Source: a virus. From it: a stretch of 64,000 nt of DNA. This document shows, one piece after another, positions 1 through 64,000 of this stretch (position 1 is its first letter; each line of letters opens with the position of its first letter). The position numbers and the translations under genes were made by a program. The notes under the pieces are model-generated. The model was not told where the DNA came from and ran no database searches. It was given only the letters and a program-made list of their open reading frames with translations. Location: the IMG/VR virus record IMGVR_UViG_3300047472_000309, positions 186,001 to 250,000 of that record; one strand, written 5' to 3'.

Positions 1-1356
1 GGTTGCGGCAGACATGTCTTCGGTTTCCTTGTTGTCGGCGATTTCGGGTTGTGCTGCGGGCTGCTCAGTTTGCACCGGCAGTTCTTGTTGCGGCGACTTC
101 GCTTGGGCTGCTGCGCGCTGAGTGGCGTGATACGCCGCCAGCGGTTCGTTCACTTTCAGCTTCGGGTTGGCAATACCGGGCTTCAGTACCCAGACATTCG
201 CGCGGCCTTCCTTGGAGATGTCGAACCACCCTTCGATGCCCAATGCCGAGAGACGATTGGTGATGCTCTTGGCTGACTGGCTTGGACGCACCAACTGCAC
301 CAGCGTGATCACGTCCTCCGACTTGTACGGCTTGTGGTCGGACATCACCTTCCAGATGAGCGTGTTCAAATGGTCGTCTTCCGCCATCGTCGGGGCAAGG
401 TCAATCACGGGATTCATCGGTGCTTCCGGGGTTGTGTTCACTTTCTCGACGGCTTCAGCCGAGGCCTCTTCCTGCGCCAGGACGCTCGCGCCGTCCACCT
501 TCTCAGCACGCTCAGCATTGAGCGCATCGGAGACGATCGAGAACACTGAACCGACTTCGCGCGACGCCGAATGCAGCGGCGCGAAGTTGCCCTGCGCGCT
601 GGATTCATACATCGCACCGACACGCACTTCGCGTTGGCTCTCGGCCGCGGACGCCGTGAGATTGCCACGGATCTGGGCGAGCGCCGTTTGCTCTTCCAGG
701 AGCACCTGGTTCAGCGGCTTGGGCATCGGCACGTGCTTCTTCATCGAGTAGCGCATGCCGCCCGAACCACCATCGCGACGGTCGAAGTAGTTACGCGAGT
801 TGATCATCGAATCGACCCGACGATTGATCTGCACGCGATCGAACTTGTACTCGGCCAGCATCGCACAGATTTCGTTCTTGGTGCGGGCCTTGTTATCGGA
901 CATCACCTTCCAGATCGCCACATCCAGACCTTCTTCGAGGACGATGACGCCCTTGGGGTCCGGGGCTTGGCGAGTGCCCACTGGGTCAGTGAGCTTGAAC
1001 GCAGCGGCTTTGTTGCGGGCACTGGTGATGGTTTCCACCGGCTTACGCTTGAGGGTGTAAGTTGCGGGACGACCTGTAATAGTCATGATTTCGAATTTTC
1101 CTTCATTGACGAACTTGTTCATGAGAGCCGGAATCTGATCTGCGTCCGGATGCTTGGCCAAACAGCGCTGCACATCGCCTACCGTCCAACCCCGGTAGTT
1201 AGTCATCAGTGCGAGCATCGCCACGTCGATGTCTTCGAGTGCGGTCGGTGCGTTCTCAGCTGCCGCCAGTTGTTGCGCAAAAGGTTTCTCAGGCTTCGCC
1301 GGAGTGAACAATTGGTGAATGTTACGCAGATCTTTCAGGGCACGACCTTTAGCCAT
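1..1356 (-). CDS. Repeat-containing winged-helix-like protein, 3' end missing
   Basis: The reading frame stays open for 452 codons from an ATG at 1356 to the window edge, so the C-terminus is missing. AGGAG lies 8 bases before the ATG. Three segments look like copies of one small helix-turn-helix or winged-helix unit: residues about 45-105, 143-206 and 328-394. The last two both open with IWKVMSD, and each ends in a short strand-like stretch after a predicted helical part. Linkers between them are rich in Ala, Glu and Gln, and the visible C-terminal part is low complexity. An early-type promoter (1432-1447) and a TATGCCGT element lie upstream, so this may be an early DNA-binding regulator or host-takeover protein. 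The fold assignment is by pattern only. Confidence 0.75.
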   Translation of the reverse strand, partial: MAKGRALKDLRNIHQLFTPAKPEKPFAQQLAAAENAPTALEDIDVAMLALMTNYRGWTVGDVQRCLAKHPDADQIPALMNKFVNEGKFEIMTITGRPATYTLKRKPVETITSARNKAAAFKLTDPVGTRQAPDPKGVIVLEEGLDVAIWKVMSDNKARTKNEICAMLAEYKFDRVQINRRVDSMINSRNYFDRRDGGSGGMRYSMKKHVPMPKPLNQVLLEEQTALAQIRGNLTASAAESQREVRVGAMYESSAQGNFAPLHSASREVGSVFSIVSDALNAERAEKVDGASVLAQEEASAEAVEKVNTTPEAPMNPVIDLAPTMAEDDHLNTLIWKVMSDHKPYKSEDVITLVQLVRPSQSAKSITNRLSALGIEGWFDISKEGRANVWVLKPGIANPKLKVNEPLAAYHATQRAAAQAKSPQQELPVQTEQPAAQPEIADNKETEDMSAAT

Positions 1357-1431
1357 CACAAACAGCTCCTTTATCTTCTTCGTTGATCAATTCAAGCCTA
1401 GGAGAAGAATGTACTACAACCTTCTCACTCC

Positions 1432-1447
1432 TGTTATATAGGGCTGA
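1432..1447 (-). promoter_or_regulatory. phiKZ-type early promoter (copy A)
   Basis: On the minus strand this reads TCAGCCCTATATAACA. It is the same 16-base element found at 17272, 48757 and, with TATATTACT, at 45406. The core resembles the phiKZ early consensus TATATTAC. It lies 76 bases upstream of the ATG at 1356. Confidence 0.7.
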
Positions 1448-1515
1448 TTTTATCTGGAATCCTTGATCTGGGTCCTCATTCCACCATAGACAGATCATGG
1501 CGAGCACGAGTAAAA

Positions 1516-1523
1516 ACGGCATA
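1516..1523 (-). promoter_or_regulatory. TATGCCGT element, possible late promoter
   Basis: The minus strand reads TATGCCGT two bases after a terminator hairpin. The same hairpin-then-TATG order recurs at many gene boundaries here. phiKZ-like late promoters carry a TATG motif. Confidence 0.5.
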
Positions 1524-1525
1524 GA

Positions 1526-1545
1526 CCCAGGGCCGTAGCCCTGGG
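1526..1545 (-). terminator. Hairpin after the DUF4376 gene
   Basis: A perfect 8-base-pair stem (CCCAGGGC with GCCCTGGG) encloses a 4-base loop. It starts 7 bases after the stop of the gene at 1552-2052. No long T-run follows; TATGCCGT does instead. Confidence 0.75.
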
Positions 1546-1551
1546 CATCGA

Positions 1552-2052
1552 TTAGGTCGGGTTCGACCAGACGATCTTGGCAATGGCCGCTGGATCGCTC
1601 AGCATCATCACCTGCACTTCGAGCTGGGCCTTTTGGGCGATGCACTTGCTAATCCAGTTAAAGCCATCGATGCCGACTTGCTGGATTTGCGCAGCGTTGT
1701 GACCGCGCATTGCCCAGTTGCTGTAGCGGTCCGCACACCAGAAGAGCACCGAGGTGAACCCCGGCAACATCGAGCGCTGCACCGCTGCATTCAGGTTCGC
1801 CTGATCCGTGCTTTTGGCCGGATAGTGGTAGACTGCCCCCAGCGCACTGGAATTGAAGCCACCGACAATAGCGGCTGCACAAGCGTCGTCGATTTGCTGG
1901 ATTTGCAGGTTCTGGATTTCCCCCAACGGCGTGGGGATGTCCGCCAGCGCTTCCGCATCACTGATCACCGTAGCACCGGCAGGCAGATCATGCGCGAACG
2001 CAATCGAATTGAAAAACAGAATATTGCCGCTCGCGTCGCGGTAGTAAGGCAT
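1552..2052 (-). CDS. DUF4376 protein, likely tail-fibre associated
   Basis: A 166-residue protein whose C-terminal two thirds match the DUF4376 pattern: ACAAAIVGGF, then SSALG, a YHYP motif, STDQANL, an FWCAD segment and a late I-VW end. DUF4376 proteins accompany phage tail-fibre genes, and some are thought to be fibre-assembly factors. The N-terminus (MPYYRDASGN) reads like a short fibre-tip or attachment strand. The start has GAGG 8-9 bases upstream. It directly follows the two fibre genes at 2073 and 2852 in transcription order, which fits a chaperone or fibre-associated role. Family membership is good; the exact role is inference. Confidence 0.8.
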   Translation of the reverse strand: MPYYRDASGNILFFNSIAFAHDLPAGATVISDAEALADIPTPLGEIQNLQIQQIDDACAAAIVGGFNSSALGAVYHYPAKSTDQANLNAAVQRSMLPGFTSVLFWCADRYSNWAMRGHNAAQIQQVGIDGFNWISKCIAQKAQLEVQVMMLSDPAAIAKIVWSNPT

Positions 2053-2072
2053 CGGAAAACCTCAAAATAAAA

Positions 2073-2756
2073 TTAGGACCACGCAAGGCTCGCGCTTTGG
2101 TCAGGAGTACCGTTAGAGACAGGAATCGAAGAGCCCGCAGCGGTAGCCGACACTCGATAGACGTCAACACGCACCACTCGTCCAATCGTATTCGTGGTGA
2201 CATTGCCCGAGGCATCCGTCACGATCTTACCAATGTACATATTGGTGTTGGATTCGGCCAGCACGGTAGACGAAGCGATGATGCTGACCACTCCGGCTGT
2301 CAGCTTCAGGTAGTAAAGCGTCGTGGCATTGGTCGCATAGCCGAGACTGTAAGCACCGAGCGTAAATGCTTGGCCCGCAATCAGACACGGAATGCCCGCC
2401 GCGAAATTCAGGGTCTTATTCGACGTATTGAGGGTAGCTGGAATCGCAGTACCCATCGCATCGCCAAAAGCAGACAGCGGAACAATACCGGAGGGCAAGA
2501 GCGACGCGACGGCCGTGTCAATCTGGCCCGAGCTATACGCACCAATCTGGTTGGCGGTCGTGCCGTGTGGGTTGTTGGTGTTATTGGCGTGCGCGTCCGT
2601 ATGGGCGTTCGCCGTGTTGGTCAACTGGGTGGCGGTCTGGCCATTGAGGGCCAGTGCGTTATCGGCCGAGAAGGCAGTTTGCACCTTGCGGCTAATCCCA
2701 CCTACTACCGCCTCGCTAAAGGTATTCAGCGCGCCGTTCAATCCGCTCAGGTCCAT
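2073..2756 (-). CDS. Fibre-like structural protein (227 aa), short paralogue of the 1097-aa protein
   Basis: Ser-, Thr- and Ala-rich with few charged residues, typical of phage fibre or baseplate appendages. The N-terminal part has an ADNALALNG segment, a His-Asn stretch and NPHGTTANQIGAYS, an arrangement also seen in the larger upstream gene as ADNAAELSD, SHNVTPLQAGTYS. Both proteins end in the same type of motif: YRVSATAAGSSIPVSNGTP followed by a short strand. I chose ATG 2756 (MDLSG) over an in-frame GTG at 2762. A TATGCTGT element and hairpin lie just upstream, so it can have its own transcript. The exact virion position is unknown. Confidence 0.75.
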   Translation of the reverse strand: MDLSGLNGALNTFSEAVVGGISRKVQTAFSADNALALNGQTATQLTNTANAHTDAHANNTNNPHGTTANQIGAYSSGQIDTAVASLLPSGIVPLSAFGDAMGTAIPATLNTSNKTLNFAAGIPCLIAGQAFTLGAYSLGYATNATTLYYLKLTAGVVSIIASSTVLAESNTNMYIGKIVTDASGNVTTNTIGRVVRVDVYRVSATAAGSSIPVSNGTPDQSASLAWS

Positions 2757-2804
2757 GATCACATCCGTGTAAAGAGATCTTCTATAAGATTGCCGATTAA
2801 AACG

Positions 2805-2812
2805 ACAGCATA
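2805..2812 (-). promoter_or_regulatory. TATGCTGT element, possible late promoter
   Basis: Follows the hairpin at 2815-2840 on the minus strand and precedes the fibre gene that starts at 2756. One base differs from TATGCCGT. Confidence 0.45.
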
Positions 2813-2814
2813 AA

Positions 2815-2840
2815 AACCAGGATACCGAAGTACCCTGGTT
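2815..2840 (-). terminator. Terminator after the 1097-aa fibre gene
   Basis: An 11-base stem with one mismatch or wobble and a TTCG loop on the minus strand, followed by a T-run. It starts 12 bases after the stop at 2852. Confidence 0.8.
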
Positions 2841-2851
2841 CTCATGAACGT

Positions 2852-5800
2852 TTACTTCCAGGTGAGCACTGCCGTTGCATCAGGCGTACCGCCCGAGACC
2901 GGAATCGCCCCACCTGCGCGTGTTGCCGAAACCCGGTAATTCCCCAAACGCGTGACCTTTTGCATGTTGATCGCACTGATCTGCGTCGCATTGGTGACCA
3001 GCGTACCAATGAAAAGCACAGTCGGTGACTCCGGCTGATCAGTGGTGCGAATCACGTATGCCGGGGTCCCATTGGTGAACACCGCGTAGATGTAGAAAGT
3101 CGTGCTCGCCGGGTTGGCTTGGATAGTGGTCAGATCAATCGTGGCCGGTTGCAGCTTGTAATACACGCCATTCATGATCAAAGGCTGAATGTCCGTAAAG
3201 TAGACAATCCAGCCTTGGGCCACATCCTGCGACACCTGTACGGACCAATTGGCTTGCGCGGACTGGCTCCAGGCATCGTAAGTCGAGAGGTTGGTCGCAA
3301 AGGGTCGGAACGTGAGCTTAGTTAAGTCATCGGAATTCGTCACCAGTTGTTGGAATTCCCCGAAGCCCTTGCCAGGTACCCCACCCCAAAAGGTCGAGGC
3401 GATTTGCCCCCACACCGGATTGGTCACCAAACGATTCCAGTCCGGGCGGTTCGTACTCTTGGGCACCGCAAAGCGATACGTGTAGATGCCCGTGAAGATC
3501 ACCCGATTCAGGAAGTGTTTGGATGTCCCGCCGATGAGCCAGCAGTCCGAACACTCAACGATGGTCACCCCGCCACCCATGTAGGTGTACTTGTAGCTAC
3601 TTTGGTTATCCGTGAAGGCGCCCGCAAAGCTGTAATTCTGCTTCGCTGGGGACACCGATACCAACGACAAGCCCGTAATGGCCCCGGCGCGAGACCCCGC
3701 CGTAATGGAGAGTTCTCCCAGTGCCGCCATGTCTTTCGCCACGGCGTCGGTCGAAATCCAATTCAACACGGCAAACGGCGGAATCGAAGCGTTCTGCGGC
3801 ACCACGATGGTTACGCGCGAATCCACTGCGCCCACTCCCAATGCAGCGAGCATCGCGGACTTAATCGACCCATACAGCGCAGGCGCGATTGAGGTACTGC
3901 CCGTGAGCGTCAGGTTGCTATCACAGTTCGTGTAACCTGTATTGGAAATGTTCTCCATATACGAAGCACCCGTACAGGTGATCGCCCCTGCGGCGGTGAT
4001 TTCACTGATCATGCCCGCATACGTGACGGGATTCTTCCCGAGGTCCGTTAAGAACTGCCGGTAGGCGTTCGGGGCAAAACCCGTGAGCGTGCCGAAGTTC
4101 TGCGAACTGTAGGTATAGCCGTCCGCGCCCTTTTGAGCCAGGATCAGATCGGTCTGGAAACTTCCCGCGGCGTTCTTGCCACCCCCGTACACCATCACCC
4201 GGTTATTGGGAAGCTGAAACGAACCCATCAAGCCTCCGCCTACGGCCGACCCATACGCGGGTGTGAACACGGTGTTAAGCTTACCCGTGACTGTCAAACC
4301 ACCCGCCAGGGCGAGCACCGGCGCAATCGCGCCCGCGTTCAGCTTACACCGAGTGACCCAACAATTCAAATCCGGCTGGTTCTGATCCACCACCGACACC
4401 CAGTAACCCGATGGGTGATAGGAAAGCGTTTCACCCGTGAGCCAGTTACCTGAGGAAATCGAGCTGCGGTCTGTCAACAGAATAGGTCCCGAGAGAGCGA
4501 CCTTATTGCTACCGTCTAGCGCCACGGTTAGCGGACCCTTATAGTTGGACTCGACACCGCCGGTGCGATTCGTCGGATTCCACACAAAGGTGTAGAACAT
4601 ATTGACCACAGGTTGCTCGCCAGTAGCCGGATTTTGCACCAGGAACTCCACCATGATGCGGGTGCGGACATTGCCATCTGAGCCTTGTGCACTATACGTG
4701 CAGTGACCCAATTGGTTGGGATAGAACGGCACGATGTAGCAGCCGCTCGCACTCGGATCGCGCACCACCAGCGGTTGATTGGCCGCCACATCCACGCAGG
4801 CGTTGGCAAAGCGCATGTTGGTGGTGGAGATATTCTGCCCGTAGAAGCTATTGATCGTCCAGCCTGTCAACGCAGTGGGAACGACCGTATTGCCGTTGCC
4901 GATGGAGGACAAGGGGATCTGGTAGATCTGGTATTCCACTGGCAGACCGGTATTGTCCGCCAAGTCCGCATTAGGGAACATCAGGAACACCGAATCATTA
5001 CCGACGAACGCTTCCGGGTAGGCGTTATTAATCACGCCCGGCAAATTACTTGCCGAAATCACGCAGCCCGTGTGATTGGCGTCGTTAAAGGTGCCGTGGG
5101 TGAGCGAGAGGAACCAGTCCGTGAGATTGTTGCTGGCATCTTGCAGGCGACCCAAAATACAGGCGCCATTGATGTCACTGCGACACACGTAGCGTGCGCT
5201 GGAACCCGACGGGAAATACGCCGGAGCATACTTGCGATTGGTGCGGGTGGGCGTGAGATCTGTAGCCGCCAACACGTTTTTCGTATAGGCGTAGTAAACC
5301 CCTTGCTTCGAGCCATTGGTGCCACTGCGCAAGAACACAAAGGTGCCATCGTCTTCCACAATACCCGGATAGTTACGGGCTTCTCCGTAGAGGGCGATGT
5401 TGGTGGTGGCGCCCTCAAACGAACCCGAGACCCCGGCCGGAAGATAACTAAGCTCCCCGTAGCGCGTGAGCGGCATGCCACTAAAGGCTACCCGACCCTG
5501 CAACTGACTATCGACCTGGGTCTTCGAATAGGTGCCCGCCTGAAGTGGTGTGACGTTGTGCGATTGACCAGATGTCGCTGCGTGCGCATCCAGATCGGCT
5601 TCCAAGGCTGTGATCACTTCAGCCGGGGTTGCGTCACTCAGTTCAGCCGCATTGTCGGCCGTGACCGCTTCTTGCACCTTGGTATTCACCAGCGCTGAGT
5701 TATACGGCGCCACAAAGTCCGTCATGGCGGTCTGCAGACTTTGTAGGGAGGACGTGAGTGGGCTCGTACTCGGTGTTGCTTTCAGTGCTCGATGCGGTGC

Positions 5801-6145
5801 CGCCATCATCCGCAAAGCCATCCTGGGGGCAGGAGCAGGCTCGACCACTTCGTCGACCACTACTGGTTCAGGTTCAGGCGTTGGTTCGGGCTCAGCTTCA
5901 GGTTCAACCGCTGCGACAAGTTCTTCGACCACTGGTTCAGGTTCAGGAGCAGGTTCTTCTACCGGCTCAACGACAGTGGGTTCTTGCGCTGGCGCTTCAG
6001 CGACACTGAGGGTCTCGGTAGACTCAGTCGTCTCAGTTGGTGCCGCAGTCTCTTGAACTTCTTGTGGCGCTTCTTGTGGCATCAGTTCGCCAGTCGGATC
6101 GAGTATTTTGACCAGCGCTGCTAACTTGGTCTTGATCAAGCTCAT
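2852..6145 (-). CDS. Large fibre or tail-associated structural protein (1097 aa)
   Basis: The longest gene in the window. Residues about 20-110 are an acidic Pro-Glu-Val-rich, probably unstructured stretch; next is a short helical segment and an ADNAAELSD, SHNVTPLQAGTYS region shared with the 227-aa paralogue at 2073. The central 750 residues are rich in Gly, Asn, Ser, Thr and aromatic residues and read like beta-rich fibre or lectin-type repeats, but I recognise no enzyme motif. The C-terminus (YRVSATRAGGAIPVSGGTP) also matches the paralogue. The start has GAGGA 5 bases upstream. It is likely a receptor-binding or baseplate-attached fibre; the acidic N-terminus is unusual for such a protein. 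Confidence 0.8.
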   Translation of the reverse strand: MSLIKTKLAALVKILDPTGELMPQEAPQEVQETAAPTETTESTETLSVAEAPAQEPTVVEPVEEPAPEPEPVVEELVAAVEPEAEPEPTPEPEPVVVDEVVEPAPAPRMALRMMAAPHRALKATPSTSPLTSSLQSLQTAMTDFVAPYNSALVNTKVQEAVTADNAAELSDATPAEVITALEADLDAHAATSGQSHNVTPLQAGTYSKTQVDSQLQGRVAFSGMPLTRYGELSYLPAGVSGSFEGATTNIALYGEARNYPGIVEDDGTFVFLRSGTNGSKQGVYYAYTKNVLAATDLTPTRTNRKYAPAYFPSGSSARYVCRSDINGACILGRLQDASNNLTDWFLSLTHGTFNDANHTGCVISASNLPGVINNAYPEAFVGNDSVFLMFPNADLADNTGLPVEYQIYQIPLSSIGNGNTVVPTALTGWTINSFYGQNISTTNMRFANACVDVAANQPLVVRDPSASGCYIVPFYPNQLGHCTYSAQGSDGNVRTRIMVEFLVQNPATGEQPVVNMFYTFVWNPTNRTGGVESNYKGPLTVALDGSNKVALSGPILLTDRSSISSGNWLTGETLSYHPSGYWVSVVDQNQPDLNCWVTRCKLNAGAIAPVLALAGGLTVTGKLNTVFTPAYGSAVGGGLMGSFQLPNNRVMVYGGGKNAAGSFQTDLILAQKGADGYTYSSQNFGTLTGFAPNAYRQFLTDLGKNPVTYAGMISEITAAGAITCTGASYMENISNTGYTNCDSNLTLTGSTSIAPALYGSIKSAMLAALGVGAVDSRVTIVVPQNASIPPFAVLNWISTDAVAKDMAALGELSITAGSRAGAITGLSLVSVSPAKQNYSFAGAFTDNQSSYKYTYMGGGVTIVECSDCWLIGGTSKHFLNRVIFTGIYTYRFAVPKSTNRPDWNRLVTNPVWGQIASTFWGGVPGKGFGEFQQLVTNSDDLTKLTFRPFATNLSTYDAWSQSAQANWSVQVSQDVAQGWIVYFTDIQPLIMNGVYYKLQPATIDLTTIQANPASTTFYIYAVFTNGTPAYVIRTTDQPESPTVLFIGTLVTNATQISAINMQKVTRLGNYRVSATRAGGAIPVSGGTPDATAVLTWK

Positions 6146-6182
6146 GATGTCCTCTTGCTTAGTATTAACATAGCATGGACGA

Positions 6183-6190
6183 GCGGCATA
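6183..6190 (-). promoter_or_regulatory. TATGCCGC element, possible late promoter
   Basis: Lies between the hairpin at 6195-6212 and the start of the large fibre gene at 6145, in the same arrangement as the other TATG modules. Confidence 0.45.
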
Positions 6191-6194
6191 AAGC

Positions 6195-6212
6195 CCGGAG
6201 GTTTCCCTCCGG
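6195..6212 (-). terminator. Terminator after the RNA ligase gene
   Basis: A 7-base-pair GC-rich stem (CCGGAGG with CCTCCGG) and a 4-base loop, 14 bases after the stop at 6227 and followed by GCTTTATG. Confidence 0.75.
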
Positions 6213-6226
6213 ACCCATGCAAGGCT

Positions 6227-6802
6227 TTAATACGGGAAATCTGCCTTCTTGATTTTCACCATGCGGCCATCTTCGTGATGCCACACGATGCCCTCAATCG
6301 AGCGATCCCGCAGGTACTCCATCAGACCCGTGAAAGTACGCGGACAGTCTTCCACCAGATCCTTCCCATGCGGGATCAGAACATGCTCGGTCAACTTTTC
6401 CGGATTGGCACCATGACGCGTTCCAATCTTCGGCCCACACACTTCGTACGTTCCATCCGGTACCTCGACCCACTGATCCAGCGCTTTGAGCACAGCTTCC
6501 ATCACGTACTTACCGGCAGGCGTTTGGGCGCTAACCCAGCCCGGCCAGTGACCCGTGACGGGGTCCGGTGCAGCTTGAGCAGGGATGAAGCCTTCGGGCT
6601 TTTTGCGACCCGTCTTCAGATCGAAGCGCATGAATGCGCACTGATCCTTGATCAGAACCGCAACGCCGTCCCACTTGCGCGTGGCGATGCCTTCGCCATT
6701 TTGCACCCACTCTGCACCCGGCACGACTTCGTCGCGCGCTTTGCGCTCGCCAGCCGAGTTCGGCTCGTAATTGCGTTGAAACAGCGACATGATTTTCTGC
6801 AT
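6227..6802 (-). CDS. RNA ligase (DUF5565-like nucleotidyltransferase)
   Basis: A 191-residue covalent nucleotidyltransferase that would seal RNA ends using ATP. Motif I is K43-WDG, with K43 the likely AMP-accepting lysine. A motif III-like YEVCG is at 119-123, motif IV EGIVW at 170-174, and motif V KIKK at 183-186. There is no recognisable C-terminal domain, so it is a minimal ligase, shorter than T4 Rnl1 or Rnl2. The start has AAGG 7-8 bases upstream. Such ligases in phages repair tRNAs cut by host anticodon nucleases. The RlaP-like protein (30253) and P-loop kinase (31953) could be partners, although they are not adjacent. Confidence 0.85.
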   Translation of the reverse strand: MQKIMSLFQRNYEPNSAGERKARDEVVPGAEWVQNGEGIATRKWDGVAVLIKDQCAFMRFDLKTGRKKPEGFIPAQAAPDPVTGHWPGWVSAQTPAGKYVMEAVLKALDQWVEVPDGTYEVCGPKIGTRHGANPEKLTEHVLIPHGKDLVEDCPRTFTGLMEYLRDRSIEGIVWHHEDGRMVKIKKADFPY

Positions 6803-6874
6803 AACTACACCTTAATGTTGAGTTCGAAGTTTTCGATCCCATCACCCCTCACCATTAAGGTTTACATCTACTGC

Positions 6875-7261
6875 TTATCGATCGTGCGGCCGTTCCCGCA
6901 CTTCACCGGTTGACCGCAGGCGACGATTGTAGTTCACGCGGGTTACGCGCACCGTCATCGTCACGCCTTCCAACGCTTCCCGATTGGTCGTTGGTGCTAA
7001 GGTGACATCCCCGAGCTCTGTGTTAAACACCACCAGCCCTTCATGCTTGCCGTTGCGTTTCAGCTCGAAACCGATCTGACGCGCAGGCATGGGCATGCGC
7101 CGGATGGCGTGCCACTCAAAGCCTTGTCCCTCAACACTCACTACTTCGACCGACTCCACGCAATCAGTGTCATCAGCGTACTCCATGCGATCCGTCTCAG
7201 ACAACAAGTTGTGCGAGGCGGGCATCCCCAGGTCAATCTTAACTTCGTCGTAATTGCTCAT
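6875..7261 (-). CDS. Hypothetical protein (128 aa)
   Basis: I do not recognise a family. The N-terminal third is acidic; the middle (GFEWHAIRRMPMPARQIGFEL) and the C-terminal part read as alternating strands, and the last 20 residues are Arg-rich. It precedes the RNA ligase by 72 bases and may share its transcript. The start at 7261 follows a leader with two tiny reading frames (see findings). Confidence 0.65.
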   Translation of the reverse strand: MSNYDEVKIDLGMPASHNLLSETDRMEYADDTDCVESVEVVSVEGQGFEWHAIRRMPMPARQIGFELKRNGKHEGLVVFNTELGDVTLAPTTNREALEGVTMTVRVTRVNYNRRLRSTGEVRERPHDR

Positions 7262-7449
7262 CTTACACTCAAACAGAAACTGAAATGAATTAGGCCTTCT
7301 TCATCACGCTTCCTTTTTCATGTTGGCTCCTCGAGCAGGACGATCAGGTTGTGCTCTCCTGTTAGCCTCGCAATCGAGTGGAGAATACGGTCAGATCGGT
7401 CAAGTAGGCTTGTGTGCACAACATGGTGAATGCAAGACAAAAATTACTT
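7262..7449 (-). other. Leader region with micro-ORFs
   Basis: A 188-base gap between the QueC-like gene and the 128-aa gene. On the minus strand GAGGAG precedes an ATG that opens a five-codon frame (MKKEA); its TGA overlaps the ATG of a four-codon frame (MKKA). A 33-codon GTG frame ends exactly at the first ATG. I see no clear hairpin terminator. Confidence 0.3.
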
Positions 7450-8196
7450 TTACACGAAGTCCTTCGGTTGGGCAGCCAGCTCGTGCAACAAGGAACTCGG
7501 GTACTTATCCGGGTTCATGGCTTTGATCACTTCACCCATGTAGTTCTGGTGGTGATTGTCTTCCCAGTCCTTGACCGTGTGATGCAGGAGTCGACACGGA
7601 TTACAGCGCGTACACGCTTTGATAGTCTTGTGCGCTCCCTCGCCAATCTCGTAGGGCGTCTCACACACCCAGGTGGCCATCACGAGGCGCTTATCGATCC
7701 GATCAACGGTGTCGTACTTGGTGTGGTGCGTTTCCACCAGCGGGAAGACTAACTGCGGTACCGCTTCACGTGGGCCGCGTGTCATCACCCAGCCAGCTTC
7801 CCAGTAGGCTTTAAACTGGGGTTGATAGACTGGCGCTTGATCCCCGAGCACGTAGCCGACACTCACCGAATGATGGCGCTCCGAATCAAAGGCGATTAAA
7901 GCAGCCGTGAGCCAACTGATGGGCTGCACTGCCTTGATGTCGCTATTCTCGCCAAAGAGTCGATTCAGCTCGATCTCGTGATCCTTGAGCACCCGATGCT
8001 TATAGTGCTTTTCAAAGAGCGCGAAGAGCTTCTTGCGCGCTTCTTTCTCCTTGATCAACTTCAGCGGATGCGGGTTCGCTTGAACAAAGAGCGTATCCAC
8101 ATCCCCGTAATGCAGGAACCATTGAAGCAGGTAGGTCGAGTCCATGCCGCCTGAAAAAAGCAGGAGGGGGACTTTCTTGTTGTCTTCTTCTTCCAT
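7450..8196 (-). CDS. QueC-like PP-loop ATPase (7-cyano-7-deazaguanine synthase-like)
   Basis: A 248-residue N-type ATP pyrophosphatase with the PP-loop SGGMDST at residues 15-21. Near the C-terminus Cys178, Cys195, Cys198 and Cys201 form C-x16-C-x2-C-x2-C, which matches the zinc site of QueC. QueC converts 7-carboxy-7-deazaguanine to preQ0. Several phages use such enzymes to make 7-deazaguanine DNA bases that block restriction. I see no QueD, QueE, FolE or Dpd transglycosylase in this window, so the pathway is either elsewhere, host-derived or different. The spacing between the first two cysteines is longer than in E. coli QueC. The next gene upstream (8201) is four bases away. Confidence 0.8.
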   Translation of the reverse strand: MEEEDNKKVPLLLFSGGMDSTYLLQWFLHYGDVDTLFVQANPHPLKLIKEKEARKKLFALFEKHYKHRVLKDHEIELNRLFGENSDIKAVQPISWLTAALIAFDSERHHSVSVGYVLGDQAPVYQPQFKAYWEAGWVMTRGPREAVPQLVFPLVETHHTKYDTVDRIDKRLVMATWVCETPYEIGEGAHKTIKACTRCNPCRLLHHTVKDWEDNHHQNYMGEVIKAMNPDKYPSSLLHELAAQPKDFV

Positions 8197-8200
8197 GGTG

Positions 8201-8614
8201 TTAGACGTTAAAGAGTTCTTCGATGCTCACCTTCTTGTAGACCGGTGAGTAGCTATCCAACCACCCATCGGGCACGTAATGACACATGCCGTCCCGATAG
8301 AGCCCGAGCTTGATGAACTGGTCGATCATGTACTGGCCGACTAACTGGATCGCCCCCGCATAGATCTTACCGTCGTTCTCCGAGCCCTGCATTGCGTGTT
8401 CCTTAACGGTCCACTCCATGTAGGACTTCAGGCCCGCTTCCGCATCAATCGGATTGTTGATGTAGGGCGGCAAGAGTTCCAGCACTTCTGGCAGTGAACC
8501 CTCGAAGTCTTTCATCCAGTTGACCTTCTTGCGAAACACCGGTTCGATGTCCCACAGATCGAACACGATGCGCTCTGGACCCGGTGGGGTTTCCACTGTT
8601 TTAGGATAGAGCAT
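8201..8614 (-). CDS. Hypothetical protein (137 aa)
   Basis: No family recognised. Acidic, with predicted helices, WTVKEHAMQGSENDGKIYAG in the centre and a C-terminal YSPVYKKVSIEELF. AAGGA lies 7 bases upstream of the ATG. It sits 2 bases from the gene at 8617 and 4 bases from the QueC-like gene, so the three are likely one operon. Confidence 0.7.
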   Translation of the reverse strand: MLYPKTVETPPGPERIVFDLWDIEPVFRKKVNWMKDFEGSLPEVLELLPPYINNPIDAEAGLKSYMEWTVKEHAMQGSENDGKIYAGAIQLVGQYMIDQFIKLGLYRDGMCHYVPDGWLDSYSPVYKKVSIEELFNV

Positions 8615-8616
8615 AA

Positions 8617-9027
8617 CTAGATCCTTGCGAGAATTAGATCGGCATGCGCAATGCGACCTGAGAGATAATAGTTCAGTTGCTTGTTGTGGTCATAGGCGCG
8701 CAGCTCTTTGAACTGCTGGGCTAACTGTTCACCCAGTTCCACCACGCCTTGAGCGAGCGCAATCGAGGACTGACCTTCGTCGGTCAGAAAACCTTCATCG
8801 CGAATTTGATTGGCGTAGTCCCACAGGCGTGAGTACGCCATTTGTTCGTGCGACACACAATCGACCACGCGATCGAGCACCATATCGAGATACTCTTCCA
8901 GATAGTCCTGGGCAATCACTTCGCCCTCGCACGTCTTATTGTGCTTAAAGAAAGCCGTGTCGTTCAAGAACCGCCGCATCGGTTCCATCGTGTCAATGAT
9001 GATGTATTCCGTTCCCATGTTTGCCAT
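8617..9027 (-). CDS. Hypothetical helical protein (136 aa)
   Basis: No family recognised. I chose the ATG at 9027 (MANMGTEYIII) because GGAG lies just upstream; a longer in-frame extension to 9210 would run through a terminator hairpin. The protein is mostly helical, with several Glu- and Gln-rich segments (QGVVELGEQLAQQF). It is the first gene of the 7450-9027 operon, which has a TATGCTGC element and a hairpin in front. Confidence 0.7.
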   Translation of the reverse strand: MANMGTEYIIIDTMEPMRRFLNDTAFFKHNKTCEGEVIAQDYLEEYLDMVLDRVVDCVSHEQMAYSRLWDYANQIRDEGFLTDEGQSSIALAQGVVELGEQLAQQFKELRAYDHNKQLNYYLSGRIAHADLILARI

Positions 9028-9074
9028 GATGAGCTCCTCATTTCCGCATACCGTAAGCCGTGTATGTAAAAAAT

Positions 9075-9082
9075 GCAGCATA
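9075..9082 (-). promoter_or_regulatory. TATGCTGC element, possible late promoter
   Basis: Follows the hairpin at 9085-9104 by two bases and lies 48 bases upstream of the gene starting at 9027. Confidence 0.45.
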
Positions 9083-9084
9083 GA

Positions 9085-9104
9085 GCCGGGACCGAAGTCC
9101 CGGC
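9085..9104 (-). terminator. Hairpin with UUCG loop
   Basis: A perfect 8-base-pair stem (GCCGGGAC with GTCCCGGC). On the minus strand the loop is C-TTCG-G, the ultra-stable tetraloop. Confidence 0.75.
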
Positions 9105-9216
9105 ATCCATGTCCCCTTTCCGGAGGAGGTCTCACGGTCTCATCGAGCGTATGCGCTTTCAATGAAGCGCTCTCATCGCGTAGACTTAACAGGCCACACA
9201 GGCTCTGCATAACATA

Positions 9217-9224
9217 GCGTCATA
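9217..9224 (-). promoter_or_regulatory. TATGACGC element, possible late promoter
   Basis: Follows the hairpin at 9227-9248. The next supported gene start is about 190 bases away, beyond a second hairpin, which suggests a short transcript. Confidence 0.4.
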
Positions 9225-9226
9225 AA

Positions 9227-9248
9227 GGCGGGCCCGGAGAGGCCGCCC
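9227..9248 (-). terminator. Hairpin in the gap downstream of the lipase gene
   Basis: An 8-base GC-rich stem with one mismatch around a 6-base loop, about 80 bases after the stop at 9328. Confidence 0.6.
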
Positions 9249-9327
9249 ATATGACCGGCTCGCGCCGAACGACAACCACCTCTCAGGAGAAGGAACGATG
9301 CCCCATCACGAACAGTTCCATACAATA

Positions 9328-10050
9328 CTAGGATTGCGGAAACCAGTTGCCCGCGATCGCTTCTTGTACACGAGCCACCAGCCGGTCAATCGAATGATCC
9401 TGATCGGAGAAGCCCGAGGGTTTCCAGTCGGTCGCACTGATCCATTCAGCGGCCGTGGACATCAACCACATGTACTTGCCTGCCGGATTGTGGACGTAGC
9501 CTTGACGAGGCGGCCAGCCAAACCAGCGATCCGCCCCTTGCACGGTACAGACTGCATTCGCCAGCTCCGGGCCGTAAGCTGTCCACCATTCGGGTGTGGC
9601 GAACATCGGCGGCTCAAACGCGTAGAGGTCACCGAGCCGTTCCTTCGGGATAAACATCGGTGCGAGTAGCGTGCGCTCGGCACCCAACGAATGTCCTTCG
9701 ATGTTAATTGCTGCGGTGGCCGGAATCTTCGAGAGTGCCCAGGCCCAGAACTTATCCATGCCCTCGATTACTCCGGCGGCTACCTGACCGCCTTTCAGGC
9801 AGTCATGGGGTGCTAACCAGACATCCATGATGAGGTCCGCCCCATAACCCTGGTTGTAACGCGTGCCCGCGATCGTCACATAGTAACGACCCTTGGCATC
9901 CTGCGAGACGACCCCTTGGTGGGTGGCGTCTTGGTATTGACCGAGAAAGGTGTAGCCGAGCTCCACGAACGCCTTCTGGGCAGCCAGGGCATCCGCAATG
10001 TAAACAGCTTGTGCGCGCTGCGCGGCTGCCAGAAGTGCGATTGGGTTCAT
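9328..10050 (-). CDS. Lipase class 3-like alpha/beta hydrolase
   Basis: A 240-residue protein with the nucleophile elbow GHSLG (Ser121) and an upstream IAGTRY strand at 60-65, as in class 3 lipases. Asp174 (GADRWFGWP) and His219 (DQDHSIDRL) are in the right places to complete a triad; this assignment is by position. I see no signal peptide. It lies directly after two fibre-type genes (3-base gap), so it may be a virion-bound enzyme acting on lipids or acylated surface sugars, or may help lysis. AGGA lies upstream of the ATG. Substrate unknown. Confidence 0.8.
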   Translation of the reverse strand: MNPIALLAAAQRAQAVYIADALAAQKAFVELGYTFLGQYQDATHQGVVSQDAKGRYYVTIAGTRYNQGYGADLIMDVWLAPHDCLKGGQVAAGVIEGMDKFWAWALSKIPATAAINIEGHSLGAERTLLAPMFIPKERLGDLYAFEPPMFATPEWWTAYGPELANAVCTVQGADRWFGWPPRQGYVHNPAGKYMWLMSTAAEWISATDWKPSGFSDQDHSIDRLVARVQEAIAGNWFPQS

Positions 10051-10053
10051 TGC

Positions 10054-10767
10054 TTAAAGTGTCCTTACGACGTTACTGATGACTCCGTTGACCACATTGA
10101 ACGTGATACCCACGGCGCCATCCAAACAACCCGCGTCCGTGCCACCGCTACCAATGCCAGTTTGATACGTACCGGCGTAGAGTTCCGCCGCCTTCGTGCC
10201 ACCCTTACTACCGAGCAGCAGATAAGCACCGCGATACTGAATACCGTTCAATACCGAGCTTGACGCACCGAGCGCCACCAATGCGTTGTCGACTGCCGCA
10301 ATCGGGGGATTCGTTACCCCTGGCTCAACGGGCGCGACACCACTGGCAGGTTCATCGTAGGTGACCAGCACGAAGTTCGTGCCTGCGGCGAGTGCACTTA
10401 CGTCCGCTGAAAACTGCGCGGAGCCATAAGGCGTCGAGCTCGGTGCACCGTCCGAGGCTTCACCGAAAATATCGTACGAGCGACTAAAAGCGATGTTGCC
10501 GTACTTGTCAAAGGTAACGAGACTGTAGGAGCGAACCGGACCCAACTTCTGGGCGCCATTCATCCACAGTCCGCCATTGGCTGCCGCGGTCCGGTTCTGA
10601 AGCAGTCCCAACGAATACGCCGTAAAGTCGTTATCGCCGTGGTACTGCGTCCAGGTCCCGTTCACGTTGCGAAAGGCCCGACGAACCTTGGTCCAAGTGC
10701 CGTTGATGTTGCGCCACAGGTGTTTGGTGACGGTCCACGTTCCACTGATGTTCTTGTAGATCGGCAT
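10054..10767 (-). CDS. Fibre-type protein with N-terminal repeats and ILEI/PANDER-like domain
   Basis: A 237-residue protein. Residues about 4-45 are three 14-residue repeats of the form aromatic-R/K-N-I/V-x-GTWT. The C-terminal part resembles the ILEI/PANDER fold: SLVTFDKYGNIAFSRSYDI, then an FSADVSALAAGTNFVLVTYDE segment, then ALVALGA and RGAYLLLGSKGG. Such domains occur in several phage tail proteins and in sugar-processing animal proteins. ATG 10767 is chosen over an upstream in-frame start because it lies 2 bases after the stop of the previous gene. It is probably part of a tail appendage with the neighbours at 9328 and 10770. Confidence 0.75.
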   Translation of the reverse strand: MPIYKNISGTWTVTKHLWRNINGTWTKVRRAFRNVNGTWTQYHGDNDFTAYSLGLLQNRTAAANGGLWMNGAQKLGPVRSYSLVTFDKYGNIAFSRSYDIFGEASDGAPSSTPYGSAQFSADVSALAAGTNFVLVTYDEPASGVAPVEPGVTNPPIAAVDNALVALGASSSVLNGIQYRGAYLLLGSKGGTKAAELYAGTYQTGIGSGGTDAGCLDGAVGITFNVVNGVISNVVRTL

Positions 10768-10769
10768 GC

Positions 10770-11315
10770 TTACACCTGATACCAAGTATCGCCATTCGCA
10801 CCACCCGACGGAGCAGCAGCGGATACGGTGGTCTTCCCGTTGCCGCCGCTTACATACGTGCCACCTTCCACCAGGTAGCTGGCACCATCGTGGTAGATTT
10901 CAGCCGTAGTGCCGGGGGCCAGCACCAGCGAACTCGCGCCGTTGCTTTGCGAAGACAGGATGTTAGAGGCCGTGAGCGTCCAGTTAAACGCCGAGGTATT
11001 TTCAAACACCAAGCGCTTACCCGCATTGGCGGGCAACGCAGCAGGCAAAGCAGTACTCAGCGCGCCCGTAGTGTTGGCCGCATCGGTCTGGTACACATAC
11101 CCCCAGGGATCGGCTGGCAGGGTGCTGGCGCCCGTTTTGATCGATACCAGACCCCGTTGGCTGCCGACCTGTGCGCCAAGCGCAGTATCTGCATTCTGGC
11201 GTGTCGTCGCCTCGTTGCTGATCGCCGTGCTATTGGCCGAGTCCTTAGCGTGGATAGCGGTGCCGGTACTGGTAACTGCAGTTTGAAGCTGAGCGAGTTC
11301 GGTAGAGAGGGACAT
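10770..11315 (-). CDS. Tail appendage structural protein (181 aa)
   Basis: The N-terminal 55 residues form a coiled coil with ELAQLQTAVTSTGTAIH and an SNEATTRQNADTALGAQV repeat, common in phage fibre trimers. The rest is a beta-rich, Ser/Thr/Gly-rich domain ending ANGDTWYQV. GGAG precedes the ATG, and a TATGCCGT module lies upstream. It is likely the first gene of a three-gene virion operon with the ILEI-like protein and the lipase. Confidence 0.75.
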   Translation of the reverse strand: MSLSTELAQLQTAVTSTGTAIHAKDSANSTAISNEATTRQNADTALGAQVGSQRGLVSIKTGASTLPADPWGYVYQTDAANTTGALSTALPAALPANAGKRLVFENTSAFNWTLTASNILSSQSNGASSLVLAPGTTAEIYHDGASYLVEGGTYVSGGNGKTTVSAAAPSGGANGDTWYQV

Positions 11316-11364
11316 GTACTGCTCCAGTGAGAAAGAATAGATTCATACGATGGCTTTCGATTTA

Positions 11365-11372
11365 ACGGCATA
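11365..11372 (-). promoter_or_regulatory. TATGCCGT element, possible late promoter
   Basis: Follows the hairpin at 11374-11395 and lies 50 bases upstream of the structural gene starting at 11315. Confidence 0.5.
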
Positions 11373-11373
11373 G

Positions 11374-11395
11374 GAGGCGAGCCGAAGCTCGCCTC
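11374..11395 (-). terminator. Hairpin with UUCG loop after the 94-aa gene
   Basis: A 9-base-pair stem (GAGGCGAGC with GCTCGCCTC) and a TTCG loop on the minus strand, 9 bases after the stop at 11404. Confidence 0.75.
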
Positions 11396-11403
11396 AAGTC
11401 CAG

Positions 11404-11688
11404 TCACTCAACTGGCAAGATGTAGATCGGTGAACTATCCTGCGGTTCGTAAAGCGGCTTTTCTTCCCGACCCAACGAACGACGAATCGCCTGCTTCTGA
11501 CCCTGCTTCGCTTGCATGAAATCTGCAATGCGAGCACCGGCTTCAGCCTGCGTATCGAAACGCATCGCCCGAGTTTCCAGCGTCACGATGTTGGGGACAT
11601 CGCCCCGGTCTGCGTGTTCGCTAAAGTACTCGATGTTGCTGTGAGTGCCCGCGCGCGTCGGTGAACCCAAAACAAATTGGTACGGCAT
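11404..11688 (-). CDS. Hypothetical protein (94 aa)
   Basis: No family recognised. A helical, Gln- and Arg-rich middle (AGARIADFMQAKQGQKQAIR) is followed by an acidic tail. The start has GGGGGT 8 bases upstream. It is the last gene before a terminator, so it closes the 11404-14790 run of small genes. Confidence 0.65.
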   Translation of the reverse strand: MPYQFVLGSPTRAGTHSNIEYFSEHADRGDVPNIVTLETRAMRFDTQAEAGARIADFMQAKQGQKQAIRRSLGREEKPLYEPQDSSPIYILPVE

Positions 11689-11701
11689 GGTCTTACCCCC
11701 G

Positions 11702-12187
11702 TTACTGAGGCTGAGGCGTCACGACGAGTTGCTCGGCAAGCGTGTCAAGCCGCTCAGCCAGATTCATGATGCCCTTCTCGGGGACACCAAAGAGCCACAG
11801 CAGTTGTTCGAGTTGGGCTTCGTTGCCATCGACCTTGCGGATAAACCAGTGCGTGGCGATGGCAGTGGACTGTAACAGACCGAGCTTGAGCTGATTGGGT
11901 TTGGTCGGGTCTTCGATGTATTCGTACAACCCGATCGCTCCCAGACGTGTCATGAGCAGCACCACTCGCATGCCGGTCGTGGTCTTGAACTTGGCAAACG
12001 TGCCGTAAGCAAAGCGCACGTTGTCCACGCCGTGACGCATGTCGATCGCCCCCTTCGGCGTCAGCGTAAAGCCGATGTCCGTCAGGTTCACTTCCGGGGT
12101 GGTTTCCCGTGCCCAGAGGAAGTTCTCGAAATACTCCCGGAACGAGTTCGTGTAACCCTTATCCAGCCCTTGAGCCAGCTGCTTCAT
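11702..12187 (-). CDS. Hypothetical protein (161 aa)
   Basis: No family recognised. Mixed alpha/beta, with GFTLTPKGAIDMRHGVDNVR and a long C-terminal helical region (EAQLEQLLWLFGVPEKGI). The ATG overlaps the stop of the DUF1289 gene (ATGA), which indicates translational coupling. Confidence 0.7.
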   Translation of the reverse strand: MKQLAQGLDKGYTNSFREYFENFLWARETTPEVNLTDIGFTLTPKGAIDMRHGVDNVRFAYGTFAKFKTTTGMRVVLLMTRLGAIGLYEYIEDPTKPNQLKLGLLQSTAIATHWFIRKVDGNEAQLEQLLWLFGVPEKGIMNLAERLDTLAEQLVVTPQPQ

Positions 12188-12360
12188 TTCTCCGCCTCCG
12201 CCTGCTGCAGTCGTTCCTTTGCGTTTCGGACTGCTTCACGTTGTTCATCTTCCGTGAGAAACACCCAGCCATCGACATCTGCCTGAGTGCGACCACAGCC
12301 CTTACACACCGCATCGAAGAGCGTGGAACACACGCCGATGCAACCCGATTCAACTGCCAT
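12184..12360 (-). CDS. DUF1289 small cysteine protein (58 aa)
   Basis: C7-IGVC11 followed by C19-KGC22-GR and a VDGW segment is the DUF1289 signature (CIGVC, then CxxCGR, then W). Bacterial members are small putative Fe-S or zinc proteins without a firmly known role. I placed the start at 12360 (MAVES); it overlaps the end of the gene at 12350. The helical, Glu- and Gln-rich tail ends in an ATGA overlap with the next gene. Confidence 0.8.
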   Translation of the reverse strand: MAVESGCIGVCSTLFDAVCKGCGRTQADVDGWVFLTEDEQREAVRNAKERLQQAEAEK

Positions 12361-12709
12361 TCTTTTCCTCAAATGCTTTCATCACGAGCTTAAGCCGCTC
12401 CATGATGGCTTTAACATCACTTTTCTCGAATACCACGAACTTCGCATTAGCGTGGCTCAGGGTATCGCGCGCCGGGCAGCGTAAGTCCAGACTGAAGCGA
12501 CTGCAACTGGCTACCGCAGTGCGTTGCAGCATCCTGCGGTGCTCCGCATCATCGGCTTTCACCTCCAACACGTTCTGGAACATGTAGTCGCCCTGGACAG
12601 CCAGTCCCGTCTTAATACGCAGATCGCCCCAGCTTGCCTCGTTGTAATACTTACAGAAGAGGGTCTCGTTCGGCAGAGCGAGGAATTCTTCCAAGCCTAC
12701 GATTCTCAT
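12350..12709 (-). CDS. Hypothetical protein (119 aa)
   Basis: No family recognised. Contains GLEEFLALPNETLFCKY near the N-terminus and a C-terminal helix rich in Lys and Glu. Cysteines at CSRFSLDLRC could pair or bind metal, but no motif is certain. It overlaps the DUF1289 gene by 11 bases. Confidence 0.65.
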   Translation of the reverse strand: MRIVGLEEFLALPNETLFCKYYNEASWGDLRIKTGLAVQGDYMFQNVLEVKADDAEHRRMLQRTAVASCSRFSLDLRCPARDTLSHANAKFVVFEKSDVKAIMERLKLVMKAFEEKNGS

Positions 12710-12711
12710 CG

Positions 12712-12951
12712 CTACCTCTTTGCTCCGATGTTAATCGGCTTGCCCGTGATCTTGGTGACACCTTCAAGGACCAGGTAGGCGATGATCACGACATTGACCA
12801 CCGGCAAACACGTGACGACAGTCAGCCATTCTGCGCGCCCGAATTTGCGACGATGTCCCACGTAGTGCAACACCATCATCATGGCCAGCAAACAACTGCC
12901 CATCGCGTAGCAGCCCAAGGCACTCGCCGTCATCTTCACCCACCAGCTCAT
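12712..12951 (-). CDS. Small membrane protein (79 aa, two TM segments)
   Basis: Two hydrophobic stretches, about residues 9-30 (ALGCYAMGSCLLAMMMVLHY) and 44-63 (LTVVTCLPVVNVVIIAYLVL), separated by a basic loop (GHRRKFGR). No family recognised. It lies 1 base from the next gene and 2 from the previous one. Confidence 0.65.
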   Translation of the reverse strand: MSWWVKMTASALGCYAMGSCLLAMMMVLHYVGHRRKFGRAEWLTVVTCLPVVNVVIIAYLVLEGVTKITGKPINIGAKR

Positions 12952-12952
12952 C

Positions 12953-13306
12953 TCAGTCCCCTAAGAATACGTGTGCCTGATTCGGCACGGATGCCAGCGC
13001 CGCTTGCATGCGGCCCAGCATGCGTTGAATATCTGCCTCGTCCCAGATCAGATACAGTTGGCTGCGCGTGTCGCCTGGTGCAGGCGTGAAGCGCGGCACG
13101 GACTTGACAAAGACGGGATCGAGGAAGAACGCGGTTTTCACACCGTCGACCAACTTGATGGCTTCCCAGTCTTCTGTGCCACGGAGGCCCGTGAACACAA
13201 ACAGCTCGACGTAACTATTCGGAATCCACATCGAATACACTGTGGAGATCGGCATCTGCAACATCAAACGACGATTAACGAGTCGCATAGGTTCCTTTTC
13301 ACTCAT
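12953..13306 (-). CDS. Hypothetical protein (117 aa)
   Basis: No family recognised. Mixed alpha/beta with RLMLQMPISTVYSMWIP near the start and YLIWDEADIQRMLGRMQ near the end. It overlaps the zinc-ribbon gene by 8 bases. Confidence 0.65.
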   Translation of the reverse strand: MSEKEPMRLVNRRLMLQMPISTVYSMWIPNSYVELFVFTGLRGTEDWEAIKLVDGVKTAFFLDPVFVKSVPRFTPAPGDTRSQLYLIWDEADIQRMLGRMQAALASVPNQAHVFLGD

Positions 13307-13706
13307 TGATGCGAGGGTCTACTACCGAGACGTCGATGTAGCTGCCACACTCGCGCACAATACGCTTGCGACAAATTACGGTGACGCCCTGTCGGCCGAT
13401 GATCGAACCGGGTTGCGTGTCGGAATAGCGATCGCCAAAAGTCTTAATGATTTCTTCGAGAAGCTGTTCGTGAGGCACAGCGTCTTCCTTCCACGGTATC
13501 GCCACCATATCAAAGTCTCGACGCAGTGGCCCATAGAGCGCTAAACACCAACCCAGTCGTCGCGCCATGTCACGCATGACAGGCAAGAGCGCCCAGTAGG
13601 CATTTTCCGCTGATACCGCAGCCGCAGGAAAAACACGACCGCACTTTACGCAAGTCGACGCGTCAAACACCCGTGCCGTCTTGCAGCTACTACACTTCTC
13701 TGCCAT
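13299..13706 (-). CDS. Zinc-ribbon plus nucleotidyltransferase-like protein (135 aa)
   Basis: Cys5, Cys8, Cys19 and Cys22 form an N-terminal zinc ribbon. The following domain has LYGPLRRDFDMVAIPW, which resembles the G-S-x-x-R-D-x-D core of small nucleotidyltransferase-fold phage proteins. Pro replaces the usual Ser in the GS pair, which may affect activity. I chose ATG 13706 (MAEKC) over the longer frame because the zinc ribbon starts there. Function unknown. Confidence 0.65.
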   Translation of the reverse strand: MAEKCSSCKTARVFDASTCVKCGRVFPAAAVSAENAYWALLPVMRDMARRLGWCLALYGPLRRDFDMVAIPWKEDAVPHEQLLEEIIKTFGDRYSDTQPGSIIGRQGVTVICRKRIVRECGSYIDVSVVDPRINE

Positions 13707-13722
13707 CACCTCCCTCCTGGCC

Positions 13723-14223
13723 TTACCCCACACGAACTGCTCGGGTCCGTAAATGCTCCCGAGCCTTCATGGTTAGGACACCACACAAGTTGGCACCTTT
13801 CCACTCATAGGGATTTCCAATCCGGGGGTCGTCTTCATTCAGACCCACCCCGTAGAGGGTATCACGTTCGCTGGCTTCAACCAGGATGTCGTCGCCCGTA
13901 TCCAGCAGCCATTGGCGCTCCTGCGGGTTCTGACTGTACTTCTCAATCATGCCAATGAGAATAAACTGCTCTCGCTTGGCCACCCATTCTGCATCGACGT
14001 AACCGCGCACCTTGCGACCTAAGACTTTCTGCGCTTGCGGGTTATCGGTCTTCAAAATGAGCTCCGCTACATCTCGATCCTTAAAGAGCATCGCCTTGCA
14101 GTACATCATGAACTGCTCGAGCGACGAGAACGAAATGCCCTTTACTTTGAAATGACAGAGGTAGTGGTTGGACATGAAATCACGACGAGTGTAGAACGCC
14201 GTAACATTCCCCCATCGCCGCAT
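13723..14223 (-). CDS. NADAR family protein (YbiA-like)
   Basis: A 166-residue protein with the NADAR pattern: DFMSNHY near the N-terminus, a SLEQFMMYCKAMLF segment, PQAQKVLGRKVRG, an RQWLLDTGDDILVEAS stretch, then YGVGL, PYEWKGANLCGVLTM and a basic C-terminal helix. NADAR enzymes cleave N-glycosidic bonds; some reverse guanine ADP-ribosylation laid down by DarT1-type toxins, others process riboflavin intermediates. In a phage the former would be a counter-defence. AAGGAG lies 5 bases before the ATG. Family membership is strong; the substrate is inference. Confidence 0.9.
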   Translation of the reverse strand: MRRWGNVTAFYTRRDFMSNHYLCHFKVKGISFSSLEQFMMYCKAMLFKDRDVAELILKTDNPQAQKVLGRKVRGYVDAEWVAKREQFILIGMIEKYSQNPQERQWLLDTGDDILVEASERDTLYGVGLNEDDPRIGNPYEWKGANLCGVLTMKAREHLRTRAVRVG

Positions 14224-14233
14224 GTTAACTCCT

Positions 14234-14575
14234 TTAAGCGACGGCGTGCCCGGCTTGCGTACGCTGGTGATCCCAATAGCGTGCTTCCTTCATCACCTGC
14301 TCTACGCGATCCGGGAGCGAACGGTTCAGCATCTTTTCCTGCAACCAGTTCAGCCCGTAGGACTCCATCTTCGCAGCACTGCGCTTGCCCGAGAGAAGCT
14401 CACACACGCTCAGGTTAAGCAGGCCGTGCTTGGCCGTATGACGCAGAAAAGTCACCGTGTCTTCGCTACAGTCTTCCCGAGCCGACAACTTGGTGAGCAG
14501 TTCTTCGGCGGTATGTTCGCCATGCAATGCCCCGTCCTGGAACGCGAACGCCAGGAACTTAATCAATGAATCCAC
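14234..14575 (-). CDS. Hypothetical helical protein (113 aa), GTG start
   Basis: No family recognised. I chose the GTG at 14575 (VDSLIKFLAFA) because GGAG lies 7 bases upstream; the longer frame runs through the neighbouring membrane gene. The protein is helical, with repeated Leu and Glu, and carries NLSVCELLSGKRSA. It is 10 bases from the NADAR gene. Confidence 0.6.
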   Translation of the reverse strand: MDSLIKFLAFAFQDGALHGEHTAEELLTKLSAREDCSEDTVTFLRHTAKHGLLNLSVCELLSGKRSAAKMESYGLNWLQEKMLNRSLPDRVEQVMKEARYWDHQRTQAGHAVA

Positions 14576-14589
14576 TTCCAGTCTCCAAT

Positions 14590-14790
14590 TTAGGATAGTT
14601 TTGTTGCGAGGCGAATAGCCCCGACGATCGCCAATGAAAAACCAATGGGTCCAAAGATGACCCACATCGTGACGGAAAACCAGTCCTTGAACTGGATGTT
14701 GTCGTGGATGCCGCCTGCTGTGCCGACCAAGAGCGCAATGGCAATCAGCACTAACCACACGACCGCAGCCCACCCCAACCATTGTTTCAT
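14590..14790 (-). CDS. Small membrane protein (66 aa, two TM segments)
   Basis: Hydrophobic segments at about residues 5-25 and 40-60 with an FKDWF segment between them. I placed the start at 14790 (MKQWLG); the longer in-frame extension would start inside the terminator. It is the first gene of the run that ends at 11404. Confidence 0.6.
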   Translation of the reverse strand: MKQWLGWAAVVWLVLIAIALLVGTAGGIHDNIQFKDWFSVTMWVIFGPIGFSLAIVGAIRLATKLS

Positions 14791-14818
14791 TCTTAACCTC
14801 AAATCAAACAAAAAAAAA

Positions 14819-14836
14819 GAGGGATCGAAATCCCTC
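14819..14836 (-). terminator. Rho-independent terminator after the adhesin gene
   Basis: A 7-base-pair stem (GAGGGAT with ATCCCTC) followed on the minus strand by nine T residues. It is the proximal half of a double terminator. Confidence 0.85.
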
Positions 14837-14838
14837 AA

Positions 14839-14871
14839 CCCACTACCCCAGCCGAAGCCGGAAGTAGTGGG
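14839..14871 (-). terminator. Second hairpin after the adhesin gene
   Basis: An 8-base outer stem (CCCACTAC with GTAGTGGG) with inner GC pairing, immediately upstream of the T-run terminator and 12 bases after the adhesin stop. Confidence 0.7.
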
Positions 14872-14882
14872 TATGAAGCAGC

Positions 14883-17210
14883 TTAGAACTGGAAGCCAGC
14901 CGAACCCACTGCTGCCACGTCGCCGCGGCTGCTGGTGGACACGCCTGCCTTGATGACCCAGTGGTTGTCACCGGTCACCGTCGAGACGCCGATTGCCAGG
15001 CCTTGTTGGCCATGGTAGTTCGACACCGCAGCGGAAACCATCGACTTGCCTGCTTGCGTCGGTTGCGGCAGACCAGCAATCGCCAGCACCGAAGCGAGGC
15101 CACCGTAGGTGTCCTTCTTGTAGCTGTCGAACTGGTTCTGCAGGTTCGCCACCGCACGATCGGTGTAAGCGTACGACTGTTGCTGCGCGTAGTTCACTTG
15201 ACCCACGTTCGCTGCGTCAGTCGGCGCCGTACCCGCCGCCACGTTGGTGATCTGACGTTCGTTACCGGCGGAACCCACCGACACCGAGTTGTCGCGATCC
15301 GCCACCGAGTTCGCACCCAGCGCCACCGAGTTGTTCGACTGCACCTTCGCGGTTGCGCCGACTTGGCCCTTGTTCACATCAGCTTGGAGCTGGGTGATGG
15401 ACTGGGTGTTCCCGGTGATCTGGGTTTGCAGTCCGGCTTCTGCCGTCGTAGCGCGCGTCGTTTCGTTGTCGATCTTCGTGTTCAGACCTGCTTCCGCAGT
15501 CTTGGCACGATTCGATTCCGAATCGATGTTGGTTTGCAGTTGGCCTTCAGCCGCTTGGGCACGGGTCGATTCTGCACCGACTTGTTTGTCGGTGTAGGAC
15601 TTCGCCGAGTTCAGCGTCTTGCTGGCCGTCGCGTTGGTGTACGCAGCGGACGTTGCGACCGCGCCGGTGTAAGCGGCAGCGGCCACGGCATTAGCGTGCG
15701 AGTTTGCCGACGACAGCGTAGCCGCGCTCGACGCATCCGTGTAGGCTTCCGACGTAGCAACACCCTTCGCGACTTGCGTGTCGGTGTAACCCTTGGCCGA
15801 CTTAAGCGTAGCAGCATCGCCCGCTTGTTGCGCCGTTTGCAGGTCGTGCGCGACGTTGTTGGTGTAGTCGAACGACGTGTCGATCGCCGTTTGCGTGGCG
15901 GTTGCAACTTCAGCGTGGGTCGCGCTGTTCGCTTGCAGGTCCGAGATCGCCGAGCTGTTTTGCTTGGACTGATTCAGCGCCGTGTTCGCGGTCGACTGGG
16001 CGTGCTGTGCGTCGCCTTCGGCCTTACCTGCCAGACCGAGTGCTGCACCTCCGACTACCAGGGCGGCATCTGCCGTACCTTGTGCATGCGAAGCGGCTTT
16101 ACCCGCTGCGTCTGCCGTCGCTTGCGCCTTGTTCACGCCGGTTTGCAGACCTGCTTCTGCGGTGGTGGCGCGGGTGGTTTCCGTGCTGATCGCCGTTGCA
16201 TTGGCGTCCGCTTTGGCGTTGGCCGTGTTAGCCGTGGACTGAGCAGCAGCTGCTGCTTTGCCCGCTGCTTTGGCGTCCTGATCCGCATTCACAGCCAGTG
16301 CACCGGCTGCGACACCCACACCCAGCGCCAGGTCAGCAGTGCCTTGGGCGTTCGCAGCAGCCTTACCGGCTGCTGCTGCAGCGGAACCCGCTGCCGTGGC
16401 TTTGGCATCTGCCGTAGCAGCGGCTTGACCAGCGGCAGTCGCAGTCGATTGTGCAACGGCTGCTGCACCTGCCGCGCCTTCTGCGACAGCTTCAGCGTGA
16501 CCTGCCGTGATCGCAGCGCCCGTTGCCGTGATGGCTGCGCCTGCTGCAACGCCTTCAGCTGTCTGAGCGGTTGCTGCAGCACCCTGGGCGATCGACTTCG
16601 CTTGCGCCGAGGTGTCGACTGCGGCTTGCGAGTTGGCGAGCGCTTGATTGGCCGTACCCTGAGCGGCATTCACGCCGTTCTGGAGACCAGCTTCGGCTGC
16701 CGTGGCGCGGCTCGTTTCACCTGCCGTTGCGGCAGCCGCAGTCGACGCGTTGGTGTTGACTTGCTTTTGCAGTCCGGCTTCTGCGCCTTGTGCGCGAGCT
16801 GCTTCAGCGGCGACTTGCGTCGTCGTGTAAGCGTTCGCACCGTTCACGGCATTGTTGAGGTCTTGATGCGTGGCGCTGTTCACCTGCAGTGCGGCGATCG
16901 CGCCGCCTTGCTGACTGACTTGACCTTGCAGTTGCGTGATGTTCGTCGTGTTCGCCGCGACGTTCGTGTTGGTCGAGTTCAGTTGGGCGCTGGTAGCCAG
17001 ACCCGTGACCGTACCGGTGACTGTGCTGCCATTGGAGAGCGAAGTGCTCACCGTGGTGCCGTTGATGTTCACGCCGGTAACCGAAGCGCCGTCAGCACCG
17101 TTCTTACCACAGCTGACGAACAGACCACAGTCCGATGCGTGAGCACCGATCGATGCCGAAGCGAGCAAAGCGATGAGGAGGGCATTCTTTTTAAGGACGT
17201 TCTTTTTCAT
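14883..17210 (-). CDS. Trimeric autotransporter adhesin (YadA-like) encoded by a phage
   Basis: A 775-residue protein with a Sec signal peptide ([19 protein letters not shown], cleavage near residue 25), then a long Ala-rich stalk of heptad-like repeats in which variants of [10 protein letters not shown] recur. Next comes a neck motif ([20 protein letters not shown], then [12 protein letters not shown]), and a C-terminal YadA-type beta-barrel anchor over about the last 70 residues ([12 protein letters not shown], then [16 protein letters not shown]). Cellular members are outer-membrane adhesins. The anchor wording is typical of Burkholderia or Ralstonia. It has its own early-type promoter at 17272 and double terminator, so it forms a single-gene transcription unit. 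Likely host-derived; it may remodel the infected cell surface. Confidence 0.95.
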
Positions 17211-17271
17211 GATGCGCTATTTTCCATAAAGGTAAGTGGTAACGAAGTTGGGTTTGTTTCCAACTCACCTT

Positions 17272-17287
17272 TGTTATATAGGTCTGA
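17272..17287 (-). promoter_or_regulatory. phiKZ-type early promoter (copy B)
   Basis: The minus strand reads TCAGACCTATATAACA, differing from copy A by one base. It lies 62 bases upstream of the adhesin start and 3 bases after the stop of the gene at 17290. Confidence 0.75.
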
Positions 17288-17289
17288 GA

Positions 17290-17577
17290 TTATCTTGGAT
17301 CGTCCTTGCTCAGCGGCGATCTGGGAAGCGTATGAAGCACGCGCGTATTGCCCCGGACGCGTAGATTCACAATGCTCCGATACTGTCGGTAGCAGTCTGC
17401 CCAATGCCTAATCGCTTTGCGGTCCCACCAGCGCTCCTTACCTTCTACCACTACGGGTAGGGGAAAGGGCACGGGTGCCTTCTCTGGTCGCCTCAAATAG
17501 AGCTCGATCTTCTCCCGGCTCTTCTTGGTAAAACGACACACGTCCCCGATGGTCATCAACCTGACCGGTGTGCTCAC
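17290..17577 (-). CDS. Small DNA-binding protein (MerR/AlpA-like wHTH)
   Basis: A 95-residue protein with MTIGDVCRFTKKSREKIELY, then PFPLPVVVEGKERWWDRKAI and RHWAD. This is the winged-helix layout of AlpA or excisionase-type proteins: a helix-turn-helix, then a PxP-type wing and a RW-DRxxI-xW helix. The start is probably the GTG at 17577, but ATG at residue 8 is possible. The basic C-terminal tail is Arg-rich. Likely a transcriptional regulator; its target is unknown, though the adhesin promoter lies just after it. Confidence 0.7.
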   Translation of the reverse strand: MSTPVRLMTIGDVCRFTKKSREKIELYLRRPEKAPVPFPLPVVVEGKERWWDRKAIRHWADCYRQYRSIVNLRVRGNTRVLHTLPRSPLSKDDPR

Positions 17578-17586
17578 GACGCATCC

Positions 17587-18030
17587 CTACTGATTAAACA
17601 CGTACTCCAGCTTACCTGGTCGGTACATGCCCTTTTCGACTTTGCTCAGGTCGAAATCGAAAAGGTTGATAAACGGTCGGGAGAACTGGTGAAACATCTC
17701 TTCCGCCACGGTACAGCTGGGCTTGTCGTTGCCCAATTGAACGAGCATCTTTTCAACGAGATGAATTCCGGTTCCCCGCTTCTGATATTCCGGCAACACC
17801 CGCACACAGCGCAGCTTGGTCTCATGCGCGTTACGCTTACCTAATGCCACGCCAATGACTTGCTGCTTATCCTTGGCGAGCATCAGGATGTCTTTGCCGA
17901 CCATGACGCCAGGCATAACTTTGTTGGTGAACCAGTAGCTAAAGTCCGGGTAGAGCGTATCCATCCCGTGCAAGAGCTTACCGGCTTCCAGCGTATCGAC
18001 CAGACGGGTCCCTTGCTCGTAACGGATCAT
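17587..18030 (-). CDS. GNAT-family acetyltransferase
   Basis: A 147-residue protein. CVRVLPEYQKRGTGIHLVEK at about residues 85-104 is the acetyl-CoA-binding motif A (V-x-P-x-Y-x-x-x-G-x-G). A preceding strand (VIGVALGKR) fits the GNAT core. The C-terminal part is basic. Substrate unknown; phage GNAT proteins can modify host proteins or toxins. The ATG overlaps the previous stop (ATGA). Confidence 0.8.
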   Translation of the reverse strand: MIRYEQGTRLVDTLEAGKLLHGMDTLYPDFSYWFTNKVMPGVMVGKDILMLAKDKQQVIGVALGKRNAHETKLRCVRVLPEYQKRGTGIHLVEKMLVQLGNDKPSCTVAEEMFHQFSRPFINLFDFDLSKVEKGMYRPGKLEYVFNQ

Positions 18031-18512
18031 GCCATCGCCGCCAGCTTGTTGAGCACCATCTCGGTGACTGCTTCAGCCAGTCGCGCCGGATGCTGCATGT
18101 GAATCACGTCCGGACCACCGATCACGCCACGATTTTCTTCGTGGAGCTCGTTGAGCACCATGTTGTTCAGCTTGCCGATCTCTTCATCGCTGATGAGATC
18201 TTTGGCGACGACTGCACGCAGGCTCTTGAGCAATTCCGGCGTAAGCTCGGTGGCCGGGCTGTAGTGCTTTTCGACGAGACTGGCCGGAAGGGCCGAGATT
18301 TGACCATCCTCGGCGCGCGTCCAATATTCACCCGGCTCGAAGCTGCCACATACGAACGAATCCTTCAAGGCGTCGAACGGTTTGAAGCGCTCGTCTTCCG
18401 GCACGATGGTGATGACCTTCGCTCCGGCTTTGATCGAGTGATGCACTTCCTTGATCTTCAGTGCTTCGATGACGTTGGTCGAACGGTACTTGGGAATGAG
18501 GTGAAATTCCAT
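18027..18512 (-). CDS. Hypothetical protein (161 aa)
   Basis: No family recognised. Start placed at 18512 (MEFHLIPKY). It contains VHHSIKAGAKVITIVPEDER near the N-terminus and a helical C-terminal half with several Glu-Leu pairs. It overlaps the acetyltransferase gene by 4 bases and lies 1 base from the gene at 18514. Confidence 0.65.
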   Translation of the reverse strand: MEFHLIPKYRSTNVIEALKIKEVHHSIKAGAKVITIVPEDERFKPFDALKDSFVCGSFEPGEYWTRAEDGQISALPASLVEKHYSPATELTPELLKSLRAVVAKDLISDEEIGKLNNMVLNELHEENRGVIGGPDVIHMQHPARLAEAVTEMVLNKLAAMA

Positions 18513-18513
18513 G

Positions 18514-18918
18514 TTACTCGCCTGCTCCTTCATGCTCGTATTCGCCCGACTCAGCTTCCGCATCCAGCGGACGATCGAGCAATTCGCGCCAGTTACGACC
18601 AGCGCACGGATTGACTTCGTCGACGATCTTCACGTCACTCAGAAGTGTTTCGCCGAAGCTGCCAAAGCCCTTCAGCACCTTCCCCGTCACCAAGAAGCAG
18701 GGCTTGCCGTGCGACGCATGCAGCTCCACCATCGCCGCTTGCCATTCCTCGCGCTTCAGCCGCGGCAACAAGATGCGATACATCGGCCGACTCGTTTCCG
18801 TGCCGCCTTCCTGAATCGCTTCCCAGACCCCCACCCCCGCTTCGTGTTTCTTCTTTTCCCGGTTATAGCTCTTACCCCCGATGGGCAACGTGCCAAACCG
18901 CAAGTACACCAACTCCAT
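18514..18918 (-). CDS. Hypothetical protein (134 aa)
   Basis: No family recognised. I prefer ATG 18918 (MELVYL) to ATG 18924, because AAGGA lies 8 bases before it and only 2 before the other. Basic N-terminal half, then KPCFLVTGKVLKGFGSFGE, then an acidic Gly-Glu tail. Confidence 0.65.
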   Translation of the reverse strand: MELVYLRFGTLPIGGKSYNREKKKHEAGVGVWEAIQEGGTETSRPMYRILLPRLKREEWQAAMVELHASHGKPCFLVTGKVLKGFGSFGETLLSDVKIVDEVNPCAGRNWRELLDRPLDAEAESGEYEHEGAGE

Positions 18919-18986
18919 GGCCATAGTCCTTGTTTTTAATTGTTGATTTCACTCTGCAAGAGATGAGCCGCGCGAGTGAACTTTGC

Positions 18987-19706
18987 CTAGTCGTCCGCGT
19001 AGAGCCGCGGCGTCGGTCCCGACTTGGGATGCAGCTTGTGCTTTTGCTTTTCGCGGATTTCATCCTGCTTACCCCACACGCGGGCGAGCTCGGTGTCAGC
19101 CGTATGATCCAGGTCGAGTCCTTCAGCGTTACAGACCATCGCCAAGGTGGTGGCGACCCCGCCCACTTCTTGATAGACCTTGCCCGGCGCTTTGTCGTAA
19201 ACGCTATCAACCATGCGGTGCGCCTCTTGACGACTCATCCCGCCTGCCTGCACCAGCTCCGTCGCCTCCTCGTAGAAGCGGAAGTAACGCTGCAGTTTGT
19301 CCTTGATGCCCGCCGGACCGAAACAGGACTTGAACCATTCCCACACGCGTTGCTGAAACGACGGCAGCGGGATACGCTGCATTTGCAACACTTGCAGTTG
19401 ATACTCAGCGAACTCACGCTGCAGGCTCAGATACGAGGTGTAGGGGACGAACTCCCGACCCGTTTGCGGGATCAGCTCATCGAGCTCTTGCAGTCGCTCA
19501 AAGCTGATCTTCTCCGCCACCGCAATGGCGTCATCCGGGTCCATCGACATCTCGTAACGGCGCGAGGCCGCATCGAGCACTGTCGTCACGGCAATACCGG
19601 GACGAAAGGTCGTGTAGCCGACCCGCATGGAGCTAGTAATCTTACCGTCTTTCGCATGCCGTCCAAACACCGGATCGACTTCGTAGACCTTGAGTTGGGA
19701 GTTCAT
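18987..19706 (-). CDS. MazG-like (DUF550-type) nucleotide pyrophosphohydrolase
   Basis: A 239-residue protein. The C-terminal part (about 130-225) carries RFYEEATELVQA, a D-x-VYDKAPGKVYQEVGG segment, ATTLAMVCNAEGLD and ELARVWGKQDEI, the DUF550 MazG-like pattern of phage dNTP pyrophosphohydrolases. The metal-binding acidic residues fit the E-E-x-x-E helix. The N-terminal 110 residues are a separate alpha/beta plus coiled-coil part of unknown role. It could trim dNTP pools or degrade alarmones; substrate is inference. The start is near the stop of the DUF3307 gene (overlap 4 bases). Confidence 0.8.
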   Translation of the reverse strand: MNSQLKVYEVDPVFGRHAKDGKITSSMRVGYTTFRPGIAVTTVLDAASRRYEMSMDPDDAIAVAEKISFERLQELDELIPQTGREFVPYTSYLSLQREFAEYQLQVLQMQRIPLPSFQQRVWEWFKSCFGPAGIKDKLQRYFRFYEEATELVQAGGMSRQEAHRMVDSVYDKAPGKVYQEVGGVATTLAMVCNAEGLDLDHTADTELARVWGKQDEIREKQKHKLHPKSGPTPRLYADD

Positions 19707-20053
19707 AACTGACCAAACACCACAAAGAGGTAAAGGACCTTGCAGGCGATGTGTAGCGCCTGGTCGGCGTTATAGGTGATGTACTTCTTGCACTTGCCGT
19801 AATCGATCCACGTGTGTGCGACCAGCTCAATCACCGCGCACAGCAACGAGCCGGTAAAGAGGAACACGAATCCAGACTGAATGTACGCATGGGCGAACAG
19901 CGCATGTTTCCACACGCCGTTCTGACCCAACGCACTATCGGGATTCTTCGCTTCACTGAGGTACGGTCCCTGTAGCGGATAATCAGCCACAAAGTGGCCG
20001 AAGATCAACAGGTACAGGAGAGTGGCCACGGAGTGATGGAAGAAGGGCAGCAT
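19703..20053 (-). CDS. DUF3307 membrane protein (116 aa)
   Basis: The N-terminal HFVADYPLQGPYLSEAKN, then WKHALFAHAYIQS and an AVIELVAHTWIDYGK segment fit DUF3307. Three to four hydrophobic segments are predicted. I chose ATG 20053 because its TGATG overlap with the previous stop and a GGAG 5 bases upstream fit; the frame can also start at GTG 20056. Function in phages unknown. Confidence 0.8.
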   Translation of the reverse strand: MLPFFHHSVATLLYLLIFGHFVADYPLQGPYLSEAKNPDSALGQNGVWKHALFAHAYIQSGFVFLFTGSLLCAVIELVAHTWIDYGKCKKYITYNADQALHIACKVLYLFVVFGQL

Positions 20054-21243
20054 CACTTCTCCTTCTTCGCTTGACGCTGCAGCTTCAGATACACCGGGGT
20101 GTAGTCCGGGGTTTCCGAGGCGAGCTGCGCCTGCACTTCGGCTACGCTGTCAGCCTGTTCGGGCGCTTCGGGCAAGGCCGGGGGTTCTTCCGGCAGGTTG
20201 ATGTACTGCTGAATCAGGCCGTCGAGCACCAGGTGCGCTTGCTTGAAGATTTCCTGGCGGGTGAATTCGCGCAGGTCACTCCACTGGACGCGCATGTTGT
20301 ACGGTCCAGCGCCATTGACCGAGAGCAAGATATTGCGGCTGGCCCATTGACCCTTCGTGTTCATGAAGGTGAGGATGTAGTCTTCGACCTGGATGCGGAC
20401 AAAAGAAGACATGCCGTCGTCGTTGCGGACATAATGCTGCGTGACATCGGGGAGCTTCTCTTCTGCCTCGAAGACCTGATTCATCTTCGTGTGCAGCTCA
20501 GCGAGGTTCGCCTCGACATCCACGGGCTTCTCGGCCGTGTAGCCACTCTTGTTGGCGAGCTTCTCCCACTCGACAGCAAACGCTTCGAGCACACCAGGGA
20601 AGATAACCTCACCAGCATCAGCCAGCCAGACTTCTTCATGCGGGTGCCAGTACAGCAACACAGCGCGATGGTCTCGCCGCACGATGTAGCGGGCCTTCAG
20701 GCCGTTCTCGAGGTCGGCAGCCAGTACCAGCCATTGTGGGCTCTCCGCCCCGGCTACGTACGACTCAGGGTTTGTACGGTGGATACCTGAGGGCAGGCCC
20801 ACTTCGATACCTGGGCTGTACGGCAGCGGTAACTGAATATCGTGATAAGTGCCGAAGGCATTCATCGCCACTTCTTCGAGCCATGACCGAAATGCCTTGG
20901 CGCGATCCGTGTCGTCGGTCATCGGCTGGAAGTCAAACTTCTTCAGCTTGTCTTCGAGCTTGAAAATGCCCATCGAGAAGTGACGACTGATGGCGGCGTA
21001 GTCGCGCAGCTTGTTGGCAATCGGGCCACGGCCCGAGAAGTACTTTGCCACGCTCCACTTGTGCTGGGCCATGGCGACGATATGGCTATTCAGCGACTTG
21101 GCCAAACTCTCCAACTGCGGGTCGGGTTTCTTCATGCTGCTTTGCAGAAGCCCGATAAGCTCCAGCGTCACCATCGCCGAAGCGCTATGGCCATCTTCTT
21201 CGATGGTGTTTTTGAGTTGTCCCACCATTTCGCTGTAAGTCAT
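20053..21243 (-). CDS. Hypothetical protein (396 aa)
   Basis: No family recognised. The first 110 residues are helical; the middle has FDFQPMTDDTDRAKAFRSWL, and the last 60 residues are Pro-, Glu- and Gln-rich and probably unstructured, ending in a Lys-rich tail. It is the first gene after the hairpin at 21273-21294 and heads a run that ends near 17587. Confidence 0.7.
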   Translation of the reverse strand: MTYSEMVGQLKNTIEEDGHSASAMVTLELIGLLQSSMKKPDPQLESLAKSLNSHIVAMAQHKWSVAKYFSGRGPIANKLRDYAAISRHFSMGIFKLEDKLKKFDFQPMTDDTDRAKAFRSWLEEVAMNAFGTYHDIQLPLPYSPGIEVGLPSGIHRTNPESYVAGAESPQWLVLAADLENGLKARYIVRRDHRAVLLYWHPHEEVWLADAGEVIFPGVLEAFAVEWEKLANKSGYTAEKPVDVEANLAELHTKMNQVFEAEEKLPDVTQHYVRNDDGMSSFVRIQVEDYILTFMNTKGQWASRNILLSVNGAGPYNMRVQWSDLREFTRQEIFKQAHLVLDGLIQQYINLPEEPPALPEAPEQADSVAEVQAQLASETPDYTPVYLKLQRQAKKEK

Positions 21244-21272
21244 GGTAATGCCAAAAAAAGTCGTGGTCTTGT

Positions 21273-21294
21273 CCCAGGGACCGTAGCCCCTGGG
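21273..21294 (-). terminator. Terminator after the 109-aa gene
   Basis: A 7-base-pair stem (CCCAGGG with CCCTGGG). On the minus strand it is followed about 18 bases later by seven T residues. There is no TATG element here. Confidence 0.6.
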
Positions 21295-21300
21295 TACGTG

Positions 21301-21630
21301 TTATTGCTCGCGCTTCAGCTTCATTTCCGTCTTGAAGGCGACGTGCTGCAACTGATCGATCGGAAACGCTTTGGTCACAACCTTCTTGACCACGTCCGGA
21401 TCAGTGAAGAGGTACGCACCCTTATCGAGCAGGATACGCTTGCGACGTAACTCCACGCGGGGTTTCGCATCCGCGGTCGAGAGCGGCTGGTTCGGCACGA
21501 GATCGATCGTGACTTTCAGACCCAGCGCGTCAGCGAGCTCCAACAATTCGCGGGCTTTGGTGCGCACCGCCATCTCAGCGAAAGCATCGGCTTCCTCTTG
21601 AGAAAGCACTTTACTCAAAAGCTTCGTCAC
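21301..21630 (-). CDS. Hypothetical protein (109 aa), probable GTG start
   Basis: No family recognised. Charged and helical: LLSKVLSQEEADAFAEMAV at the start and a basic middle (ELRRKRILLDKGAYLF). The frame begins at a GTG with GGGGA upstream. It lies 15 bases after the 61-aa gene. Confidence 0.6.
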   Translation of the reverse strand: MTKLLSKVLSQEEADAFAEMAVRTKARELLELADALGLKVTIDLVPNQPLSTADAKPRVELRRKRILLDKGAYLFTDPDVVKKVVTKAFPIDQLQHVAFKTEMKLKREQ

Positions 21631-21645
21631 TTCATTTTCCCCGTC

Positions 21646-21831
21646 TTAATGCCGCGCTTCTTTGTCCGCGTGTTCTTGCGCGTTCACGGCGATCAGCAGC
21701 TGTTGCGCAGCGTTAAACGACGCCCAGACCTTCTGAAGCCCCTCGTTGATGTAGTTCTTCCAGTCCCCACGCTCCATCGTTCTGTCCCACTGTGGGCTGG
21801 TGTAGTCCTTCGGTACCGCTACTGCCGTCAT
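21646..21831 (-). CDS. Hypothetical protein (61 aa), overlaps the next gene
   Basis: No family recognised. Aromatic- and Ala-rich with an EGLQKVWASFNAAQQLL helix. GGGAG lies 7 bases before the ATG. It overlaps the 3' end of the gene at 21713 by 119 bases in another frame; its residue composition looks more protein-like than the overlapped tail. Confidence 0.5.
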   Translation of the reverse strand: MTAVAVPKDYTSPQWDRTMERGDWKNYINEGLQKVWASFNAAQQLLIAVNAQEHADKEARH

Positions 21832-22396
21832 GCTTGTTCTCCCACGGGGGTGTCACCCAAACGTCTTCGCTGTAAAGTTCGGGCGGAGTAAATTGTTTAT
21901 CGAGCAGCTGATTCGCTGCCGCGGCGATCAGCGCTGCTTCTTTCCGGTCGACGTAACGTCCCCAATTCGTGAGAAAGCCCTGGTCTCGGTGATACACGTG
22001 CGGGACCTTCATCATGTCCATGGCCCAGAGGACATGATGATGGCGTCCAGGCGCTTCGACTGCCCAGATCTGACCCGTACCGTAGTGCAGCACCGCGGAG
22101 CCCACAATGCGCTCTTCGTCGTACGGGTCCGCGCGATGTTCCTTGAACTCGTCCGGACTACCAATCAAACATTCCAGACCAGGAGACGCCCCGTCGTGAT
22201 CTGGAACCTTGACAGCACGGGGCGGTTCGGGTAGAACGAACCACCGCTTGAGCTTCTCATCGGAGAGAAGACTGAGCAGCGCCATGCCAGCCAAGAAAGT
22301 GAGGAGGTGGCTCGGGTGCGACACCCGCGCACTGACCAACATCCACACGGTTACAATTACTACTGCTACACGAAACCACACAAAGAAGCCAAACAT
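21713..22396 (-). CDS. Membrane-anchored hypothetical protein (227 aa)
   Basis: The N-terminal MFGFFVWFRVAVVIVTVW and a second hydrophobic segment near residues 28-45 suggest two membrane helices; the rest is soluble, with HYGTGQIWAVEAPGRHHHVL. ATG 22396 is chosen over a TTG 30 bases upstream. The last 35 residues (Gly, Glu, Gln-rich) look unlike the rest and overlap the 61-aa gene, so a frameshift in the gene or assembly is possible. Confidence 0.6.
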   Translation of the reverse strand: MFGFFVWFRVAVVIVTVWMLVSARVSHPSHLLTFLAGMALLSLLSDEKLKRWFVLPEPPRAVKVPDHDGASPGLECLIGSPDEFKEHRADPYDEERIVGSAVLHYGTGQIWAVEAPGRHHHVLWAMDMMKVPHVYHRDQGFLTNWGRYVDRKEAALIAAAANQLLDKQFTPPELYSEDVWVTPPWENKHDGSSGTEGLHQPTVGQNDGAWGLEELHQRGASEGLGVV

Positions 22397-22418
22397 CTTG
22401 TTATCCCCGAGAAGATGC

Positions 22419-23066
22419 TTATTCAATTACTACCAGGAGTTGTCCGCTTCGGTATAGACGGCGAACGGTCGTCGGTGGGTTGGGATCAGGTTTCTTTTCT
22501 TGGGCAGGCTTCTTCGCCTTACGGCGTTTTCCGTGCGTCGCTTTAATCCCCTTTCTTATTTGGTCGACGTCAATGGGTGGTGCAATCTCATTCAGGTTGG
22601 CGTAATCTACGCCCGACAGTACTCGTGAGACGCCTGAAACGGACCCCCCGAATAGTTCAGCCATCTGCACCAGTGTGGCCTCCGGATGCGCTCGTTTGTA
22701 CTGGCGCATCTCGATCACCTTAGCAGGACTGAACGCATTATGCTCGCGCCGCTGGATAGCGAATTGGTGACTGCGCACCAAGCAGTTGCCTGGTCCGAAG
22801 TTCTTCGTCTGATCATCTAGCACGACTGCGTACTTCTCAGGATTACCCTGTTCTTGCAATTTCTCGGTTAGCCAGCTGAGGAAGTTCTGCAGCCCTAGGT
22901 TGTTATCCCGATGCCACGCCCACTCAACACTAATTCCCCTCGCACCGTAGCGCTGATAACTTGGATTTTCTTCACGGTAGCACTTGGCGTGAATCCCCAT
23001 CCAGCGCCAGTACAGTCGGTCTCGTGACATGCCGTGTGTATTACGTGCCCCGTGATTAGCGGCCAT
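22419..23066 (-). CDS. HNH-like protein with C-terminal helix-turn-helix (215 aa)
   Basis: The N-terminal part (RLYWRWMGIHAKCYREENP, then YQRYGARGISVEWAW, an F-x-x-F-LSW segment and GPGNCLVRSHQ, then QRREHN) follows the layout of phage HNH/AP2-type homing proteins. The usual LDR and PENCRW residues are altered (VVLDDQTKNFGPGNCLV). The next part (VIEMRQYKRAHPEATLVQM, then GGSVSGVSRVLSG) is a helix-turn-helix typical of the C-terminal DNA-binding half. The tail is Lys/Pro-rich. It may be a homing endonuclease or a domesticated DNA-binding protein. Confidence 0.75.
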   Translation of the reverse strand: MAANHGARNTHGMSRDRLYWRWMGIHAKCYREENPSYQRYGARGISVEWAWHRDNNLGLQNFLSWLTEKLQEQGNPEKYAVVLDDQTKNFGPGNCLVRSHQFAIQRREHNAFSPAKVIEMRQYKRAHPEATLVQMAELFGGSVSGVSRVLSGVDYANLNEIAPPIDVDQIRKGIKATHGKRRKAKKPAQEKKPDPNPPTTVRRLYRSGQLLVVIE

Positions 23067-23302
23067 GATTTCTTGTCGGTTATAAGGGTCGTACTCTTCT
23101 ACAAAATGCCGTGTCTGGATAGAATTTACTAGACATGACTCATCTATTCCCTAACGAAACAACGGCATAAATAGATTTTCTAGCGAAAGCAGGAGGCAGC
23201 CTGACTAGGCAACCCCTGCTCACGCTAAAAAGCCCAGTCGTCCGTCGAACTTCTACAAACGCCGTGCATGTTCCTCACAGAATGTGGTATCTGAGTGGAA
23301 GG
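23067..23302 (-). other. Intergenic region before the HNH-like gene
   Basis: A 236-base gap. It holds a TATGCCGT element at 23162-23169 and a weak hairpin at 23188-23220 (AGCAGG with CCTGCT). I see no gene of convincing length. Confidence 0.4.
23162..23169 (-). promoter_or_regulatory. TATGCCGT element, possible late promoter
   Basis: Lies 96 bases upstream of the HNH-like gene and after a weak hairpin (23188-23220). Confidence 0.45.
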
Positions 23303-23626
23303 TTAATTGACCGCAATATCCGTGAGTTCGTTACGCTCGCGCCAGCCTTGGATAAAGCTCTGGCGTTGCTTTTCGAGTGCCTGCTTGAGGGTGTCGCACT
23401 CCATGTACTTCACGAAGAAGTCACGCCCCTTGTAGGTCAGTGCCGTGAAACCGTCTTCGCCCTTGACGACCACCCGGATCGCCATGCCGTGCTCGATCAG
23501 GTCGTTGCGGCCAGACTTCGAGGGGACGTCGCCGTCCCAGCACGGACCATCTTTAGCCAGTGCGAGAAGAGTGTCGAAGCAGAATCCGTCACGATTCTCG
23601 CTGCTCTTCGGTTGTTCAAATGCCAT
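23303..23626 (-). CDS. Hypothetical protein (107 aa)
   Basis: No family recognised. Start at 23626 (MAFEQP) has AGGGGTAGGC upstream. It contains a DLIEHGMAIRVVVKGEDGF segment followed by YKGRDFFVKYMECDTLKQAL. It lies 2 bases from the membrane gene upstream and ends the run that starts near 34565. Confidence 0.6.
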   Translation of the reverse strand: MAFEQPKSSENRDGFCFDTLLALAKDGPCWDGDVPSKSGRNDLIEHGMAIRVVVKGEDGFTALTYKGRDFFVKYMECDTLKQALEKQRQSFIQGWRERNELTDIAVN

Positions 23627-23628
23627 GC

Positions 23629-23877
23629 CTACCCCTTTGAATTGAGTTCGGTAATCACTGCGTAGAGAAACGTCACGACGAGCAAGGAAGCGCCGAACAC
23701 CCACCAGGTTCGGCGCCGCAGTTGCTGCGCATACATCGCGTAACGACGATAGCTGATCCTACCCTGAGCACGCCGGGAGCGTAAAACCAACCAGCGCCAG
23801 AGGCAATACAATACAAGGAAAAACACACACGTAAACCAGAGACTGCCGATCTGCACCATCACGTCATGCCGATACAT
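23629..23877 (-). CDS. Small membrane protein (82 aa, two TM segments)
   Basis: Two hydrophobic segments (about residues 13-31 and 58-74) flank a strongly basic loop (RSRRAQGRISYRR). AGGAGG precedes the ATG. Topology suggests a hairpin in the inner membrane. No family recognised. Confidence 0.65.
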   Translation of the reverse strand: MYRHDVMVQIGSLWFTCVFFLVLYCLWRWLVLRSRRAQGRISYRRYAMYAQQLRRRTWWVFGASLLVVTFLYAVITELNSKG

Positions 23878-23913
23878 TGCCCCTCCTGGTTTGAAGAAAG
23901 TTTCACCTCATAG

Positions 23914-24054
23914 CTACCGCAGCAACGAGCCGAGACCCGTCATGCTAAAACGAAAGAAGTGACCCGCACCGTCGACCACTTCCCACCCTACTACACCGAT
24001 CGCAGTGAGGCCCGCGAGGACCATCACTGCGCTTATGCCGCCGAGCTTTAGCAT
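23914..24054 (-). CDS. Putative 46-aa membrane protein
   Basis: A short frame between the genes at 23629 and 24048. The N-terminal two thirds are hydrophobic (LGGISAVMVLAGLTAIGVVG), the pattern of a single membrane helix. Its ATG overlaps the end of the upstream gene by 7 bases, which fits translational coupling; no strong Shine-Dalgarno sequence is visible. Confidence 0.5.
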   Translation of the reverse strand: MLKLGGISAVMVLAGLTAIGVVGWEVVDGAGHFFRFSMTGLGSLLR

Positions 24055-24956
24055 TCGGCCACAGTGTACGGATTGGCGCTATGCACGCTGATGCCGTTGA
24101 GCAGCGTCTGGGCTTCTGCCAGCACTATGGGATTACGCACGTACGTGCCGTCCAGCATCGCAGAGACGTATTGTTTACCGAACGGGTAGCCTTCGGTGTC
24201 GCGCACCGATTCCAGACCCGTATAGTGCACCGGGCGCAGGTTCGTGCCCTTCCAGGCAGCGAGCACCCTGGTGTGGGTCGCATCCGTTTCGAAGAACACT
24301 ACGTCGATCGTCACGTCCTGCAGCGAGATCTTCGCCTTGTACGAACGGTTATCGCGCGCCTGTTCTTCGTCGAGCAGATAGTCGTTGTAGCGATCGCCCC
24401 AGTGATGCATGGTGGTGTCGATCACCCGATTCTGACGCTCCTGCCAGGTGAACTGGGCTTGCGAAGCAGTGGGCATCACGCGCGTTTGCGTCTTCGAGAG
24501 TTCGCCGACCTTGAAGCCCGTACGCAGGCCCTTGATCTTGATCGGATGCAATTCGACGAGAGCCTTGAGCGACTCATTGAAGCCCGGCTCGAAGAGCGTT
24601 TCACGCGCGCCGCGCACCAGGACAGCAATAATGTTGCGACCTTGGTAGGCGTTGTCGGCGATATGGCCGACGTCAGTGCGACGGGGTTGGGTTTCCGGTT
24701 GCTTCTCGGTATCTGCATTGCCCGCAGTGACCGGACCTTCATTGCCGATAGCCGGTACGCCGCCCATGATGCCGTCTTCCGGTGGCGACGGATTGTCGAT
24801 GCTCTCTGCGAGTTTAGCAGCGCCTCCCAGACGCGCTTCGACGTCCCGACCATTACCTGCCCCAGCGAGCAGCGACGAGACCTCCAGATGGTCTTGATTG
24901 CCGTCCTGATACTGCTTGTGGCCGTTGCTGTGTTTCTTACGTGATCCTGCCGACAT
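24048..24956 (-). CDS. Virion-type protein (302 aa), tandem paralogue of 24961
   Basis: The N-terminal 85 residues are Ser-, Gly- and Lys-rich and probably unstructured. The rest parallels the next gene: a NIIAVLVRG strand, KALVELHPIKIKGLRTGF, a W-x-D-R-Y segment, TIDVVFFETDATHTRVLAAW, and an AEAQTLLNGISVHSANPY end. This layout recalls the paralogous tail-tube or sheath-like structural proteins of myoviruses, but I cannot place it firmly. GGAGTAGG precedes ATG 24956; an upstream in-frame start would overlap the neighbour. Gap to the next gene is 4 bases. Confidence 0.6.
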   Translation of the reverse strand: MSAGSRKKHSNGHKQYQDGNQDHLEVSSLLAGAGNGRDVEARLGGAAKLAESIDNPSPPEDGIMGGVPAIGNEGPVTAGNADTEKQPETQPRRTDVGHIADNAYQGRNIIAVLVRGARETLFEPGFNESLKALVELHPIKIKGLRTGFKVGELSKTQTRVMPTASQAQFTWQERQNRVIDTTMHHWGDRYNDYLLDEEQARDNRSYKAKISLQDVTIDVVFFETDATHTRVLAAWKGTNLRPVHYTGLESVRDTEGYPFGKQYVSAMLDGTYVRNPIVLAEAQTLLNGISVHSANPYTVAEC

Positions 24957-24960
24957 CTTC

Positions 24961-25668
24961 CTACTCCTTACTGTTAACGTCTGCCGCAATAGCGGTGACG
25001 AATTCTTGTCGTTTGAATGGATTAGCGCTTTCAATAACCATACCGTTCAAGATCTCCTGCGCCTGCTCGATCACGCCGTCACCTTCTTGGTACGACTCGT
25101 AACCGAGCGTGAATTCGCACACGGAGCCCTTGACACGTCGATGAACGCGAAAGCCGTGGAAATTAAACACCGGCGAAGCACGCATCAGATCGCGCTTTGA
25201 TTGCAGGCCTGCGTATTCTTCCGGAAACATTTGGAACATGTGCCACGCCTGCACCACCTTAGTACAGGTGGGGTCCGGCTCGATAAACATCACGTCGATC
25301 GTGCACTGTTCCTTGGTTGGGCGTTCTTTGCCCTGGATCGGATGCGCGGTGTGCTGATAGCAGTTGTAATCACGCCGCCAATGCGTGAGCAGGCGATCGA
25401 CCGGACGGCCGTACTTCTCGCAGACCTTAAAGCGCGGGTCCGGTGCGAAGAAACCATCTTCAGTGAAGCCGGTCCAGAAACCATCAATCGAGTACGGATG
25501 GAGCTCCAGCATGGCTTTGATCGTGCCTGCGTACAGCTCGCCGTTTTCCTGGTCGGTCGACACGTTCCGCGTCACTGCCACGATCAGATTACGCGGTACG
25601 TACACCTGATTGCTAATCCACTCGGAAATGTCCGGCTGATATTCAGTTTCTTTGTATTGTGCGTCCAT
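24961..25668 (-). CDS. Virion-type protein (235 aa), tandem paralogue of 24048
   Basis: Carries a NLIVAVTRNVS strand, KAMLELHPYSIDGFWTGF, EKYGRPVDRLLTHWRRDY, QCTIDVMFIEPDPTCTKVV and an EQAQEILNGMVIESANPF end, each matching the neighbouring gene. The pairing of an E-K-Y-G-x-P-x-x-R-x-x-x-x-W segment with a D-V-x-F-I-E-P-D segment is what I associate with tail-tube-related proteins in jumbo phages. It lacks the unstructured N-terminal extension. Function inferred. Confidence 0.6.
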   Translation of the reverse strand: MDAQYKETEYQPDISEWISNQVYVPRNLIVAVTRNVSTDQENGELYAGTIKAMLELHPYSIDGFWTGFTEDGFFAPDPRFKVCEKYGRPVDRLLTHWRRDYNCYQHTAHPIQGKERPTKEQCTIDVMFIEPDPTCTKVVQAWHMFQMFPEEYAGLQSKRDLMRASPVFNFHGFRVHRRVKGSVCEFTLGYESYQEGDGVIEQAQEILNGMVIESANPFKRQEFVTAIAADVNSKE

Positions 25669-25670
25669 GT

Positions 25671-25754
25671 TTATTCTTCGATGTCCTTCTGAAACAGCGG
25701 CACGTTGTTGATGAACTTCGCGAATTCTTTCCGTGTCAATGTGCTCCCGACCAT
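25671..25754 (-). CDS. Putative 27-aa peptide
   Basis: A tiny frame that fills the gap between 25668 and 25757 with two bases spare on each side, which suggests it is real. The sequence (LTRKEFAKFINNVPLFQKDI) is amphipathic and helical. Weak AGG upstream. Confidence 0.4.
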   Translation of the reverse strand: MVGSTLTRKEFAKFINNVPLFQKDIEE

Positions 25755-25756
25755 AC

Positions 25757-26023
25757 CTAATCCTTATCGACGATCGTCTTCATGAAGCTCGGTGAGAGCG
25801 TCATTACCGAAGCGCTCCACGTATGCTTATCGCCTGCGTTTTCTGCAGGCGTACCGGTCCGATGCATGAAGAGCCGTCCAAATCCCTGCTCGGTTCGAAT
25901 GAGCGTGAAATTGATATCGACATTTTCCTGCATGACGGGCTTTAAGAACTGTAAGAAGCTGATGATCTCCGGTGCCTCTTCACGCAGTAGCGCGAGTTCT
26001 TCTTCTAAGCTCTTTTCAGCCAT
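25757..26023 (-). CDS. Hypothetical protein (88 aa)
   Basis: No family recognised. Acidic N-terminal helix (KSLEEELALLREEAPEIISF) then a beta-rich part (NVDINFTLIRTEQGFGRL). AGGA precedes the ATG. Neighbours are 1-2 bases away, so it belongs to the operon. Confidence 0.65.
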   Translation of the reverse strand: MAEKSLEEELALLREEAPEIISFLQFLKPVMQENVDINFTLIRTEQGFGRLFMHRTGTPAENAGDKHTWSASVMTLSPSFMKTIVDKD

Positions 26024-26024
26024 G

Positions 26025-26438
26025 TTAATCCTGGTGATAAAAGTTGCAGCCTTTGGTGCCCCGTGAGCACACCCGGCTACTGAATTGATCGACTTCGCAC
26101 TGAGCTCGTGTCCGTAGTGCGCGATCCGTGGCTTGCGCTGCAGTCAGTTGCTCAGGTGTCAACATGAGTTCTGTGTGCACGGGCGGAGTGGCTTCGCGCT
26201 TGGCCCGATCTTCTGCGCTCTGGCAAGCAATCTTTTCCTTGGCATATCGGAATGCATCGGACGGACAGCCGACGTTCTTGATATAGACGCGCTCGGTCGG
26301 AGCAGGGGAGATCGTTTCCAGATCCCACAGGCCTGAACCTTCACAGTACATCAAGTTGTAGCTGATGCCGTCGTGATCGCAATACTCTTGCCACTCTTGC
26401 AGAGCAGGCGCTAGTTCTAGCCAGTTCACGCGAGACAT
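26025..26438 (-). CDS. Hypothetical protein (137 aa)
   Basis: No family recognised. Starts with NWLELAPALQEWQEYCDHDG, then a YVEGSGLWDLET-like stretch, and has five cysteines spread over its length (for example VCSRGTKGC near the end). AAAGGAG lies upstream. It overlaps the gene at 26426 by 13 bases. Confidence 0.65.
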   Translation of the reverse strand: MSRVNWLELAPALQEWQEYCDHDGISYNLMYCEGSGLWDLETISPAPTERVYIKNVGCPSDAFRYAKEKIACQSAEDRAKREATPPVHTELMLTPEQLTAAQATDRALRTRAQCEVDQFSSRVCSRGTKGCNFYHQD

Positions 26439-26743
26439 GTTGCTCTCCTTTGTCGATATGCATCCATCCGAATCGACTCGGTCAACTCCAAGCCGATATG
26501 GGTACAGATGAAATCGGCGATGTGCCAGTCTGTACTTTCATGCTCCCAGGGCTCATCGTCAAGCACGGCGACGCGTAGCACGAGGTCACTGCCTTCCACC
26601 GTGTACGTAATGACATCGCCTTCAGGTGACATGACGACGACATGCACTGGCTCATTACCGTACGTGTAAACCGACCAGCCTTCTGGGAGCTCATAGACGG
26701 GCTTGGGCTTCTCATGGAATCGATGATAAACCAGTGCCTGCAT
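26426..26743 (-). CDS. Hypothetical protein (105 aa)
   Basis: No family recognised. The first half is beta-rich (WSVYTYGNEPVHVVVMSPEG), followed by acidic and then basic segments. It lies 2 bases after the thymidylate synthase stop and overlaps the next gene. Confidence 0.6.
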   Translation of the reverse strand: MQALVYHRFHEKPKPVYELPEGWSVYTYGNEPVHVVVMSPEGDVITYTVEGSDLVLRVAVLDDEPWEHESTDWHIADFICTHIGLELTESIRMDAYRQRRATCLA

Positions 26744-26745
26744 GA

Positions 26746-27834
26746 TTACACCGCCATCGGAGCAGTGAGTGCCGGATGCGGATCGTAGCCTTCCAGCATG
26801 AACCAGGTCGGATCGATCTCAGCCAGTGCCCTGATGGCCTTGCCCGTGACGGTCTCGCGCACATTGCGCTCATCGTAGCCTTCGAGCCCTGCCTGGAACA
26901 TCCGCTCAGCCTGACGTGCCAACGAATTGAACGACGGCATCTGTGGGTTGATGGCCAGTGTCGGCAACGCACGCGGTTCACGCGAGAGCTGCTCTTCCAC
27001 CTGGTCGAGGTGGTTCACGTAGATGTGCGCGTCATTGAACGTGAGATTGACCCACTTCGGTTTGAAGCCTGTCAGGCGCGCGACGATATGCAACAGCAGC
27101 GAAGCCGAGGCGATGTTAAACGGCACGCCCAAGAAGAAGTCCGCCGAGCGCTGCGTCATCGACAGCGACAGCTCACCCTTGGCGATGTTCGGCAAGAACT
27201 GATACAACAGGTGACACGGCGGCAATGCCATCGCATCCAACTGGGCCGGGTTCCAGGCGTGGAACAGGATGCGTCGATTGGTCGGCTCCAGAATCAGCTT
27301 CTGGATGCAATCGCCGAGCATGTCGATTTCCTTGAAGAACAGGCGTCGATTGAAGACCGAAAGATTACCACTCTTGATCACGGTTTCATCATGCTGGCTG
27401 GTGAACTTACCCATATCTTGCCAGCCGTCCCACTTGAGTCGCTCAGCAATCGCGACATCCCGCGGGTCCTTCAGATCGAGGACACGAAAGCCCGGCCATT
27501 CACGCCACATCGCGCCGTACACGTCACCGAGATCGTCTTCACCGCGACGATTCGGGTTCGCCAACCAGGCCTTGTTTTCGTTAGCGTTCTGATCCCACAC
27601 CTTGCAGCCGAGATCCCGGAAGGTTGCCGCACTACGTGCCGAACGCAAGAAACCGACCAGCTCACCGATGGCGGCTTTGAACGCCAGCTTCTTGGTCGTC
27701 ACCGCGGGGAATCCTTCTTGCAAGTCGAACCGCATGAACACTGTCGGGAACATGATCGTGTCGATCCCGGTGCGGTTTTCCTGACGCGTACCATTATCGC
27801 GGATGAAGGCCAGGGATTCGTTGTATTGCTTCAT
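26746..27834 (-). CDS. thyA: Thymidylate synthase (ThyA type)
   Basis: A 362-residue enzyme that methylates dUMP to dTMP using methylene-tetrahydrofolate. NGTRQENRTG (14-23) holds the phosphate-binding Arg, GDVYGAMWREW (103-113) the folate-side loop, ALPPC207H the catalytic Cys, RSADFFLGVPFN240IAS the dUMP-selective Asn, and DAHIYVNHLDQ the sugar-binding segment. Asn240 argues against dCMP hydroxymethylase, which has Asp there. It is about 100 residues longer than E. coli ThyA, mostly from an insertion around residues 115-165. AAGGA lies upstream. It depends on the DHFR domain at 37325 to recycle folate. Confidence 0.95.
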   Translation of the reverse strand: MKQYNESLAFIRDNGTRQENRTGIDTIMFPTVFMRFDLQEGFPAVTTKKLAFKAAIGELVGFLRSARSAATFRDLGCKVWDQNANENKAWLANPNRRGEDDLGDVYGAMWREWPGFRVLDLKDPRDVAIAERLKWDGWQDMGKFTSQHDETVIKSGNLSVFNRRLFFKEIDMLGDCIQKLILEPTNRRILFHAWNPAQLDAMALPPCHLLYQFLPNIAKGELSLSMTQRSADFFLGVPFNIASASLLLHIVARLTGFKPKWVNLTFNDAHIYVNHLDQVEEQLSREPRALPTLAINPQMPSFNSLARQAERMFQAGLEGYDERNVRETVTGKAIRALAEIDPTWFMLEGYDPHPALTAPMAV

Positions 27835-27846
27835 TGTTTATCCTTG

Positions 27847-28164
27847 TTACGTCACTACGTAAAAGCTGAAGACAGCGTGAGGGGCATCGGGATCAGCCTC
27901 CACTCGCAGATCACGGATCTCATAGCAGAGCTCTGCACGCAGCAACGAATAGATCGCCACTGCCATGTCTGTATTCTCCTGCCAGTGCTTCCATTCTCGT
28001 GTCAGCCACTTGCTACTGCGGATGTAGAGCTTGCCTTCCCGCAGATGCCCGATCCACTTCTCTTCGAGTTGGAGCCGATAGTGAACTTCATCCGCCACTA
28101 AAAGCACGTTGCACTTGAGTGAGCTAGTGAGGTTCGGATCGGCCCGGATGTCTGGATCAACCAT
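27847..28164 (-). CDS. Hypothetical protein (105 aa)
   Basis: No family recognised. Alpha/beta mix with VADEVHYRLQLEEKWIGHL and an acidic middle; ends in a hydrophobic AVFSFYVVT strand. It overlaps the membrane gene at 28157 by 8 bases and precedes thymidylate synthase. Confidence 0.6.
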   Translation of the reverse strand: MVDPDIRADPNLTSSLKCNVLLVADEVHYRLQLEEKWIGHLREGKLYIRSSKWLTREWKHWQENTDMAVAIYSLLRAELCYEIRDLRVEADPDAPHAVFSFYVVT

Positions 28165-28504
28165 GACGCGCTCGTCGGAGGGCGTTTTGGAAATCTCGCA
28201 CAGCTTCTTTCTTCATGCGGCGATGCTGAATAAAGAGCGACACTGCGCACAGCAACATGATGACGCCGAACAGTGTCGGCACGAAGACGTCTTCGTTGAT
28301 CGACACTTGGTCAAAGAACGGCAACATCAGCTTAGCGGGAATCGACAGTGCGAGCGGCCAACCAATAAAGGCAATCGGCCAGTAACGACTCTCGCGAATC
28401 TTCTTCGCCTGTTCTTCGCGCATGACGAAGTAAAACATCGCAATCAGCATCACCACGCCGAGTGCAAAGCAGAACTCCGGATTCGCATTGTTAAGGTTGA
28501 TCAT
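28157..28504 (-). CDS. Membrane protein (115 aa, three TM segments)
   Basis: Hydrophobic segments at about residues 11-27, 44-60 and 78-96, with a short basic C-terminal tail. GGAG lies 7 bases upstream of the ATG. No family recognised. It overlaps neighbours on both sides. Confidence 0.65.
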   Translation of the reverse strand: MINLNNANPEFCFALGVVMLIAMFYFVMREEQAKKIRESRYWPIAFIGWPLALSIPAKLMLPFFDQVSINEDVFVPTLFGVIMLLCAVSLFIQHRRMKKEAVRDFQNALRRARHG

Positions 28505-28899
28505 GCCGACTCTCCGGTGAGGAACTTGCGCTCCGCCTGCTCGTACTTGGGCTGTTCGACCCCCATGTCGATCAAGATTGGTGTGGCGAGCTTGTCAGAC
28601 GCACGCTCGCGCAGACATTCGACACAGGTCGGCCACAGACCCGCATGACTGGTCGGGATGAGTTCGGTTTCGTACGTCGGTCGTTGCTTGAGTACGTCCG
28701 GATCAATCACTGCATTGACGAGACTCACCTTGCCGAATTCTTGAAGATCACGCTGGTACACTTTCGTGTGCACGGCCATGATGCTCTTCACGGCGACATT
28801 GCTGAAGTCATCGAGCTCCAGCCCTTTAGCGATCGATGCGGCAACCGCAGCCCGCAAGAGCGGATCATCGCATTCAATCTTGATTTTCACCCCAGTCAT
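28501..28899 (-). CDS. Hypothetical protein (132 aa)
   Basis: No family recognised. KIKIECDDPLLRAAVAASIA reads as a strand then a helix, and the C-terminal part holds a CVEC pair and a GVEQPKYEQAERK tail. The start overlaps the stop of the LigA-like gene by 4 bases. Confidence 0.6.
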   Translation of the reverse strand: MTGVKIKIECDDPLLRAAVAASIAKGLELDDFSNVAVKSIMAVHTKVYQRDLQEFGKVSLVNAVIDPDVLKQRPTYETELIPTSHAGLWPTCVECLRERASDKLATPILIDMGVEQPKYEQAERKFLTGESA

Positions 28900-29225
28900 T
28901 CTTTTGTTTCCTTCTTATTCAATTCGTCGAGTTGGAAAAGTAATGCCATGGCCGCTGAGCGTACCCGTAATGGATAGTCCTTGTAGCTCAGCGCAAACGC
29001 ACTCCCGATCGCAAACATGTCGGGCGTGACAAGATGCTTGTGCGGATGCTCGATCGTGTCGATATTACGTTCCAGCCACTTGCAGATCCCTTCGAACAGA
29101 TCGTCCGAAATCAAGGAACTGCAGTGGTAGTAGTAAATGAACGAGGACATCAGAAACCACGATACGTGAGCAGCCGGATACTTCGCCATGCACTGCTGCG
29201 CGAACGCATCGAGGTTTGCGCTCAT
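28896..29225 (-). CDS. LigA domain Ia-like small protein (109 aa)
   Basis: Residues 15-65 (AKYPAAHVSWFLMSSFIYYY, then SSLISDDLFEGICKWLERN and HPHKHL) resemble the N-terminal Ia domain of NAD-dependent DNA ligase, a module seen alone in other phages. There is no adenylation domain, so it is not a ligase itself. ATG 29225 chosen over a longer frame. It overlaps both neighbours. Confidence 0.6.
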   Translation of the reverse strand: MSANLDAFAQQCMAKYPAAHVSWFLMSSFIYYYHCSSLISDDLFEGICKWLERNIDTIEHPHKHLVTPDMFAIGSAFALSYKDYPLRVRSAAMALLFQLDELNKKETKE

Positions 29226-29497
29226 GTCTTCTCCGTTTTTCCAAACGAAGCGACCAAGGCCGACGCTATGTCGTTTACATGCATGCAATCGGCGCGAGCA
29301 TAATGGTAACCGCGATAACCCGTCGAGAAACATACCAGTGACGGATAACTGACCGGATAACCTTCCAGACGACTTGGTACTCTTCCGTAGAATTGCTTCA
29401 ATGCCCGGCGAAAGCCAGCCTGTGTTCGCACAATGTAGAACGGACCACCGACGTGCTTAAGATTCTCTGGACGATCCTCACCCGTTGCTTCACTCAT
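29222..29497 (-). CDS. Hypothetical protein (91 aa)
   Basis: No family recognised. Gly-, Tyr- and Arg-rich in the middle (FYGRVPSRLEGYPVSY, then FSTGYRGYHYARADC). AAGGA lies 7 bases before the ATG. It overlaps the LigA-like gene by 4 bases. Confidence 0.6.
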   Translation of the reverse strand: MSEATGEDRPENLKHVGGPFYIVRTQAGFRRALKQFYGRVPSRLEGYPVSYPSLVCFSTGYRGYHYARADCMHVNDIASALVASFGKTEKT

Positions 29498-29506
29498 AAT
29501 GCTTCC

Positions 29507-30007
29507 TTAGGTCAAGAGGATGATCGGCTTCACGCCCTTGCCCAGGAAGTTGGCGATCTGCCCACCAAACTTCGCCGTATGGCGCTGATGCACCAGCGTG
29601 CGGTGTACGAAATCTTTCACGCCGTGTTCGGCAGCAATGAAGTCGCAGTAATCCACTTCCCGACTATTGGGGTCGCGCCCCGGTGTCCAGGCAGTTTGCT
29701 TGTGAGGAATAATGACCGAACGCACCATCAGCACCATCGCCTGATCAGCACCCAGTTGATGCGTGGGTGCCGGACGGCCGATGAAGCTTTCGTGCAGCCC
29801 GAAGGGCTTGAGTGCTTCCTTGGGGATGATGCCAAACACGTCGACTTTCTCGCCATTGAAGGGCTTAGTCGCCGTGAGGATCACCACCTTGTTCAGCCGA
29901 CCCGTATCCGCATCGAAGAGGTCCAACCACTCGTCGTTCTTGACGAGCTCCATCACCCAGGGGCGCAGCCCCTGAACCGATGCAATTGCTTCCATGTTAC
30001 TGGCCAT
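29507..30007 (-). CDS. Hypothetical protein (166 aa)
   Basis: No family recognised. Contains KPFNGEKVDVFGIIPKEALK and an HQLGADQAMVLMVRSVIIPH segment; the C-terminus is basic (KFGGQIANFLGKGVKP). AAGGA precedes the ATG. Nine bases separate it from the neighbour at 30017. Confidence 0.65.
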   Translation of the reverse strand: MASNMEAIASVQGLRPWVMELVKNDEWLDLFDADTGRLNKVVILTATKPFNGEKVDVFGIIPKEALKPFGLHESFIGRPAPTHQLGADQAMVLMVRSVIIPHKQTAWTPGRDPNSREVDYCDFIAAEHGVKDFVHRTLVHQRHTAKFGGQIANFLGKGVKPIILLT

Positions 30008-30016
30008 GCTTGATCC

Positions 30017-30250
30017 TTACGACAGTTGGGTCTGCGAGTACAGACTAGCAAACACTTGCCAGCCCTCGCTATTCATATCCGGGATGAGACTACCCGTCAC
30101 CAGCCCGCCCGCAGTGCTACCTGCTTGCCACGTAAGCCGCAAATGGCGGTCGTAGCTGTACTGGACGTGATGCTCATCGCGCCCGTTCTGACAGATGGCG
30201 ATTCCACGTCCATGGCGTCGAATGACGCTTAGTGCTTCGCTCAGTTTCAT
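30017..30250 (-). CDS. Hypothetical protein (77 aa)
   Basis: No family recognised. Basic, beta-rich: IRRHGRGIAICQNGRDEHHV followed by YSYDRHLRLTWQAG. No strong Shine-Dalgarno sequence. Two bases from the RlaP-like gene. Confidence 0.55.
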   Translation of the reverse strand: MKLSEALSVIRRHGRGIAICQNGRDEHHVQYSYDRHLRLTWQAGSTAGGLVTGSLIPDMNSEGWQVFASLYSQTQLS

Positions 30251-30252
30251 GA

Positions 30253-31056
30253 TCAGTTCTGTTGGAGGACAACGTCCGCAAAGAAACGATCGTACTGGAC
30301 AATGTCCGGGGCTATACGGGTGAGACCCTGGGGGATCTCGCGGGTTTCCAGCATCTTCTCAATCACGCGGTCGATGCCAGCGATACGTTGCACACGCTCT
30401 TCGCCCTTAAGCTTCAGGTGCAACAGTTGCATGCAGCCTTCGAGCAAGTCGTGGTTGTACGCCGCCACATTACAGAGCGCCAGGTAATTCACCGGCGGGC
30501 ATTCCGTACCGAGCTCGAGGTTCGCGGTGCGTTCGAACCAGATTGCATTTAGCAGCGGTCGCACGGTGTGCAAGTACTTCTTTACCGACACAGTCGGGCG
30601 TGGTTCGACGTAGGTCTTATAGTTGCGACGCAAGGTCGAAACGTTGTGCTGACGCAGCTTGAGCGTCGAAAATCCTTTCCACATCAGTTCACGCAGCTCG
30701 GACATGTTGTCTGTCGTGTAATACTCGGGCAGACGTAGCCAGTCGACGATGGCCGGATTCGAGTTGTACGCCATGGTGGTCGCCTTCTCGATGTCAAAGC
30801 CATTCAAGTCGCCAAAGCCATCTACCTTGAATTCGATCGTGTCACGGTTTTCCAGCAACGACGGGTCGCGATGACCCTGGTTGATCTGGAAGTACGTGTG
30901 TTTAGGACGCACGTAGATGAACCCGATGTCATGGTCACTGTGCTCGTTGGCCAGTCCCCATGTACGGCTACCTACTTCCACCGCATGCAGGATGGTCACG
31001 TCGTATTTCCGACTGATGGCTTCCAAGTGAGCCAGCACGTTTTCATCTACTGCCAT
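30253..31056 (-). CDS. RlaP-like nucleotidyltransferase (COG3541, YcgL family)
   Basis: A 267-residue protein. G29-SRTWGL followed by D41 and D43 (SDHDIGFIYVR) is the polymerase-beta-type G-S-x-x-x-G...D-x-D active site; YcgL/RlaP members match through the GSRxWG and DIGFIYV motifs. The C-terminal half is helical with conserved His and Arg. RlaP proteins accompany RNA ligases and kinases in RNA-repair loci, so it may act on RNA ends with the ligase at 6227. AGGA precedes the ATG. Confidence 0.8.
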   Translation of the reverse strand: MAVDENVLAHLEAISRKYDVTILHAVEVGSRTWGLANEHSDHDIGFIYVRPKHTYFQINQGHRDPSLLENRDTIEFKVDGFGDLNGFDIEKATTMAYNSNPAIVDWLRLPEYYTTDNMSELRELMWKGFSTLKLRQHNVSTLRRNYKTYVEPRPTVSVKKYLHTVRPLLNAIWFERTANLELGTECPPVNYLALCNVAAYNHDLLEGCMQLLHLKLKGEERVQRIAGIDRVIEKMLETREIPQGLTRIAPDIVQYDRFFADVVLQQN

Positions 31057-31058
31057 CG

Positions 31059-31223
31059 CTATTTCCTGTTCTTGATCTGTTGTTGAAGGCGCTTCACAGC
31101 ACGGACAATTTCGTCCTCCGTGAGCGCCTCTTGGCTGAGCTGGCGGATCGCAATCTTAATCCGACGCGATCCTGCCTGGCGCAGCCGCTTGACGCGCATG
31201 TTAACCGAGAAGCAGGTCTTCAT
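31059..31223 (-). CDS. Small basic protein (54 aa)
   Basis: Strongly basic (RVKRLRQAGSRRIKIAIRQL) with a C-terminal helix (AVKRLQQQIKNRK), suggesting nucleic-acid binding. AAGG lies 5-8 bases before ATG 31223, which overlaps the previous stop (ATGA). No family recognised. Confidence 0.5.
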   Translation of the reverse strand: MKTCFSVNMRVKRLRQAGSRRIKIAIRQLSQEALTEDEIVRAVKRLQQQIKNRK

Positions 31224-31558
31224 GCGACCTTGCGACGCTTGTTCAGGTTCTGACGCACGACGCGCAAATGCAAACACACGTCGTCCAACCCACTCAAGTC
31301 ATCGCCTTGCACCACGACATCCCCGATCTGGTGCTGGACCGTCACCGTACCCCGGTGACGATGGCCGGTGCGAAACATGATGGTCGTGGAATGCATGGCG
31401 GTCATGCGCTCCGTGCTGATCGGCTGATTGCTGCCCGACACAGCGATGACTTCCAGCTTGGCGATCGAGTCCGTGTAATCGGTCCCGGCATCGTTGGTCT
31501 GCTGGAGGATATTCATGTTGCCCCGGCCCAAATACACTACTGCGTTATGCTCACTCAT
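31220..31558 (-). CDS. Hypothetical protein (112 aa)
   Basis: No family recognised. It starts with a Gly/Asn-rich strand (VVYLGRGNMNILQQ), has a beta-rich middle (GTVTVQHQIGDVVVQGDDL) and a basic C-terminus. AGGA precedes the ATG; overlaps its neighbour by 4 bases. Confidence 0.6.
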   Translation of the reverse strand: MSEHNAVVYLGRGNMNILQQTNDAGTDYTDSIAKLEVIAVSGSNQPISTERMTAMHSTTIMFRTGHRHRGTVTVQHQIGDVVVQGDDLSGLDDVCLHLRVVRQNLNKRRKVA

Positions 31559-31566
31559 GTTAAATC

Positions 31567-31956
31567 CTAATGCTCAGGGGGACTGTACCCCTCGACGCGA
31601 CTTTCACGCAGAATCCGGATCTGGTATTTGAGACCACGGGAGATGTACGTGCGAATGTCGACTAATTCTTGTTCAGCGCAAGTCTTCCACGCTTGCCAAC
31701 CCCGACTAGCTTCGGCAACGTATGGACTTGCTTCGTAATGCCGGTACTGGTACACGATCGGGTCATCCCCGGATGCTGCCAGCACTGGCACTTTGGCTCG
31801 TACTTCTGCGTATTCTTTACGCATCGAGCAAGATTCCTCGCAGAGCATGCCATCCACATGCACGCAACTGCCTTCGGCTTTATTCCGGTACACCCCACAG
31901 TCACGCACTGGATCGAAACTGCGATTGAGGATGCGGGCAAAGAACGCGGCCCTCAT
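31567..31956 (-). CDS. Cysteine-containing hypothetical protein (129 aa)
   Basis: No family recognised. A cluster of cysteines and histidine (CGVYRNKAEGSCVHVDGMLC, then EESC) near the N-terminus could bind metal. The C-terminal part is helical and charged. The ATG overlaps the P-loop kinase stop (ATGA). Confidence 0.6.
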   Translation of the reverse strand: MRAAFFARILNRSFDPVRDCGVYRNKAEGSCVHVDGMLCEESCSMRKEYAEVRAKVPVLAASGDDPIVYQYRHYEASPYVAEASRGWQAWKTCAEQELVDIRTYISRGLKYQIRILRESRVEGYSPPEH

Positions 31957-32735
31957 GCGGCCACCGTAGCACGAGGTGTAAACGTCAGCATGATCGTCTG
32001 GGGATTCATCGTCTGCTTTACGTCCAGGTTAAGATTCAGGGCAGCGGCCATGTCGGTGAAGATCCGCTGATTGTCTGCGCGCACCAAGTGAATACATTTC
32101 TCACTCGGGTCCGTCCAGCCACGCTCGCCTTGCAGTGCGTCGACCAGTTCCGCCCAAACGATCCCGGCCTGAAAGCCGTTCATGTGTTCGGTGCTGTAAT
32201 AGGGTTGCCCCGTGCGCAACTGAAACGCCGCTTGCCCTACTTGGCGTGCCGCCTCACCCACGACGTGATGCTTCATGCCCTGGTCGGACCGGATGATGTC
32301 CTTGGCGATGCTTTCCAGGTATTCACCTTCACCCAAGCCGATGTGCAGACCACGCTGGTCGTTCTTCCAGACGTCATCCATGAACTCGTCCCACTTCGCA
32401 TCCATCAGCTTAAGGAACGCCTCGGGTGAGCCGCGCTCACGGTAACGCTGCAGGTACTCGTCCTTCAGGTACTTGTGCGCAGGTGCCGCGATGGCGTAGC
32501 TAATGCCTGCCTGCTGCAGCGCGTCACGCACGACCGTATGCGTCGAGCACAGAACCCAGGCACCGGCTGCCAGACAGGCCTGGATGTGCTGGATGTAGTT
32601 CTGCGGGAACTGATCCTTGTTGAACTGACTGCTGTCCGAATCATGGATCAGCACCCCTTGATGCTGGAGCTTCTTAAAGAGCGTGGTCTTGCCTACGCCA
32701 GGAAAGCCACAAATGACGCGTGGTCGGGTATCCAT
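31953..32735 (-). CDS. P-loop kinase-like protein (260 aa)
   Basis: The Walker A G10-FPGVGKT is followed by a DSDSSQF segment (D32, D34) in the place of a nucleoside or polynucleotide kinase. The motif order (GFPGVGKTTLF, HDSDSSQFN, HIQACLAAGAWVLCSTHTVV, LQRYRERGSPEAF) is shared with unassigned phage P-loop proteins. The C-terminal 100 residues lack clear kinase elements. It could phosphorylate a nucleotide or an RNA end; that would complete an RNA-repair trio, but the substrate is not shown. Confidence 0.7.
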   Translation of the reverse strand: MDTRPRVICGFPGVGKTTLFKKLQHQGVLIHDSDSSQFNKDQFPQNYIQHIQACLAAGAWVLCSTHTVVRDALQQAGISYAIAAPAHKYLKDEYLQRYRERGSPEAFLKLMDAKWDEFMDDVWKNDQRGLHIGLGEGEYLESIAKDIIRSDQGMKHHVVGEAARQVGQAAFQLRTGQPYYSTEHMNGFQAGIVWAELVDALQGERGWTDPSEKCIHLVRADNQRIFTDMAAALNLNLDVKQTMNPQTIMLTFTPRATVAA

Positions 32736-32749
32736 CTTTGTTCTTGTCC

Positions 32750-34174
32750 TTATGCTGCTTTGATCAAGGTGTCGATCTGTCGAATCGTGTCTTCCAGATC
32801 GTTGACTTTCGGGATGGCGGCGATGAAATCGGTAAAGCTCTCGTGATGCTCGAAATAGAGCGCCTGCAAGTCACACCCCAGAATGGTGCGAAACTGCACC
32901 GACGGCACGACTTCGTCCGGATACATCAGGGCGATATAGTCGAGCACTTCCGCATGACCGAGTGGTTTGATCTCGTAGATGTGATCCACGCGACCTTTAC
33001 GAATCACCGCCGGATCAATGTCCTGCAACGTATTGGTCGTGAGGAAGATGAGGGTACCATGCAGCGAGGCAATCCCATCGAGCGCATTCAGAATCCCCGA
33101 GAGCGTCAGGTGTTCCATGTTCTCCATGAGCTTCGCCATCGGGTCCGCGGGTTCCTCCCAGTTCTTCGGGACGGCGTCACCCGCGGCTTGCAATTCGAGG
33201 CGTGGATTCCCGACCGCATCGTAGGTGACTTTCGCAGGCCGAAGTTCGCGCTCATCATCCTTCATAGCTAAACGACGGTGCGTAGCTTTTGCCGAGTCGA
33301 AGTCTTCGATGGCTAGAATCGAAGCGCTCGGCACATTGGTGAGTGCTTCTTCGAGCATCTCGTCATTGAGCGAATTCAGACTCAGCCGACACACGTTCAG
33401 GTTAAAGTGACTCGCCAGTGCCTTAATCAGGCTGGTCTTACCCGTGCCCGGTACCCCATGCAGCACGAAGGTCTTCTTCCAGGGCAGGCCGCGTGAGAGG
33501 TACCAGTGCTCGTTCTGCTGGAAGTCTTCGATGGTTTTCACCAGCGACTGCTTCAATGTCTTGTCGACGATGACGGTCTTCAGCTCACGCCGATCGAGCA
33601 TCGCGTAGTCCGCCCAGTAGTTGCTCTTAAAACGCATCAGCTTCAGTTTGTTCTCAGGGAACTTGTGACAGAACTCATCCACGAGCTGCTGCATGATGGC
33701 TTTGTTGCGACCAAACATGGTGAGCGTGACGAGATAGATGATGTTGTCGCGCCCTTGCTTTTCCACTGTGCGCCGATTCATCAGAAACAGGCGTCGTTTG
33801 TACAAAAAAAAGTGGTTGCCGTCACCGATGGCTACATCGGCTGCATTGCGATTGCCATCCTTACCGGTATGGCGATCGAAGAATTGCGGCCCGTAACTTT
33901 GTAGCGCAAGGTTACGCGAATAGTGCGAGAAGCGGTTGCGCATGAACCACTCCATGAAACTTGCATAATTCTCCCGCGCCCAGCCCAGCTCCGTATTGTC
34001 GAAGGTGAGCGTGGTGGTGAGCTGACCGTGAAGCTTACTGATGAGTTTCATCGGGATCTTGCGAAAGACCCAGGTGACTAAGCCTAAGCCCCAGAGTGAG
34101 ACTGCCCCCGCAATCATGGGATTCGAATGTGAGTAAGCGTTAAACGCCAACCAGAGATTCGTGAGGTAATTCAT
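32750..34174 (-). CDS. BCS1-like AAA+ ATPase with N-terminal TM
   Basis: A 474-residue AAA+ protein. A hydrophobic segment at about 21-38 would anchor it in the membrane. Walker A is GVPGTGKTS at 240-248, Walker B ILAIEDFD at 286-293, and DPAVIRKGRVD near the end is the arginine-finger region typical of BCS1. BCS1 homologues move folded proteins through membranes in mitochondria; phage versions are unstudied. The N-terminal 200 residues have the BCS1-specific layout of a strand-rich domain between anchor and AAA core. GAGGA precedes the ATG. Confidence 0.85.
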   Translation of the reverse strand: MNYLTNLWLAFNAYSHSNPMIAGAVSLWGLGLVTWVFRKIPMKLISKLHGQLTTTLTFDNTELGWARENYASFMEWFMRNRFSHYSRNLALQSYGPQFFDRHTGKDGNRNAADVAIGDGNHFFLYKRRLFLMNRRTVEKQGRDNIIYLVTLTMFGRNKAIMQQLVDEFCHKFPENKLKLMRFKSNYWADYAMLDRRELKTVIVDKTLKQSLVKTIEDFQQNEHWYLSRGLPWKKTFVLHGVPGTGKTSLIKALASHFNLNVCRLSLNSLNDEMLEEALTNVPSASILAIEDFDSAKATHRRLAMKDDERELRPAKVTYDAVGNPRLELQAAGDAVPKNWEEPADPMAKLMENMEHLTLSGILNALDGIASLHGTLIFLTTNTLQDIDPAVIRKGRVDHIYEIKPLGHAEVLDYIALMYPDEVVPSVQFRTILGCDLQALYFEHHESFTDFIAAIPKVNDLEDTIRQIDTLIKAA

Positions 34175-34200
34175 TTTTCTTCCTCTACATTAAAAGAAAA

Positions 34201-34221
34201 GCGGGGTGGTCTAAGCCCCGC
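34201..34221 (-). terminator. Terminator after the DUF1653-like gene
   Basis: A 6-base-pair GC stem (GCGGGG with CCCCGC) followed on the minus strand by TTTTCTTTT, a classic intrinsic terminator shape. Unlike other sites, the TATGCCGT copy lies on the opposite strand (34223-34230). Confidence 0.75.
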
Positions 34222-34229
34222 TTATGCCG

Positions 34230-34565
34230 TCAAGCGTACTTCTTCTTCAGTTGCGCTTCAGCGTGGTCCTTCTCGGCCGCCGTGATGACACGGTGACGCG
34301 GCATGCCTTCTGCGATGTCCTGCATGAACACCGTCTTCGGGACGGCCTTGATGGAAAACACGTACGGCCACAGATGCTTACGAATCACCATCGTTTCGCC
34401 AGTCTCCGAATGCGTACACTCAAAGAGCACCTGATAGATGCCACCCTTGTAATGCTGATGGGTGCCCATGATGATGGCTTGTTCGCGCGCGAGCTGTGAG
34501 CCCTTGTTGTCCACTTCCCGAGCCACAATCTCGCGTAGCGGCACATGGAGTTCAGACACTGCCAT
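34230..34565 (-). CDS. DUF1653-like protein (111 aa)
   Basis: GTHQHYKGGIYQVLFECTHS followed by ETGETMVIRKHLWP and KAVPKTVFMQDI matches DUF1653 (GxYxHYKG, HSETxE, then a W-x-RPxxMF end). Bacterial members are small proteins of unknown role. GGAG precedes the ATG. It overlaps the previous gene by 14 bases. Confidence 0.75.
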   Translation of the reverse strand: MAVSELHVPLREIVAREVDNKGSQLAREQAIIMGTHQHYKGGIYQVLFECTHSETGETMVIRKHLWPYVFSIKAVPKTVFMQDIAEGMPRHRVITAAEKDHAEAQLKKKYA

Positions 34566-35151
34566 GAGTCGTCTCCTGGGGCGGCCATTGCTTCTTCAGG
34601 TCTTCTTCCGGCGCACCTTCGATAAAGCCAATGGTGAGCGGTCTGCTGTCCTGGTAATGCGCCACCAGCACACCGAAGGGGCCGTGCGAGAGCTCGATGC
34701 TGAAATGCGTGAACCCGAGCCCCAAGCGAGCGTTCTTCACAAACAGAATGTCCTCGACCTCGCTGAGGGACTCCACGTCGACTGCATTCTCCGCGCCCTT
34801 AAAGAGATCGTTATCGGCCTCGTGGTACTCGGACACCACAATGCGCGGCTTGGTGTGACCCAGCACATCACCAATACCCTTGATGGCAAACCGATCGAGG
34901 GATTTGTCACTGCCGTCCACCCGGTGCGAGTGGTCGAGCACCTTATTGGTAAGGGTGAGCTTCTCGGGCGAGACTTCACCGCCAAAGTAGAGGCAGTGCG
35001 GATCGAGGCTGGCGATGTCTTTCGACTCCATCAGCAGGATCTCAAAACCGCCTGCTTCCTGATCCGGCGCGGGCAACAGCACCACGCCGTGCAAATTGCA
35101 GACTTCGCGAAGCTGGTTCACGATGGCTTGCAACTCTTCTTGGGTTTTCAT
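34552..35151 (-). CDS. Hypothetical protein (199 aa)
   Basis: No family recognised. Start placed at 35151 (MKTQEEL). The region HSHRVDGSDKSLDRFAIKGI and the LSHGPFGVLVAHYQDS segment suggest an alpha/beta fold. The C-terminal PPQETTHGSV overlaps the DUF1653-like gene. Confidence 0.6.
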   Translation of the reverse strand: MKTQEELQAIVNQLREVCNLHGVVLLPAPDQEAGGFEILLMESKDIASLDPHCLYFGGEVSPEKLTLTNKVLDHSHRVDGSDKSLDRFAIKGIGDVLGHTKPRIVVSEYHEADNDLFKGAENAVDVESLSEVEDILFVKNARLGLGFTHFSIELSHGPFGVLVAHYQDSRPLTIGFIEGAPEEDLKKQWPPQETTHGSV

Positions 35152-35167
35152 CCTAAGGTTTCCTTGT

Positions 35168-35989
35168 TTAAAGCGACCGCACAATCTGCATGAAGGCTTC
35201 ACGATCGACCGTGAACGTCTGTTCATGCATGTCGTAAAAGCGTTCGGTATCCTTCTTGACCCACACCGTAAAGTGCGAGCGCAGACCCACCATAAACACC
35301 AGTTCGTCGATTGCAATCACTGCGTAGACTTCTCCCTTACGCAGCGCGTCCCGATAAAAGAAGCCACTGCGTCCCTGACCCCGCAAAATCCGGAGGAAGT
35401 GCCCATCGTCTTCGGCTTTGATAGCGACTGGCACATGGTGACGAAAGTGCGTCGTTTTTGCCGAGGGCATCAGCGAAGTCGAAACGTGCTGCTCCAGCGC
35501 TTCGATCAACACCGCGTAGTTAAGCTCCATCTTCGGATGCAGGGAGTCGACAAGGTGTTCGACCGTATTGACGTTATCGACTACCAACGAGAGGTGGCTG
35601 CGTTTGGGCTTCGAAGGCTGCTCTTGCGTCTCATTCACTGCGCGGATGATACGTTCGGCATTGCGGTATTCCACCAAGCCAATCTCACCCGGCACCTCAT
35701 CCGGGCCTTCGGTGGCGATCGCATTGACTTCGAGTTTCTCGAGCAACACGAAAATACCGTCGACCGGGGTGGGAACGGCCAGGTCAACATAGAACGGTAC
35801 CTGACCCGGCTCACCCTGGATACCAGCCAGCACCGCAGGCGTCTGACACACTTGCAGCGGCGGCTTATCTTGGTTCTCCGAGTGATCGTCGACCAGATGG
35901 TAATACATGGCCTGCCGCCCGAAGAGCTCCTTGCCGATATGTGTGGTCGTCGCCTTGCGGTAATCGATTTCGTACTGGCTGATAAACAT
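35168..35989 (-). CDS. Hypothetical protein (273 aa)
   Basis: No family recognised. It begins MFISQYEIDYRKATTTHIGK and ends FTVDREAFMQIVRSL; the middle is charged alpha/beta with FRHHVPVAIKAEDDGHFLRI. GAGGA precedes the ATG. It lies 17 bases from the 199-aa gene. Confidence 0.65.
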   Translation of the reverse strand: MFISQYEIDYRKATTTHIGKELFGRQAMYYHLVDDHSENQDKPPLQVCQTPAVLAGIQGEPGQVPFYVDLAVPTPVDGIFVLLEKLEVNAIATEGPDEVPGEIGLVEYRNAERIIRAVNETQEQPSKPKRSHLSLVVDNVNTVEHLVDSLHPKMELNYAVLIEALEQHVSTSLMPSAKTTHFRHHVPVAIKAEDDGHFLRILRGQGRSGFFYRDALRKGEVYAVIAIDELVFMVGLRSHFTVWVKKDTERFYDMHEQTFTVDREAFMQIVRSL

Positions 35990-36018
35990 GGTGGTTCCTC
36001 GTTTTAGTGTATGTTGCT

Positions 36019-36465
36019 TCAGGTCGGCGAAATCACATCGAAGGTGACAATGTCCTTCACCTTGACTTCACCGTCTGCTTTAATGTCGCACAGCGCGCGA
36101 ATGCCCAGCGTGACAGGTACGTCATCTTCTAGCAATTGCTCCAGCGAGCCCTTCCAGCGCCCCGCGGGCTTCATGCAGGCGAGTAACCGGTTGTCTTCCA
36201 TCTTCACGTCGGTAATTTGACAACAGGTGTTACCCATCTCCACGGTCTGGCAGCGTTCTTTGTATTGTTCGTGGGACTGACCCGCATAGCGTGCAGGTTG
36301 ACCCAGCTCACCGTGCGCCCGACCCTGTTTTACGCGCGCATTGAACTTCTCCACGGCTTTCGCCATAGCTTCGGGGTTCCAGACTCGACCTAGTTGATCC
36401 GGCTGACCCAATACCTTCACCACCACTTCGAGCGAACCATCTTCTTTACGCACCAACTCCGTCAT
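36019..36465 (-). CDS. Prohead-protease-like protein lacking the catalytic Ser
   Basis: A 148-residue protein laid out like the gp21-type (S80) prohead proteases: a WNPEAMAKAVEKFN helix, GELGQPARYAGQ, His65 (GQSHEQY), a MKPAGRWKGSLEQLLEDD segment, then VTLGIRA and a TFDVIS end. In active enzymes the VTLGIRA region is G-V-S-S-R-G with the nucleophile Ser; here no Ser is present at that place. It may be an inactive relative, a scaffold part, or a different fold with a similar layout. The similarity is judged by eye. Confidence 0.5.
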   Translation of the reverse strand: MTELVRKEDGSLEVVVKVLGQPDQLGRVWNPEAMAKAVEKFNARVKQGRAHGELGQPARYAGQSHEQYKERCQTVEMGNTCCQITDVKMEDNRLLACMKPAGRWKGSLEQLLEDDVPVTLGIRALCDIKADGEVKVKDIVTFDVISPT

Positions 36466-36468
36466 GCT

Positions 36469-36816
36469 TTACTCCTTGCTATCTTGAATGGACGCAAAAA
36501 CCGCACGCAGCAATGTGGGCGGCTCCGCAGCCACCAACAGCGGTTCGATTTCTACGACGGGCTTATTCGGAAACGCCACCAGCGGCATTCTAAAACGCAT
36601 GCCGTCCCACAGCGTCCGAACATGCGTGATGACTTCGTGGAATGCTTCCGTCGATTCCATCACGCGTGTCTCCATGAGTGCGAGCACGTGGCGGGTTTCA
36701 CGCAATGCCAACATCGGCGTTACACCGCAACCGGGTTTGAGCGCCGTGCGGATCTTCCAACCGCCTACCTTATCCGTGGCTTCAAAGAAACCATTTACCA
36801 CCGCAGTCTCAATCAC
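36469..36816 (-). CDS. Hypothetical protein (115 aa), GTG start
   Basis: No family recognised. GTG 36816 (VIETAVVNG) has AGGAG upstream; longer readings cross the terminator after thioredoxin. Contains a helical segment with HVLALMETRVMESTEAFHE and a Pro-rich strand region. It precedes the protease-like gene by 3 bases. Confidence 0.6.
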   Translation of the reverse strand: MIETAVVNGFFEATDKVGGWKIRTALKPGCGVTPMLALRETRHVLALMETRVMESTEAFHEVITHVRTLWDGMRFRMPLVAFPNKPVVEIEPLLVAAEPPTLLRAVFASIQDSKE

Positions 36817-36852
36817 GTGCCTTACTCCTGTAATAGTCCAATCAATGGGGCA

Positions 36853-36860
36853 ACGGCATA
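36853..36860 (-). promoter_or_regulatory. TATGCCGT element, possible late promoter
   Basis: Follows a T-run after the hairpin at 36866-36887 and precedes the GTG-start gene by 37 bases. Confidence 0.5.
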
Positions 36861-36865
36861 AAAAA

Positions 36866-36887
36866 GAGACCAGCCGGAGCTGGTCTC
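36866..36887 (-). terminator. Terminator after thioredoxin, distal hairpin
   Basis: A 9-base-pair stem (GAGACCAGC with GCTGGTCTC) followed on the minus strand by six T residues. A second hairpin (36894-36913, CCTCGC with GCGAGG) lies upstream. Confidence 0.85.
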
Positions 36888-36929
36888 GAAAAGCCTCGCC
36901 CGTCAAAGCGAGGTCCCCACGATGTCGGG

Positions 36930-37256
36930 TTAAACGTGCTGGTCGAGCCAGGCCTTCAACGCCTGCTTCGATAGCGCACCGGCTTTCTGCGCAACGATGG
37001 CGCCGTCCTTGTAGATGAAGAGTGCGGGAATACCGCGCACGCCGAGCTTGGTCGGAACAGCTTCGTTTTCGTCGACGTTCACTTTCACGATCTGCAGCTT
37101 CTCGGCGTATTCGGGCGCGATGTCCGCAAGCGTCGGGACCAGCGTCTTGCACGGACCGCACCACGGGGCCCAGAAGTCGACGAGCACCGGTTTGGACGAC
37201 TGCACTACCTCTGCTTCGAACGTCGCGTCAGAAGCGTTTTTGATGATTTCGCTCAT
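36930..37256 (-). CDS. trxA: Thioredoxin
   Basis: A 108-residue thioredoxin with the redox motif W32-CGPC36, a cis-Pro at P77 (GVRGIPAL) and the usual layout (DFWAPWCGPC, VDENEAVPTKLGVRG, KQALKAWLDQHV). It reduces disulfides, for example in ribonucleotide reductase, so it fits the nucleotide-metabolism set. It is close to cellular TrxA in length. It sits between two hairpins (37288 and 36887), so it may be a single-gene transcript. Confidence 0.95.
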   Translation of the reverse strand: MSEIIKNASDATFEAEVVQSSKPVLVDFWAPWCGPCKTLVPTLADIAPEYAEKLQIVKVNVDENEAVPTKLGVRGIPALFIYKDGAIVAQKAGALSKQALKAWLDQHV

Positions 37257-37287
37257 TGCTACTACAATCCTTGCTGTTAAGGGAGAT

Positions 37288-37318
37288 GGGACACTGCATA
37301 GACATACAACAGTGTCCC
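37288..37318 (-). terminator. Hairpin after the DHFR fusion gene
   Basis: A 9-base-pair stem (GGGACACTG with CAGTGTCCC) 7 bases after the stop at 37325. Its 13-base loop contains two TATG copies on the minus strand, so it may combine a terminator and a promoter. Confidence 0.65.
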
Positions 37319-37324
37319 GGCATG

Positions 37325-39205
37325 TTACAGCGTCGGCTCGTCAGCACCGATGAGATCCCCCGAGATATTCAGGTTCCCATTGATCACCACCGGCGTATCC
37401 GCCGCCACGACAATCACCACCTTCGCGTCGATCAGAGCCTGGACCCGCTCGTCGAGCTTGAGCAGGCGCGCTGCCATGTCTTCGGTCACGTAGTAGCGCA
37501 TCGAGTGATCAGCCAGGTCGTCGCCGGTGAGCGCCAGCACCATCTGCAGCACCTTGACCGTGAGGCGAGCCCGCGCGTCTTCGATGTTGGTGACATTGCT
37601 GACCGCTTCAAGCGTCACATGCGGCGCCGACACCATCGGCAGTTCGTCATCCGGCTGCGGCACGTTCACGCGCAAGCCTGCCGGAATCGGGCCACTGCCG
37701 AGCAGATGCAGGTTCATGCGGCGCAGCTGCGCGACTGTGGTATGGAACTCGATCGCCAGTTCGGTGATCTTGTCGCCTTCCTTCGCTTCGATGTAATACT
37801 GGTGCGTGACCGGATCGAAGATAGTCGGGCGGACTTGCGAAGGCTGCACGGTCGAGTCCACCCCGGCCAATGCTTCGAGCACAATGCGCGACCAGTTCTC
37901 GAACTTGAGTCCGCTCGCGAGCAGTTCCTTGATCGTGCCGCGCGGGCCGTCCTTCAGTTCTTCTTCTGCCACCCGTGCCTTGAGCGACTTGGGCACGACG
38001 ATCAGGTTCACTAGACCCAGGTGCACCTTGCCGACGTTATCGCTGTCGTCACGGATGAAACCGAGGTGTTCGAAGCGAAACAGCGACGGCGTATTGAGCG
38101 GGGTTGCTTGGAGACCGTCGGCGTCGACGAAGATGAGCTCTTCGCCTGCGACTTCGCGTTGCAGATTGGTGTTGATGGTCGCTTCGGTGTCGAGCACTGA
38201 CTGGTCGTTCACTTTGACGTCCAGATAATCGACGTGTCCGCCGTAGCCCACCGAGAACTTGCCACCGAGGCGCTCTTCGCCGACCTTCTTGGTGCGCTGA
38301 TACGAGGAGACTTCGTCGGTTTCCCAGTTGATCGGTAGCCCTTGACGGAAGGCTTCGTCGTCCTGAAACACGACCGGCGAATACGGCAGCAACTGACGGT
38401 AGAACGGATTGGCTTCCAGACCATCGCGCTGACGGATGACGGTCTCCGCACCGACGATGGAGAGCCACGTCTTGTATTCCTCAGCGCTTAAGCGCGTGAG
38501 GCCGTGCGTGAGTCCCATGCCGGGCAGATTGTCCGTGAAGTCCTTGTCGATGGCAAGGATGTGACCGGGGTGTTTATATGTCTTCATCGTGGTTCCTTTG
38601 TTTTTGTGAATCGATCGATGGGAAAGCATCTGGGCGAGAAATTCACTCGTCCAGCGCTCTTGCGGGGAAAGCAAACGCTTAGCCTGTTCCGCCTGCTGCC
38701 GCTCCTGCACCACCTGGGCGGGCTCATACGTGACGAAACTGTACTTGATACCGTGGATGCCTGAAGTGTGATCTTCACGCTGAGTCTCAGTCCACTGGGT
38801 CGGACGAATGGCCGGAAAGAAGGCATCACCCTCAAACTCTCGATCAATCTCGGTGATGAGGAGTTTGTCGGCCTTGGGTAAAGCTTGTTCGTAGAGGGTC
38901 GCACCGCCAATGAGAAACATCTCTTCCTCACCACGGTACTTACAGTATTCGATCGCGGCTTCCAGCGAGCCTGCGGTCAGACACCCTCTAAACTGCGCGG
39001 TCGCTTTGGTGGTCACGATAATGTTCTCGCGACCCGGCAAAGCGAAGCCGATGGACTCGTGCGTCTTGCGCCCCATGATGACGGGTTTGCCCGTCGTGAT
39101 GCGCTTAAAGTACGCCAAGTCCTCCGGCAGATGCCAGGGAAGTTGGTTGTTCAAACCAATCACACTGTTGCGGTCTCGCGCAGCGATGATGACAAGCTTA
39201 GTCAT
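37325..39205 (-). CDS. DHFR-Nudix-LysM multidomain protein (626 aa)
   Basis: Residues 1-160 form a dihydrofolate reductase: IGLNNQLPWHLPED29L with the catalytic acid D29, GKPVIMGRKTHESIG, LPGRENIIV and FLIGGATLYEQAL. A linker follows to about 205. Residues about 300-405 match COG4112 (YmaB-like Nudix): QRTKKVGEERLGGKFSVGYG, GGHVDY at 322-327, REVAGEE at 350-356, and GKVHLGLVN. Residues 470-516 form a LysM-like unit ending IPAGLRVNVP. An internal ATG at 38587 (M207) with AAAGGA just upstream could give a separate Nudix-LysM product. It supports ThyA by recycling folate; the Nudix role is unknown. Confidence 0.9.
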   Translation of the reverse strand: MTKLVIIAARDRNSVIGLNNQLPWHLPEDLAYFKRITTGKPVIMGRKTHESIGFALPGRENIIVTTKATAQFRGCLTAGSLEAAIEYCKYRGEEEMFLIGGATLYEQALPKADKLLITEIDREFEGDAFFPAIRPTQWTETQREDHTSGIHGIKYSFVTYEPAQVVQERQQAEQAKRLLSPQERWTSEFLAQMLSHRSIHKNKGTTMKTYKHPGHILAIDKDFTDNLPGMGLTHGLTRLSAEEYKTWLSIVGAETVIRQRDGLEANPFYRQLLPYSPVVFQDDEAFRQGLPINWETDEVSSYQRTKKVGEERLGGKFSVGYGGHVDYLDVKVNDQSVLDTEATINTNLQREVAGEELIFVDADGLQATPLNTPSLFRFEHLGFIRDDSDNVGKVHLGLVNLIVVPKSLKARVAEEELKDGPRGTIKELLASGLKFENWSRIVLEALAGVDSTVQPSQVRPTIFDPVTHQYYIEAKEGDKITELAIEFHTTVAQLRRMNLHLLGSGPIPAGLRVNVPQPDDELPMVSAPHVTLEAVSNVTNIEDARARLTVKVLQMVLALTGDDLADHSMRYYVTEDMAARLLKLDERVQALIDAKVVIVVAADTPVVINGNLNISGDLIGADEPTL

Positions 39206-39218
39206 TACTAATCCTTGG

Positions 39219-39404
39219 TTATCCGATTTTGTTCATTGACTCTGTCATCACCCAAACGAGGATGCTGCCAAAGCTGACCAGCGTTGTCACGAGCGCACTG
39301 GTTTCTACCCGACAGACTATCCGGGACTTCTCTTCTCGCATGGCGCACATGGCGAACACAATGAGGGAGAGAACGAAAATCGAAAAGAGGGGGAAAAAGA
39401 TCAT
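39219..39404 (-). CDS. Small membrane protein (61 aa, two TM segments)
   Basis: Hydrophobic segments at about residues 2-20 and 38-55 around a Glu-Arg loop. It overlaps the gene at 39401 by 4 bases and precedes the DHFR fusion by 13 bases. No family recognised. Confidence 0.6.
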   Translation of the reverse strand: MIFFPLFSIFVLSLIVFAMCAMREEKSRIVCRVETSALVTTLVSFGSILVWVMTESMNKIG

Positions 39405-39871
39405 AAGCGTTTCAGCACGAAGAGCAGCACGCTACTTAAGAGCGCGAGCTGTCCGAACCAGATCAGAACTCCAGCGTAATGAAAATGTCTTGCCCGGATG
39501 CGCCGCGCTTGGGCGTGATCGGATCGACGATACTGACGAAATTGGCCTTCTGCCCGAAAGCAACACAGTAGCGCCAACAGAAAGAACAGTGCACTACTAA
39601 AGGACACCAGCGCACAACGTTCGAGCGGGGTGTCAGCATAAGCTGCCTCTACGCCGTAAAAAAGTTGTTGCGCCAGACTCAGCAGGAACTGCGCGAACCA
39701 CCAGGCTAAGGTCGCACCGGTAATACAGCAGCCCAGCAGAAACAAAAGAGAGCCCACGCGGTCGCTGGCGGTATATGGCTTGCCCTGCTTGTGCTCTTCT
39801 TGCGTGATCCCAAAACAACTCAGAAGGGTAAGACCCACGGCGAACATGCCCAGCCCCACGTAAAACCACAT
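39401..39871 (-). CDS. Membrane protein (156 aa, about four TM segments)
   Basis: Hydrophobic stretches near residues 2-20, 41-63, 88-105 and 132-152, with an Arg-rich loop between the last two. Several cysteines lie in or near the membrane segments. No family recognised. It is the first gene after the terminator at 39899. Confidence 0.65.
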   Translation of the reverse strand: MWFYVGLGMFAVGLTLLSCFGITQEEHKQGKPYTASDRVGSLLFLLGCCITGATLAWWFAQFLLSLAQQLFYGVEAAYADTPLERCALVSFSSALFFLLALLCCFRAEGQFRQYRRSDHAQARRIRARHFHYAGVLIWFGQLALLSSVLLFVLKRL

Positions 39872-39898
39872 GAGCGCATCCTAAAAGGAAATAAAGAA

Positions 39899-39914
39899 GA
39901 GGGCCGAAGCCCTC
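39899..39914 (-). terminator. UUCG-loop terminator after the 584-aa gene
   Basis: A 6-base-pair stem (GAGGGC with GCCCTC) with a TTCG loop, 14 bases after the stop at 39929, followed by TTCTTTATTTCC. Confidence 0.8.
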
Positions 39915-39928
39915 TCCTCAGTTAGGGA

Positions 39929-41683
39929 TTACTCCCAACGGTCGATGATGATGGTGCGATCGCCAAACTCGGTCTTCACCTTCAGACGGCGGGGCTGTTG
40001 TCCGCTCGTGCCCTTCACAACCATGAGGCCGCACGCCTGACGCTTCATGTCACCTTCGAAGACGGCTTCGTTGGAATACGTTTCCACCACGCGCGAGATG
40101 TCGTACAGATCCTGCTTGAGCAGTTGCGGAAAGAGCGCAATGCCCTTATCGCGCCGCTCGTTCTGCTTGTCGTACGCGCCATCGATGATGAAGAGTGCCT
40201 GCTCGCCCAGGTGAGTGAACACCGACGGGCCGAACATATGCGGCGCCTTGACGATCGCCTGCACCTTGTGGTACTGGTTATCCGCCAGGTTCCACATGTC
40301 GGGCGTGGTGCCCACCAGGTTACCCCGGATGTCCTTCGACGAACGCTGATACATCGACACGGGGTTGCGGAAGTCGTCGAAGTCGTACATCAAGATCGGA
40401 GGCGCCTCCATATCGGCCGCAGTTGCCACCCCGGTGAAGAAGTTCGGCGCCCACGGGATGTAGATTTCGATCTCCAGCGCCTTCGGAAGCACTTCAGCCT
40501 GGAACTTGTTCCAGGACATCGTCACCGGCGGCAGCTTGAGGTCTTCTTGCTGCGTGTCGATGACGTCCTTGGTCTTCGGTGCCAGGTGGGCGAACACGCC
40601 AGCCGGACGCTCTTCTGCAGCGGGCGTGAAGTTCAGCAGATCACGCGCATCCCAATGGAACGCCTCCTTCGGGAGGTCCTCGAGGTACGCCACCCGCCGC
40701 CGCAGCGAATGCTGCACGCCCAGTTCCGCGACGCGCTTTTCAGCGATCTGGAGTTGGTTCATCGTGGGAGGAGCGACCGGACGACGGAAGACGTCGGCTT
40801 GCGTCTTCTTGCCGAACTTCTTCTTGATCACCTCGAACGACTTGCCTTCGAGCAGATCGTCCAAAACCGTACCGACCATGGTCTTGTTCGGATGGGCCCA
40901 ACCAGTCGCTGCGGTCGACACGGCACGCCAGAGCTTGTTCTCACGCGCGCGGCTGTTCTTTTCGGCTGCGCGCTCGACGGCCGTTTCGTAGAGCCAACGA
41001 CCCGAGCCTTCGATCAGTTCGTCGCCGGTGAGAACTTCCGCTTCGATGATCTGCATGAGCTTCTTGAGCGTGGCCACCGAACCCTTCTCAGTCTCGAAGA
41101 ACTGCGCCATCAGCTTGTAGTCTTCACGCAGTTGAGCCTGACGCTGACGCGGCGTGAGGCGACCCGTGTGTTGCAGCATCGACGGTACCATGATACCGAA
41201 GTGCTCGAAGCCACCCCTTTCGTACGCGCCCCAGATCTGCTTGTTGTCCTTGAAGGGACCGACCACCCGGCCCGATTCCACCACTTCTTGCATACGCTCG
41301 ACGAGCGTGAAGTAGTAGTTATCCGTCGGGAACGTTGTCGAATCCCACAGGACTGACTTGGTCTTGCCGTCCTTGTCGATCATGACGGTACCGGCGTAGT
41401 GCTTCATGAACGAGCCACAGCACGAGCAGGTGTGGTAAGCACGCTCGTCTTCGGTCAGTGCGCCCAGATAGACGTGATTGAGCGTCACATCCACCGAAAT
41501 CTTGTTTTCGACCATTTGCGGGGTCGGCTTCATTTCCGTCTTGGTGCGGAAGAGCGACGTACGACCTTCGGAAAGACGCTGGTCGAGCGTACGCTGCATG
41601 TGCCTCACGAGCGCCTTGTAATCGGCGTCGTACTTCGTGAACGGCTTTGTGGTGCCGGTCGAACCAGCTTGCACTTGTTCCAT
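39929..41683 (-). CDS. Conserved-looking 584-aa protein, function unknown
   Basis: I do not recognise a named family. Visible features: a CSCC pair and a C-G-SFMKHYAG segment near residue 85-95, which looks like a zinc-binding or cysteine cluster, followed by TVMIDKDGKTKSVLWD; a long helical middle with many Arg/Glu (RAAEKNSRARENKLWR); and a C-terminal beta-rich part (EIEIYIPWAPNFF, GDRTIIIDRWE). It sits in the same run as dTMP kinase and two hypothetical genes. Its size is close to that of jumbo-phage nuclear shell proteins, but I see no sequence support for that. Confidence 0.65.
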   Translation of the reverse strand: MEQVQAGSTGTTKPFTKYDADYKALVRHMQRTLDQRLSEGRTSLFRTKTEMKPTPQMVENKISVDVTLNHVYLGALTEDERAYHTCSCCGSFMKHYAGTVMIDKDGKTKSVLWDSTTFPTDNYYFTLVERMQEVVESGRVVGPFKDNKQIWGAYERGGFEHFGIMVPSMLQHTGRLTPRQRQAQLREDYKLMAQFFETEKGSVATLKKLMQIIEAEVLTGDELIEGSGRWLYETAVERAAEKNSRARENKLWRAVSTAATGWAHPNKTMVGTVLDDLLEGKSFEVIKKKFGKKTQADVFRRPVAPPTMNQLQIAEKRVAELGVQHSLRRRVAYLEDLPKEAFHWDARDLLNFTPAAEERPAGVFAHLAPKTKDVIDTQQEDLKLPPVTMSWNKFQAEVLPKALEIEIYIPWAPNFFTGVATAADMEAPPILMYDFDDFRNPVSMYQRSSKDIRGNLVGTTPDMWNLADNQYHKVQAIVKAPHMFGPSVFTHLGEQALFIIDGAYDKQNERRDKGIALFPQLLKQDLYDISRVVETYSNEAVFEGDMKRQACGLMVVKGTSGQQPRRLKVKTEFGDRTIIIDRWE

Positions 41684-41730
41684 TTCTAATTAACTTCCTA
41701 ACGTGATGGGGTGATTTACTGCTTGACGTT

Positions 41731-42888
41731 TTACTGCCTTTGCATCGCCATACTCATGGTCACCGGATAATCGTTGACCAGCTGGATATGCTGCGTGAGG
41801 AATTCACGCGCTTCTGCTTGCTGCGGCGGGGTACCAACCAACCCCATAACCACGGCCTTCTGGATCGTAGTCGGGTCCGTCAATGCTGAGACAGCGTAGA
41901 TGGGTTTGGTTGCCACAACGGCAGCCGCTAACTGCTGGGGTGTGGCGCCCGCGGGAAGACGAGCAAGGTTTTCGATGATGCGCTCAGTCGACTGCGGGTA
42001 CTCCTTCGTGTTGCGTCCGCAGCAGCCTTCCAGCACCGCCTGGTTCGGACATTCCGCGCAGGTAAATTCCTTAACGGAACTGACATCCGGCACACCGAGA
42101 TCCGTGTGGACCTTGACTTGCTCGGGAGCCGCATTCGCGATCGACGGCTTGCGTTTGCAGTCCTGATCATTGAGCGGCCGGTTACGCGTGCAACAGTTCT
42201 TCGGGTCAGCACAGTCCGACTGAGCCGAAGCATTGCCTGCCAATACTTCCGGCTTGACAACATGCGGATTAACCGTACCCGCGACTCGTTGCACCACCGA
42301 TTCGAGACTCACGTGCCCGTAGCAGATCTCGTTGGCGAACTGCTTGAAGGCCTGCGCGAGACTGATGCTGTCCGGCGAACCGAGATCCTTCATCAGTCGC
42401 TTGATGATCTCTTCCTGCTGGCTCGCACTGACGCGATTGACGAGTGACGGCTCGTGCAGGTGCGCCACCGCGGAGCCCAGCTTGACAATCCAGGTCTGAT
42501 CGTCCTTGATGGGCGACGGCTCGACTTTGCGCAAGTACTTGACCCAGTCGGCCTCGTACTGGATTTCGTAGGGCTGGCCCGGTGCGACCACGACATCGAC
42601 CCTCGACGTCTGCTTGGCCTTGTTGATCAGGTGGTCCAGCGAGATGCCGACATTGTCCGTCACCATTTCCCGCGGCAGGAACCAGCCTGCTTCGGTGAAC
42701 TTGCTGGAACGCTCTGCATCCAGTTCGGTTTGCCGATTCGCTAACGCGATCTCGTGATTGCGAAGCTGGTCCTCCAGTTCCGCGATCTTGCTCTTGAGCG
42801 CATCGACCACTTCTTCCCGATACACCGTTGCCGTACACGCCATCGCTTCCTCGTACGTCATGCGAGCCTGTTGTTGTTCTGCGCTCAC
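41731..42888 (-). CDS. Coiled-coil, Cys-rich hypothetical protein (385 aa), GTG start
   Basis: Start chosen at GTG 42888: AGGAGA lies 5 bases before it and its G overlaps the upstream stop (TAGTG). Residues about 20-60 form a coiled coil (VDALKSKIAELEDQLRNHEI). About 220-300 hold many cysteines (CADPKNCCTRN, CKRKPS, CAECPNQAVLEGCCGRN), suggesting metal or disulfide sites. Ends in an Ala- and Thr-rich helical part. No family recognised. Confidence 0.65.
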   Translation of the reverse strand: MSAEQQQARMTYEEAMACTATVYREEVVDALKSKIAELEDQLRNHEIALANRQTELDAERSSKFTEAGWFLPREMVTDNVGISLDHLINKAKQTSRVDVVVAPGQPYEIQYEADWVKYLRKVEPSPIKDDQTWIVKLGSAVAHLHEPSLVNRVSASQQEEIIKRLMKDLGSPDSISLAQAFKQFANEICYGHVSLESVVQRVAGTVNPHVVKPEVLAGNASAQSDCADPKNCCTRNRPLNDQDCKRKPSIANAAPEQVKVHTDLGVPDVSSVKEFTCAECPNQAVLEGCCGRNTKEYPQSTERIIENLARLPAGATPQQLAAAVVATKPIYAVSALTDPTTIQKAVVMGLVGTPPQQAEAREFLTQHIQLVNDYPVTMSMAMQRQ

Positions 42889-43700
42889 TACGTTCTCCTG
42901 TTGAATAGTTTTCTGAGCCACTTGCCCGGACGATTCCACCACATGTGGCCGTGCACGTAACCCTGGTTCTTGTCTGCCATTTCCTGCATGAGCTTCGGAT
43001 CGCTGAACACGCGTCGATAAATCTCATTCACCTCACTGCTTGTCTTAACGAGACCATCCGCGTTGACCAGACCGGCTGCGTCAGTCGGCAAGTTCTCCAG
43101 CGACTTCAGAGCTTCGTCCAGATGCTCCTGTGGCGTCTTGAGCTTCCAGTGCTTCCAACAAATCTCGTCGTCACTGCATTTCTCTTTGACGAACTTGATG
43201 CGCGCCATGTCGAAATAGTAGAGTTCTTCCGGCCAATGGGGAAACTTCATGTTACTGCGCGTGGCTATTTTCCACCATGGGTCGTCGGTCTCCATATTCT
43301 CGACCATGGTGTAGCGTGCTCCGACCCATTCCTCGATCTGCCAGAACTCCTTGAACGCCGAAAGCTCTTTATGAAAGAACTCCTCGGCGATAGCGGGATC
43401 GAAGTAGCGCATCGCCCGCTGGTAGAACTCCGGCTTGAAAGTCTTCGGCGTGTACCACGGACTGTCAGGCCACGCCGGTTGCTCACATTCAGCCACCGTA
43501 AAATTCAGCGCCGTCTTGATGCCCACGATCACGGCTTGCAAGCAAGCACGATTGAACTGAATGCGGCGCGCTTCTGCGGCGGCTTCTTCCCGGCGTTTTG
43601 CGTACAATGCCTGAATAGTGCCCACTCGTTCAGTGATCGCGGCTTTCTGCCGACGAAAGCGTCCCGGATTCACGGTGTGCTCGAAACTGTAAGTGCTCAT
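42888..43700 (-). CDS. Hypothetical protein (270 aa)
   Basis: No family recognised. Start at 43700 (MSTYSFEHTVNPG) rather than the longer frame, which runs into the dTMP kinase gene. Rich in Trp, Glu and Arg: EHTVNPGRFRRQKAAITERV, then a WQIEEWVGARYTMVENMET region, and a basic C-terminal NQGYVHGHMWWNRPGKWL. The stop overlaps the next GTG. Confidence 0.65.
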   Translation of the reverse strand: MSTYSFEHTVNPGRFRRQKAAITERVGTIQALYAKRREEAAAEARRIQFNRACLQAVIVGIKTALNFTVAECEQPAWPDSPWYTPKTFKPEFYQRAMRYFDPAIAEEFFHKELSAFKEFWQIEEWVGARYTMVENMETDDPWWKIATRSNMKFPHWPEELYYFDMARIKFVKEKCSDDEICWKHWKLKTPQEHLDEALKSLENLPTDAAGLVNADGLVKTSSEVNEIYRRVFSDPKLMQEMADKNQGYVHGHMWWNRPGKWLRKLFNRRT

Positions 43701-43725
43701 CCTGCTTCCTTGTTTTTTTTGTACC

Positions 43726-44460
43726 TTAAGCGGCTGTCGCGCTCTTGTCGATCCACTCCTGCACAAAGCGGGAGAGGTCAGGTCGATCCGGGTAGCCGAA
43801 CTGTGGCATGTTCTCACCGGTGTGGCAGGGGAGCACGTCCCATTCCAACCAGGAATTGATCTGCATGTCGACGTAGATGGGTGCCATGTTCGCATCCACC
43901 CGGTAGACGTTCTTGAAGAGCTTCTCGTCGTAGGCCTTCTTGAAGCCCTCGTTGACGCGCTTCTTGAAAGCGATCCCTTCCTGGTCGATGCGGTCGCTCT
44001 TGCCATTCTCGGCCGCACGTGTTTCAAGACGCTTGACGCCTTCTTCCACGTCCACGTCAAAGTAAGCGACAAAGTCAGGCCAGGCGCCGTTACGAGCGAA
44101 GGTGTCCAGCATCGTCACATCCGGTCCAAGACCACGCGCGACTTGCTGATACGCGTAGCTTGACATCGAGAAGCGATCACACAGCACGATGTAGCCTGCT
44201 TCCAGCGCCGGTTTGATCATCTGTTCGACGTGTTGAGCACGCGCTGCGGCAAAGAGCAGCATCTCGCAACGTGGTACGCAATACTGCGTCAGGATGATGT
44301 CCCGAATCTCTTCACTTACCGGCGTGCCGCCTGGTTCGCGGGTCTTAACCACCTTGTAGCCCTGCTTCGTCAGACGCTCGTAGGTAGCATTCAACGAAGT
44401 CGTCTTGCCTGCACCGTCCGGTCCTTCAAACGCGATCCAAATACCCCGAGTATTGCTCAT
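43726..44460 (-). CDS. tmk: dTMP kinase (thymidylate kinase)
   Basis: A 244-residue kinase converting dTMP to dTDP. P-loop GPDGAGKT at 13-20, REPGGT at 41-46 (dTMP-binding), DRF at 95-97 followed by SMSSYAYQ (phosphate and base-binding helix), and a RLETRAAENGKSDRID LID-like segment. The last 40 residues (WLEWDVLPCHTGENMPQFG and beyond) are an extension not found in standard Tmk. Start placed at 44460 (MSNTRGIW) with weak upstream purines. With ThyA and the DHFR domain it completes the route from dUMP to dTDP. Confidence 0.95.
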   Translation of the reverse strand: MSNTRGIWIAFEGPDGAGKTTSLNATYERLTKQGYKVVKTREPGGTPVSEEIRDIILTQYCVPRCEMLLFAAARAQHVEQMIKPALEAGYIVLCDRFSMSSYAYQQVARGLGPDVTMLDTFARNGAWPDFVAYFDVDVEEGVKRLETRAAENGKSDRIDQEGIAFKKRVNEGFKKAYDEKLFKNVYRVDANMAPIYVDMQINSWLEWDVLPCHTGENMPQFGYPDRPDLSRFVQEWIDKSATAA

Positions 44461-44486
44461 TGCTTTTTTCACCAAAGAATAAAAAG

Positions 44487-44521
44487 GGAGACACCCCAAC
44501 TCCTGTGCTAGAAGTGTCTCC
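44487..44521 (-). terminator. Terminator between the 279-aa gene and dTMP kinase
   Basis: An 8-base-pair stem (GGAGACAC with GTGTCTCC) with a 19-base loop, followed on the minus strand by CTTTTTATTC. Confidence 0.75.
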
Positions 44522-44531
44522 ATAAAACGGG

Positions 44532-45371
44532 TTAAGCCGCGACTGGTTCCGTGCTTGCCAGTAGCTGCAGCGTCAGATGATCACAACGGACATATGAGGC
44601 TGGGATCTTGATGCCTGACATCACAGCGTAGGCAGTCGCGAGGGACTGGATCACGTTGGTATTGAGCAGCGTGACACCCTTCAGTACATCACGATAGCCG
44701 GTAAGATTTCTCGAGAAGACCGACAGGCACGGAAACTCATCAGCTTGCGCTGCCGCGAGAATCAATGCCCCGACACTGGGCATCAGGTACGCATAGGTGC
44801 GCGCATCCAGGTCAGGACACTCGCGTTTACCCAGCAGGTTGGTCACTTCCTGATGCACTTGTTGTTCACTCACGGCCCGCAGCGCCATATCGAAGTCCAG
44901 ACGCACCCAGAGGGCCTTGGTGCGGTTGTCTACCATACGGAGGACCTTGGGTATGCGTACATCATGGAAGGCCGCTGAGGCCGTTATAGCGCGTTTGGCA
45001 TCTAGCAAGCGTGCTTCGTCCATGTGACCCAATTCGAGAATCCATTGGGCGAAATCTGCCGGGCTCGGCTTGGTCGTGTACTTTTCCAAAGCAGGCGGAA
45101 ACTCGCGCGGCACATCGTAGTTGCCACTGCGGTCACGGTAGCTGCGCATCTCCTCGGCGGTGACACTGATGAACTGATCCTCGGGGTTGGGTGTGGCGGG
45201 AAGCGGCAAAGCACGCACCAAACGTCGGACCTGGCGTTTAGTAAATTGCAGGCTACTGATCACGTAGAGAATAAACGCAATGCGCCAGTACAGATCGGTC
45301 GCACGCAACTGGCTCTTGGCTTGAGTCACCAAGGGCGTCAAGTCCTGCATTAACAAATCAAGGTAAGACAC
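44532..45371 (-). CDS. Early hypothetical protein (279 aa), probable GTG start
   Basis: No family recognised. The frame opens at TTG 45383, but GTG 45371 has GGGGAT close upstream. Helical and charged, with KRQVRRLVRALPLPATPNPE near the N-terminus and LWVRLDFDMALRAVSEQQVH in the middle. The exact phiKZ-type early element (TATATTACT) is 35-50 bases upstream, so this is a likely early gene. Confidence 0.65.
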   Translation of the reverse strand: MSYLDLLMQDLTPLVTQAKSQLRATDLYWRIAFILYVISSLQFTKRQVRRLVRALPLPATPNPEDQFISVTAEEMRSYRDRSGNYDVPREFPPALEKYTTKPSPADFAQWILELGHMDEARLLDAKRAITASAAFHDVRIPKVLRMVDNRTKALWVRLDFDMALRAVSEQQVHQEVTNLLGKRECPDLDARTYAYLMPSVGALILAAAQADEFPCLSVFSRNLTGYRDVLKGVTLLNTNVIQSLATAYAVMSGIKIPASYVRCDHLTLQLLASTEPVAA

Positions 45372-45405
45372 AGTAATCCCCAAACGGTGGTTATATTGCT
45401 AAGTT

Positions 45406-45421
45406 AGTAATATAGGGCTAA
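45406..45421 (-). promoter_or_regulatory. phiKZ-type early promoter (copy D)
   Basis: The minus strand reads TTAGCCCTATATTACT, containing the exact phiKZ early core TATATTAC. It lies about 35 bases upstream of GTG 45371. TAGCAAT follows downstream, as at copy C. Confidence 0.8.
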
Positions 45422-45444
45422 CTTTCGTTGTAATGACAAAAAAA

Positions 45445-45464
45445 GAGTGTCGGTCAGGACACTC
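45445..45464 (-). terminator. Terminator after the 106-aa gene
   Basis: A 7-base-pair stem (GAGTGTC with GACACTC) followed on the minus strand by seven T residues. It separates the small-gene block from early promoter D. Confidence 0.85.
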
Positions 45465-45480
45465 TTCACCCACGCCTTCG

Positions 45481-45801
45481 TTACCGAAGGCGCAGGCGAG
45501 CAGCCGCAAGGCTACCGGAGAGACGTTTGATCAGAAAGGCACTGCGACCCCGTTTGACTTCAAGCGTGGTGGCGGGCATCGACATGCGATCGAGCTGACG
45601 GAACAGCCGATCATTCATCGTGCGATCATGCGCGCTCAGGCGATGGGGCTTGTCCGCCAGAAAGCCGATGTGGGCAATGCCCTGCTGCGTGTCGTAATGG
45701 ACGACGCCGTGGCGCTTGTCTTTGCTCATCTGTGCGGAGACACCGAGCTGCACCGAGTTATCGTGAAAACCGAGGTAGTCAAGCAACTTGAAGAGCATCA
45801 T
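45481..45801 (-). CDS. Hypothetical protein (106 aa)
   Basis: No family recognised. N-terminal MMLFKLLDYLGFHDNSVQLG, a basic middle (KRHGVVHYDTQQGIAHIGF) and an Arg/Leu-rich C-terminus. GGAG lies just upstream; either of two adjacent ATG codons (45801 or 45798) could start it. Confidence 0.6.
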   Translation of the reverse strand: MMLFKLLDYLGFHDNSVQLGVSAQMSKDKRHGVVHYDTQQGIAHIGFLADKPHRLSAHDRTMNDRLFRQLDRMSMPATTLEVKRGRSAFLIKRLSGSLAAARLRLR

Positions 45802-45809
45802 CGTCTCCT

Positions 45810-46172
45810 TTAGGCGTGGGCGAAAGTCGGATGAGCTTTGATCACATCAGCCATCGCTGCGTAGAACTTTTGCATGTCGTCATCGCCACACGCATAGTAA
45901 AAGCCCTTGTACACATCCGGATCACACGCCCAGCGTACCCCAGTGTCAGTGTTGTTACCGTACGCCTGATCAGCGATCCCGAAGTCCGCCGGATTCAGCC
46001 CAGCATGCTGGATTGCCGTCAAGTACAGCGGCAATTGCGCCACCCGAAAGTTGGTCGCATGATCCATCGGAATGTTGTCGTCGGTAACGCCCGTATCCTG
46101 CGTGTCGTCAAAGCCGCATTGAAACGACTTGACGATCTTCTTTACACCAGGCAAATCAAAAATCATGTCCAT
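45810..46172 (-). CDS. Hypothetical protein (120 aa)
   Basis: No family recognised. Start at ATG 46172 (MDMIFDLP) with GAGG 8 bases upstream; GTG 46181 is possible. Acidic and aromatic, with DDTQDTGVTDDNIPMDHATN and ACDPDVYKGFYYACGDDDMQ. Confidence 0.6.
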   Translation of the reverse strand: MDMIFDLPGVKKIVKSFQCGFDDTQDTGVTDDNIPMDHATNFRVAQLPLYLTAIQHAGLNPADFGIADQAYGNNTDTGVRWACDPDVYKGFYYACGDDDMQKFYAAMADVIKAHPTFAHA

Positions 46173-46212
46173 CGTGATCACCTCATTCTAATTAACTACG
46201 CATTGATGAAAG

Positions 46213-46386
46213 TTACTGCTGCTCGCCCTTTTGCTTGGCTTCTTCCCAGGCTTTGAACGATTCTTGCCGAGTGTCACCGAAGCCAAAATACTTGTCGCAC
46301 TCGGTGATGTACTTCAGGTGCCCAAAGCCGACACGGCGCGGCTGGTTCAGGCGGGTAGTGGGCAGGCCCTTGATCATCAGTGCCAT
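46213..46386 (-). CDS. Hypothetical protein (57 aa)
   Basis: A short frame filling the gap between two genes, with GGAG 8 bases before the ATG. Basic N-terminal half (IKGLPTTRLNQPRRVGF), then HLKYITECDKYFGFGDTRQE, and a charged helix ending in GEQQ. No family recognised. Confidence 0.55.
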   Translation of the reverse strand: MALMIKGLPTTRLNQPRRVGFGHLKYITECDKYFGFGDTRQESFKAWEEAKQKGEQQ

Positions 46387-46459
46387 TACGGTTGCTCCAC
46401 TCGGGGTTTCTTGCTCATTTCATTCCCCTTCCACGGGTTTATCGATGTCGGGATACCGC

Positions 46460-46936
46460 TTACATCGTGACAAAGATGGTCTGTGACCAGCTGGTTGACT
46501 CCAGTACTCCGCCACTCACGGTAATGGTAAATGCCCCACTGCCTTCGGTCTTGATTTTGAACGTGATGTCGGTGTCAAACTCAACATCTTTGTACTCGAT
46601 TGTATCGATCACCCAATCGATCAGGCGACGGATGTCTTGTTCTGCGCGACTAGACTCACCCTCGCGCGTAAAGGTCCACGCGATGAGCGACTCCATGAAC
46701 ATCTGGAAGAGCCAGAACGAACGACCCTTGATTTTGAAGTCGTCTTCGTCCTTGTACTTCATGGACAATTCCATCGGCTGCTCAGCGGCTTCTTCGTTAT
46801 GCTGAAGCGGACCGTAGGCCGCCCGGACGTTAGAAAGATCGCGGTACAGCGCGATCGGATCAGTCGTGCACAACTCATCTGCGTACTTGCTAAAGAAATC
46901 AGCAGTGTATGCACCTACGAATTCAACTTGTTTCAT
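46460..46936 (-). CDS. Hypothetical protein (158 aa)
   Basis: No family recognised. Start at ATG 46936 (MKQVEF) has GAGGAG at good spacing; an in-frame ATG lies at 46942. Has an acidic N-terminal half and a beta-rich C-terminus (FDTDITFKIKTEGSGAFTIT). It lies after the terminator at 46974. Confidence 0.65.
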   Translation of the reverse strand: MKQVEFVGAYTADFFSKYADELCTTDPIALYRDLSNVRAAYGPLQHNEEAAEQPMELSMKYKDEDDFKIKGRSFWLFQMFMESLIAWTFTREGESSRAEQDIRRLIDWVIDTIEYKDVEFDTDITFKIKTEGSGAFTITVSGGVLESTSWSQTIFVTM

Positions 46937-46973
46937 GGTCATTCTCCTCGTTGCAATAACGGAAATAAAAAGT

Positions 46974-47021
46974 GAAGCCCAGCGGAGATGCTCCCCGCAG
47001 GAAGCACCTCGACTTGGCTTA
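46974..47021 (-). terminator. Terminator after the 186-aa gene
   Basis: An outer AAGCC/GGCTT stem with an inner GCGG-type stem, followed on the minus strand by CTTTTTATTTCC. The stop at 47023 lies just upstream. Confidence 0.65.
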
Positions 47022-47022
47022 C

Positions 47023-47583
47023 TTAGCCTTGTGCAGCAGCGGCGAAGCCTGCCGTTTGGAAGCCGTCGCCTTCAGCCTGTTGCTTGCGCAGATACGCAGG
47101 CACGTCGACCTTGCTATAATCGCGCCCGCCGGTTGCAGCAGCCGAAGCCATCGCACCCGAGACCGCGGCTTCCGCTTCGGCCGCAGACGTGTCGCCCACG
47201 TTCATGTGCAGCGCCTGGCGACCGTCGGCGAGTGCCGGAGCCTGACCGTGTTCGACCATGATGGCCAGAACGCGCTTGTGTGCAGCCAGGGCATCGGGTT
47301 CCGCGGACTCGATGACCGAACCGTACTTGGCGAGTTCGAGCGGGATGAAGCCCTGCGCTTGCGCTTCCTTCCAGATGTGCGCGAAGAGGCGATGGTTCAG
47401 CGGCAGCGGCGTCGTATGACCCTTCAGGCAGAAGATCACTTCCTTCTCGATGATGCCGAGCGAACGGTTGCTGGCGATCAGGCGACCATGCTCACCGAAG
47501 TACGCGGCTTCCGTGTGGAAGAGGATTTCCAGTTGTTCGATTTGAATTTCTTTCGAACCAAAGATTGCCTTGAGGATACCCAT
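47023..47583 (-). CDS. Hypothetical protein (186 aa)
   Basis: No family recognised. Starts MGILKAIFGSKEIQIEQLEI, has a helical central part, and ends in an Ala-rich, Gly-rich tail with VDVPAYLRKQQAEGDGFQ. AAGGAG precedes the ATG. The Ala-rich tail suggests a flexible C-terminus. Confidence 0.65.
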   Translation of the reverse strand: MGILKAIFGSKEIQIEQLEILFHTEAAYFGEHGRLIASNRSLGIIEKEVIFCLKGHTTPLPLNHRLFAHIWKEAQAQGFIPLELAKYGSVIESAEPDALAAHKRVLAIMVEHGQAPALADGRQALHMNVGDTSAAEAEAAVSGAMASAAATGGRDYSKVDVPAYLRKQQAEGDGFQTAGFAAAAQG

Positions 47584-47640
47584 TTTTATTGCTCCTTGTT
47601 AAGATTGTAAAAGGCTATGCGTTGATGGACTTAGTCTAAC

Positions 47641-47841
47641 TTACTTGCACTTGTCCTGAGTGCAAGCATGGGTGATCGGGTGGGAGTAGAAATACACTGC
47701 CGCCCCGATAGGAAAAACAAACATCAGGCACACGAAGATCACTGTGGCGATCGCCCCCATAGGCTGACCGAGAATATACGCATCAGTCGCGGCTTGTTCG
47801 CGCGGATCATCCAGTGCAGGAACATTCTTCTTCACATCCAC
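47641..47841 (-). CDS. Small membrane protein (66 aa)
   Basis: A soluble N-terminal part (KKNVPALDDPREQAAT) then one long hydrophobic segment (about 27-52) and a C-terminal CTQDKCK pair. AAGGAG precedes the ATG. No family recognised. Confidence 0.6.
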   Translation of the reverse strand: MDVKKNVPALDDPREQAATDAYILGQPMGAIATVIFVCLMFVFPIGAAVYFYSHPITHACTQDKCK

Positions 47842-47889
47842 TCCTTGATATGGTTTACCGTAAGATAAACCGCCGCGGTAAAAATCCGT

Positions 47890-48204
47890 TTAGTGATCGC
47901 TTGAGGCGGTGTACTGCTGCACCAGTTTGCGATAGGTAAAGAGTAATAACACAGCTTGGGTGCGAGCGGCCGTAAAGCAGTGCGCTTTCAGCAAGCCCAT
48001 AAAGAGCTCCAGGCGATTGCTGATCACCGGGTTGCCTTTGAGGGCATGGCCAAACGCACTCAGCTCGCCGTCTTTGTGCAGATGCTGTTGTTGGAGCTCG
48101 CGGATCTGCACCGCCAAGCACTCGATCTCGTTCAGAATCGTCGAAGTACTACCGCAGCGGCGATAGAACGTACGACACGCTTCAAAATCTTCAGCCCGCG
48201 GCAT
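47890..48204 (-). CDS. Hypothetical protein (104 aa)
   Basis: No family recognised. Helical throughout, with repeated Gln/Leu (VQIRELQQQHLHKDGELS) and LLKAHCFTAARTQAVLLLF. GGAG lies 6 bases before the ATG. A TATGCCGC module lies upstream. Confidence 0.65.
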   Translation of the reverse strand: MPRAEDFEACRTFYRRCGSTSTILNEIECLAVQIRELQQQHLHKDGELSAFGHALKGNPVISNRLELFMGLLKAHCFTAARTQAVLLLFTYRKLVQQYTASSDH

Positions 48205-48226
48205 GATCTTCTCCGAAAATGAATGG

Positions 48227-48234
48227 GCGGCATA
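48227..48234 (-). promoter_or_regulatory. TATGCCGC element, possible late promoter
   Basis: Follows the hairpin at 48248-48279 and lies 23 bases upstream of the gene starting at 48204. Confidence 0.45.
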
Positions 48235-48247
48235 AAGCGAAAAAGAG

Positions 48248-48279
48248 CCTGGCGGGAGACCGAAGCCTCAGCCGCCAGG
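48248..48279 (-). terminator. Hairpin after the 30-aa gene
   Basis: An 8-base-pair stem (CCTGGCGG with CCGCCAGG) with a long loop, followed by CTCTTTTTCGC on the minus strand. Confidence 0.7.
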
Positions 48280-48305
48280 TAAAGTCGCGTGGCGCCCCCT
48301 ACAAA

Positions 48306-48398
48306 TTACATCTTTAAACGAGTTGAGACGAGCCACACGACGAGCACGCCCAAAGCGACGCCCCATTCGATGGCCCACTTCTTCCAACGCGGCGGCAT
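48306..48398 (-). CDS. Putative 30-aa single-TM peptide
   Basis: A short frame with GGAG 6 bases before the ATG. A basic N-terminus (PPRWKKW) leads into a hydrophobic segment (GVALGVLVVWLVS) with a short basic end. It lies 10 bases after the stop of the gene at 48409. Confidence 0.55.
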   Translation of the reverse strand: MPPRWKKWAIEWGVALGVLVVWLVSTRLKM

Positions 48399-48408
48399 GC
48401 CAGACTCC

Positions 48409-48687
48409 TTAATGCAGGGTGACAGAGGGTACACGTTGTGCACCACAGGATGCCTTTGCATTGTCGAGGATCTGTTCGCCGTATTCGAGGGCCTGGTCCG
48501 CCAGGTCTTTGAGCAAGTTAAGCTCGCCCTTCATCTGTTCGGGGATCGCATCACCCAAGCGATTGAAGTGTTCATGGATTTCTTGAGCCCGTGCCATCGT
48601 GAGCTGCAGACATTCGGTCACTTCGGTGAGGTTCACCGGACCAAAGACGATGTAGTGCTTCAGACGTTCAGCTTGCGTGCGTTGCAT
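48409..48687 (-). CDS. Hypothetical protein (92 aa), early gene
   Basis: No family recognised. Helical with many Leu and Glu (VTECLQLTMARAQEIHEHF, then EQMKGELNLLKDLADQALEY), so coiled-coil or helical bundle. GAGGAG precedes the ATG. It is the first gene after early promoter C (48757). Confidence 0.65.
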   Translation of the reverse strand: MQRTQAERLKHYIVFGPVNLTEVTECLQLTMARAQEIHEHFNRLGDAIPEQMKGELNLLKDLADQALEYGEQILDNAKASCGAQRVPSVTLH

Positions 48688-48756
48688 GGTAACTCCTCAT
48701 TGATCAACTCATGGAAAGAATAAGGAAAGCGATTTAACTTCCCTAATTGCTAGGTT

Positions 48757-48772
48757 TGTTATATAGGGCTGA
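48757..48772 (-). promoter_or_regulatory. phiKZ-type early promoter (copy C)
   Basis: The minus strand reads TCAGCCCTATATAACA, identical to copy A. It lies 70 bases upstream of the small early gene starting at 48687. Confidence 0.75.
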
Positions 48773-48787
48773 AAATTAATTGAATCT

Positions 48788-48795
48788 GCGGCATA
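48788..48795 (-). promoter_or_regulatory. TATGCCGC element, possible late promoter
   Basis: Follows the hairpin at 48796-48819 at the end of the fibre array and precedes early promoter C. Confidence 0.45.
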
Positions 48796-48819
48796 GAGGC
48801 GGAGTGTGAGCTCCGCCTC
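48796..48819 (-). terminator. Terminator at the end of the fibre array
   Basis: A 9-base-pair stem (GAGGCGGAG with CTCCGCCTC), 54 bases after the stop at 48874. Confidence 0.75.
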
Positions 48820-48873
48820 GTATGACCTTTAGGTCTACTCACTCATTTAGTCGGAACAGTTTACAGGATGCTT

Positions 48874-49941
48874 TTAGTCAACCGTGAAGGGTGCCGTAGG
48901 CGGCGTGAAGTTTGCGGTGTAGCGCGCCAGGGCGCTGATGCGCAACTCGTCGAGATAGCCCTGCACCGGCAACGCAGTGTTCGCCGCATAGTTACCGACG
49001 GTCAGCGGGCTCGTGTTATCACCCCAGGTATTCGGACTCGTCTTGGTCATTACGGCGACGCCGTCGAGATACAGCGTGTAGGCGGTGCCGTGTTTGACAA
49101 AGGCGTAATGGTGCCAGTTACTAATGCTGGGGGCGGGCGACATATTGTATTCGCCGAGAGTATCCAAAGACGAATAGATATTGCCGCCGTAAATCTCGAT
49201 AATCGTCGTGCCCTTGTGAATGATCACCCCTTCGGCGTTCGAACTATTCAGATAGAGCCAGAACTCGATAGTGAAATCAGATTTCAAGTGCAGATTAGCG
49301 ACATCAGGTGTTTGAACATAACTGCCACTCACACCCAGCATGGACGAGCCACCAAATTTCGACTGGGCAGTAGACAAGGCTACGGTGCCCGTTCTGGTGA
49401 AGGTGTGCTGACCCGTGGTGTCGGTAAAAGTAGTGGAGCCATTCGCCCCGTCCATGTGCATGAGCAGAACAGTCTGGGGGGTCGCCCAGTTCAGATTCAC
49501 CGTCGCAGTGCCATCTTCGTAAATCAATGACCCGCTCGCCTGGATGGTGGCCGTAGCTGCTCCACCACCTGCTGGATAAGTCGGTGCGCTCACCCAGCTG
49601 ATTTCGCCGCGAATGAAACCATACCAGTCTGCCACCAAAGCGAGTGTGGCAGCCGGGTCGGTGGTACCACTGGGAATAACTACTGCGCCGGTTGGACTGG
49701 CTATTTCTGCCGCCAAGGCGAGACGCTTATACGTGATATCGACACTACCGATAAAGTTCGCATAATTACCCTGCGGGCCGGTGCCGGTCAAGGTCACTTT
49801 AGTATCTGCGCCATTGGCAAAAGAACCTGTTTGTAAATTACTCACCGTGACTTCATTGGGCAGATTAGGCGCCGAGGCATTCGTGGCGTCGATCAAAGCC
49901 AGCAGATTTTCTACCGGGGTTTTGCTAGGATTGATTTTCAT
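48874..49941 (-). CDS. Array gene: module A plus LamG-like lectin domain (355 aa)
   Basis: Residues 1-150 form module A, starting MKINPSKTPVENLLALIDAT and carrying an NLPNEVTVSNLQTG segment, then ITYKRLALA and WYGFIRGEI. This unit recurs in seven other array genes. Residues about 158-355 are a LamG/concanavalin-type domain: TVLLMHMDGANGS, FTIEFWLYLNSSN, NWHHYAFVKHGTAYTLYLDG and GYLDELRISALARYTANF at the end. It is the last gene of the array, likely part of a receptor-binding tail structure. Confidence 0.8.
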   Translation of the reverse strand: MKINPSKTPVENLLALIDATNASAPNLPNEVTVSNLQTGSFANGADTKVTLTGTGPQGNYANFIGSVDITYKRLALAAEIASPTGAVVIPSGTTDPAATLALVADWYGFIRGEISWVSAPTYPAGGGAATATIQASGSLIYEDGTATVNLNWATPQTVLLMHMDGANGSTTFTDTTGQHTFTRTGTVALSTAQSKFGGSSMLGVSGSYVQTPDVANLHLKSDFTIEFWLYLNSSNAEGVIIHKGTTIIEIYGGNIYSSLDTLGEYNMSPAPSISNWHHYAFVKHGTAYTLYLDGVAVMTKTSPNTWGDNTSPLTVGNYAANTALPVQGYLDELRISALARYTANFTPPTAPFTVD

Positions 49942-49944
49942 CTG

Positions 49945-51027
49945 TTAGTCCATCGTGAAAGGAGCCGCGGACGGGGTAAAGTTACTCGTGTAGCGCGCTA
50001 CACGAGAAATGCGCACTTCATCAATGTCGCCATTGAAGTAAAGTTCTGAACCCGCTGCCACCACCACTGCTCCAATCGATGCAGCATACACAGGGGTCGG
50101 CAGTGCATTACTGGCAGTGATTGAGGCTTTGGCAACCCCGTTGATGTAGATGGTCCAGACGTTGCCTGAACGCACTAATGCGACGTGCTGCCAAGTGTTA
50201 GCCACAATGGTGCCTGCGGCCGTGCCCAAGCCATTGATGAAGTACGAACCAGTGGAGGCGCTGTTTGACGCATACAGTGCCAGACCGCCGCCGGATGAAT
50301 ATAATTGCAAACCCCACGAACAGCAAATAATTCCGCGCTGCGCTGCATCGACCACGCTAGGGTTGATCCAGGCTTCGAGGGTGAAGTCACCAGCCTGAAA
50401 ATTCATCAGGCTATTAGAAAACGTCAGGGCGGCTGCACCGTTAAAAGCAGCCGAGCCTGCGCCGAACTTCTTCGCGGCTGTACTGAGTGTGACCGCACTA
50501 TTAGTAAGGGTGGCGCCGCCGTCATCGGTAAAGGGGATGGCATCAGCGTGGACCAGCAGATTAGTGAGCGGTTGGGTCCAGTTGACCGTGACGCTGGTCG
50601 AGCCGTCCTCGTAGACGTAGGAGCCACTTGATTGCAGCGTCACCGAGCCATTACCTGAACTCGCGGGAATCGTCAAACCGGGGGCGGTAATTTCACCCGG
50701 AATGAAGCCGTAATAGTTCTCGATCGCAAGCAGCGCAGCCGCGAGCGACGATGCGCGAGACACGGCAAGCGTACCGGTCGGGCTTGCTGTTTCTGCCGCC
50801 AGCGTCAGGCGCTTATACGTCACATCGACGCTGCCGGTAAAGTTGGCGTAATTACCCTGCGGGCCTGCACCAGTGAGGGTTATCTTCGTATCGGCGCCGT
50901 TCGCATACGTGCCTGACTGAAGGTTACTCACTGTCACCTCATTGGGAAGATTCGGCGCGGAAGGGTTCGAGGCATCAATAAGTGCCAACAGGTTTTGAAG
51001 GGCACTCTTACTCGGATCAATTTTCAT
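49945..51027 (-). CDS. Array gene: module A plus LamG-like domain (360 aa)
   Basis: Close paralogue of the gene at 48874: MKIDPSKSALQNLLALIDAS, NLPNEVTVSNLQSGTY and the same WYGFIPGEI-type end of module A. The LamG part begins NLLVHADAIPFTDDGG and ends DEVRISRVARYTSNFTP. Start placed at ATG 51027 by comparison; a TTG lies 12 bases upstream. A TATGCCGT module precedes it. Confidence 0.8.
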   Translation of the reverse strand: MKIDPSKSALQNLLALIDASNPSAPNLPNEVTVSNLQSGTYANGADTKITLTGAGPQGNYANFTGSVDVTYKRLTLAAETASPTGTLAVSRASSLAAALLAIENYYGFIPGEITAPGLTIPASSGNGSVTLQSSGSYVYEDGSTSVTVNWTQPLTNLLVHADAIPFTDDGGATLTNSAVTLSTAAKKFGAGSAAFNGAAALTFSNSLMNFQAGDFTLEAWINPSVVDAAQRGIICCSWGLQLYSSGGGLALYASNSASTGSYFINGLGTAAGTIVANTWQHVALVRSGNVWTIYINGVAKASITASNALPTPVYAASIGAVVVAAGSELYFNGDIDEVRISRVARYTSNFTPSAAPFTMD

Positions 51028-51076
51028 ACTGGTCGCCAAAATGAGGAGAGGTCATAAAATGCCCGTGTACGAATTG

Positions 51077-51084
51077 ACGGCATA
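51077..51084 (-). promoter_or_regulatory. TATGCCGT element, possible late promoter
   Basis: Follows six T residues after the hairpin at 51089-51109 and lies 50 bases upstream of ATG 51027. Confidence 0.5.
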
Positions 51085-51088
51085 AAAA

Positions 51089-51109
51089 AGCGGAGCCGAA
51101 GCCCCGCTT
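51089..51109 (-). terminator. Rho-independent terminator after the module A-only gene
   Basis: A 9-base stem (AAGCGGAGC with GCCCCGCTT, one wobble) with a TTCG loop and a T-run on the minus strand. Confidence 0.8.
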
Positions 51110-51128
51110 TTCCTCAGCACTGAAATGC

Positions 51129-51671
51129 TTAGCTGGCGGCGTCGAAACCCGAGAGATCCGTCGTCGCAACAGCCGTGGACAGCGCAACCTGCGGCGCTTG
51201 CCAGGTCATGGCGATTGCTTGCAGCGAACCGTCCACGTACAGCAACGAACCCGCATTGGCCACCAGATCGAGCGTGGCCTGATTGCCGCTCTGCGCACCC
51301 GAAAGCGCCACGCCGGGATCGGCCGGATCTTCAAGATGCACTTCCGAGGCCACGAGGCCGAGCTGGGCGGCCAGTGCCGTGACGATGTCAGCGGCTGTGG
51401 TGCCGGTGGTCGCGGTATAGCTATCGACCGGGCTGAGCACCGAGTCGTTCAGACCCCGGCGCGTGTAGTTGACCGAGACCGAACCCGTGTAGCCCTGACC
51501 ACCAACGGCCGTCAGTGCCACTGTGGTATTACGGCCGTCGCCCGTATCGGACTTGACGCTGGGTGCACCTGCAGTCACTTGCGTGTTCGTGATCGTTTGG
51601 CCGGTGTTAGCAGCATTGACGAGCGCGAGCAGGTTGTCCAACGCCGACAACGATGCGTTGATTTTTGCCAT
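51129..51671 (-). CDS. Array gene: module A only (180 aa)
   Basis: Consists of a single module A (KINASLSALDNLLALVNAAN, GYTGSVSVNYTRRGL and AAQLGLVASEVHLEDP) with no lectin domain. It shows that the module is a stand-alone fold. ATG 51671 has AAGGA at good spacing. Possibly a spacer or base protein in the same structure. Confidence 0.75.
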   Translation of the reverse strand: MAKINASLSALDNLLALVNAANTGQTITNTQVTAGAPSVKSDTGDGRNTTVALTAVGGQGYTGSVSVNYTRRGLNDSVLSPVDSYTATTGTTAADIVTALAAQLGLVASEVHLEDPADPGVALSGAQSGNQATLDLVANAGSLLYVDGSLQAIAMTWQAPQVALSTAVATTDLSGFDAAS

Positions 51672-51759
51672 TTCCATTCCTTAAAGGGAGTGTTCTACTG
51701 CGGCTTGCGCACCTCTTTTTTATAAGAGATACACATAAGATTCAAATATTTTTTACTTC

Positions 51760-53307
51760 TTAGTCTATCGTGAATGCCGCAGCAGGCGGGGTGAAGTTTG
51801 CCGAGTAACGAGCAATCTTACTAAGGCGTAGCTCATCGATCCGGCCACTGAACGGCAGGTACGTGCTACCATTCAGGAAGCTACCGATCCACAACGCATA
51901 GTTGTTGCTACCAAACGTCGCGGAGCTCGTAACAGACTGAACCAATACCCCATCAACAAAACACGACCAGGTGTTGCCAGAGCGCACAAACGCAAAGTGC
52001 TGCCACGTTCCAACTTTGGTCTTCGACGAGTCCGGTGTGCCGACGATGACAGTGCCATCGGGACCCAAGATACGAACCAATCCACTAGTGGACTGGATGT
52101 ACTGATACCCGGCCTGCGCCGAAGTACCTTTGGACAGGATCATGCCGTTCTGGGTTATGTTGGTGTGCCATGCCCAGAATTCGATCGTGAGATCGCCCGT
52201 AAAGCTCAGATCCCCTGGATCGGTCACTGCAAGATAACCGGAACCCGACGGGAAATAGCCCGCCCCAAACATGCCGACGCTGCCTGCTGCCGCTGCGCCG
52301 TTGTTCGTCACCGTATGGCTGAGAACTTCCGTGTAGCCGGTATTGCCTGCATTATCGAAATGCATCAACAGCTTCGTACTGGCGGCAGGTCCTTGACCGG
52401 CAGCGTTGGCAAAGCCCGGCAGATTCAAGCTAGTGACCGCCGCGCTCAGCGCCACTGTGTTCATCAGGTAGACGTCGGTACCCGGCTTATACACGTAACT
52501 GTTTGCATCAGCCACCAGGTGAAGCTTGGTGGTGCCTGCAGCAACGGGACCGTCTACCACATCCATCGGATCAAGGGCCAAGCCATACTTCGTGTTGACC
52601 TGCGCGATCAGGGCACGGATCGTCGTGGCCGAGGCGATCGTACCGAGCAACCAGGTGTTATTGGCGCCACCTAGAAACGCGTTCGCAATATCCGTGCGAT
52701 TGTAATACAGCTTGTACGTGCCCGAGTACTGCTGCAGCAACGTCCCGATCGGCGCCACCGTCACGTAGGTGTTACAGTTCAGCTTCGAACTATCTACAAC
52801 GGGCGCGCTCACCGATAACTGCGACTGGGAGATCGTCTGCTTCGCGTCAGCCTGAATCAATGCCCACAAGCCCGTCAAACCACCTGTCTTGACCTGGGCC
52901 AGTTTCTTCTGCATGACGAATGCAGAGATTTGACGCAACTGACCTTTGGTTGACGACTTCTGCATCACAAAAGCTGACACCTGACGCAGCGCGCCACTAC
53001 TGGACAGCTTCGTCCACGTCACAGCAGGCATTGCCCGGAACCGGGCCGTCAGCGCATCCTGCGTCCATTGCAAGGCTGCCACGCGCCGAATTGACACTGC
53101 GGGATAATCTTGCGACCATTGCAGGGCTGTCACCTTACGCAACGTAACTGGGGTGGGTGAGCTGAACCACTGCACCGCCTGCATCTGACGGAAATACGCG
53201 TTGATGTTTTGTGTCGTCCACACGACAGGCGCGGCTTGACGAACCTGGGCACTGCTGCTCGTTCCTTGCCACACCAGTGGAGCGAAGTAGCGAATTGTTG
53301 TCGTCAT
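51760..53307 (-). CDS. Array gene: eight 17-residue repeats, module A, LamG (515 aa)
   Basis: Residues 5-140 are eight tandem 17-residue repeats. Each starts with a hydrophobic residue then Arg, and holds A or P at position 6 and W or M at position 9 (for example IRRVAALQWTQDALTAR). Residues about 145-300 form module A (GLWALIQADAKQTISQSQLS, YKLYYNRTDIANAF). Residues about 310-515 are LamG-like (TKLLMHFDNAGNTG, LTIEFWAWHTNITQNG, DELRLSKIARYSANFTPP). Followed by an AT-rich gap with a possible TATG promoter near 51738. Confidence 0.8.
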   Translation of the reverse strand: MTTTIRYFAPLVWQGTSSSAQVRQAAPVVWTTQNINAYFRQMQAVQWFSSPTPVTLRKVTALQWSQDYPAVSIRRVAALQWTQDALTARFRAMPAVTWTKLSSSGALRQVSAFVMQKSSTKGQLRQISAFVMQKKLAQVKTGGLTGLWALIQADAKQTISQSQLSVSAPVVDSSKLNCNTYVTVAPIGTLLQQYSGTYKLYYNRTDIANAFLGGANNTWLLGTIASATTIRALIAQVNTKYGLALDPMDVVDGPVAAGTTKLHLVADANSYVYKPGTDVYLMNTVALSAAVTSLNLPGFANAAGQGPAASTKLLMHFDNAGNTGYTEVLSHTVTNNGAAAAGSVGMFGAGYFPSGSGYLAVTDPGDLSFTGDLTIEFWAWHTNITQNGMILSKGTSAQAGYQYIQSTSGLVRILGPDGTVIVGTPDSSKTKVGTWQHFAFVRSGNTWSCFVDGVLVQSVTSSATFGSNNYALWIGSFLNGSTYLPFSGRIDELRLSKIARYSANFTPPAAAFTID

Positions 53308-53317
53308 TCACTCCTCC

Positions 53318-54391
53318 TTAGTTAGTGGGCGTCAGTACGAACTGAGTCTGATTAATCTTCGTGCCCGTCCAGCTCGCACCATCCGGTGCTTTTGTCTGCC
53401 AAGGCAACTTCTGGTTTAGTACCAATCCATTGCCATTGGCAAACTGACCAAGCGATGAGACGTTACTGGAAGCGTCCGTAAAGGTCGCTGCAATCTTGGC
53501 TGGACCGGCCGCACTGGGTTGAAATGAGAGCGTCGGTTGAACTGCCAGGACTTTCTGGCCAGTATCATTAACCGTGGCGAGCATCGTCACCGCCAGGGAC
53601 TGGTTATCTACCGGAGACTGCGCATACGGACTGATGACAGGCGGGTTCTGGTTAGCCGTATTGAGTACCGTCACCAGATCGGCTGCGCCGTTGGGTGTCC
53701 ATTCCGAGCCAGAGACGGCCGCCGCGCGCGACGCTTTGGCGCGAATCGGCCCCAGTCGACCCGGCGTCGATGCATCTACATCCAGGAAGTAGAAATCGCG
53801 ATAGCCGCGCGCGTAATTCGCGCTGCCGGTCGACGCACCCCCAAAGGTAATGTAGCCGGTGCTGGCAAATACAGCGGACGTCACTGTACCGGAATTGATC
53901 AGAATGCCGTTGCCGTATACCTGGAACGTCAGCGCGACGCGATCGATAAAGACCTCGATGTAGATCTCACCACCCACTCCCACCATCCCTGCTGCGATCA
54001 GATGTGACTCATCGAGCAGCGAAGTCCAGCTACCGAAGGACGTGTTGCTGGACACGATGACAACGTGGCACGCCCCCACCGTGTTATTCACGATCAACTT
54101 CGTGCGGAAACCAAACCAATACTGCGTTGCCCCACTCCAGTCTTGCACGGCTGCGGTGGGCACGAAAAGCGCCCCACATTGTCCGGACGAATTGGCAGCG
54201 TTCGACAGAAAGCCATCGGCCGTCACGGAGAAGATGTTGCTTGGGGTACTGTTATTAACGTAGGTGAGCGGCTGACCGACGTTGCCAGTGTACTGGTTAT
54301 AGATCGTGTTGCCGTTATAACTCGATCCAGCAGCACTCAGTGTCATCCCCACTGGCGCATTCTCAAAATGCCACAAATCGTGAAGGGCCAT
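53318..54391 (-). CDS. Array gene: module B (357 aa)
   Basis: Full-length module B: MALHDLWHFENAPVGMTLS, a lectin-like half with GYRDFYFLDVDASTPGRLGP, then VLNTANQNPPVISPYAQSPV and a closing domain ending KAPDGASWTGTKINQTQFVL. Four other genes share this order. No LamG part. Probably a tail-structure subunit in the same assembly as the neighbours. Confidence 0.75.
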   Translation of the reverse strand: MALHDLWHFENAPVGMTLSAAGSSYNGNTIYNQYTGNVGQPLTYVNNSTPSNIFSVTADGFLSNAANSSGQCGALFVPTAAVQDWSGATQYWFGFRTKLIVNNTVGACHVVIVSSNTSFGSWTSLLDESHLIAAGMVGVGGEIYIEVFIDRVALTFQVYGNGILINSGTVTSAVFASTGYITFGGASTGSANYARGYRDFYFLDVDASTPGRLGPIRAKASRAAAVSGSEWTPNGAADLVTVLNTANQNPPVISPYAQSPVDNQSLAVTMLATVNDTGQKVLAVQPTLSFQPSAAGPAKIAATFTDASSNVSSLGQFANGNGLVLNQKLPWQTKAPDGASWTGTKINQTQFVLTPTN

Positions 54392-54406
54392 GTTCGTTAC
54401 TCTCTA

Positions 54407-55441
54407 TTACGGGGTGAGGGTCGCGACCATCGCCGCCAGCGACTGAGGCGTGAAGGACGTCCCATCCGGTGCTTTCTCGAGCACAAACGCGTTCTGATTC
54501 CAGTACATTTGTGCGCCGTTCGGATAGGTAATCTGTTTACCATTAACAGACTGGCCATTATACGCAACACTTGCCTGTGGTGCGAAGATGTAGCTTGGCG
54601 TGCGCTGACCCGACACGTCCGCTTTTGCAGCGAGAATACTTTCGCCTGCAATCAGGCCCGCATTCGAGAGCTTGAACTGCAGCGGGTCCATGCTCGCGGG
54701 CTCCGTCACCAGCGGTGCATTTTGCGTCGGCGTCGTTATACCCAGCGCCGTCGACAGATCAGCAAGCGCCGTGCTGCTATCGCTGGAGGTCCAGTTCGGT
54801 GCCGTCACGCTGGCCAAAGCAGCTGGCGTAACATCAATCGGACCAAGACGATTGCACTGTGTGGCGTCTTGCGTGTCGTCTAGGAAATAGACGTCGCGAA
54901 TCTGGAACACGTAGCCCGCTGCGCCGTTATTCCCCCACACCAGGTTACACTTGTTATCCGCCGACACAAACGCATTGAAGTCGAAGAACACCGAGGGCTG
55001 CGCCACACCATCGATCCAGACGACGATCTGCGTATTCGCCCGGTCGATCATGATTTCGACGTACTGGTTGGTATTGAGCGCGAGTTGCGTATTGCTCACC
55101 AACGTTTGTTTGGTGCCCGCTGTATTCGTCAAGAACAACACCGGTGTGGCGGTCGCGATATTATTGATGCTGACCCGAAAACCGATGAAACTGCGCCGGG
55201 TCGTAAAATCACTGAGCGCCTGATACGGATGATTCGCATTGGGCGAATAGGTCCCGTAATTCGTATTCGGATAGGGGTTAGTATCCGTGCGGAAATACAG
55301 CCAGCCACCGCTCGAATAGATTGTCCCATACTGGCTGTAAACACCGGTGATGGTGAAGTCACCGCGCAAGAACTGCATCACCGTCGTATAGGTGGTGTAA
55401 GCAGGCAGATTGTCGAAGCCCCAAAAATCTCGGATAGCCAT
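54407..55441 (-). CDS. Array gene: module B (344 aa)
   Basis: Module B paralogue: MAIRDFWGFDNLPAYTTYTT, IRDVYFLDDTQDATQCNRLG, then TALGITTPTQNAPLVTEP and a KAPDGTSFTPQSLAAMVAT end. No LamG part. The start is preceded by GAG-rich sequence. Confidence 0.75.
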   Translation of the reverse strand: MAIRDFWGFDNLPAYTTYTTVMQFLRGDFTITGVYSQYGTIYSSGGWLYFRTDTNPYPNTNYGTYSPNANHPYQALSDFTTRRSFIGFRVSINNIATATPVLFLTNTAGTKQTLVSNTQLALNTNQYVEIMIDRANTQIVVWIDGVAQPSVFFDFNAFVSADNKCNLVWGNNGAAGYVFQIRDVYFLDDTQDATQCNRLGPIDVTPAALASVTAPNWTSSDSSTALADLSTALGITTPTQNAPLVTEPASMDPLQFKLSNAGLIAGESILAAKADVSGQRTPSYIFAPQASVAYNGQSVNGKQITYPNGAQMYWNQNAFVLEKAPDGTSFTPQSLAAMVATLTP

Positions 55442-55475
55442 CTTTAAACTCTCTTGATGATAACGAACATAAAAA

Positions 55476-55507
55476 CCCCGACACCCTCCCTGAGGAGAGC
55501 GTCAGGG
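55476..55507 (-). terminator. Hairpin between two module B genes
   Basis: A 7-base outer stem with inner pairing, followed on the minus strand by TTTTTATGTTCG, another possible TATG element. The stop at 55522 lies 15 bases upstream. Confidence 0.6.
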
Positions 55508-55521
55508 CTCTCGTGCCGTTA

Positions 55522-56598
55522 CTAGGTGGTCGACACGGGCTGGACGATCAACTGCGTCGCATTAAAGCGCGCATCACTCCACGCATTGCCACTCGGGTCC
55601 GTCGTTTGCGGACCCGATAGATCCCGACCGTAATCCATCGTCGTATCTGTGAAACTATAGGTAGGCAGATTCTTCGTGGCTGACCCGTTATTCAGTTGTG
55701 CCGTAACTTGCGCGGCCGTCGCCACGCTCGCCGCCATCTTGTACTGCACCGCAATCATGCCTGCACCCGCAGGCGCGGTCGACTGATACGTCACCGTGAT
55801 CGGGTCGTTGGTCGGGGCATTGGACTGCGTCGGCGCAGGTGCCGGGGCTGCGCTGTAGCCGGTCTGAAAATCCAGCAAGGCGGACTTACCGTCGCTTGAT
55901 GAGTAGTTCGGGGCGCTCACAGCCGCGTACTGGGCGACGGCCGACTGAATCGGACCCAGCCGCGTATTGGGTAGGGTGGCATCGGCATCGACGAAGTAGA
56001 AGTCCTGCAACGAGAAGTTACAGGCGTTCGTGGTCACTGCGTTCGAGCCAAATACCAGATACGTGAAGCCAGTCGCCAGCGCCGCCTTATCGATGATCTT
56101 CAACCCATCGACCCAGGCCGAGTACTGACTATTGGCGATGTCAAGCATCACTTCCACGTACTGTGTAACGTTCACCGTCCGGCTGAGCTGTGTCTCGTTC
56201 ACCAGTGAGGTCGGCACCGCTGTCGCCGAGGAAGCCGTCCCAAATACCGACGAAGTGCCCGGTGCGGGAATCGCTGAGCTCCAGGTGCGAAAACCAAGGT
56301 AAGCTTTGGTCGCGCCGCTTTGCAGCAAAGGAATATCGGCAAGTGCCACGACCAGTGCCTGAGCCTGCGAAGTGCTATTGCCAAATCCCAATCCACCACC
56401 GCGATAAGTGCCACCCGACGCACCTGCCACCACGCTATTGATCACGCAGTTTGACGCACCAGCGCGCAGAATCAGCGTACCCGGATTACCGGTGAGCTGG
56501 TTATACGCATTGTTCGGTGTGTACGCAGCGATCGCAGTCAGCGGGACGTTGGATGCGTTGGCAATGTGATCGTACGTCCACAAGGCTCGCAAAGTCAT
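55522..56598 (-). CDS. Array gene: module B (358 aa)
   Basis: Module B paralogue: MTLRALWTYDHIANASNVPL, QYVEVMLDIANSQYSAWVDG, LQDFYFVDADATLPNTRLGP, then APNYSSSDGKSALLDFQTGY and a closing domain with LSGPQTTDPSGNAWS. It is the un-inserted reference for the permuted LamG gene at 58442. Confidence 0.8.
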   Translation of the reverse strand: MTLRALWTYDHIANASNVPLTAIAAYTPNNAYNQLTGNPGTLILRAGASNCVINSVVAGASGGTYRGGGLGFGNSTSQAQALVVALADIPLLQSGATKAYLGFRTWSSAIPAPGTSSVFGTASSATAVPTSLVNETQLSRTVNVTQYVEVMLDIANSQYSAWVDGLKIIDKAALATGFTYLVFGSNAVTTNACNFSLQDFYFVDADATLPNTRLGPIQSAVAQYAAVSAPNYSSSDGKSALLDFQTGYSAAPAPAPTQSNAPTNDPITVTYQSTAPAGAGMIAVQYKMAASVATAAQVTAQLNNGSATKNLPTYSFTDTTMDYGRDLSGPQTTDPSGNAWSDARFNATQLIVQPVSTT

Positions 56599-56680
56599 GT
56601 TAATCTCTCTTCAAAGAAACTGGGTCTGGAAGCCATTTAGTAAAAAAATAACTTCCAGAATACACATCATTAGCCGCCTT

Positions 56681-58354
56681 TTAGTCGAGCACAAAGGGTG
56701 CCGCAGGCGGGGTAAAGTTCGCGGTGTAGCGCGCGATGTTACTCACCCGCAGTTCATCGATGTAGCCTGGGAACTGCGAAGCCGTGTTGTACTGGTTGCC
56801 GCCAATCGTCCACGTACTACCCGATAGTCCAAAGGTCAGTGCCGACGTCAGAGTACCTTGGGCGACCCCGCCGATGTAACCCGTGTAGACACCATTCGCG
56901 TACACCACAGCACAGTGCTGCCATTTGTTTAGCGTAAAGGCTGCAGCCGAGGCCAGTGACTTCCAGCCCGAGCCGTCGGTCAGGTAGATACCCAGTCCCT
57001 TGTCGCTTTGCTGACCAATGGAGGTTTGTGTCGTCGTCGTGTTGGCGGTCTTCGAACTGAGAATGGTTGTGTCGCCCAGGGCTGCGGTCCGATAGAGCCA
57101 GAACTCAACCGTCATGGCGTTACCAAGCACCATCGTCGAATCGGAGGCAACCGAGAGGTTACCTGTGGTACCCGAGTTATACGACTTGCTCCCCATGGCC
57201 ACTTGACCCGTGGTAAGCACGCCATTACCGTTCGACGTCCAGGTCCGACCTGTGTCATCGACAAAGCTTTCCATGTGCATCAAGAGCACGGTGTTCAGGG
57301 TCTTCGGCGTGAGGATCGCGCTCGTCGCATTGATCTTTGCCGGAGTCCACAACCCACCATCCGGTGCCTTACGCTGCACGCCCCACTTCTGGTTATAGAG
57401 GTTCGTGTTCGGTGACACCACAATTTTACCCGCATCCAGCGTGTTCGATGCCTGACTAAACGACACATCGATCGAATTCGACGCTGAATCACCGATCAGG
57501 GTAAGTTGTGGCTGCACGGCGATGATGGGGGTATTCGCCGACACACCGGTGCTCATGTTCGCAGTCACGGGTTGATTATTCGCCGGGGCTGACGCACTAG
57601 GCGTCGTGACCGGCGGGTTCTGCAAGGCAGTCGTGATTGCTGTCGGCAAATCCGCCGCACTATTGAGCGTCCAGCCCGCTCCAGCGATATTCGAAAGCGC
57701 GGCGGGCGAGGAGCGAATCGGTCCCAATCGTACCGTATCCGTGCTGTCGAAATCCAGGAAGTAGAAGTCCCGATAACCTCGTGCAGCATTCGCCGTACCT
57801 GCCGTACCGCCCGTACCAAATACACCATAGCCGGTTGCGGGAAACGCGCTGGCGCCATACGCCGCCGAGCGCACGAGATTACCATTCACATACAACCAGT
57901 ACGTGAATGTCGCTGAGTCCACGATGAGCTCCACATAGAGCTCAGTATTGGCGGGGGCCACCAGATCTGCTTCGTTGATCCAGATCAGCAGCGTGGCGGT
58001 CGCCCAGCCTGCGGTTGTAATGAAGACTCGGCCAGGCGTGGAGCCTGTGACGGCCTGAGTCGACTTGGTGCGAAAACCAATGCCCCACTTGGTGGCCCCC
58101 GACATGTTCAGCGCCTGCGCCAGCTTGAACCAAATCATGCTCCCGTTGCCGCTGGAGTTATTCGTCGAAGTGGCAAAGCCGTTTGCATCCACTGCAAGCG
58201 GGCTGCTTGCGTAGGTGTACGTGCAGCCTGGATTGCCCGTATAGTAGTTGTAAACGTTGCTCGGACCCGTTGTCGAGGTGAGGTCAGTCGTGCCGGTGAG
58301 CAAACTTGTACCCACTGGCGCATTATCAAACGACCACAAGTCATGGATTGCCAT
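56681..58354 (-). CDS. Array gene: module B plus C-terminal LamG (557 aa)
   Basis: Residues 1 to about 345 form module B (MAIHDLWSFDNAPVGTSLLT, GYRDFYFLDFDSTDTVRLGP, KAPDGGLWTPAKINATS). A LamG domain follows at about 352-557 (TVLLMHMESFVDDTGR, MTVEFWLYRTAALGDT, KWQHCAVVYANGVYTGYIGG, DELRVSNIARYTANFTPPAA). GGAG precedes the ATG. It shows that LamG can be appended to module B. Confidence 0.8.
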   Translation of the reverse strand: MAIHDLWSFDNAPVGTSLLTGTTDLTSTTGPSNVYNYYTGNPGCTYTYASSPLAVDANGFATSTNNSSGNGSMIWFKLAQALNMSGATKWGIGFRTKSTQAVTGSTPGRVFITTAGWATATLLIWINEADLVAPANTELYVELIVDSATFTYWLYVNGNLVRSAAYGASAFPATGYGVFGTGGTAGTANAARGYRDFYFLDFDSTDTVRLGPIRSSPAALSNIAGAGWTLNSAADLPTAITTALQNPPVTTPSASAPANNQPVTANMSTGVSANTPIIAVQPQLTLIGDSASNSIDVSFSQASNTLDAGKIVVSPNTNLYNQKWGVQRKAPDGGLWTPAKINATSAILTPKTLNTVLLMHMESFVDDTGRTWTSNGNGVLTTGQVAMGSKSYNSGTTGNLSVASDSTMVLGNAMTVEFWLYRTAALGDTTILSSKTANTTTTQTSIGQQSDKGLGIYLTDGSGWKSLASAAAFTLNKWQHCAVVYANGVYTGYIGGVAQGTLTSALTFGLSGSTWTIGGNQYNTASQFPGYIDELRVSNIARYTANFTPPAAPFVLD

Positions 58355-58396
58355 AACCTACTCCAATGTAATTCGATGACATAAGCGGACACCCAA

Positions 58397-58422
58397 TCTC
58401 CTCTCCTCACCTAGGAGAAGAG
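58397..58422 (-). terminator. Hairpin after the permuted array gene
   Basis: A CTCCT/AGGAG-type stem with some outer pairing, about 20 bases after the stop at 58442. CTTATGTCAT follows on the minus strand. Confidence 0.5.
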
Positions 58423-58441
58423 ACCGAATGCCCTCTCATGT

Positions 58442-60166
58442 TTAGTTGATGTTCGCCGCTGTGGTCGACTGCGGTTGCAACACCAGGTTAGTCGCCGAAA
58501 TGGTACTGCTAGTCCAGGCGTTGCCATTCGGATCGGTCGTCTGAATGCCCGCCAGATCTCGTGTGTACTGCGCTGCGGTATCGCGAAACTGATACGTCGC
58601 CAGTGCCTTGTTGGTTGCGCCTTCTTGGAGCGAAGCCAACAGGTTTGTCGCAAACGGTACCTGCGCGGCGAGCTTATACTGCATCGCGAGAACCTTCTGT
58701 CCGGCCGGAACGCTCGCAGAGAAGTTCACCGTCATGGGTTGATTATCCGCGCCGTTTTGGACGAACGGTGTAATAGCAGGTGTGGCCGCGTAAGCCGTTT
58801 GCAAAGCCGACACTGTGTTACCACTCGAATCTGCCACGTACGTCGAGCCATTAAGCACGCTCGCGTCCAGATGCATCAGGAGCATTGTGTTGGCATCCGT
58901 CGTGAACGGCCCAGTCGGCGGAGTAAAGCCTGTCGTGTAGCGTGCCACATTCGAGACCCGGAACTCATCAATGTAACCTTGCCAGGGACTGGTTAGATTG
59001 TTATTATTGCCGAGAATCAGGTTCGCCGTATTGTTACCGAATGTCGCGTTGCTCGCCACGTTACCCAACGCCACCCCGTTCTGGTAAATGGTCCAGGTGC
59101 CTTGGTAGCGGACCAGCGCCAGATGGAACCACTGGTTGACCACCGGGTTACCTGTCACACTGAGCGCGGGCGTGCCCGAACTCTGGTCGGTAAGGAGCTG
59201 CCACACGCCTGAGACATATTGCAAACGCCCCCACGGTGAAGCGCCTGAGTCCTTACCCAGAAAACCTGCCGACTGCCCAGCATTGGTGCTCATGGCCCAG
59301 CACTCGTACGTCATGTCACCCGTTACCGTGCGGTACTGCACGGCATCAGGAATCACCACTGCGCCGCTGGCAGCACCATTCGTCGTAAATGAAGCGGGGC
59401 CAAACTTCGCCTGAGCATTCGAAATCGCCGATGCGCCATTCAGCGTACCGATAAAGTTTCCGTAGTTCGGCGCTTGCACGCCGCTGACAAGCGGGCTAAG
59501 CGGCGTGCTCGTGATCGGACCGAGACGACCATTGGGCTTGGTGGCGTCCACATCCAAGAAGTAGAAGTCTCGGAAGGCCTGTCCGAACGAGCCGCTAAAG
59601 GTTTGACCACTGTAGACGAAGTGAGTGAAACCGGTTGGCAGCGTCCCACTGGTAGTCGGCAGGCCATTGACGTAAGTCTGATACGTGTGGTTAGCGTTAT
59701 CCAGGAAAACTTCGACGTACTGTGCACCTGCTACGCCCGCTGTCACGCGATTAAGCTGGGTTTCGTTGATAAGTGAAACAATGTTAGCGCCTGAACTGCC
59801 GAGCGCGCCCGACGCGGAAGACGGCAACACACCGAAACAATTACAACCGCTTGGTGCAAGACCAGTGGCGTAGGTACGGAAGCCCAACCAGGCCTGCGTA
59901 GCGCCACCCTGAAACAGACCAGAATCCGCCAGCGAAATCACATAACCCGCATACAGCGTGGAGTTACTGACCGCCAAACTCAGCCAACCCGGTGAAGGCG
60001 TGGTGCTGATGTTAGCGCCATTGGAGCTGTTGCCGGTCATGATCGCGCCAGGCGCGCCGTACTGAGTCTGAAGGCTATTCGGCGTGGCATAGGTAGTGCC
60101 GACCGTCAACGCAAACGCAGCCGTGAGCTGAACATGGTCAAACGAGATTAATGCGCGGAGCGTCAT
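58442..60166 (-). CDS. Array gene: module B with an apparently permuted LamG insertion (574 aa)
   Basis: Module B runs to residue 235 (QAPNY). It resumes at about 446 (DSSGNTVSALQTAYAATPA), where the un-inserted paralogue reads APNYSSSDGKSALLDFQTG. Between them lies a LamG body (236-424: MTYECWAMSTNAGQSAG, NQWFHLALVRYQGTWTIYQN, DEFRVSNVARYTTGFTPPTG) that lacks the usual opening. The opening (NTMLLMHLDASVLNG, then VADSSGN) instead comes at 427-451, after the body. ATG 60166 has AGAGGG upstream and matches its paralogue. Confidence 0.8.
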   Translation of the reverse strand: MTLRALISFDHVQLTAAFALTVGTTYATPNSLQTQYGAPGAIMTGNSSNGANISTTPSPGWLSLAVSNSTLYAGYVISLADSGLFQGGATQAWLGFRTYATGLAPSGCNCFGVLPSSASGALGSSGANIVSLINETQLNRVTAGVAGAQYVEVFLDNANHTYQTYVNGLPTTSGTLPTGFTHFVYSGQTFSGSFGQAFRDFYFLDVDATKPNGRLGPITSTPLSPLVSGVQAPNYGNFIGTLNGASAISNAQAKFGPASFTTNGAASGAVVIPDAVQYRTVTGDMTYECWAMSTNAGQSAGFLGKDSGASPWGRLQYVSGVWQLLTDQSSGTPALSVTGNPVVNQWFHLALVRYQGTWTIYQNGVALGNVASNATFGNNTANLILGNNNNLTSPWQGYIDEFRVSNVARYTTGFTPPTGPFTTDANTMLLMHLDASVLNGSTYVADSSGNTVSALQTAYAATPAITPFVQNGADNQPMTVNFSASVPAGQKVLAMQYKLAAQVPFATNLLASLQEGATNKALATYQFRDTAAQYTRDLAGIQTTDPNGNAWTSSTISATNLVLQPQSTTAANIN

Positions 60167-60210
60167 GATTCCCTCTGTCAAAAAGCTTAATGCATATTCC
60201 AGGAAAGCCT

Positions 60211-60227
60211 CTGGGAGGCTCTCCCAG
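60211..60227 (-). terminator. Hairpin after the 114-aa gene
   Basis: A 7-base-pair stem (CTGGGAG with CTCCCAG) close to the stop at 60236. GGAATATGCATT follows, a further TATG candidate. Confidence 0.6.
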
Positions 60228-60235
60228 AATCGGTA

Positions 60236-60580
60236 TTACGCTTGTCGCGGCGTTTCGTTGTACTGCAAAACCAGAAGATTGTGTGGACCATTCGCCCACG
60301 GCAACTCCAGCACCAACGCGTACTTGAACAAAGCGTTCGAGGGTAGGTGCGTGTGGTTCACGCCGTTAAACTTCACCTCAGTCCCAGCCAACGTATAAGG
60401 CTCTTCTTCTTTGTCGGTCCATTGGGCACGATGCTCGCCCTTGTCATGGGTGCTCAAAGATGCCGCCAGAAGCGTCGCATCCGTCGCACTCAATACACCG
60501 AGTGGTACTTTCGTCAGCACATCACCATCGCTGGAAAAGTCCGTGAAGAAGAGATAGTTCGGCCAAAAAGTCGTTGCCAT
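60236..60580 (-). CDS. Array-associated hypothetical protein (114 aa)
   Basis: No family recognised. Beta-rich with WPNYLFFTDFSSDGDVLTKV, then AGTEVKFNGVNHTHLPSNAL and an acidic stretch (KEEEPYTLAG). AAAGGA precedes the ATG. Probably a small structural or accessory part of the array product. Confidence 0.6.
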   Translation of the reverse strand: MATTFWPNYLFFTDFSSDGDVLTKVPLGVLSATDATLLAASLSTHDKGEHRAQWTDKEEEPYTLAGTEVKFNGVNHTHLPSNALFKYALVLELPWANGPHNLLVLQYNETPRQA

Positions 60581-60593
60581 CTCACATCCTTTC

Positions 60594-61094
60594 TTAGAAG
60601 CCCGTCAGTACGTTCGAGTAGAACAGATTACTGATGTTAGGCAAGGGAGCCAACACGCAGTCAAATGACCCGGTGTACCCGTAGGAGGTCGACAGCGCAG
60701 TCAACGTCACGTGGGTGTTACCGTCGCTGCCGGTCGTGGTCTGCGCGTCGGCAATATCTGCCATCGTGAGCGTGAAGCCATACTGGTCACGAATCGTGGT
60801 GAGCACCGTGGACACATCGTTACCCGGTGCGGCCGTAATCAGCACCGGCGAGAAGTTGGACCACGCACCCAGATCGAGTCGATCGTAGTACAGCGTCAGG
60901 TAGCCCCGCATGGGAGCGCCCGGATTCATCAACACACTAACTTTGGTGTTCTTTCCACCCGCCACGTCCGCTTGTTCAGCGGTGGTCGTAGGCTTGATAG
61001 CCTGGACAGTGAATTGGCTTGAAGTAACCGTCAGGCCAGAGGCCGCACTGATCATTGACGCGAGGTCATCAATCGAGCTTTGATACAGACTCAC
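60594..61094 (-). CDS. Array gene: module A only (166 aa)
   Basis: Module A alone: MSLYQSSIDDLASMISAASG, GYLTLYYDRLDLGAW, TTIRDQYGFTLTMADIADAQ. Ends with a hydrophobic FYSNVLTGF. Like the gene at 51129 it lacks a lectin domain. Confidence 0.75.
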   Translation of the reverse strand: MSLYQSSIDDLASMISAASGLTVTSSQFTVQAIKPTTTAEQADVAGGKNTKVSVLMNPGAPMRGYLTLYYDRLDLGAWSNFSPVLITAAPGNDVSTVLTTIRDQYGFTLTMADIADAQTTTGSDGNTHVTLTALSTSYGYTGSFDCVLAPLPNISNLFYSNVLTGF

Positions 61095-61106
61095 GCTGAC
61101 CTCCCG

Positions 61107-61988
61107 TTAATTAAAATGCAAGTAGAGCTGACCCTGAAACCAGGACCCTGCGACAGCCGTGATCACTGTCACGTTAGCGTACTTGTTACTGTTCGCACCC
61201 GGCACGCTTGCAGCGGGCAGCACATAGCGCGTCATCGCCAAATTACCCAGACCGCCTTGGGTAGCTGAATCCTGCCCACTGAAATTCAGGTCTGGGCGGC
61301 TTTGTTGCAAATACGCGAGCACAGCCGAGTAGTTCGCCTGGGTCCAGTTGGTCGGTGTGGCTGACGCAACGGACGAAGGCAAAGCCAGCAAGGCCGTGCG
61401 AATCTGTGAGCAATCCAACCCATAGGTCAACACGTCGGCTTGGGGCTTACGGCCACCGCCAAAGGTATTGCCCCCTGGATACAGCTTACCAGCGAGCACT
61501 TGATTCGTGATCGCCTGGTGCATGGTCGGCACCCCCTGCGTCCACTTAAACGTGAACGAGCCTTCGTAGCACAGCGAGCCTGCGACGATCGAAACCGGGT
61601 ACGACGTTCCGGAGGTAAAGCTCGTGTTGCTAAAGTCACTCGGCACCAACTCCGTACCGTACTTCGTATTGAACGCCGTACAGAACTGCGCCGCCGTCAT
61701 GGTAGTTGAGCCGAGATAGTTATCCAGCGTCAACGTCATGCTGCGGAAAAGATTGGCGAGGTTAATTCGCCGGTAGTACAGCGTCTGCGTCCCGATATAC
61801 TTACCGAGGTTACCCGGCACTGAGAGCAGTCTAAGACTCGTGTCCTGGATCTGTCCCGACCCAGGCGTTACTGCAGTTGGCACCAACGTCCGAAGCATGT
61901 CGACCGTCAGCGGCACCTTCAAGCCCGGATTCGACGTGTTAATCAACCCGAGCAAGGTGTTCAACTGCGTGTCAAGAAATGGGTACAT
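61107..61988 (-). CDS. Array gene: module A with C-terminal LYLHFN domain (293 aa)
   Basis: Starts MYPFLDTQLNTLLGLINTSN with the module A pattern (LYYRRINLANLFR, YGTELVPSDF). Its C-terminal half, about 130 residues ending QLYLHFN, is shared with the genes at 62041 and 62944 and, by its end, the gene cut by the right edge. This is a third recurring unit in the array. Confidence 0.75.
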   Translation of the reverse strand: MYPFLDTQLNTLLGLINTSNPGLKVPLTVDMLRTLVPTAVTPGSGQIQDTSLRLLSVPGNLGKYIGTQTLYYRRINLANLFRSMTLTLDNYLGSTTMTAAQFCTAFNTKYGTELVPSDFSNTSFTSGTSYPVSIVAGSLCYEGSFTFKWTQGVPTMHQAITNQVLAGKLYPGGNTFGGGRKPQADVLTYGLDCSQIRTALLALPSSVASATPTNWTQANYSAVLAYLQQSRPDLNFSGQDSATQGGLGNLAMTRYVLPAASVPGANSNKYANVTVITAVAGSWFQGQLYLHFN

Positions 61989-62004
61989 TCAACACCTCGT
62001 TTCA

Positions 62005-62027
62005 GGGAGTGGGGGTGACCCACTCCC
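62005..62027 (-). terminator. Hairpin after the 297-aa gene
   Basis: A perfect 9-base-pair stem (GGGAGTGGG with CCCACTCCC) with a 5-base loop, 14 bases after the stop at 62041. TATGC lies on the plus-strand side, inverted relative to most modules. Confidence 0.7.
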
Positions 62028-62040
62028 CTATGCTCTCGAC

Positions 62041-62934
62041 TTAGAAGTTGTTCGGGTCGAACGGATCGTTGTAGTGCAGATACAACGTGCCCGAAGGCGT
62101 CGTCTGACTCGCCGCCAGCTGAATGGCCATCACGTACTTGTACGCCGGATTAGTCGGATTGTTCACTGCGTCATTCAGTCCGTTCGAGAGAATGGTCGCC
62201 CCCGTCAAGTTCCAAGTCGTGTTCGCACCCGTGTCCACCCACAACGCCTTACCTGCGCCAACATCTACCGCCTGGATAGCGGCTAACACGGCATCGAGCT
62301 GCGCTTGCGTCATCGCGCCCGGCGCATAGGTGAGGAAGGTCGATTGCCATGACGTAAAGTCGTACGGATACAGATAGGCCGGACCGTACACCGCGGTAGC
62401 GGGCGGTGCTGACGCATCGGCCACCGGATAGTTAATACCCGGCAATTGCGTGGTCGAGGCAGCTGCATCAAGCGGCACGCCGCCTGCGACGACATTGAGC
62501 ATCACACTACCTTGCCAGCCAAGCGAATTCGGATCGGCCGAAAGCTGCACCTGACCCGTACCGTCGCCATTGAGCGTGATGGGCAGATTCTGCAAATCCC
62601 CCTGCACGAACTGGATACCCAGGTAGTATGCGAGCTGCGGTAGGATGTCCCAGGTCGTCTGAGGGTTGCTCACGGCCAGATCCGTGACACCGGGCAGATT
62701 GGCCAGCTGGGCCAAATCGAGGCGATTGTAGAGAATCACCTGCGAGCCTTGATAACTTACTGAAGCCGCCGTTACTTTCACAGCGGTGTTGCGATCGCTT
62801 GACAGACCTTGCCAGGTCCCCGAGACCACTTTCGGATTCGAGAACGACAGATCAGACGCCATAAACGGCGTCGCATTGGCCGCGTTGATCGCGTTCAGCA
62901 AATCAGTCAAGGATGGGAGTTGAAAAGTCGACAT
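62041..62934 (-). CDS. Array gene: module A with LYLHYN-type domain (297 aa)
   Basis: Module A pattern near the N-terminus (SLTDLLNAINAANATPFMAS, VILYNRLDLAQLANL). The C-terminal half includes a WNLTGATILSNGLNDAVN stretch and ends SGTLYLHYNDPFDPNNF. Paralogue of its neighbours at 61107 and 62944. Confidence 0.75.
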   Translation of the reverse strand: MSTFQLPSLTDLLNAINAANATPFMASDLSFSNPKVVSGTWQGLSSDRNTAVKVTAASVSYQGSQVILYNRLDLAQLANLPGVTDLAVSNPQTTWDILPQLAYYLGIQFVQGDLQNLPITLNGDGTGQVQLSADPNSLGWQGSVMLNVVAGGVPLDAAASTTQLPGINYPVADASAPPATAVYGPAYLYPYDFTSWQSTFLTYAPGAMTQAQLDAVLAAIQAVDVGAGKALWVDTGANTTWNLTGATILSNGLNDAVNNPTNPAYKYVMAIQLAASQTTPSGTLYLHYNDPFDPNNF

Positions 62935-62943
62935 ATCTCACCC

Positions 62944-63921
62944 TTAAACGTTGTAATGCAAGATGATCCGGCCCGCACCCCACGACGCTGCTCCAGGCAG
63001 ATCGAGATACAGTGCGCGATTGAAGTACTTGCTGTCCGCTTCCGGCAGGGCCGCACTGGGCAGGGTCACGTTCGTGAACTTTAGCCCATACAGACTGTAC
63101 GGGGTCGAGGCCGGATTGGTGAAGTTGTACTGCCCGACGGTTGCTGCGTTGATCGAAGCCAGCAGCGAGTTATGGACTGTCGCGCCTGTGCCGGTTTGGG
63201 TGCCCAGGGCGTAGCTGGTCAAGTAAACAAGGACTTGAGCCAAGCTCTGGCTCGCCGCTACACCCGCTTGGTTAAGCGCATTAGTCCAGTCAATCGAGTA
63301 GAAATCCAGATCCGGCACGTAGATCGAGTTATCGACCACGTTACGCCCACCAGGGAACACTCGCGCGTTTTCCAGACTCGTCACCGAAATCATCGAACCG
63401 ATGTCTTGCGGCGCTTGCACCCAGTAAAGCGCAAAGCTCCCGATGAAACCGGGGCTGCCGGTGGCGGCAGCGACGTTCACCGAGCTGTTACGCGTGCCTG
63501 CGGCCAGACCGATCGCCGCAACGGCGTTGGTGTTACCCGCGGGCAGGCTTGCATCGACGATGTCGGTTGCGCTCAGGCTCAGACCGTACTTGGCGTTGAT
63601 CGATGGCAACAAGTCCGAGATCTTGTACGGGGAAACACCTGCTCCAGCAGGCGAATACTTGTAAATAACGATCGGCAGATTGCGAAACAAAATGCCGAAA
63701 TCCAACCGACGATACAACAGCGTGGTGTTACCCACGTATTTGGTTCCGGCCTGTGCGGTGACCTTGATCGACGTATTCTGAACATTACCGCCCGTGGGAG
63801 TGACAGCGGTCGGCGTCCCGTAAAGCGCATTCGTCGCGGTCAGCGGTACAGGCAGAGAGGGATTCGCTTGGTTGATCAGGTCAACCAGCATCTGCATGGA
63901 CTGCTTGGGATAAAGAGACAT
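62944..63921 (-). CDS. Array gene: module A with LYLDLP/ILHYN-type domain (325 aa)
   Basis: Module A: MSLYPKQSMQMLVDLINQAN, NTTLLYRRLDFGILFRNLPI, INAKYGLSLSATDIVDASLP. The second half (DFYSIDWTNALNQAGVAASQ, then ALYLDLPGAASWGAGRIILH) belongs to the same unit as in the two genes to its left. It ends YNV, 10 bases before the next gene's stop. Confidence 0.75.
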   Translation of the reverse strand: MSLYPKQSMQMLVDLINQANPSLPVPLTATNALYGTPTAVTPTGGNVQNTSIKVTAQAGTKYVGNTTLLYRRLDFGILFRNLPIVIYKYSPAGAGVSPYKISDLLPSINAKYGLSLSATDIVDASLPAGNTNAVAAIGLAAGTRNSSVNVAAATGSPGFIGSFALYWVQAPQDIGSMISVTSLENARVFPGGRNVVDNSIYVPDLDFYSIDWTNALNQAGVAASQSLAQVLVYLTSYALGTQTGTGATVHNSLLASINAATVGQYNFTNPASTPYSLYGLKFTNVTLPSAALPEADSKYFNRALYLDLPGAASWGAGRIILHYNV

Positions 63922-63931
63922 GGTTCAAGCC

Positions 63932-64000
63932 CTAACGATTTTCGAGGACGTTGTAGTGAAAGTACAGGGCGCTGCCATAGAAGACGCCGCCCCAAATCGT
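63932..64000 (-). CDS. Array gene, C-terminal end only (cut by window edge)
   Basis: Twenty-two codons before a TAG at 63932. The peptide ends GSALYFHYNVLENR, matching the LYLHFN/LYLHYN-type ending of the three genes to its left. The rest lies beyond the window. Confidence 0.7.
   Translation of the reverse strand, partial: TIWGGVFYGSALYFHYNVLENR

Follow-up and report, generated by a model that had tools for sequence, protein, structure and literature searches.

The window, a 64,000-nucleotide stretch of a 310,654-bp viral record, contains an open reading frame of 775 codons with an ATG start and no internal stop, and its product almost certainly has the genuine architecture of a type Vc trimeric autotransporter adhesin (TAA). 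The gene, its domains and its flanking signals are as follows.

17273..17287, minus strand: early-type phage promoter TCAGACCTATATAAC, from motif search, recurrence in relatives and published consensus
17246..17265, minus strand: 5' leader hairpin AGTTGG...CCAACT, just past the predicted start site
14883..17210, minus strand: TAA coding sequence, 775 aa, from translation, Pfam, PDB-sequence matches and homologues
17136..17210, minus strand: Sec-type signal peptide, residues 1-25, read from the translation and comparable in all homologues
16986..17135, minus strand: N-terminal tip, residues 26-75, with cysteines C28 and C34 and a G-x-DGASVTGV segment
15366..16985, minus strand: Ala-rich coiled-coil stalk, residues 76-615, about 540 residues
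15195..15350, minus strand: YadA-type head repeat and neck, residues 621-672, from PDB-sequence matches and relatives
14886..15068, minus strand: YadA_anchor (PF03895), residues 715-775, from Pfam, with a C-terminal aromatic residue
14838..14872, minus strand: first terminator hairpin, from folding
14810..14836, minus strand: second terminator hairpin (GAGGGATTTCGATCCCTC) and T-tract, from folding, with its stem at 14836-14819

The features by which we tested membership in the TAA family, namely a YadA_anchor domain, a Sec signal peptide, and head/neck and coiled-coil stalk modules, were all found. The anchor matched its Pfam profile with an E-value of 6.1e-15 and a score of 55.5 bits (cut-off 22.7), covering the full profile (60/60) and reaching the last residue. 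When the protein was compared with PDB sequences using phmmer, the anchor matched Hia (3EMO and 2GR7; E-values down to 1e-14 overall), and pieces of the neck and head matched SadA, BpaC, BpaA and YadA. The signal peptide, identified by eye, has a basic n-region, a hydrophobic core and an AHA-type cleavage site, and the YadA_stalk domain scored above its cut-off in two relatives (L008 and L014). An AlphaFold2 model of the last 239 residues gave, in order, a long helix, head strands, a helix and four terminal strands; its confidence was low (pLDDT 55), as is to be expected when a trimer is modelled as a monomer. An 816-aa open reading frame on the opposite strand (14961-17411) was considered as a real gene and rejected for want of support, since the domain matches and conservation lie in the minus-strand frame; it is an overlapping shadow of the adhesin DNA rather than a competing gene. 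In a homology search of phages and a plasmid collection, the tip matched only its counterpart in phage FLC9, and neither a ligand nor a domain of known function was identified for it. Collagen-like GPQGP/GKDG repeats occupy the position of the tip in most relatives, and the length of the stalk varies among relatives through module-sized insertions and deletions.

The record that carries this gene also encodes a chimallin, a PhuZ-like tubulin, and phiKZ-type nvRNAP subunits. The chimallin, of 636 aa, matched PDB chimallins with E-values down to 8.6e-39 and is 26% identical to phiKZ gp54; the tubulin scored above the cut-off for TubZ_C_2 and just below that for Tubulin; and the nvRNAP subunits are homologues of phiKZ gp71/73 and gp74. 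A tyrosine integrase was looked for in the phage and was not found. Based on this gene content, the phage is probably of the nucleus-forming (Chimalliviridae) type, which builds a protein "nucleus", and is probably virulent. Among other genes of the window, a NADAR-domain protein (PF08719, E 2e-40) encoded downstream of the adhesin at 13723-14223 on the minus strand has relatives in seven compared loci and possibly serves in counter-defence. At 51760-60181, also on the minus strand, several proteins with a common C-terminal region matching phrog_3545, 701, 18802 and 13163 form a paralogous structural family (virion/baseplate PHROGs).

The same gene is present in other phages. In FLC9, an isolated jumbo phage of Burkholderia glumae, the orthologue gp240 lies between the same neighbours, with gene order preserved. 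The adhesin also occurs on nine other large phage contigs, namely six IMG/VR contigs of 172-315 kb, two more, and one contig of 245 kb. A chimeric assembly of phage and host DNA is ruled out, because the isolate and independent metagenome contigs hold the gene in the same neighbourhood. The anchor was found once per record in nine records searched and once in the window's record, and the signal peptide and anchor are retained in all 11 homologues. Chimallin is encoded by 10 of the 11 TAA-bearing phages, the window's included. The exception (L014, G007; 217.6 kb) gave no chimallin or RNAP match; it may represent another kind of jumbo phage, or its record may be incomplete. A collagen domain scores strongly in L014 (E 7e-14). 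The 245-kb contig (L029, JARLJL010000015.1), which holds both chimallin and a TAA with a long collagen-like array, is a jumbo-phage contig apparently binned into a Sulfuriferula genome bin.

The adhesin forms its own transcription unit, with a phage motif upstream and a terminator downstream. A generic sigma-70 scan upstream of the gene returned no promoter, and a host sigma-70 promoter was accordingly set aside in favor of the phage-specific motif. Across the 310,654-bp record, the pattern TYARMCCTATATWAC matches the coding strand at 11 sites, 7 of them exactly, and the opposite strand nowhere; a reversed-pattern control gave no sites at all. The pattern was drawn partly from sites in the window, and the independent evidence for it is this strand bias together with its recurrence in relatives, where FLC9, L003 and L004 each have eight or nine copies on one strand. 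Other sites precede chimallin, the PhuZ-like tubulin operon, the nvRNAP subunits and an exported SLT transglycosylase, among others, and the motif is absent from the structural block of the window, at approximately 51-61 kb. As expected of a phiKZ/OBP-type early (vRNAP) promoter, it is conserved and AT-rich and stands in front of operons presumed to be early. It closely resembles the proposed early promoters of OBP and N1M2 (TTTCARRYAKATATTAT), and also resembles those of 201phi2-1 and phiKZ (TATATTAC) (PMC7058600). Comparable motifs have proved to be early promoters in every case with profiled transcripts (PMC7598289). Given this likeness and a promoter common to chimallin, PhuZ and nvRNAP, the adhesin is probably expressed early.

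Three further copies of the promoter in the window, at 1433-1447, 45407-45421 and 48758-48772, precede open reading frames of 554, 279 and 92 aa without assigned function. Elsewhere in the record, early-type promoters precede two exported-looking products, the SLT lytic transglycosylase mentioned above, which has a signal peptide (L021, record positions 164200-166000) and a small protein starting MIKHLLAAALLVSVSSTALA (L023, record positions 185400-187700). Early remodelling of the envelope by the phage may thus involve more than the adhesin.

Eight phages retain the leader hairpin and show compensatory changes in it, with 97.9% of cells paired and two pairs changed on both sides, although in the window alone its stability is not unusual (z -0.95). 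Judged against mononucleotide shuffles only, such a hairpin is strong after the chimallin and adhesin promoters and weaker after those of PhuZ and a few others; it is absent after several units, and we do not claim it as general to early-type transcripts. Downstream, the double hairpin and T-run have a minimum free energy of -35.4 kcal/mol (z -5.3), and this double terminator is kept in close relatives and swapped for equivalents in others. A preliminary description of the window had proposed, in a probably virulent phage, a complete YadA-type adhesin with a signal peptide, Ala-rich stalk, neck and outer-membrane anchor, transcribed as a separate unit between an early-type promoter and a double terminator, and the results above bear out each of these points.

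The exposed part of the adhesin has diversified. Among close relatives (the window, L003, L004 and L005), flanking proteins are mostly 93-99% identical, whereas the TAAs align only in part, at 80-89%, and their N-terminal DNA falls to about 69% identity. The passenger is thus far more variable than its neighbors, and the small genes immediately adjoining the TAA are also variable. Purifying selection is nevertheless evident throughout the TAA, with dN/dS medians of 0.21-0.33 that are loosest in the tip. The history of the gene also differs from that of chimallin. The chimallin of L004 is 99% identical to that of the window, but its anchor is distinct (dS 0.91); the chimallin of L007 is 30% identical, but its anchor is closer (dS 0.57). 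In an unrooted tree resting on only about 160 residues, the anchor of the window groups with that of L007, with L004 outside (support 99/98). Because this tree conflicts with the divergence of chimallin, the simplest account is that distant jumbo phages have exchanged the gene or its 3' end. A 100/98 branch of the same tree separates nine phage TAAs from the rest. The nearest cellular relatives are Burkholderiaceae TAAs, with 57-62% identity in the neck and anchor, and for this reason the gene likely originated in Burkholderiaceae-type hosts. Such genes had initially been described as cellular virulence factors; this association holds for the family, but we saw no sign here of a role in disease.

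Export of a TAA requires working host Sec and BAM machinery, and expression early in infection fits display for this reason. We propose that the injected virion RNA polymerase transcribes the gene alongside chimallin, PhuZ and nvRNAP, as its promoter suggests. By the mechanism of the family, the signal peptide would direct export while host Sec and BAM still function, and the protein would trimerize through its C-terminal anchor, leaving the stalk and tip exposed on the outer surface of the infected cell. Neither a signal peptide nor a membrane anchor would serve a fibre put together in the cytoplasm. This architecture is therefore naturally explained by display on the infected cell, which we consider probable. 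The last step is the least certain: a long, variable brush would most likely recoat the cell, mask or occupy putative phage receptors, and exclude superinfecting rivals. For a phage that is apparently virulent, a surface protein that is long, variable, exchanged and made early makes most sense as a barrier against rival phages, and the idea that jumbo phages modify the surface against competitors is an accepted one (PMC7824862). We put the likelihood that superinfection exclusion is the main benefit of the displayed TAA at a little under even.

The main rival to exclusion is aggregation, in which early display would stick infected cells together or to uninfected neighbors, so that progeny immediately encounter new hosts in soil or on plant surfaces. 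Adhesion and autoaggregation are the commonest activities of the family, and what TAAs are known to do lies mainly there rather than in phage exclusion. The collagen-like tips and Ala-rich stalks of the relatives, and the plant-associated host of FLC9, B. glumae, are in keeping with such a role. On the other hand, aggregation does not specially require early rather than late expression, and no adhesion domain of known specificity was identified. Any exposed function, aggregation included, would account for the diversification and exchange, which do not discriminate. We regard aggregation as the main benefit as unlikely.

Alternatively, the adhesin could help the host to persist through a pseudolysogenic or slowed infection, by attachment, biofilm formation or protection from grazers. 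A precedent would be the Eib proteins, immunoglobulin-binding TAAs of E. coli that are borne on prophages and benefit lysogens. The phage carries a PhuZ-like tubulin, and pseudolysogeny and host modification have been discussed for jumbo phages (PMC7824862), but PhuZ works in the lytic growth of phiKZ-like phages (PMC13282480), the search for a tyrosine integrase was negative, and FLC9 is not known to enter a carrier state. This explanation seems improbable. A use in the virion, also raised in the preliminary description, is likewise disfavored. A tail or head fibre could be built from TAA-like trimeric modules, since collagen and coiled-coil modules are common to tail fibres and PHROGs assigns related proteins with YadA anchors to its tail category. 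However, a fibre assembled in the cytoplasm would have no use for the signal peptide and anchor, which every homologue keeps; the gene has its own early-type promoter, the same as that of chimallin and nvRNAP; and no structural gene lies among its annotated neighbors. The protein thus does not fit the profile of a virion tail fibre, for which one would expect no signal peptide, a place among structural genes and late expression, and we consider a fibre role quite improbable. That the gene is a recently acquired host gene without function for the phage, as its Burkholderiaceae relatives might suggest, is very improbable given its presence in at least 11 phages under purifying selection, its phage promoter and retained terminator, and the absence of the passenger from the plasmid collection.

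Early outer-membrane display, most likely for superinfection exclusion, is our best overall explanation, and we hold it with somewhat less than even confidence. A broader proposal, which we advance only tentatively, is that nucleus-forming jumbo phages recombine and diversify an early outer-membrane adhesin as a protein surface barrier against rivals, within a wider, mislabelled class of phage TAAs with members in unrelated phages too. Discussion of how jumbo phages modify the cell surface has centred mainly on Ter systems and on sugar chemistry in the form of LPS clusters. In the open-access literature searched, we found no description of a TAA for nucleus-forming jumbo phages, and the word "adhesin" was absent from the jumbo-phage reviews and comparative survey searched. 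The TAA family and phage-carried TAAs are already known; the case of a nucleus-forming jumbo phage with an early-type promoter appears, on that search, to be new. An adhesin under a chimallin-class promoter implies that these phages probably rebuild the exterior of the host while building a nucleus inside it. Because FLC9 is an isolate with a laboratory host, the role of the adhesin is directly testable. The finding also bears on the annotation of phages that are candidates for biocontrol. It further suggests that certain phage families labelled "tail adhesin" in fact reside in the outer membrane of the infected cell.

Several known systems resemble the adhesin in part. The Burkholderiaceae TAAs, for example those of Burkholderia pyrrocinia plasmid pBPJTT (WP_258285391), B. 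cenocepacia, B. stagnalis and Trinickia fusca, are its closest cellular counterparts and have the same coiled-coil stalk, YadA head and neck, and YadA anchor, for which BpaC (7O23), Hia (3EMO) and SadA (2YO0) provide structures for comparison. Unlike them, the window's adhesin belongs to a jumbo phage of virulent type and is preceded by an early-type phage promoter, and its tip had no match in the plasmid collection. FLC9 gp240 (BDD79759, LC667451) is an orthologue that matches the window's adhesin in gene order, promoter, terminator and architecture, but is 68-69% identical, has module-sized insertions and deletions in its stalk, and is annotated as "hypothetical protein". An earlier YadA-like open reading frame in a lytic Burkholderia phage, ORF86 of a B. 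pseudomallei phage, was named in passing for its "YadA-like domain" as a clue to horizontal transfer (PMC9351088), and is likened here by description rather than by sequence. The preliminary description considered a complete TAA in a probably virulent phage unusual; the occurrence stands, but is less singular than supposed, as the unrelated phages Pantoea phage AAM22 (gp20; L128:3116-4279), Pseudomonas phage 15b (L129:3131-4279) and Vibrio phage RYC (VCPH_00147; L130:3110-4345) carry compact TAAs. These have an N-terminal signal sequence (by eye), a coiled coil and a YadA_anchor, read in 15b from sequence only; they differ in their length of about 380-410 aa, their lack of a recognised head or neck, their very divergent anchor and their smaller phage genomes. 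The AAM22 protein belongs to phrog_17426 ("adhesin"), which PHROGs assigns to the category tail; its gene adjoins a dUTPase on the strand opposite to the structural genes, and that of RYC adjoins a UvrD-type helicase. Finally, the Eib proteins are likewise phage-carried TAAs displayed on the bacterial surface, but they belong to temperate phages and lysogenic conversion, whereas the phage described here is apparently virulent and places its adhesin under an early-type promoter.
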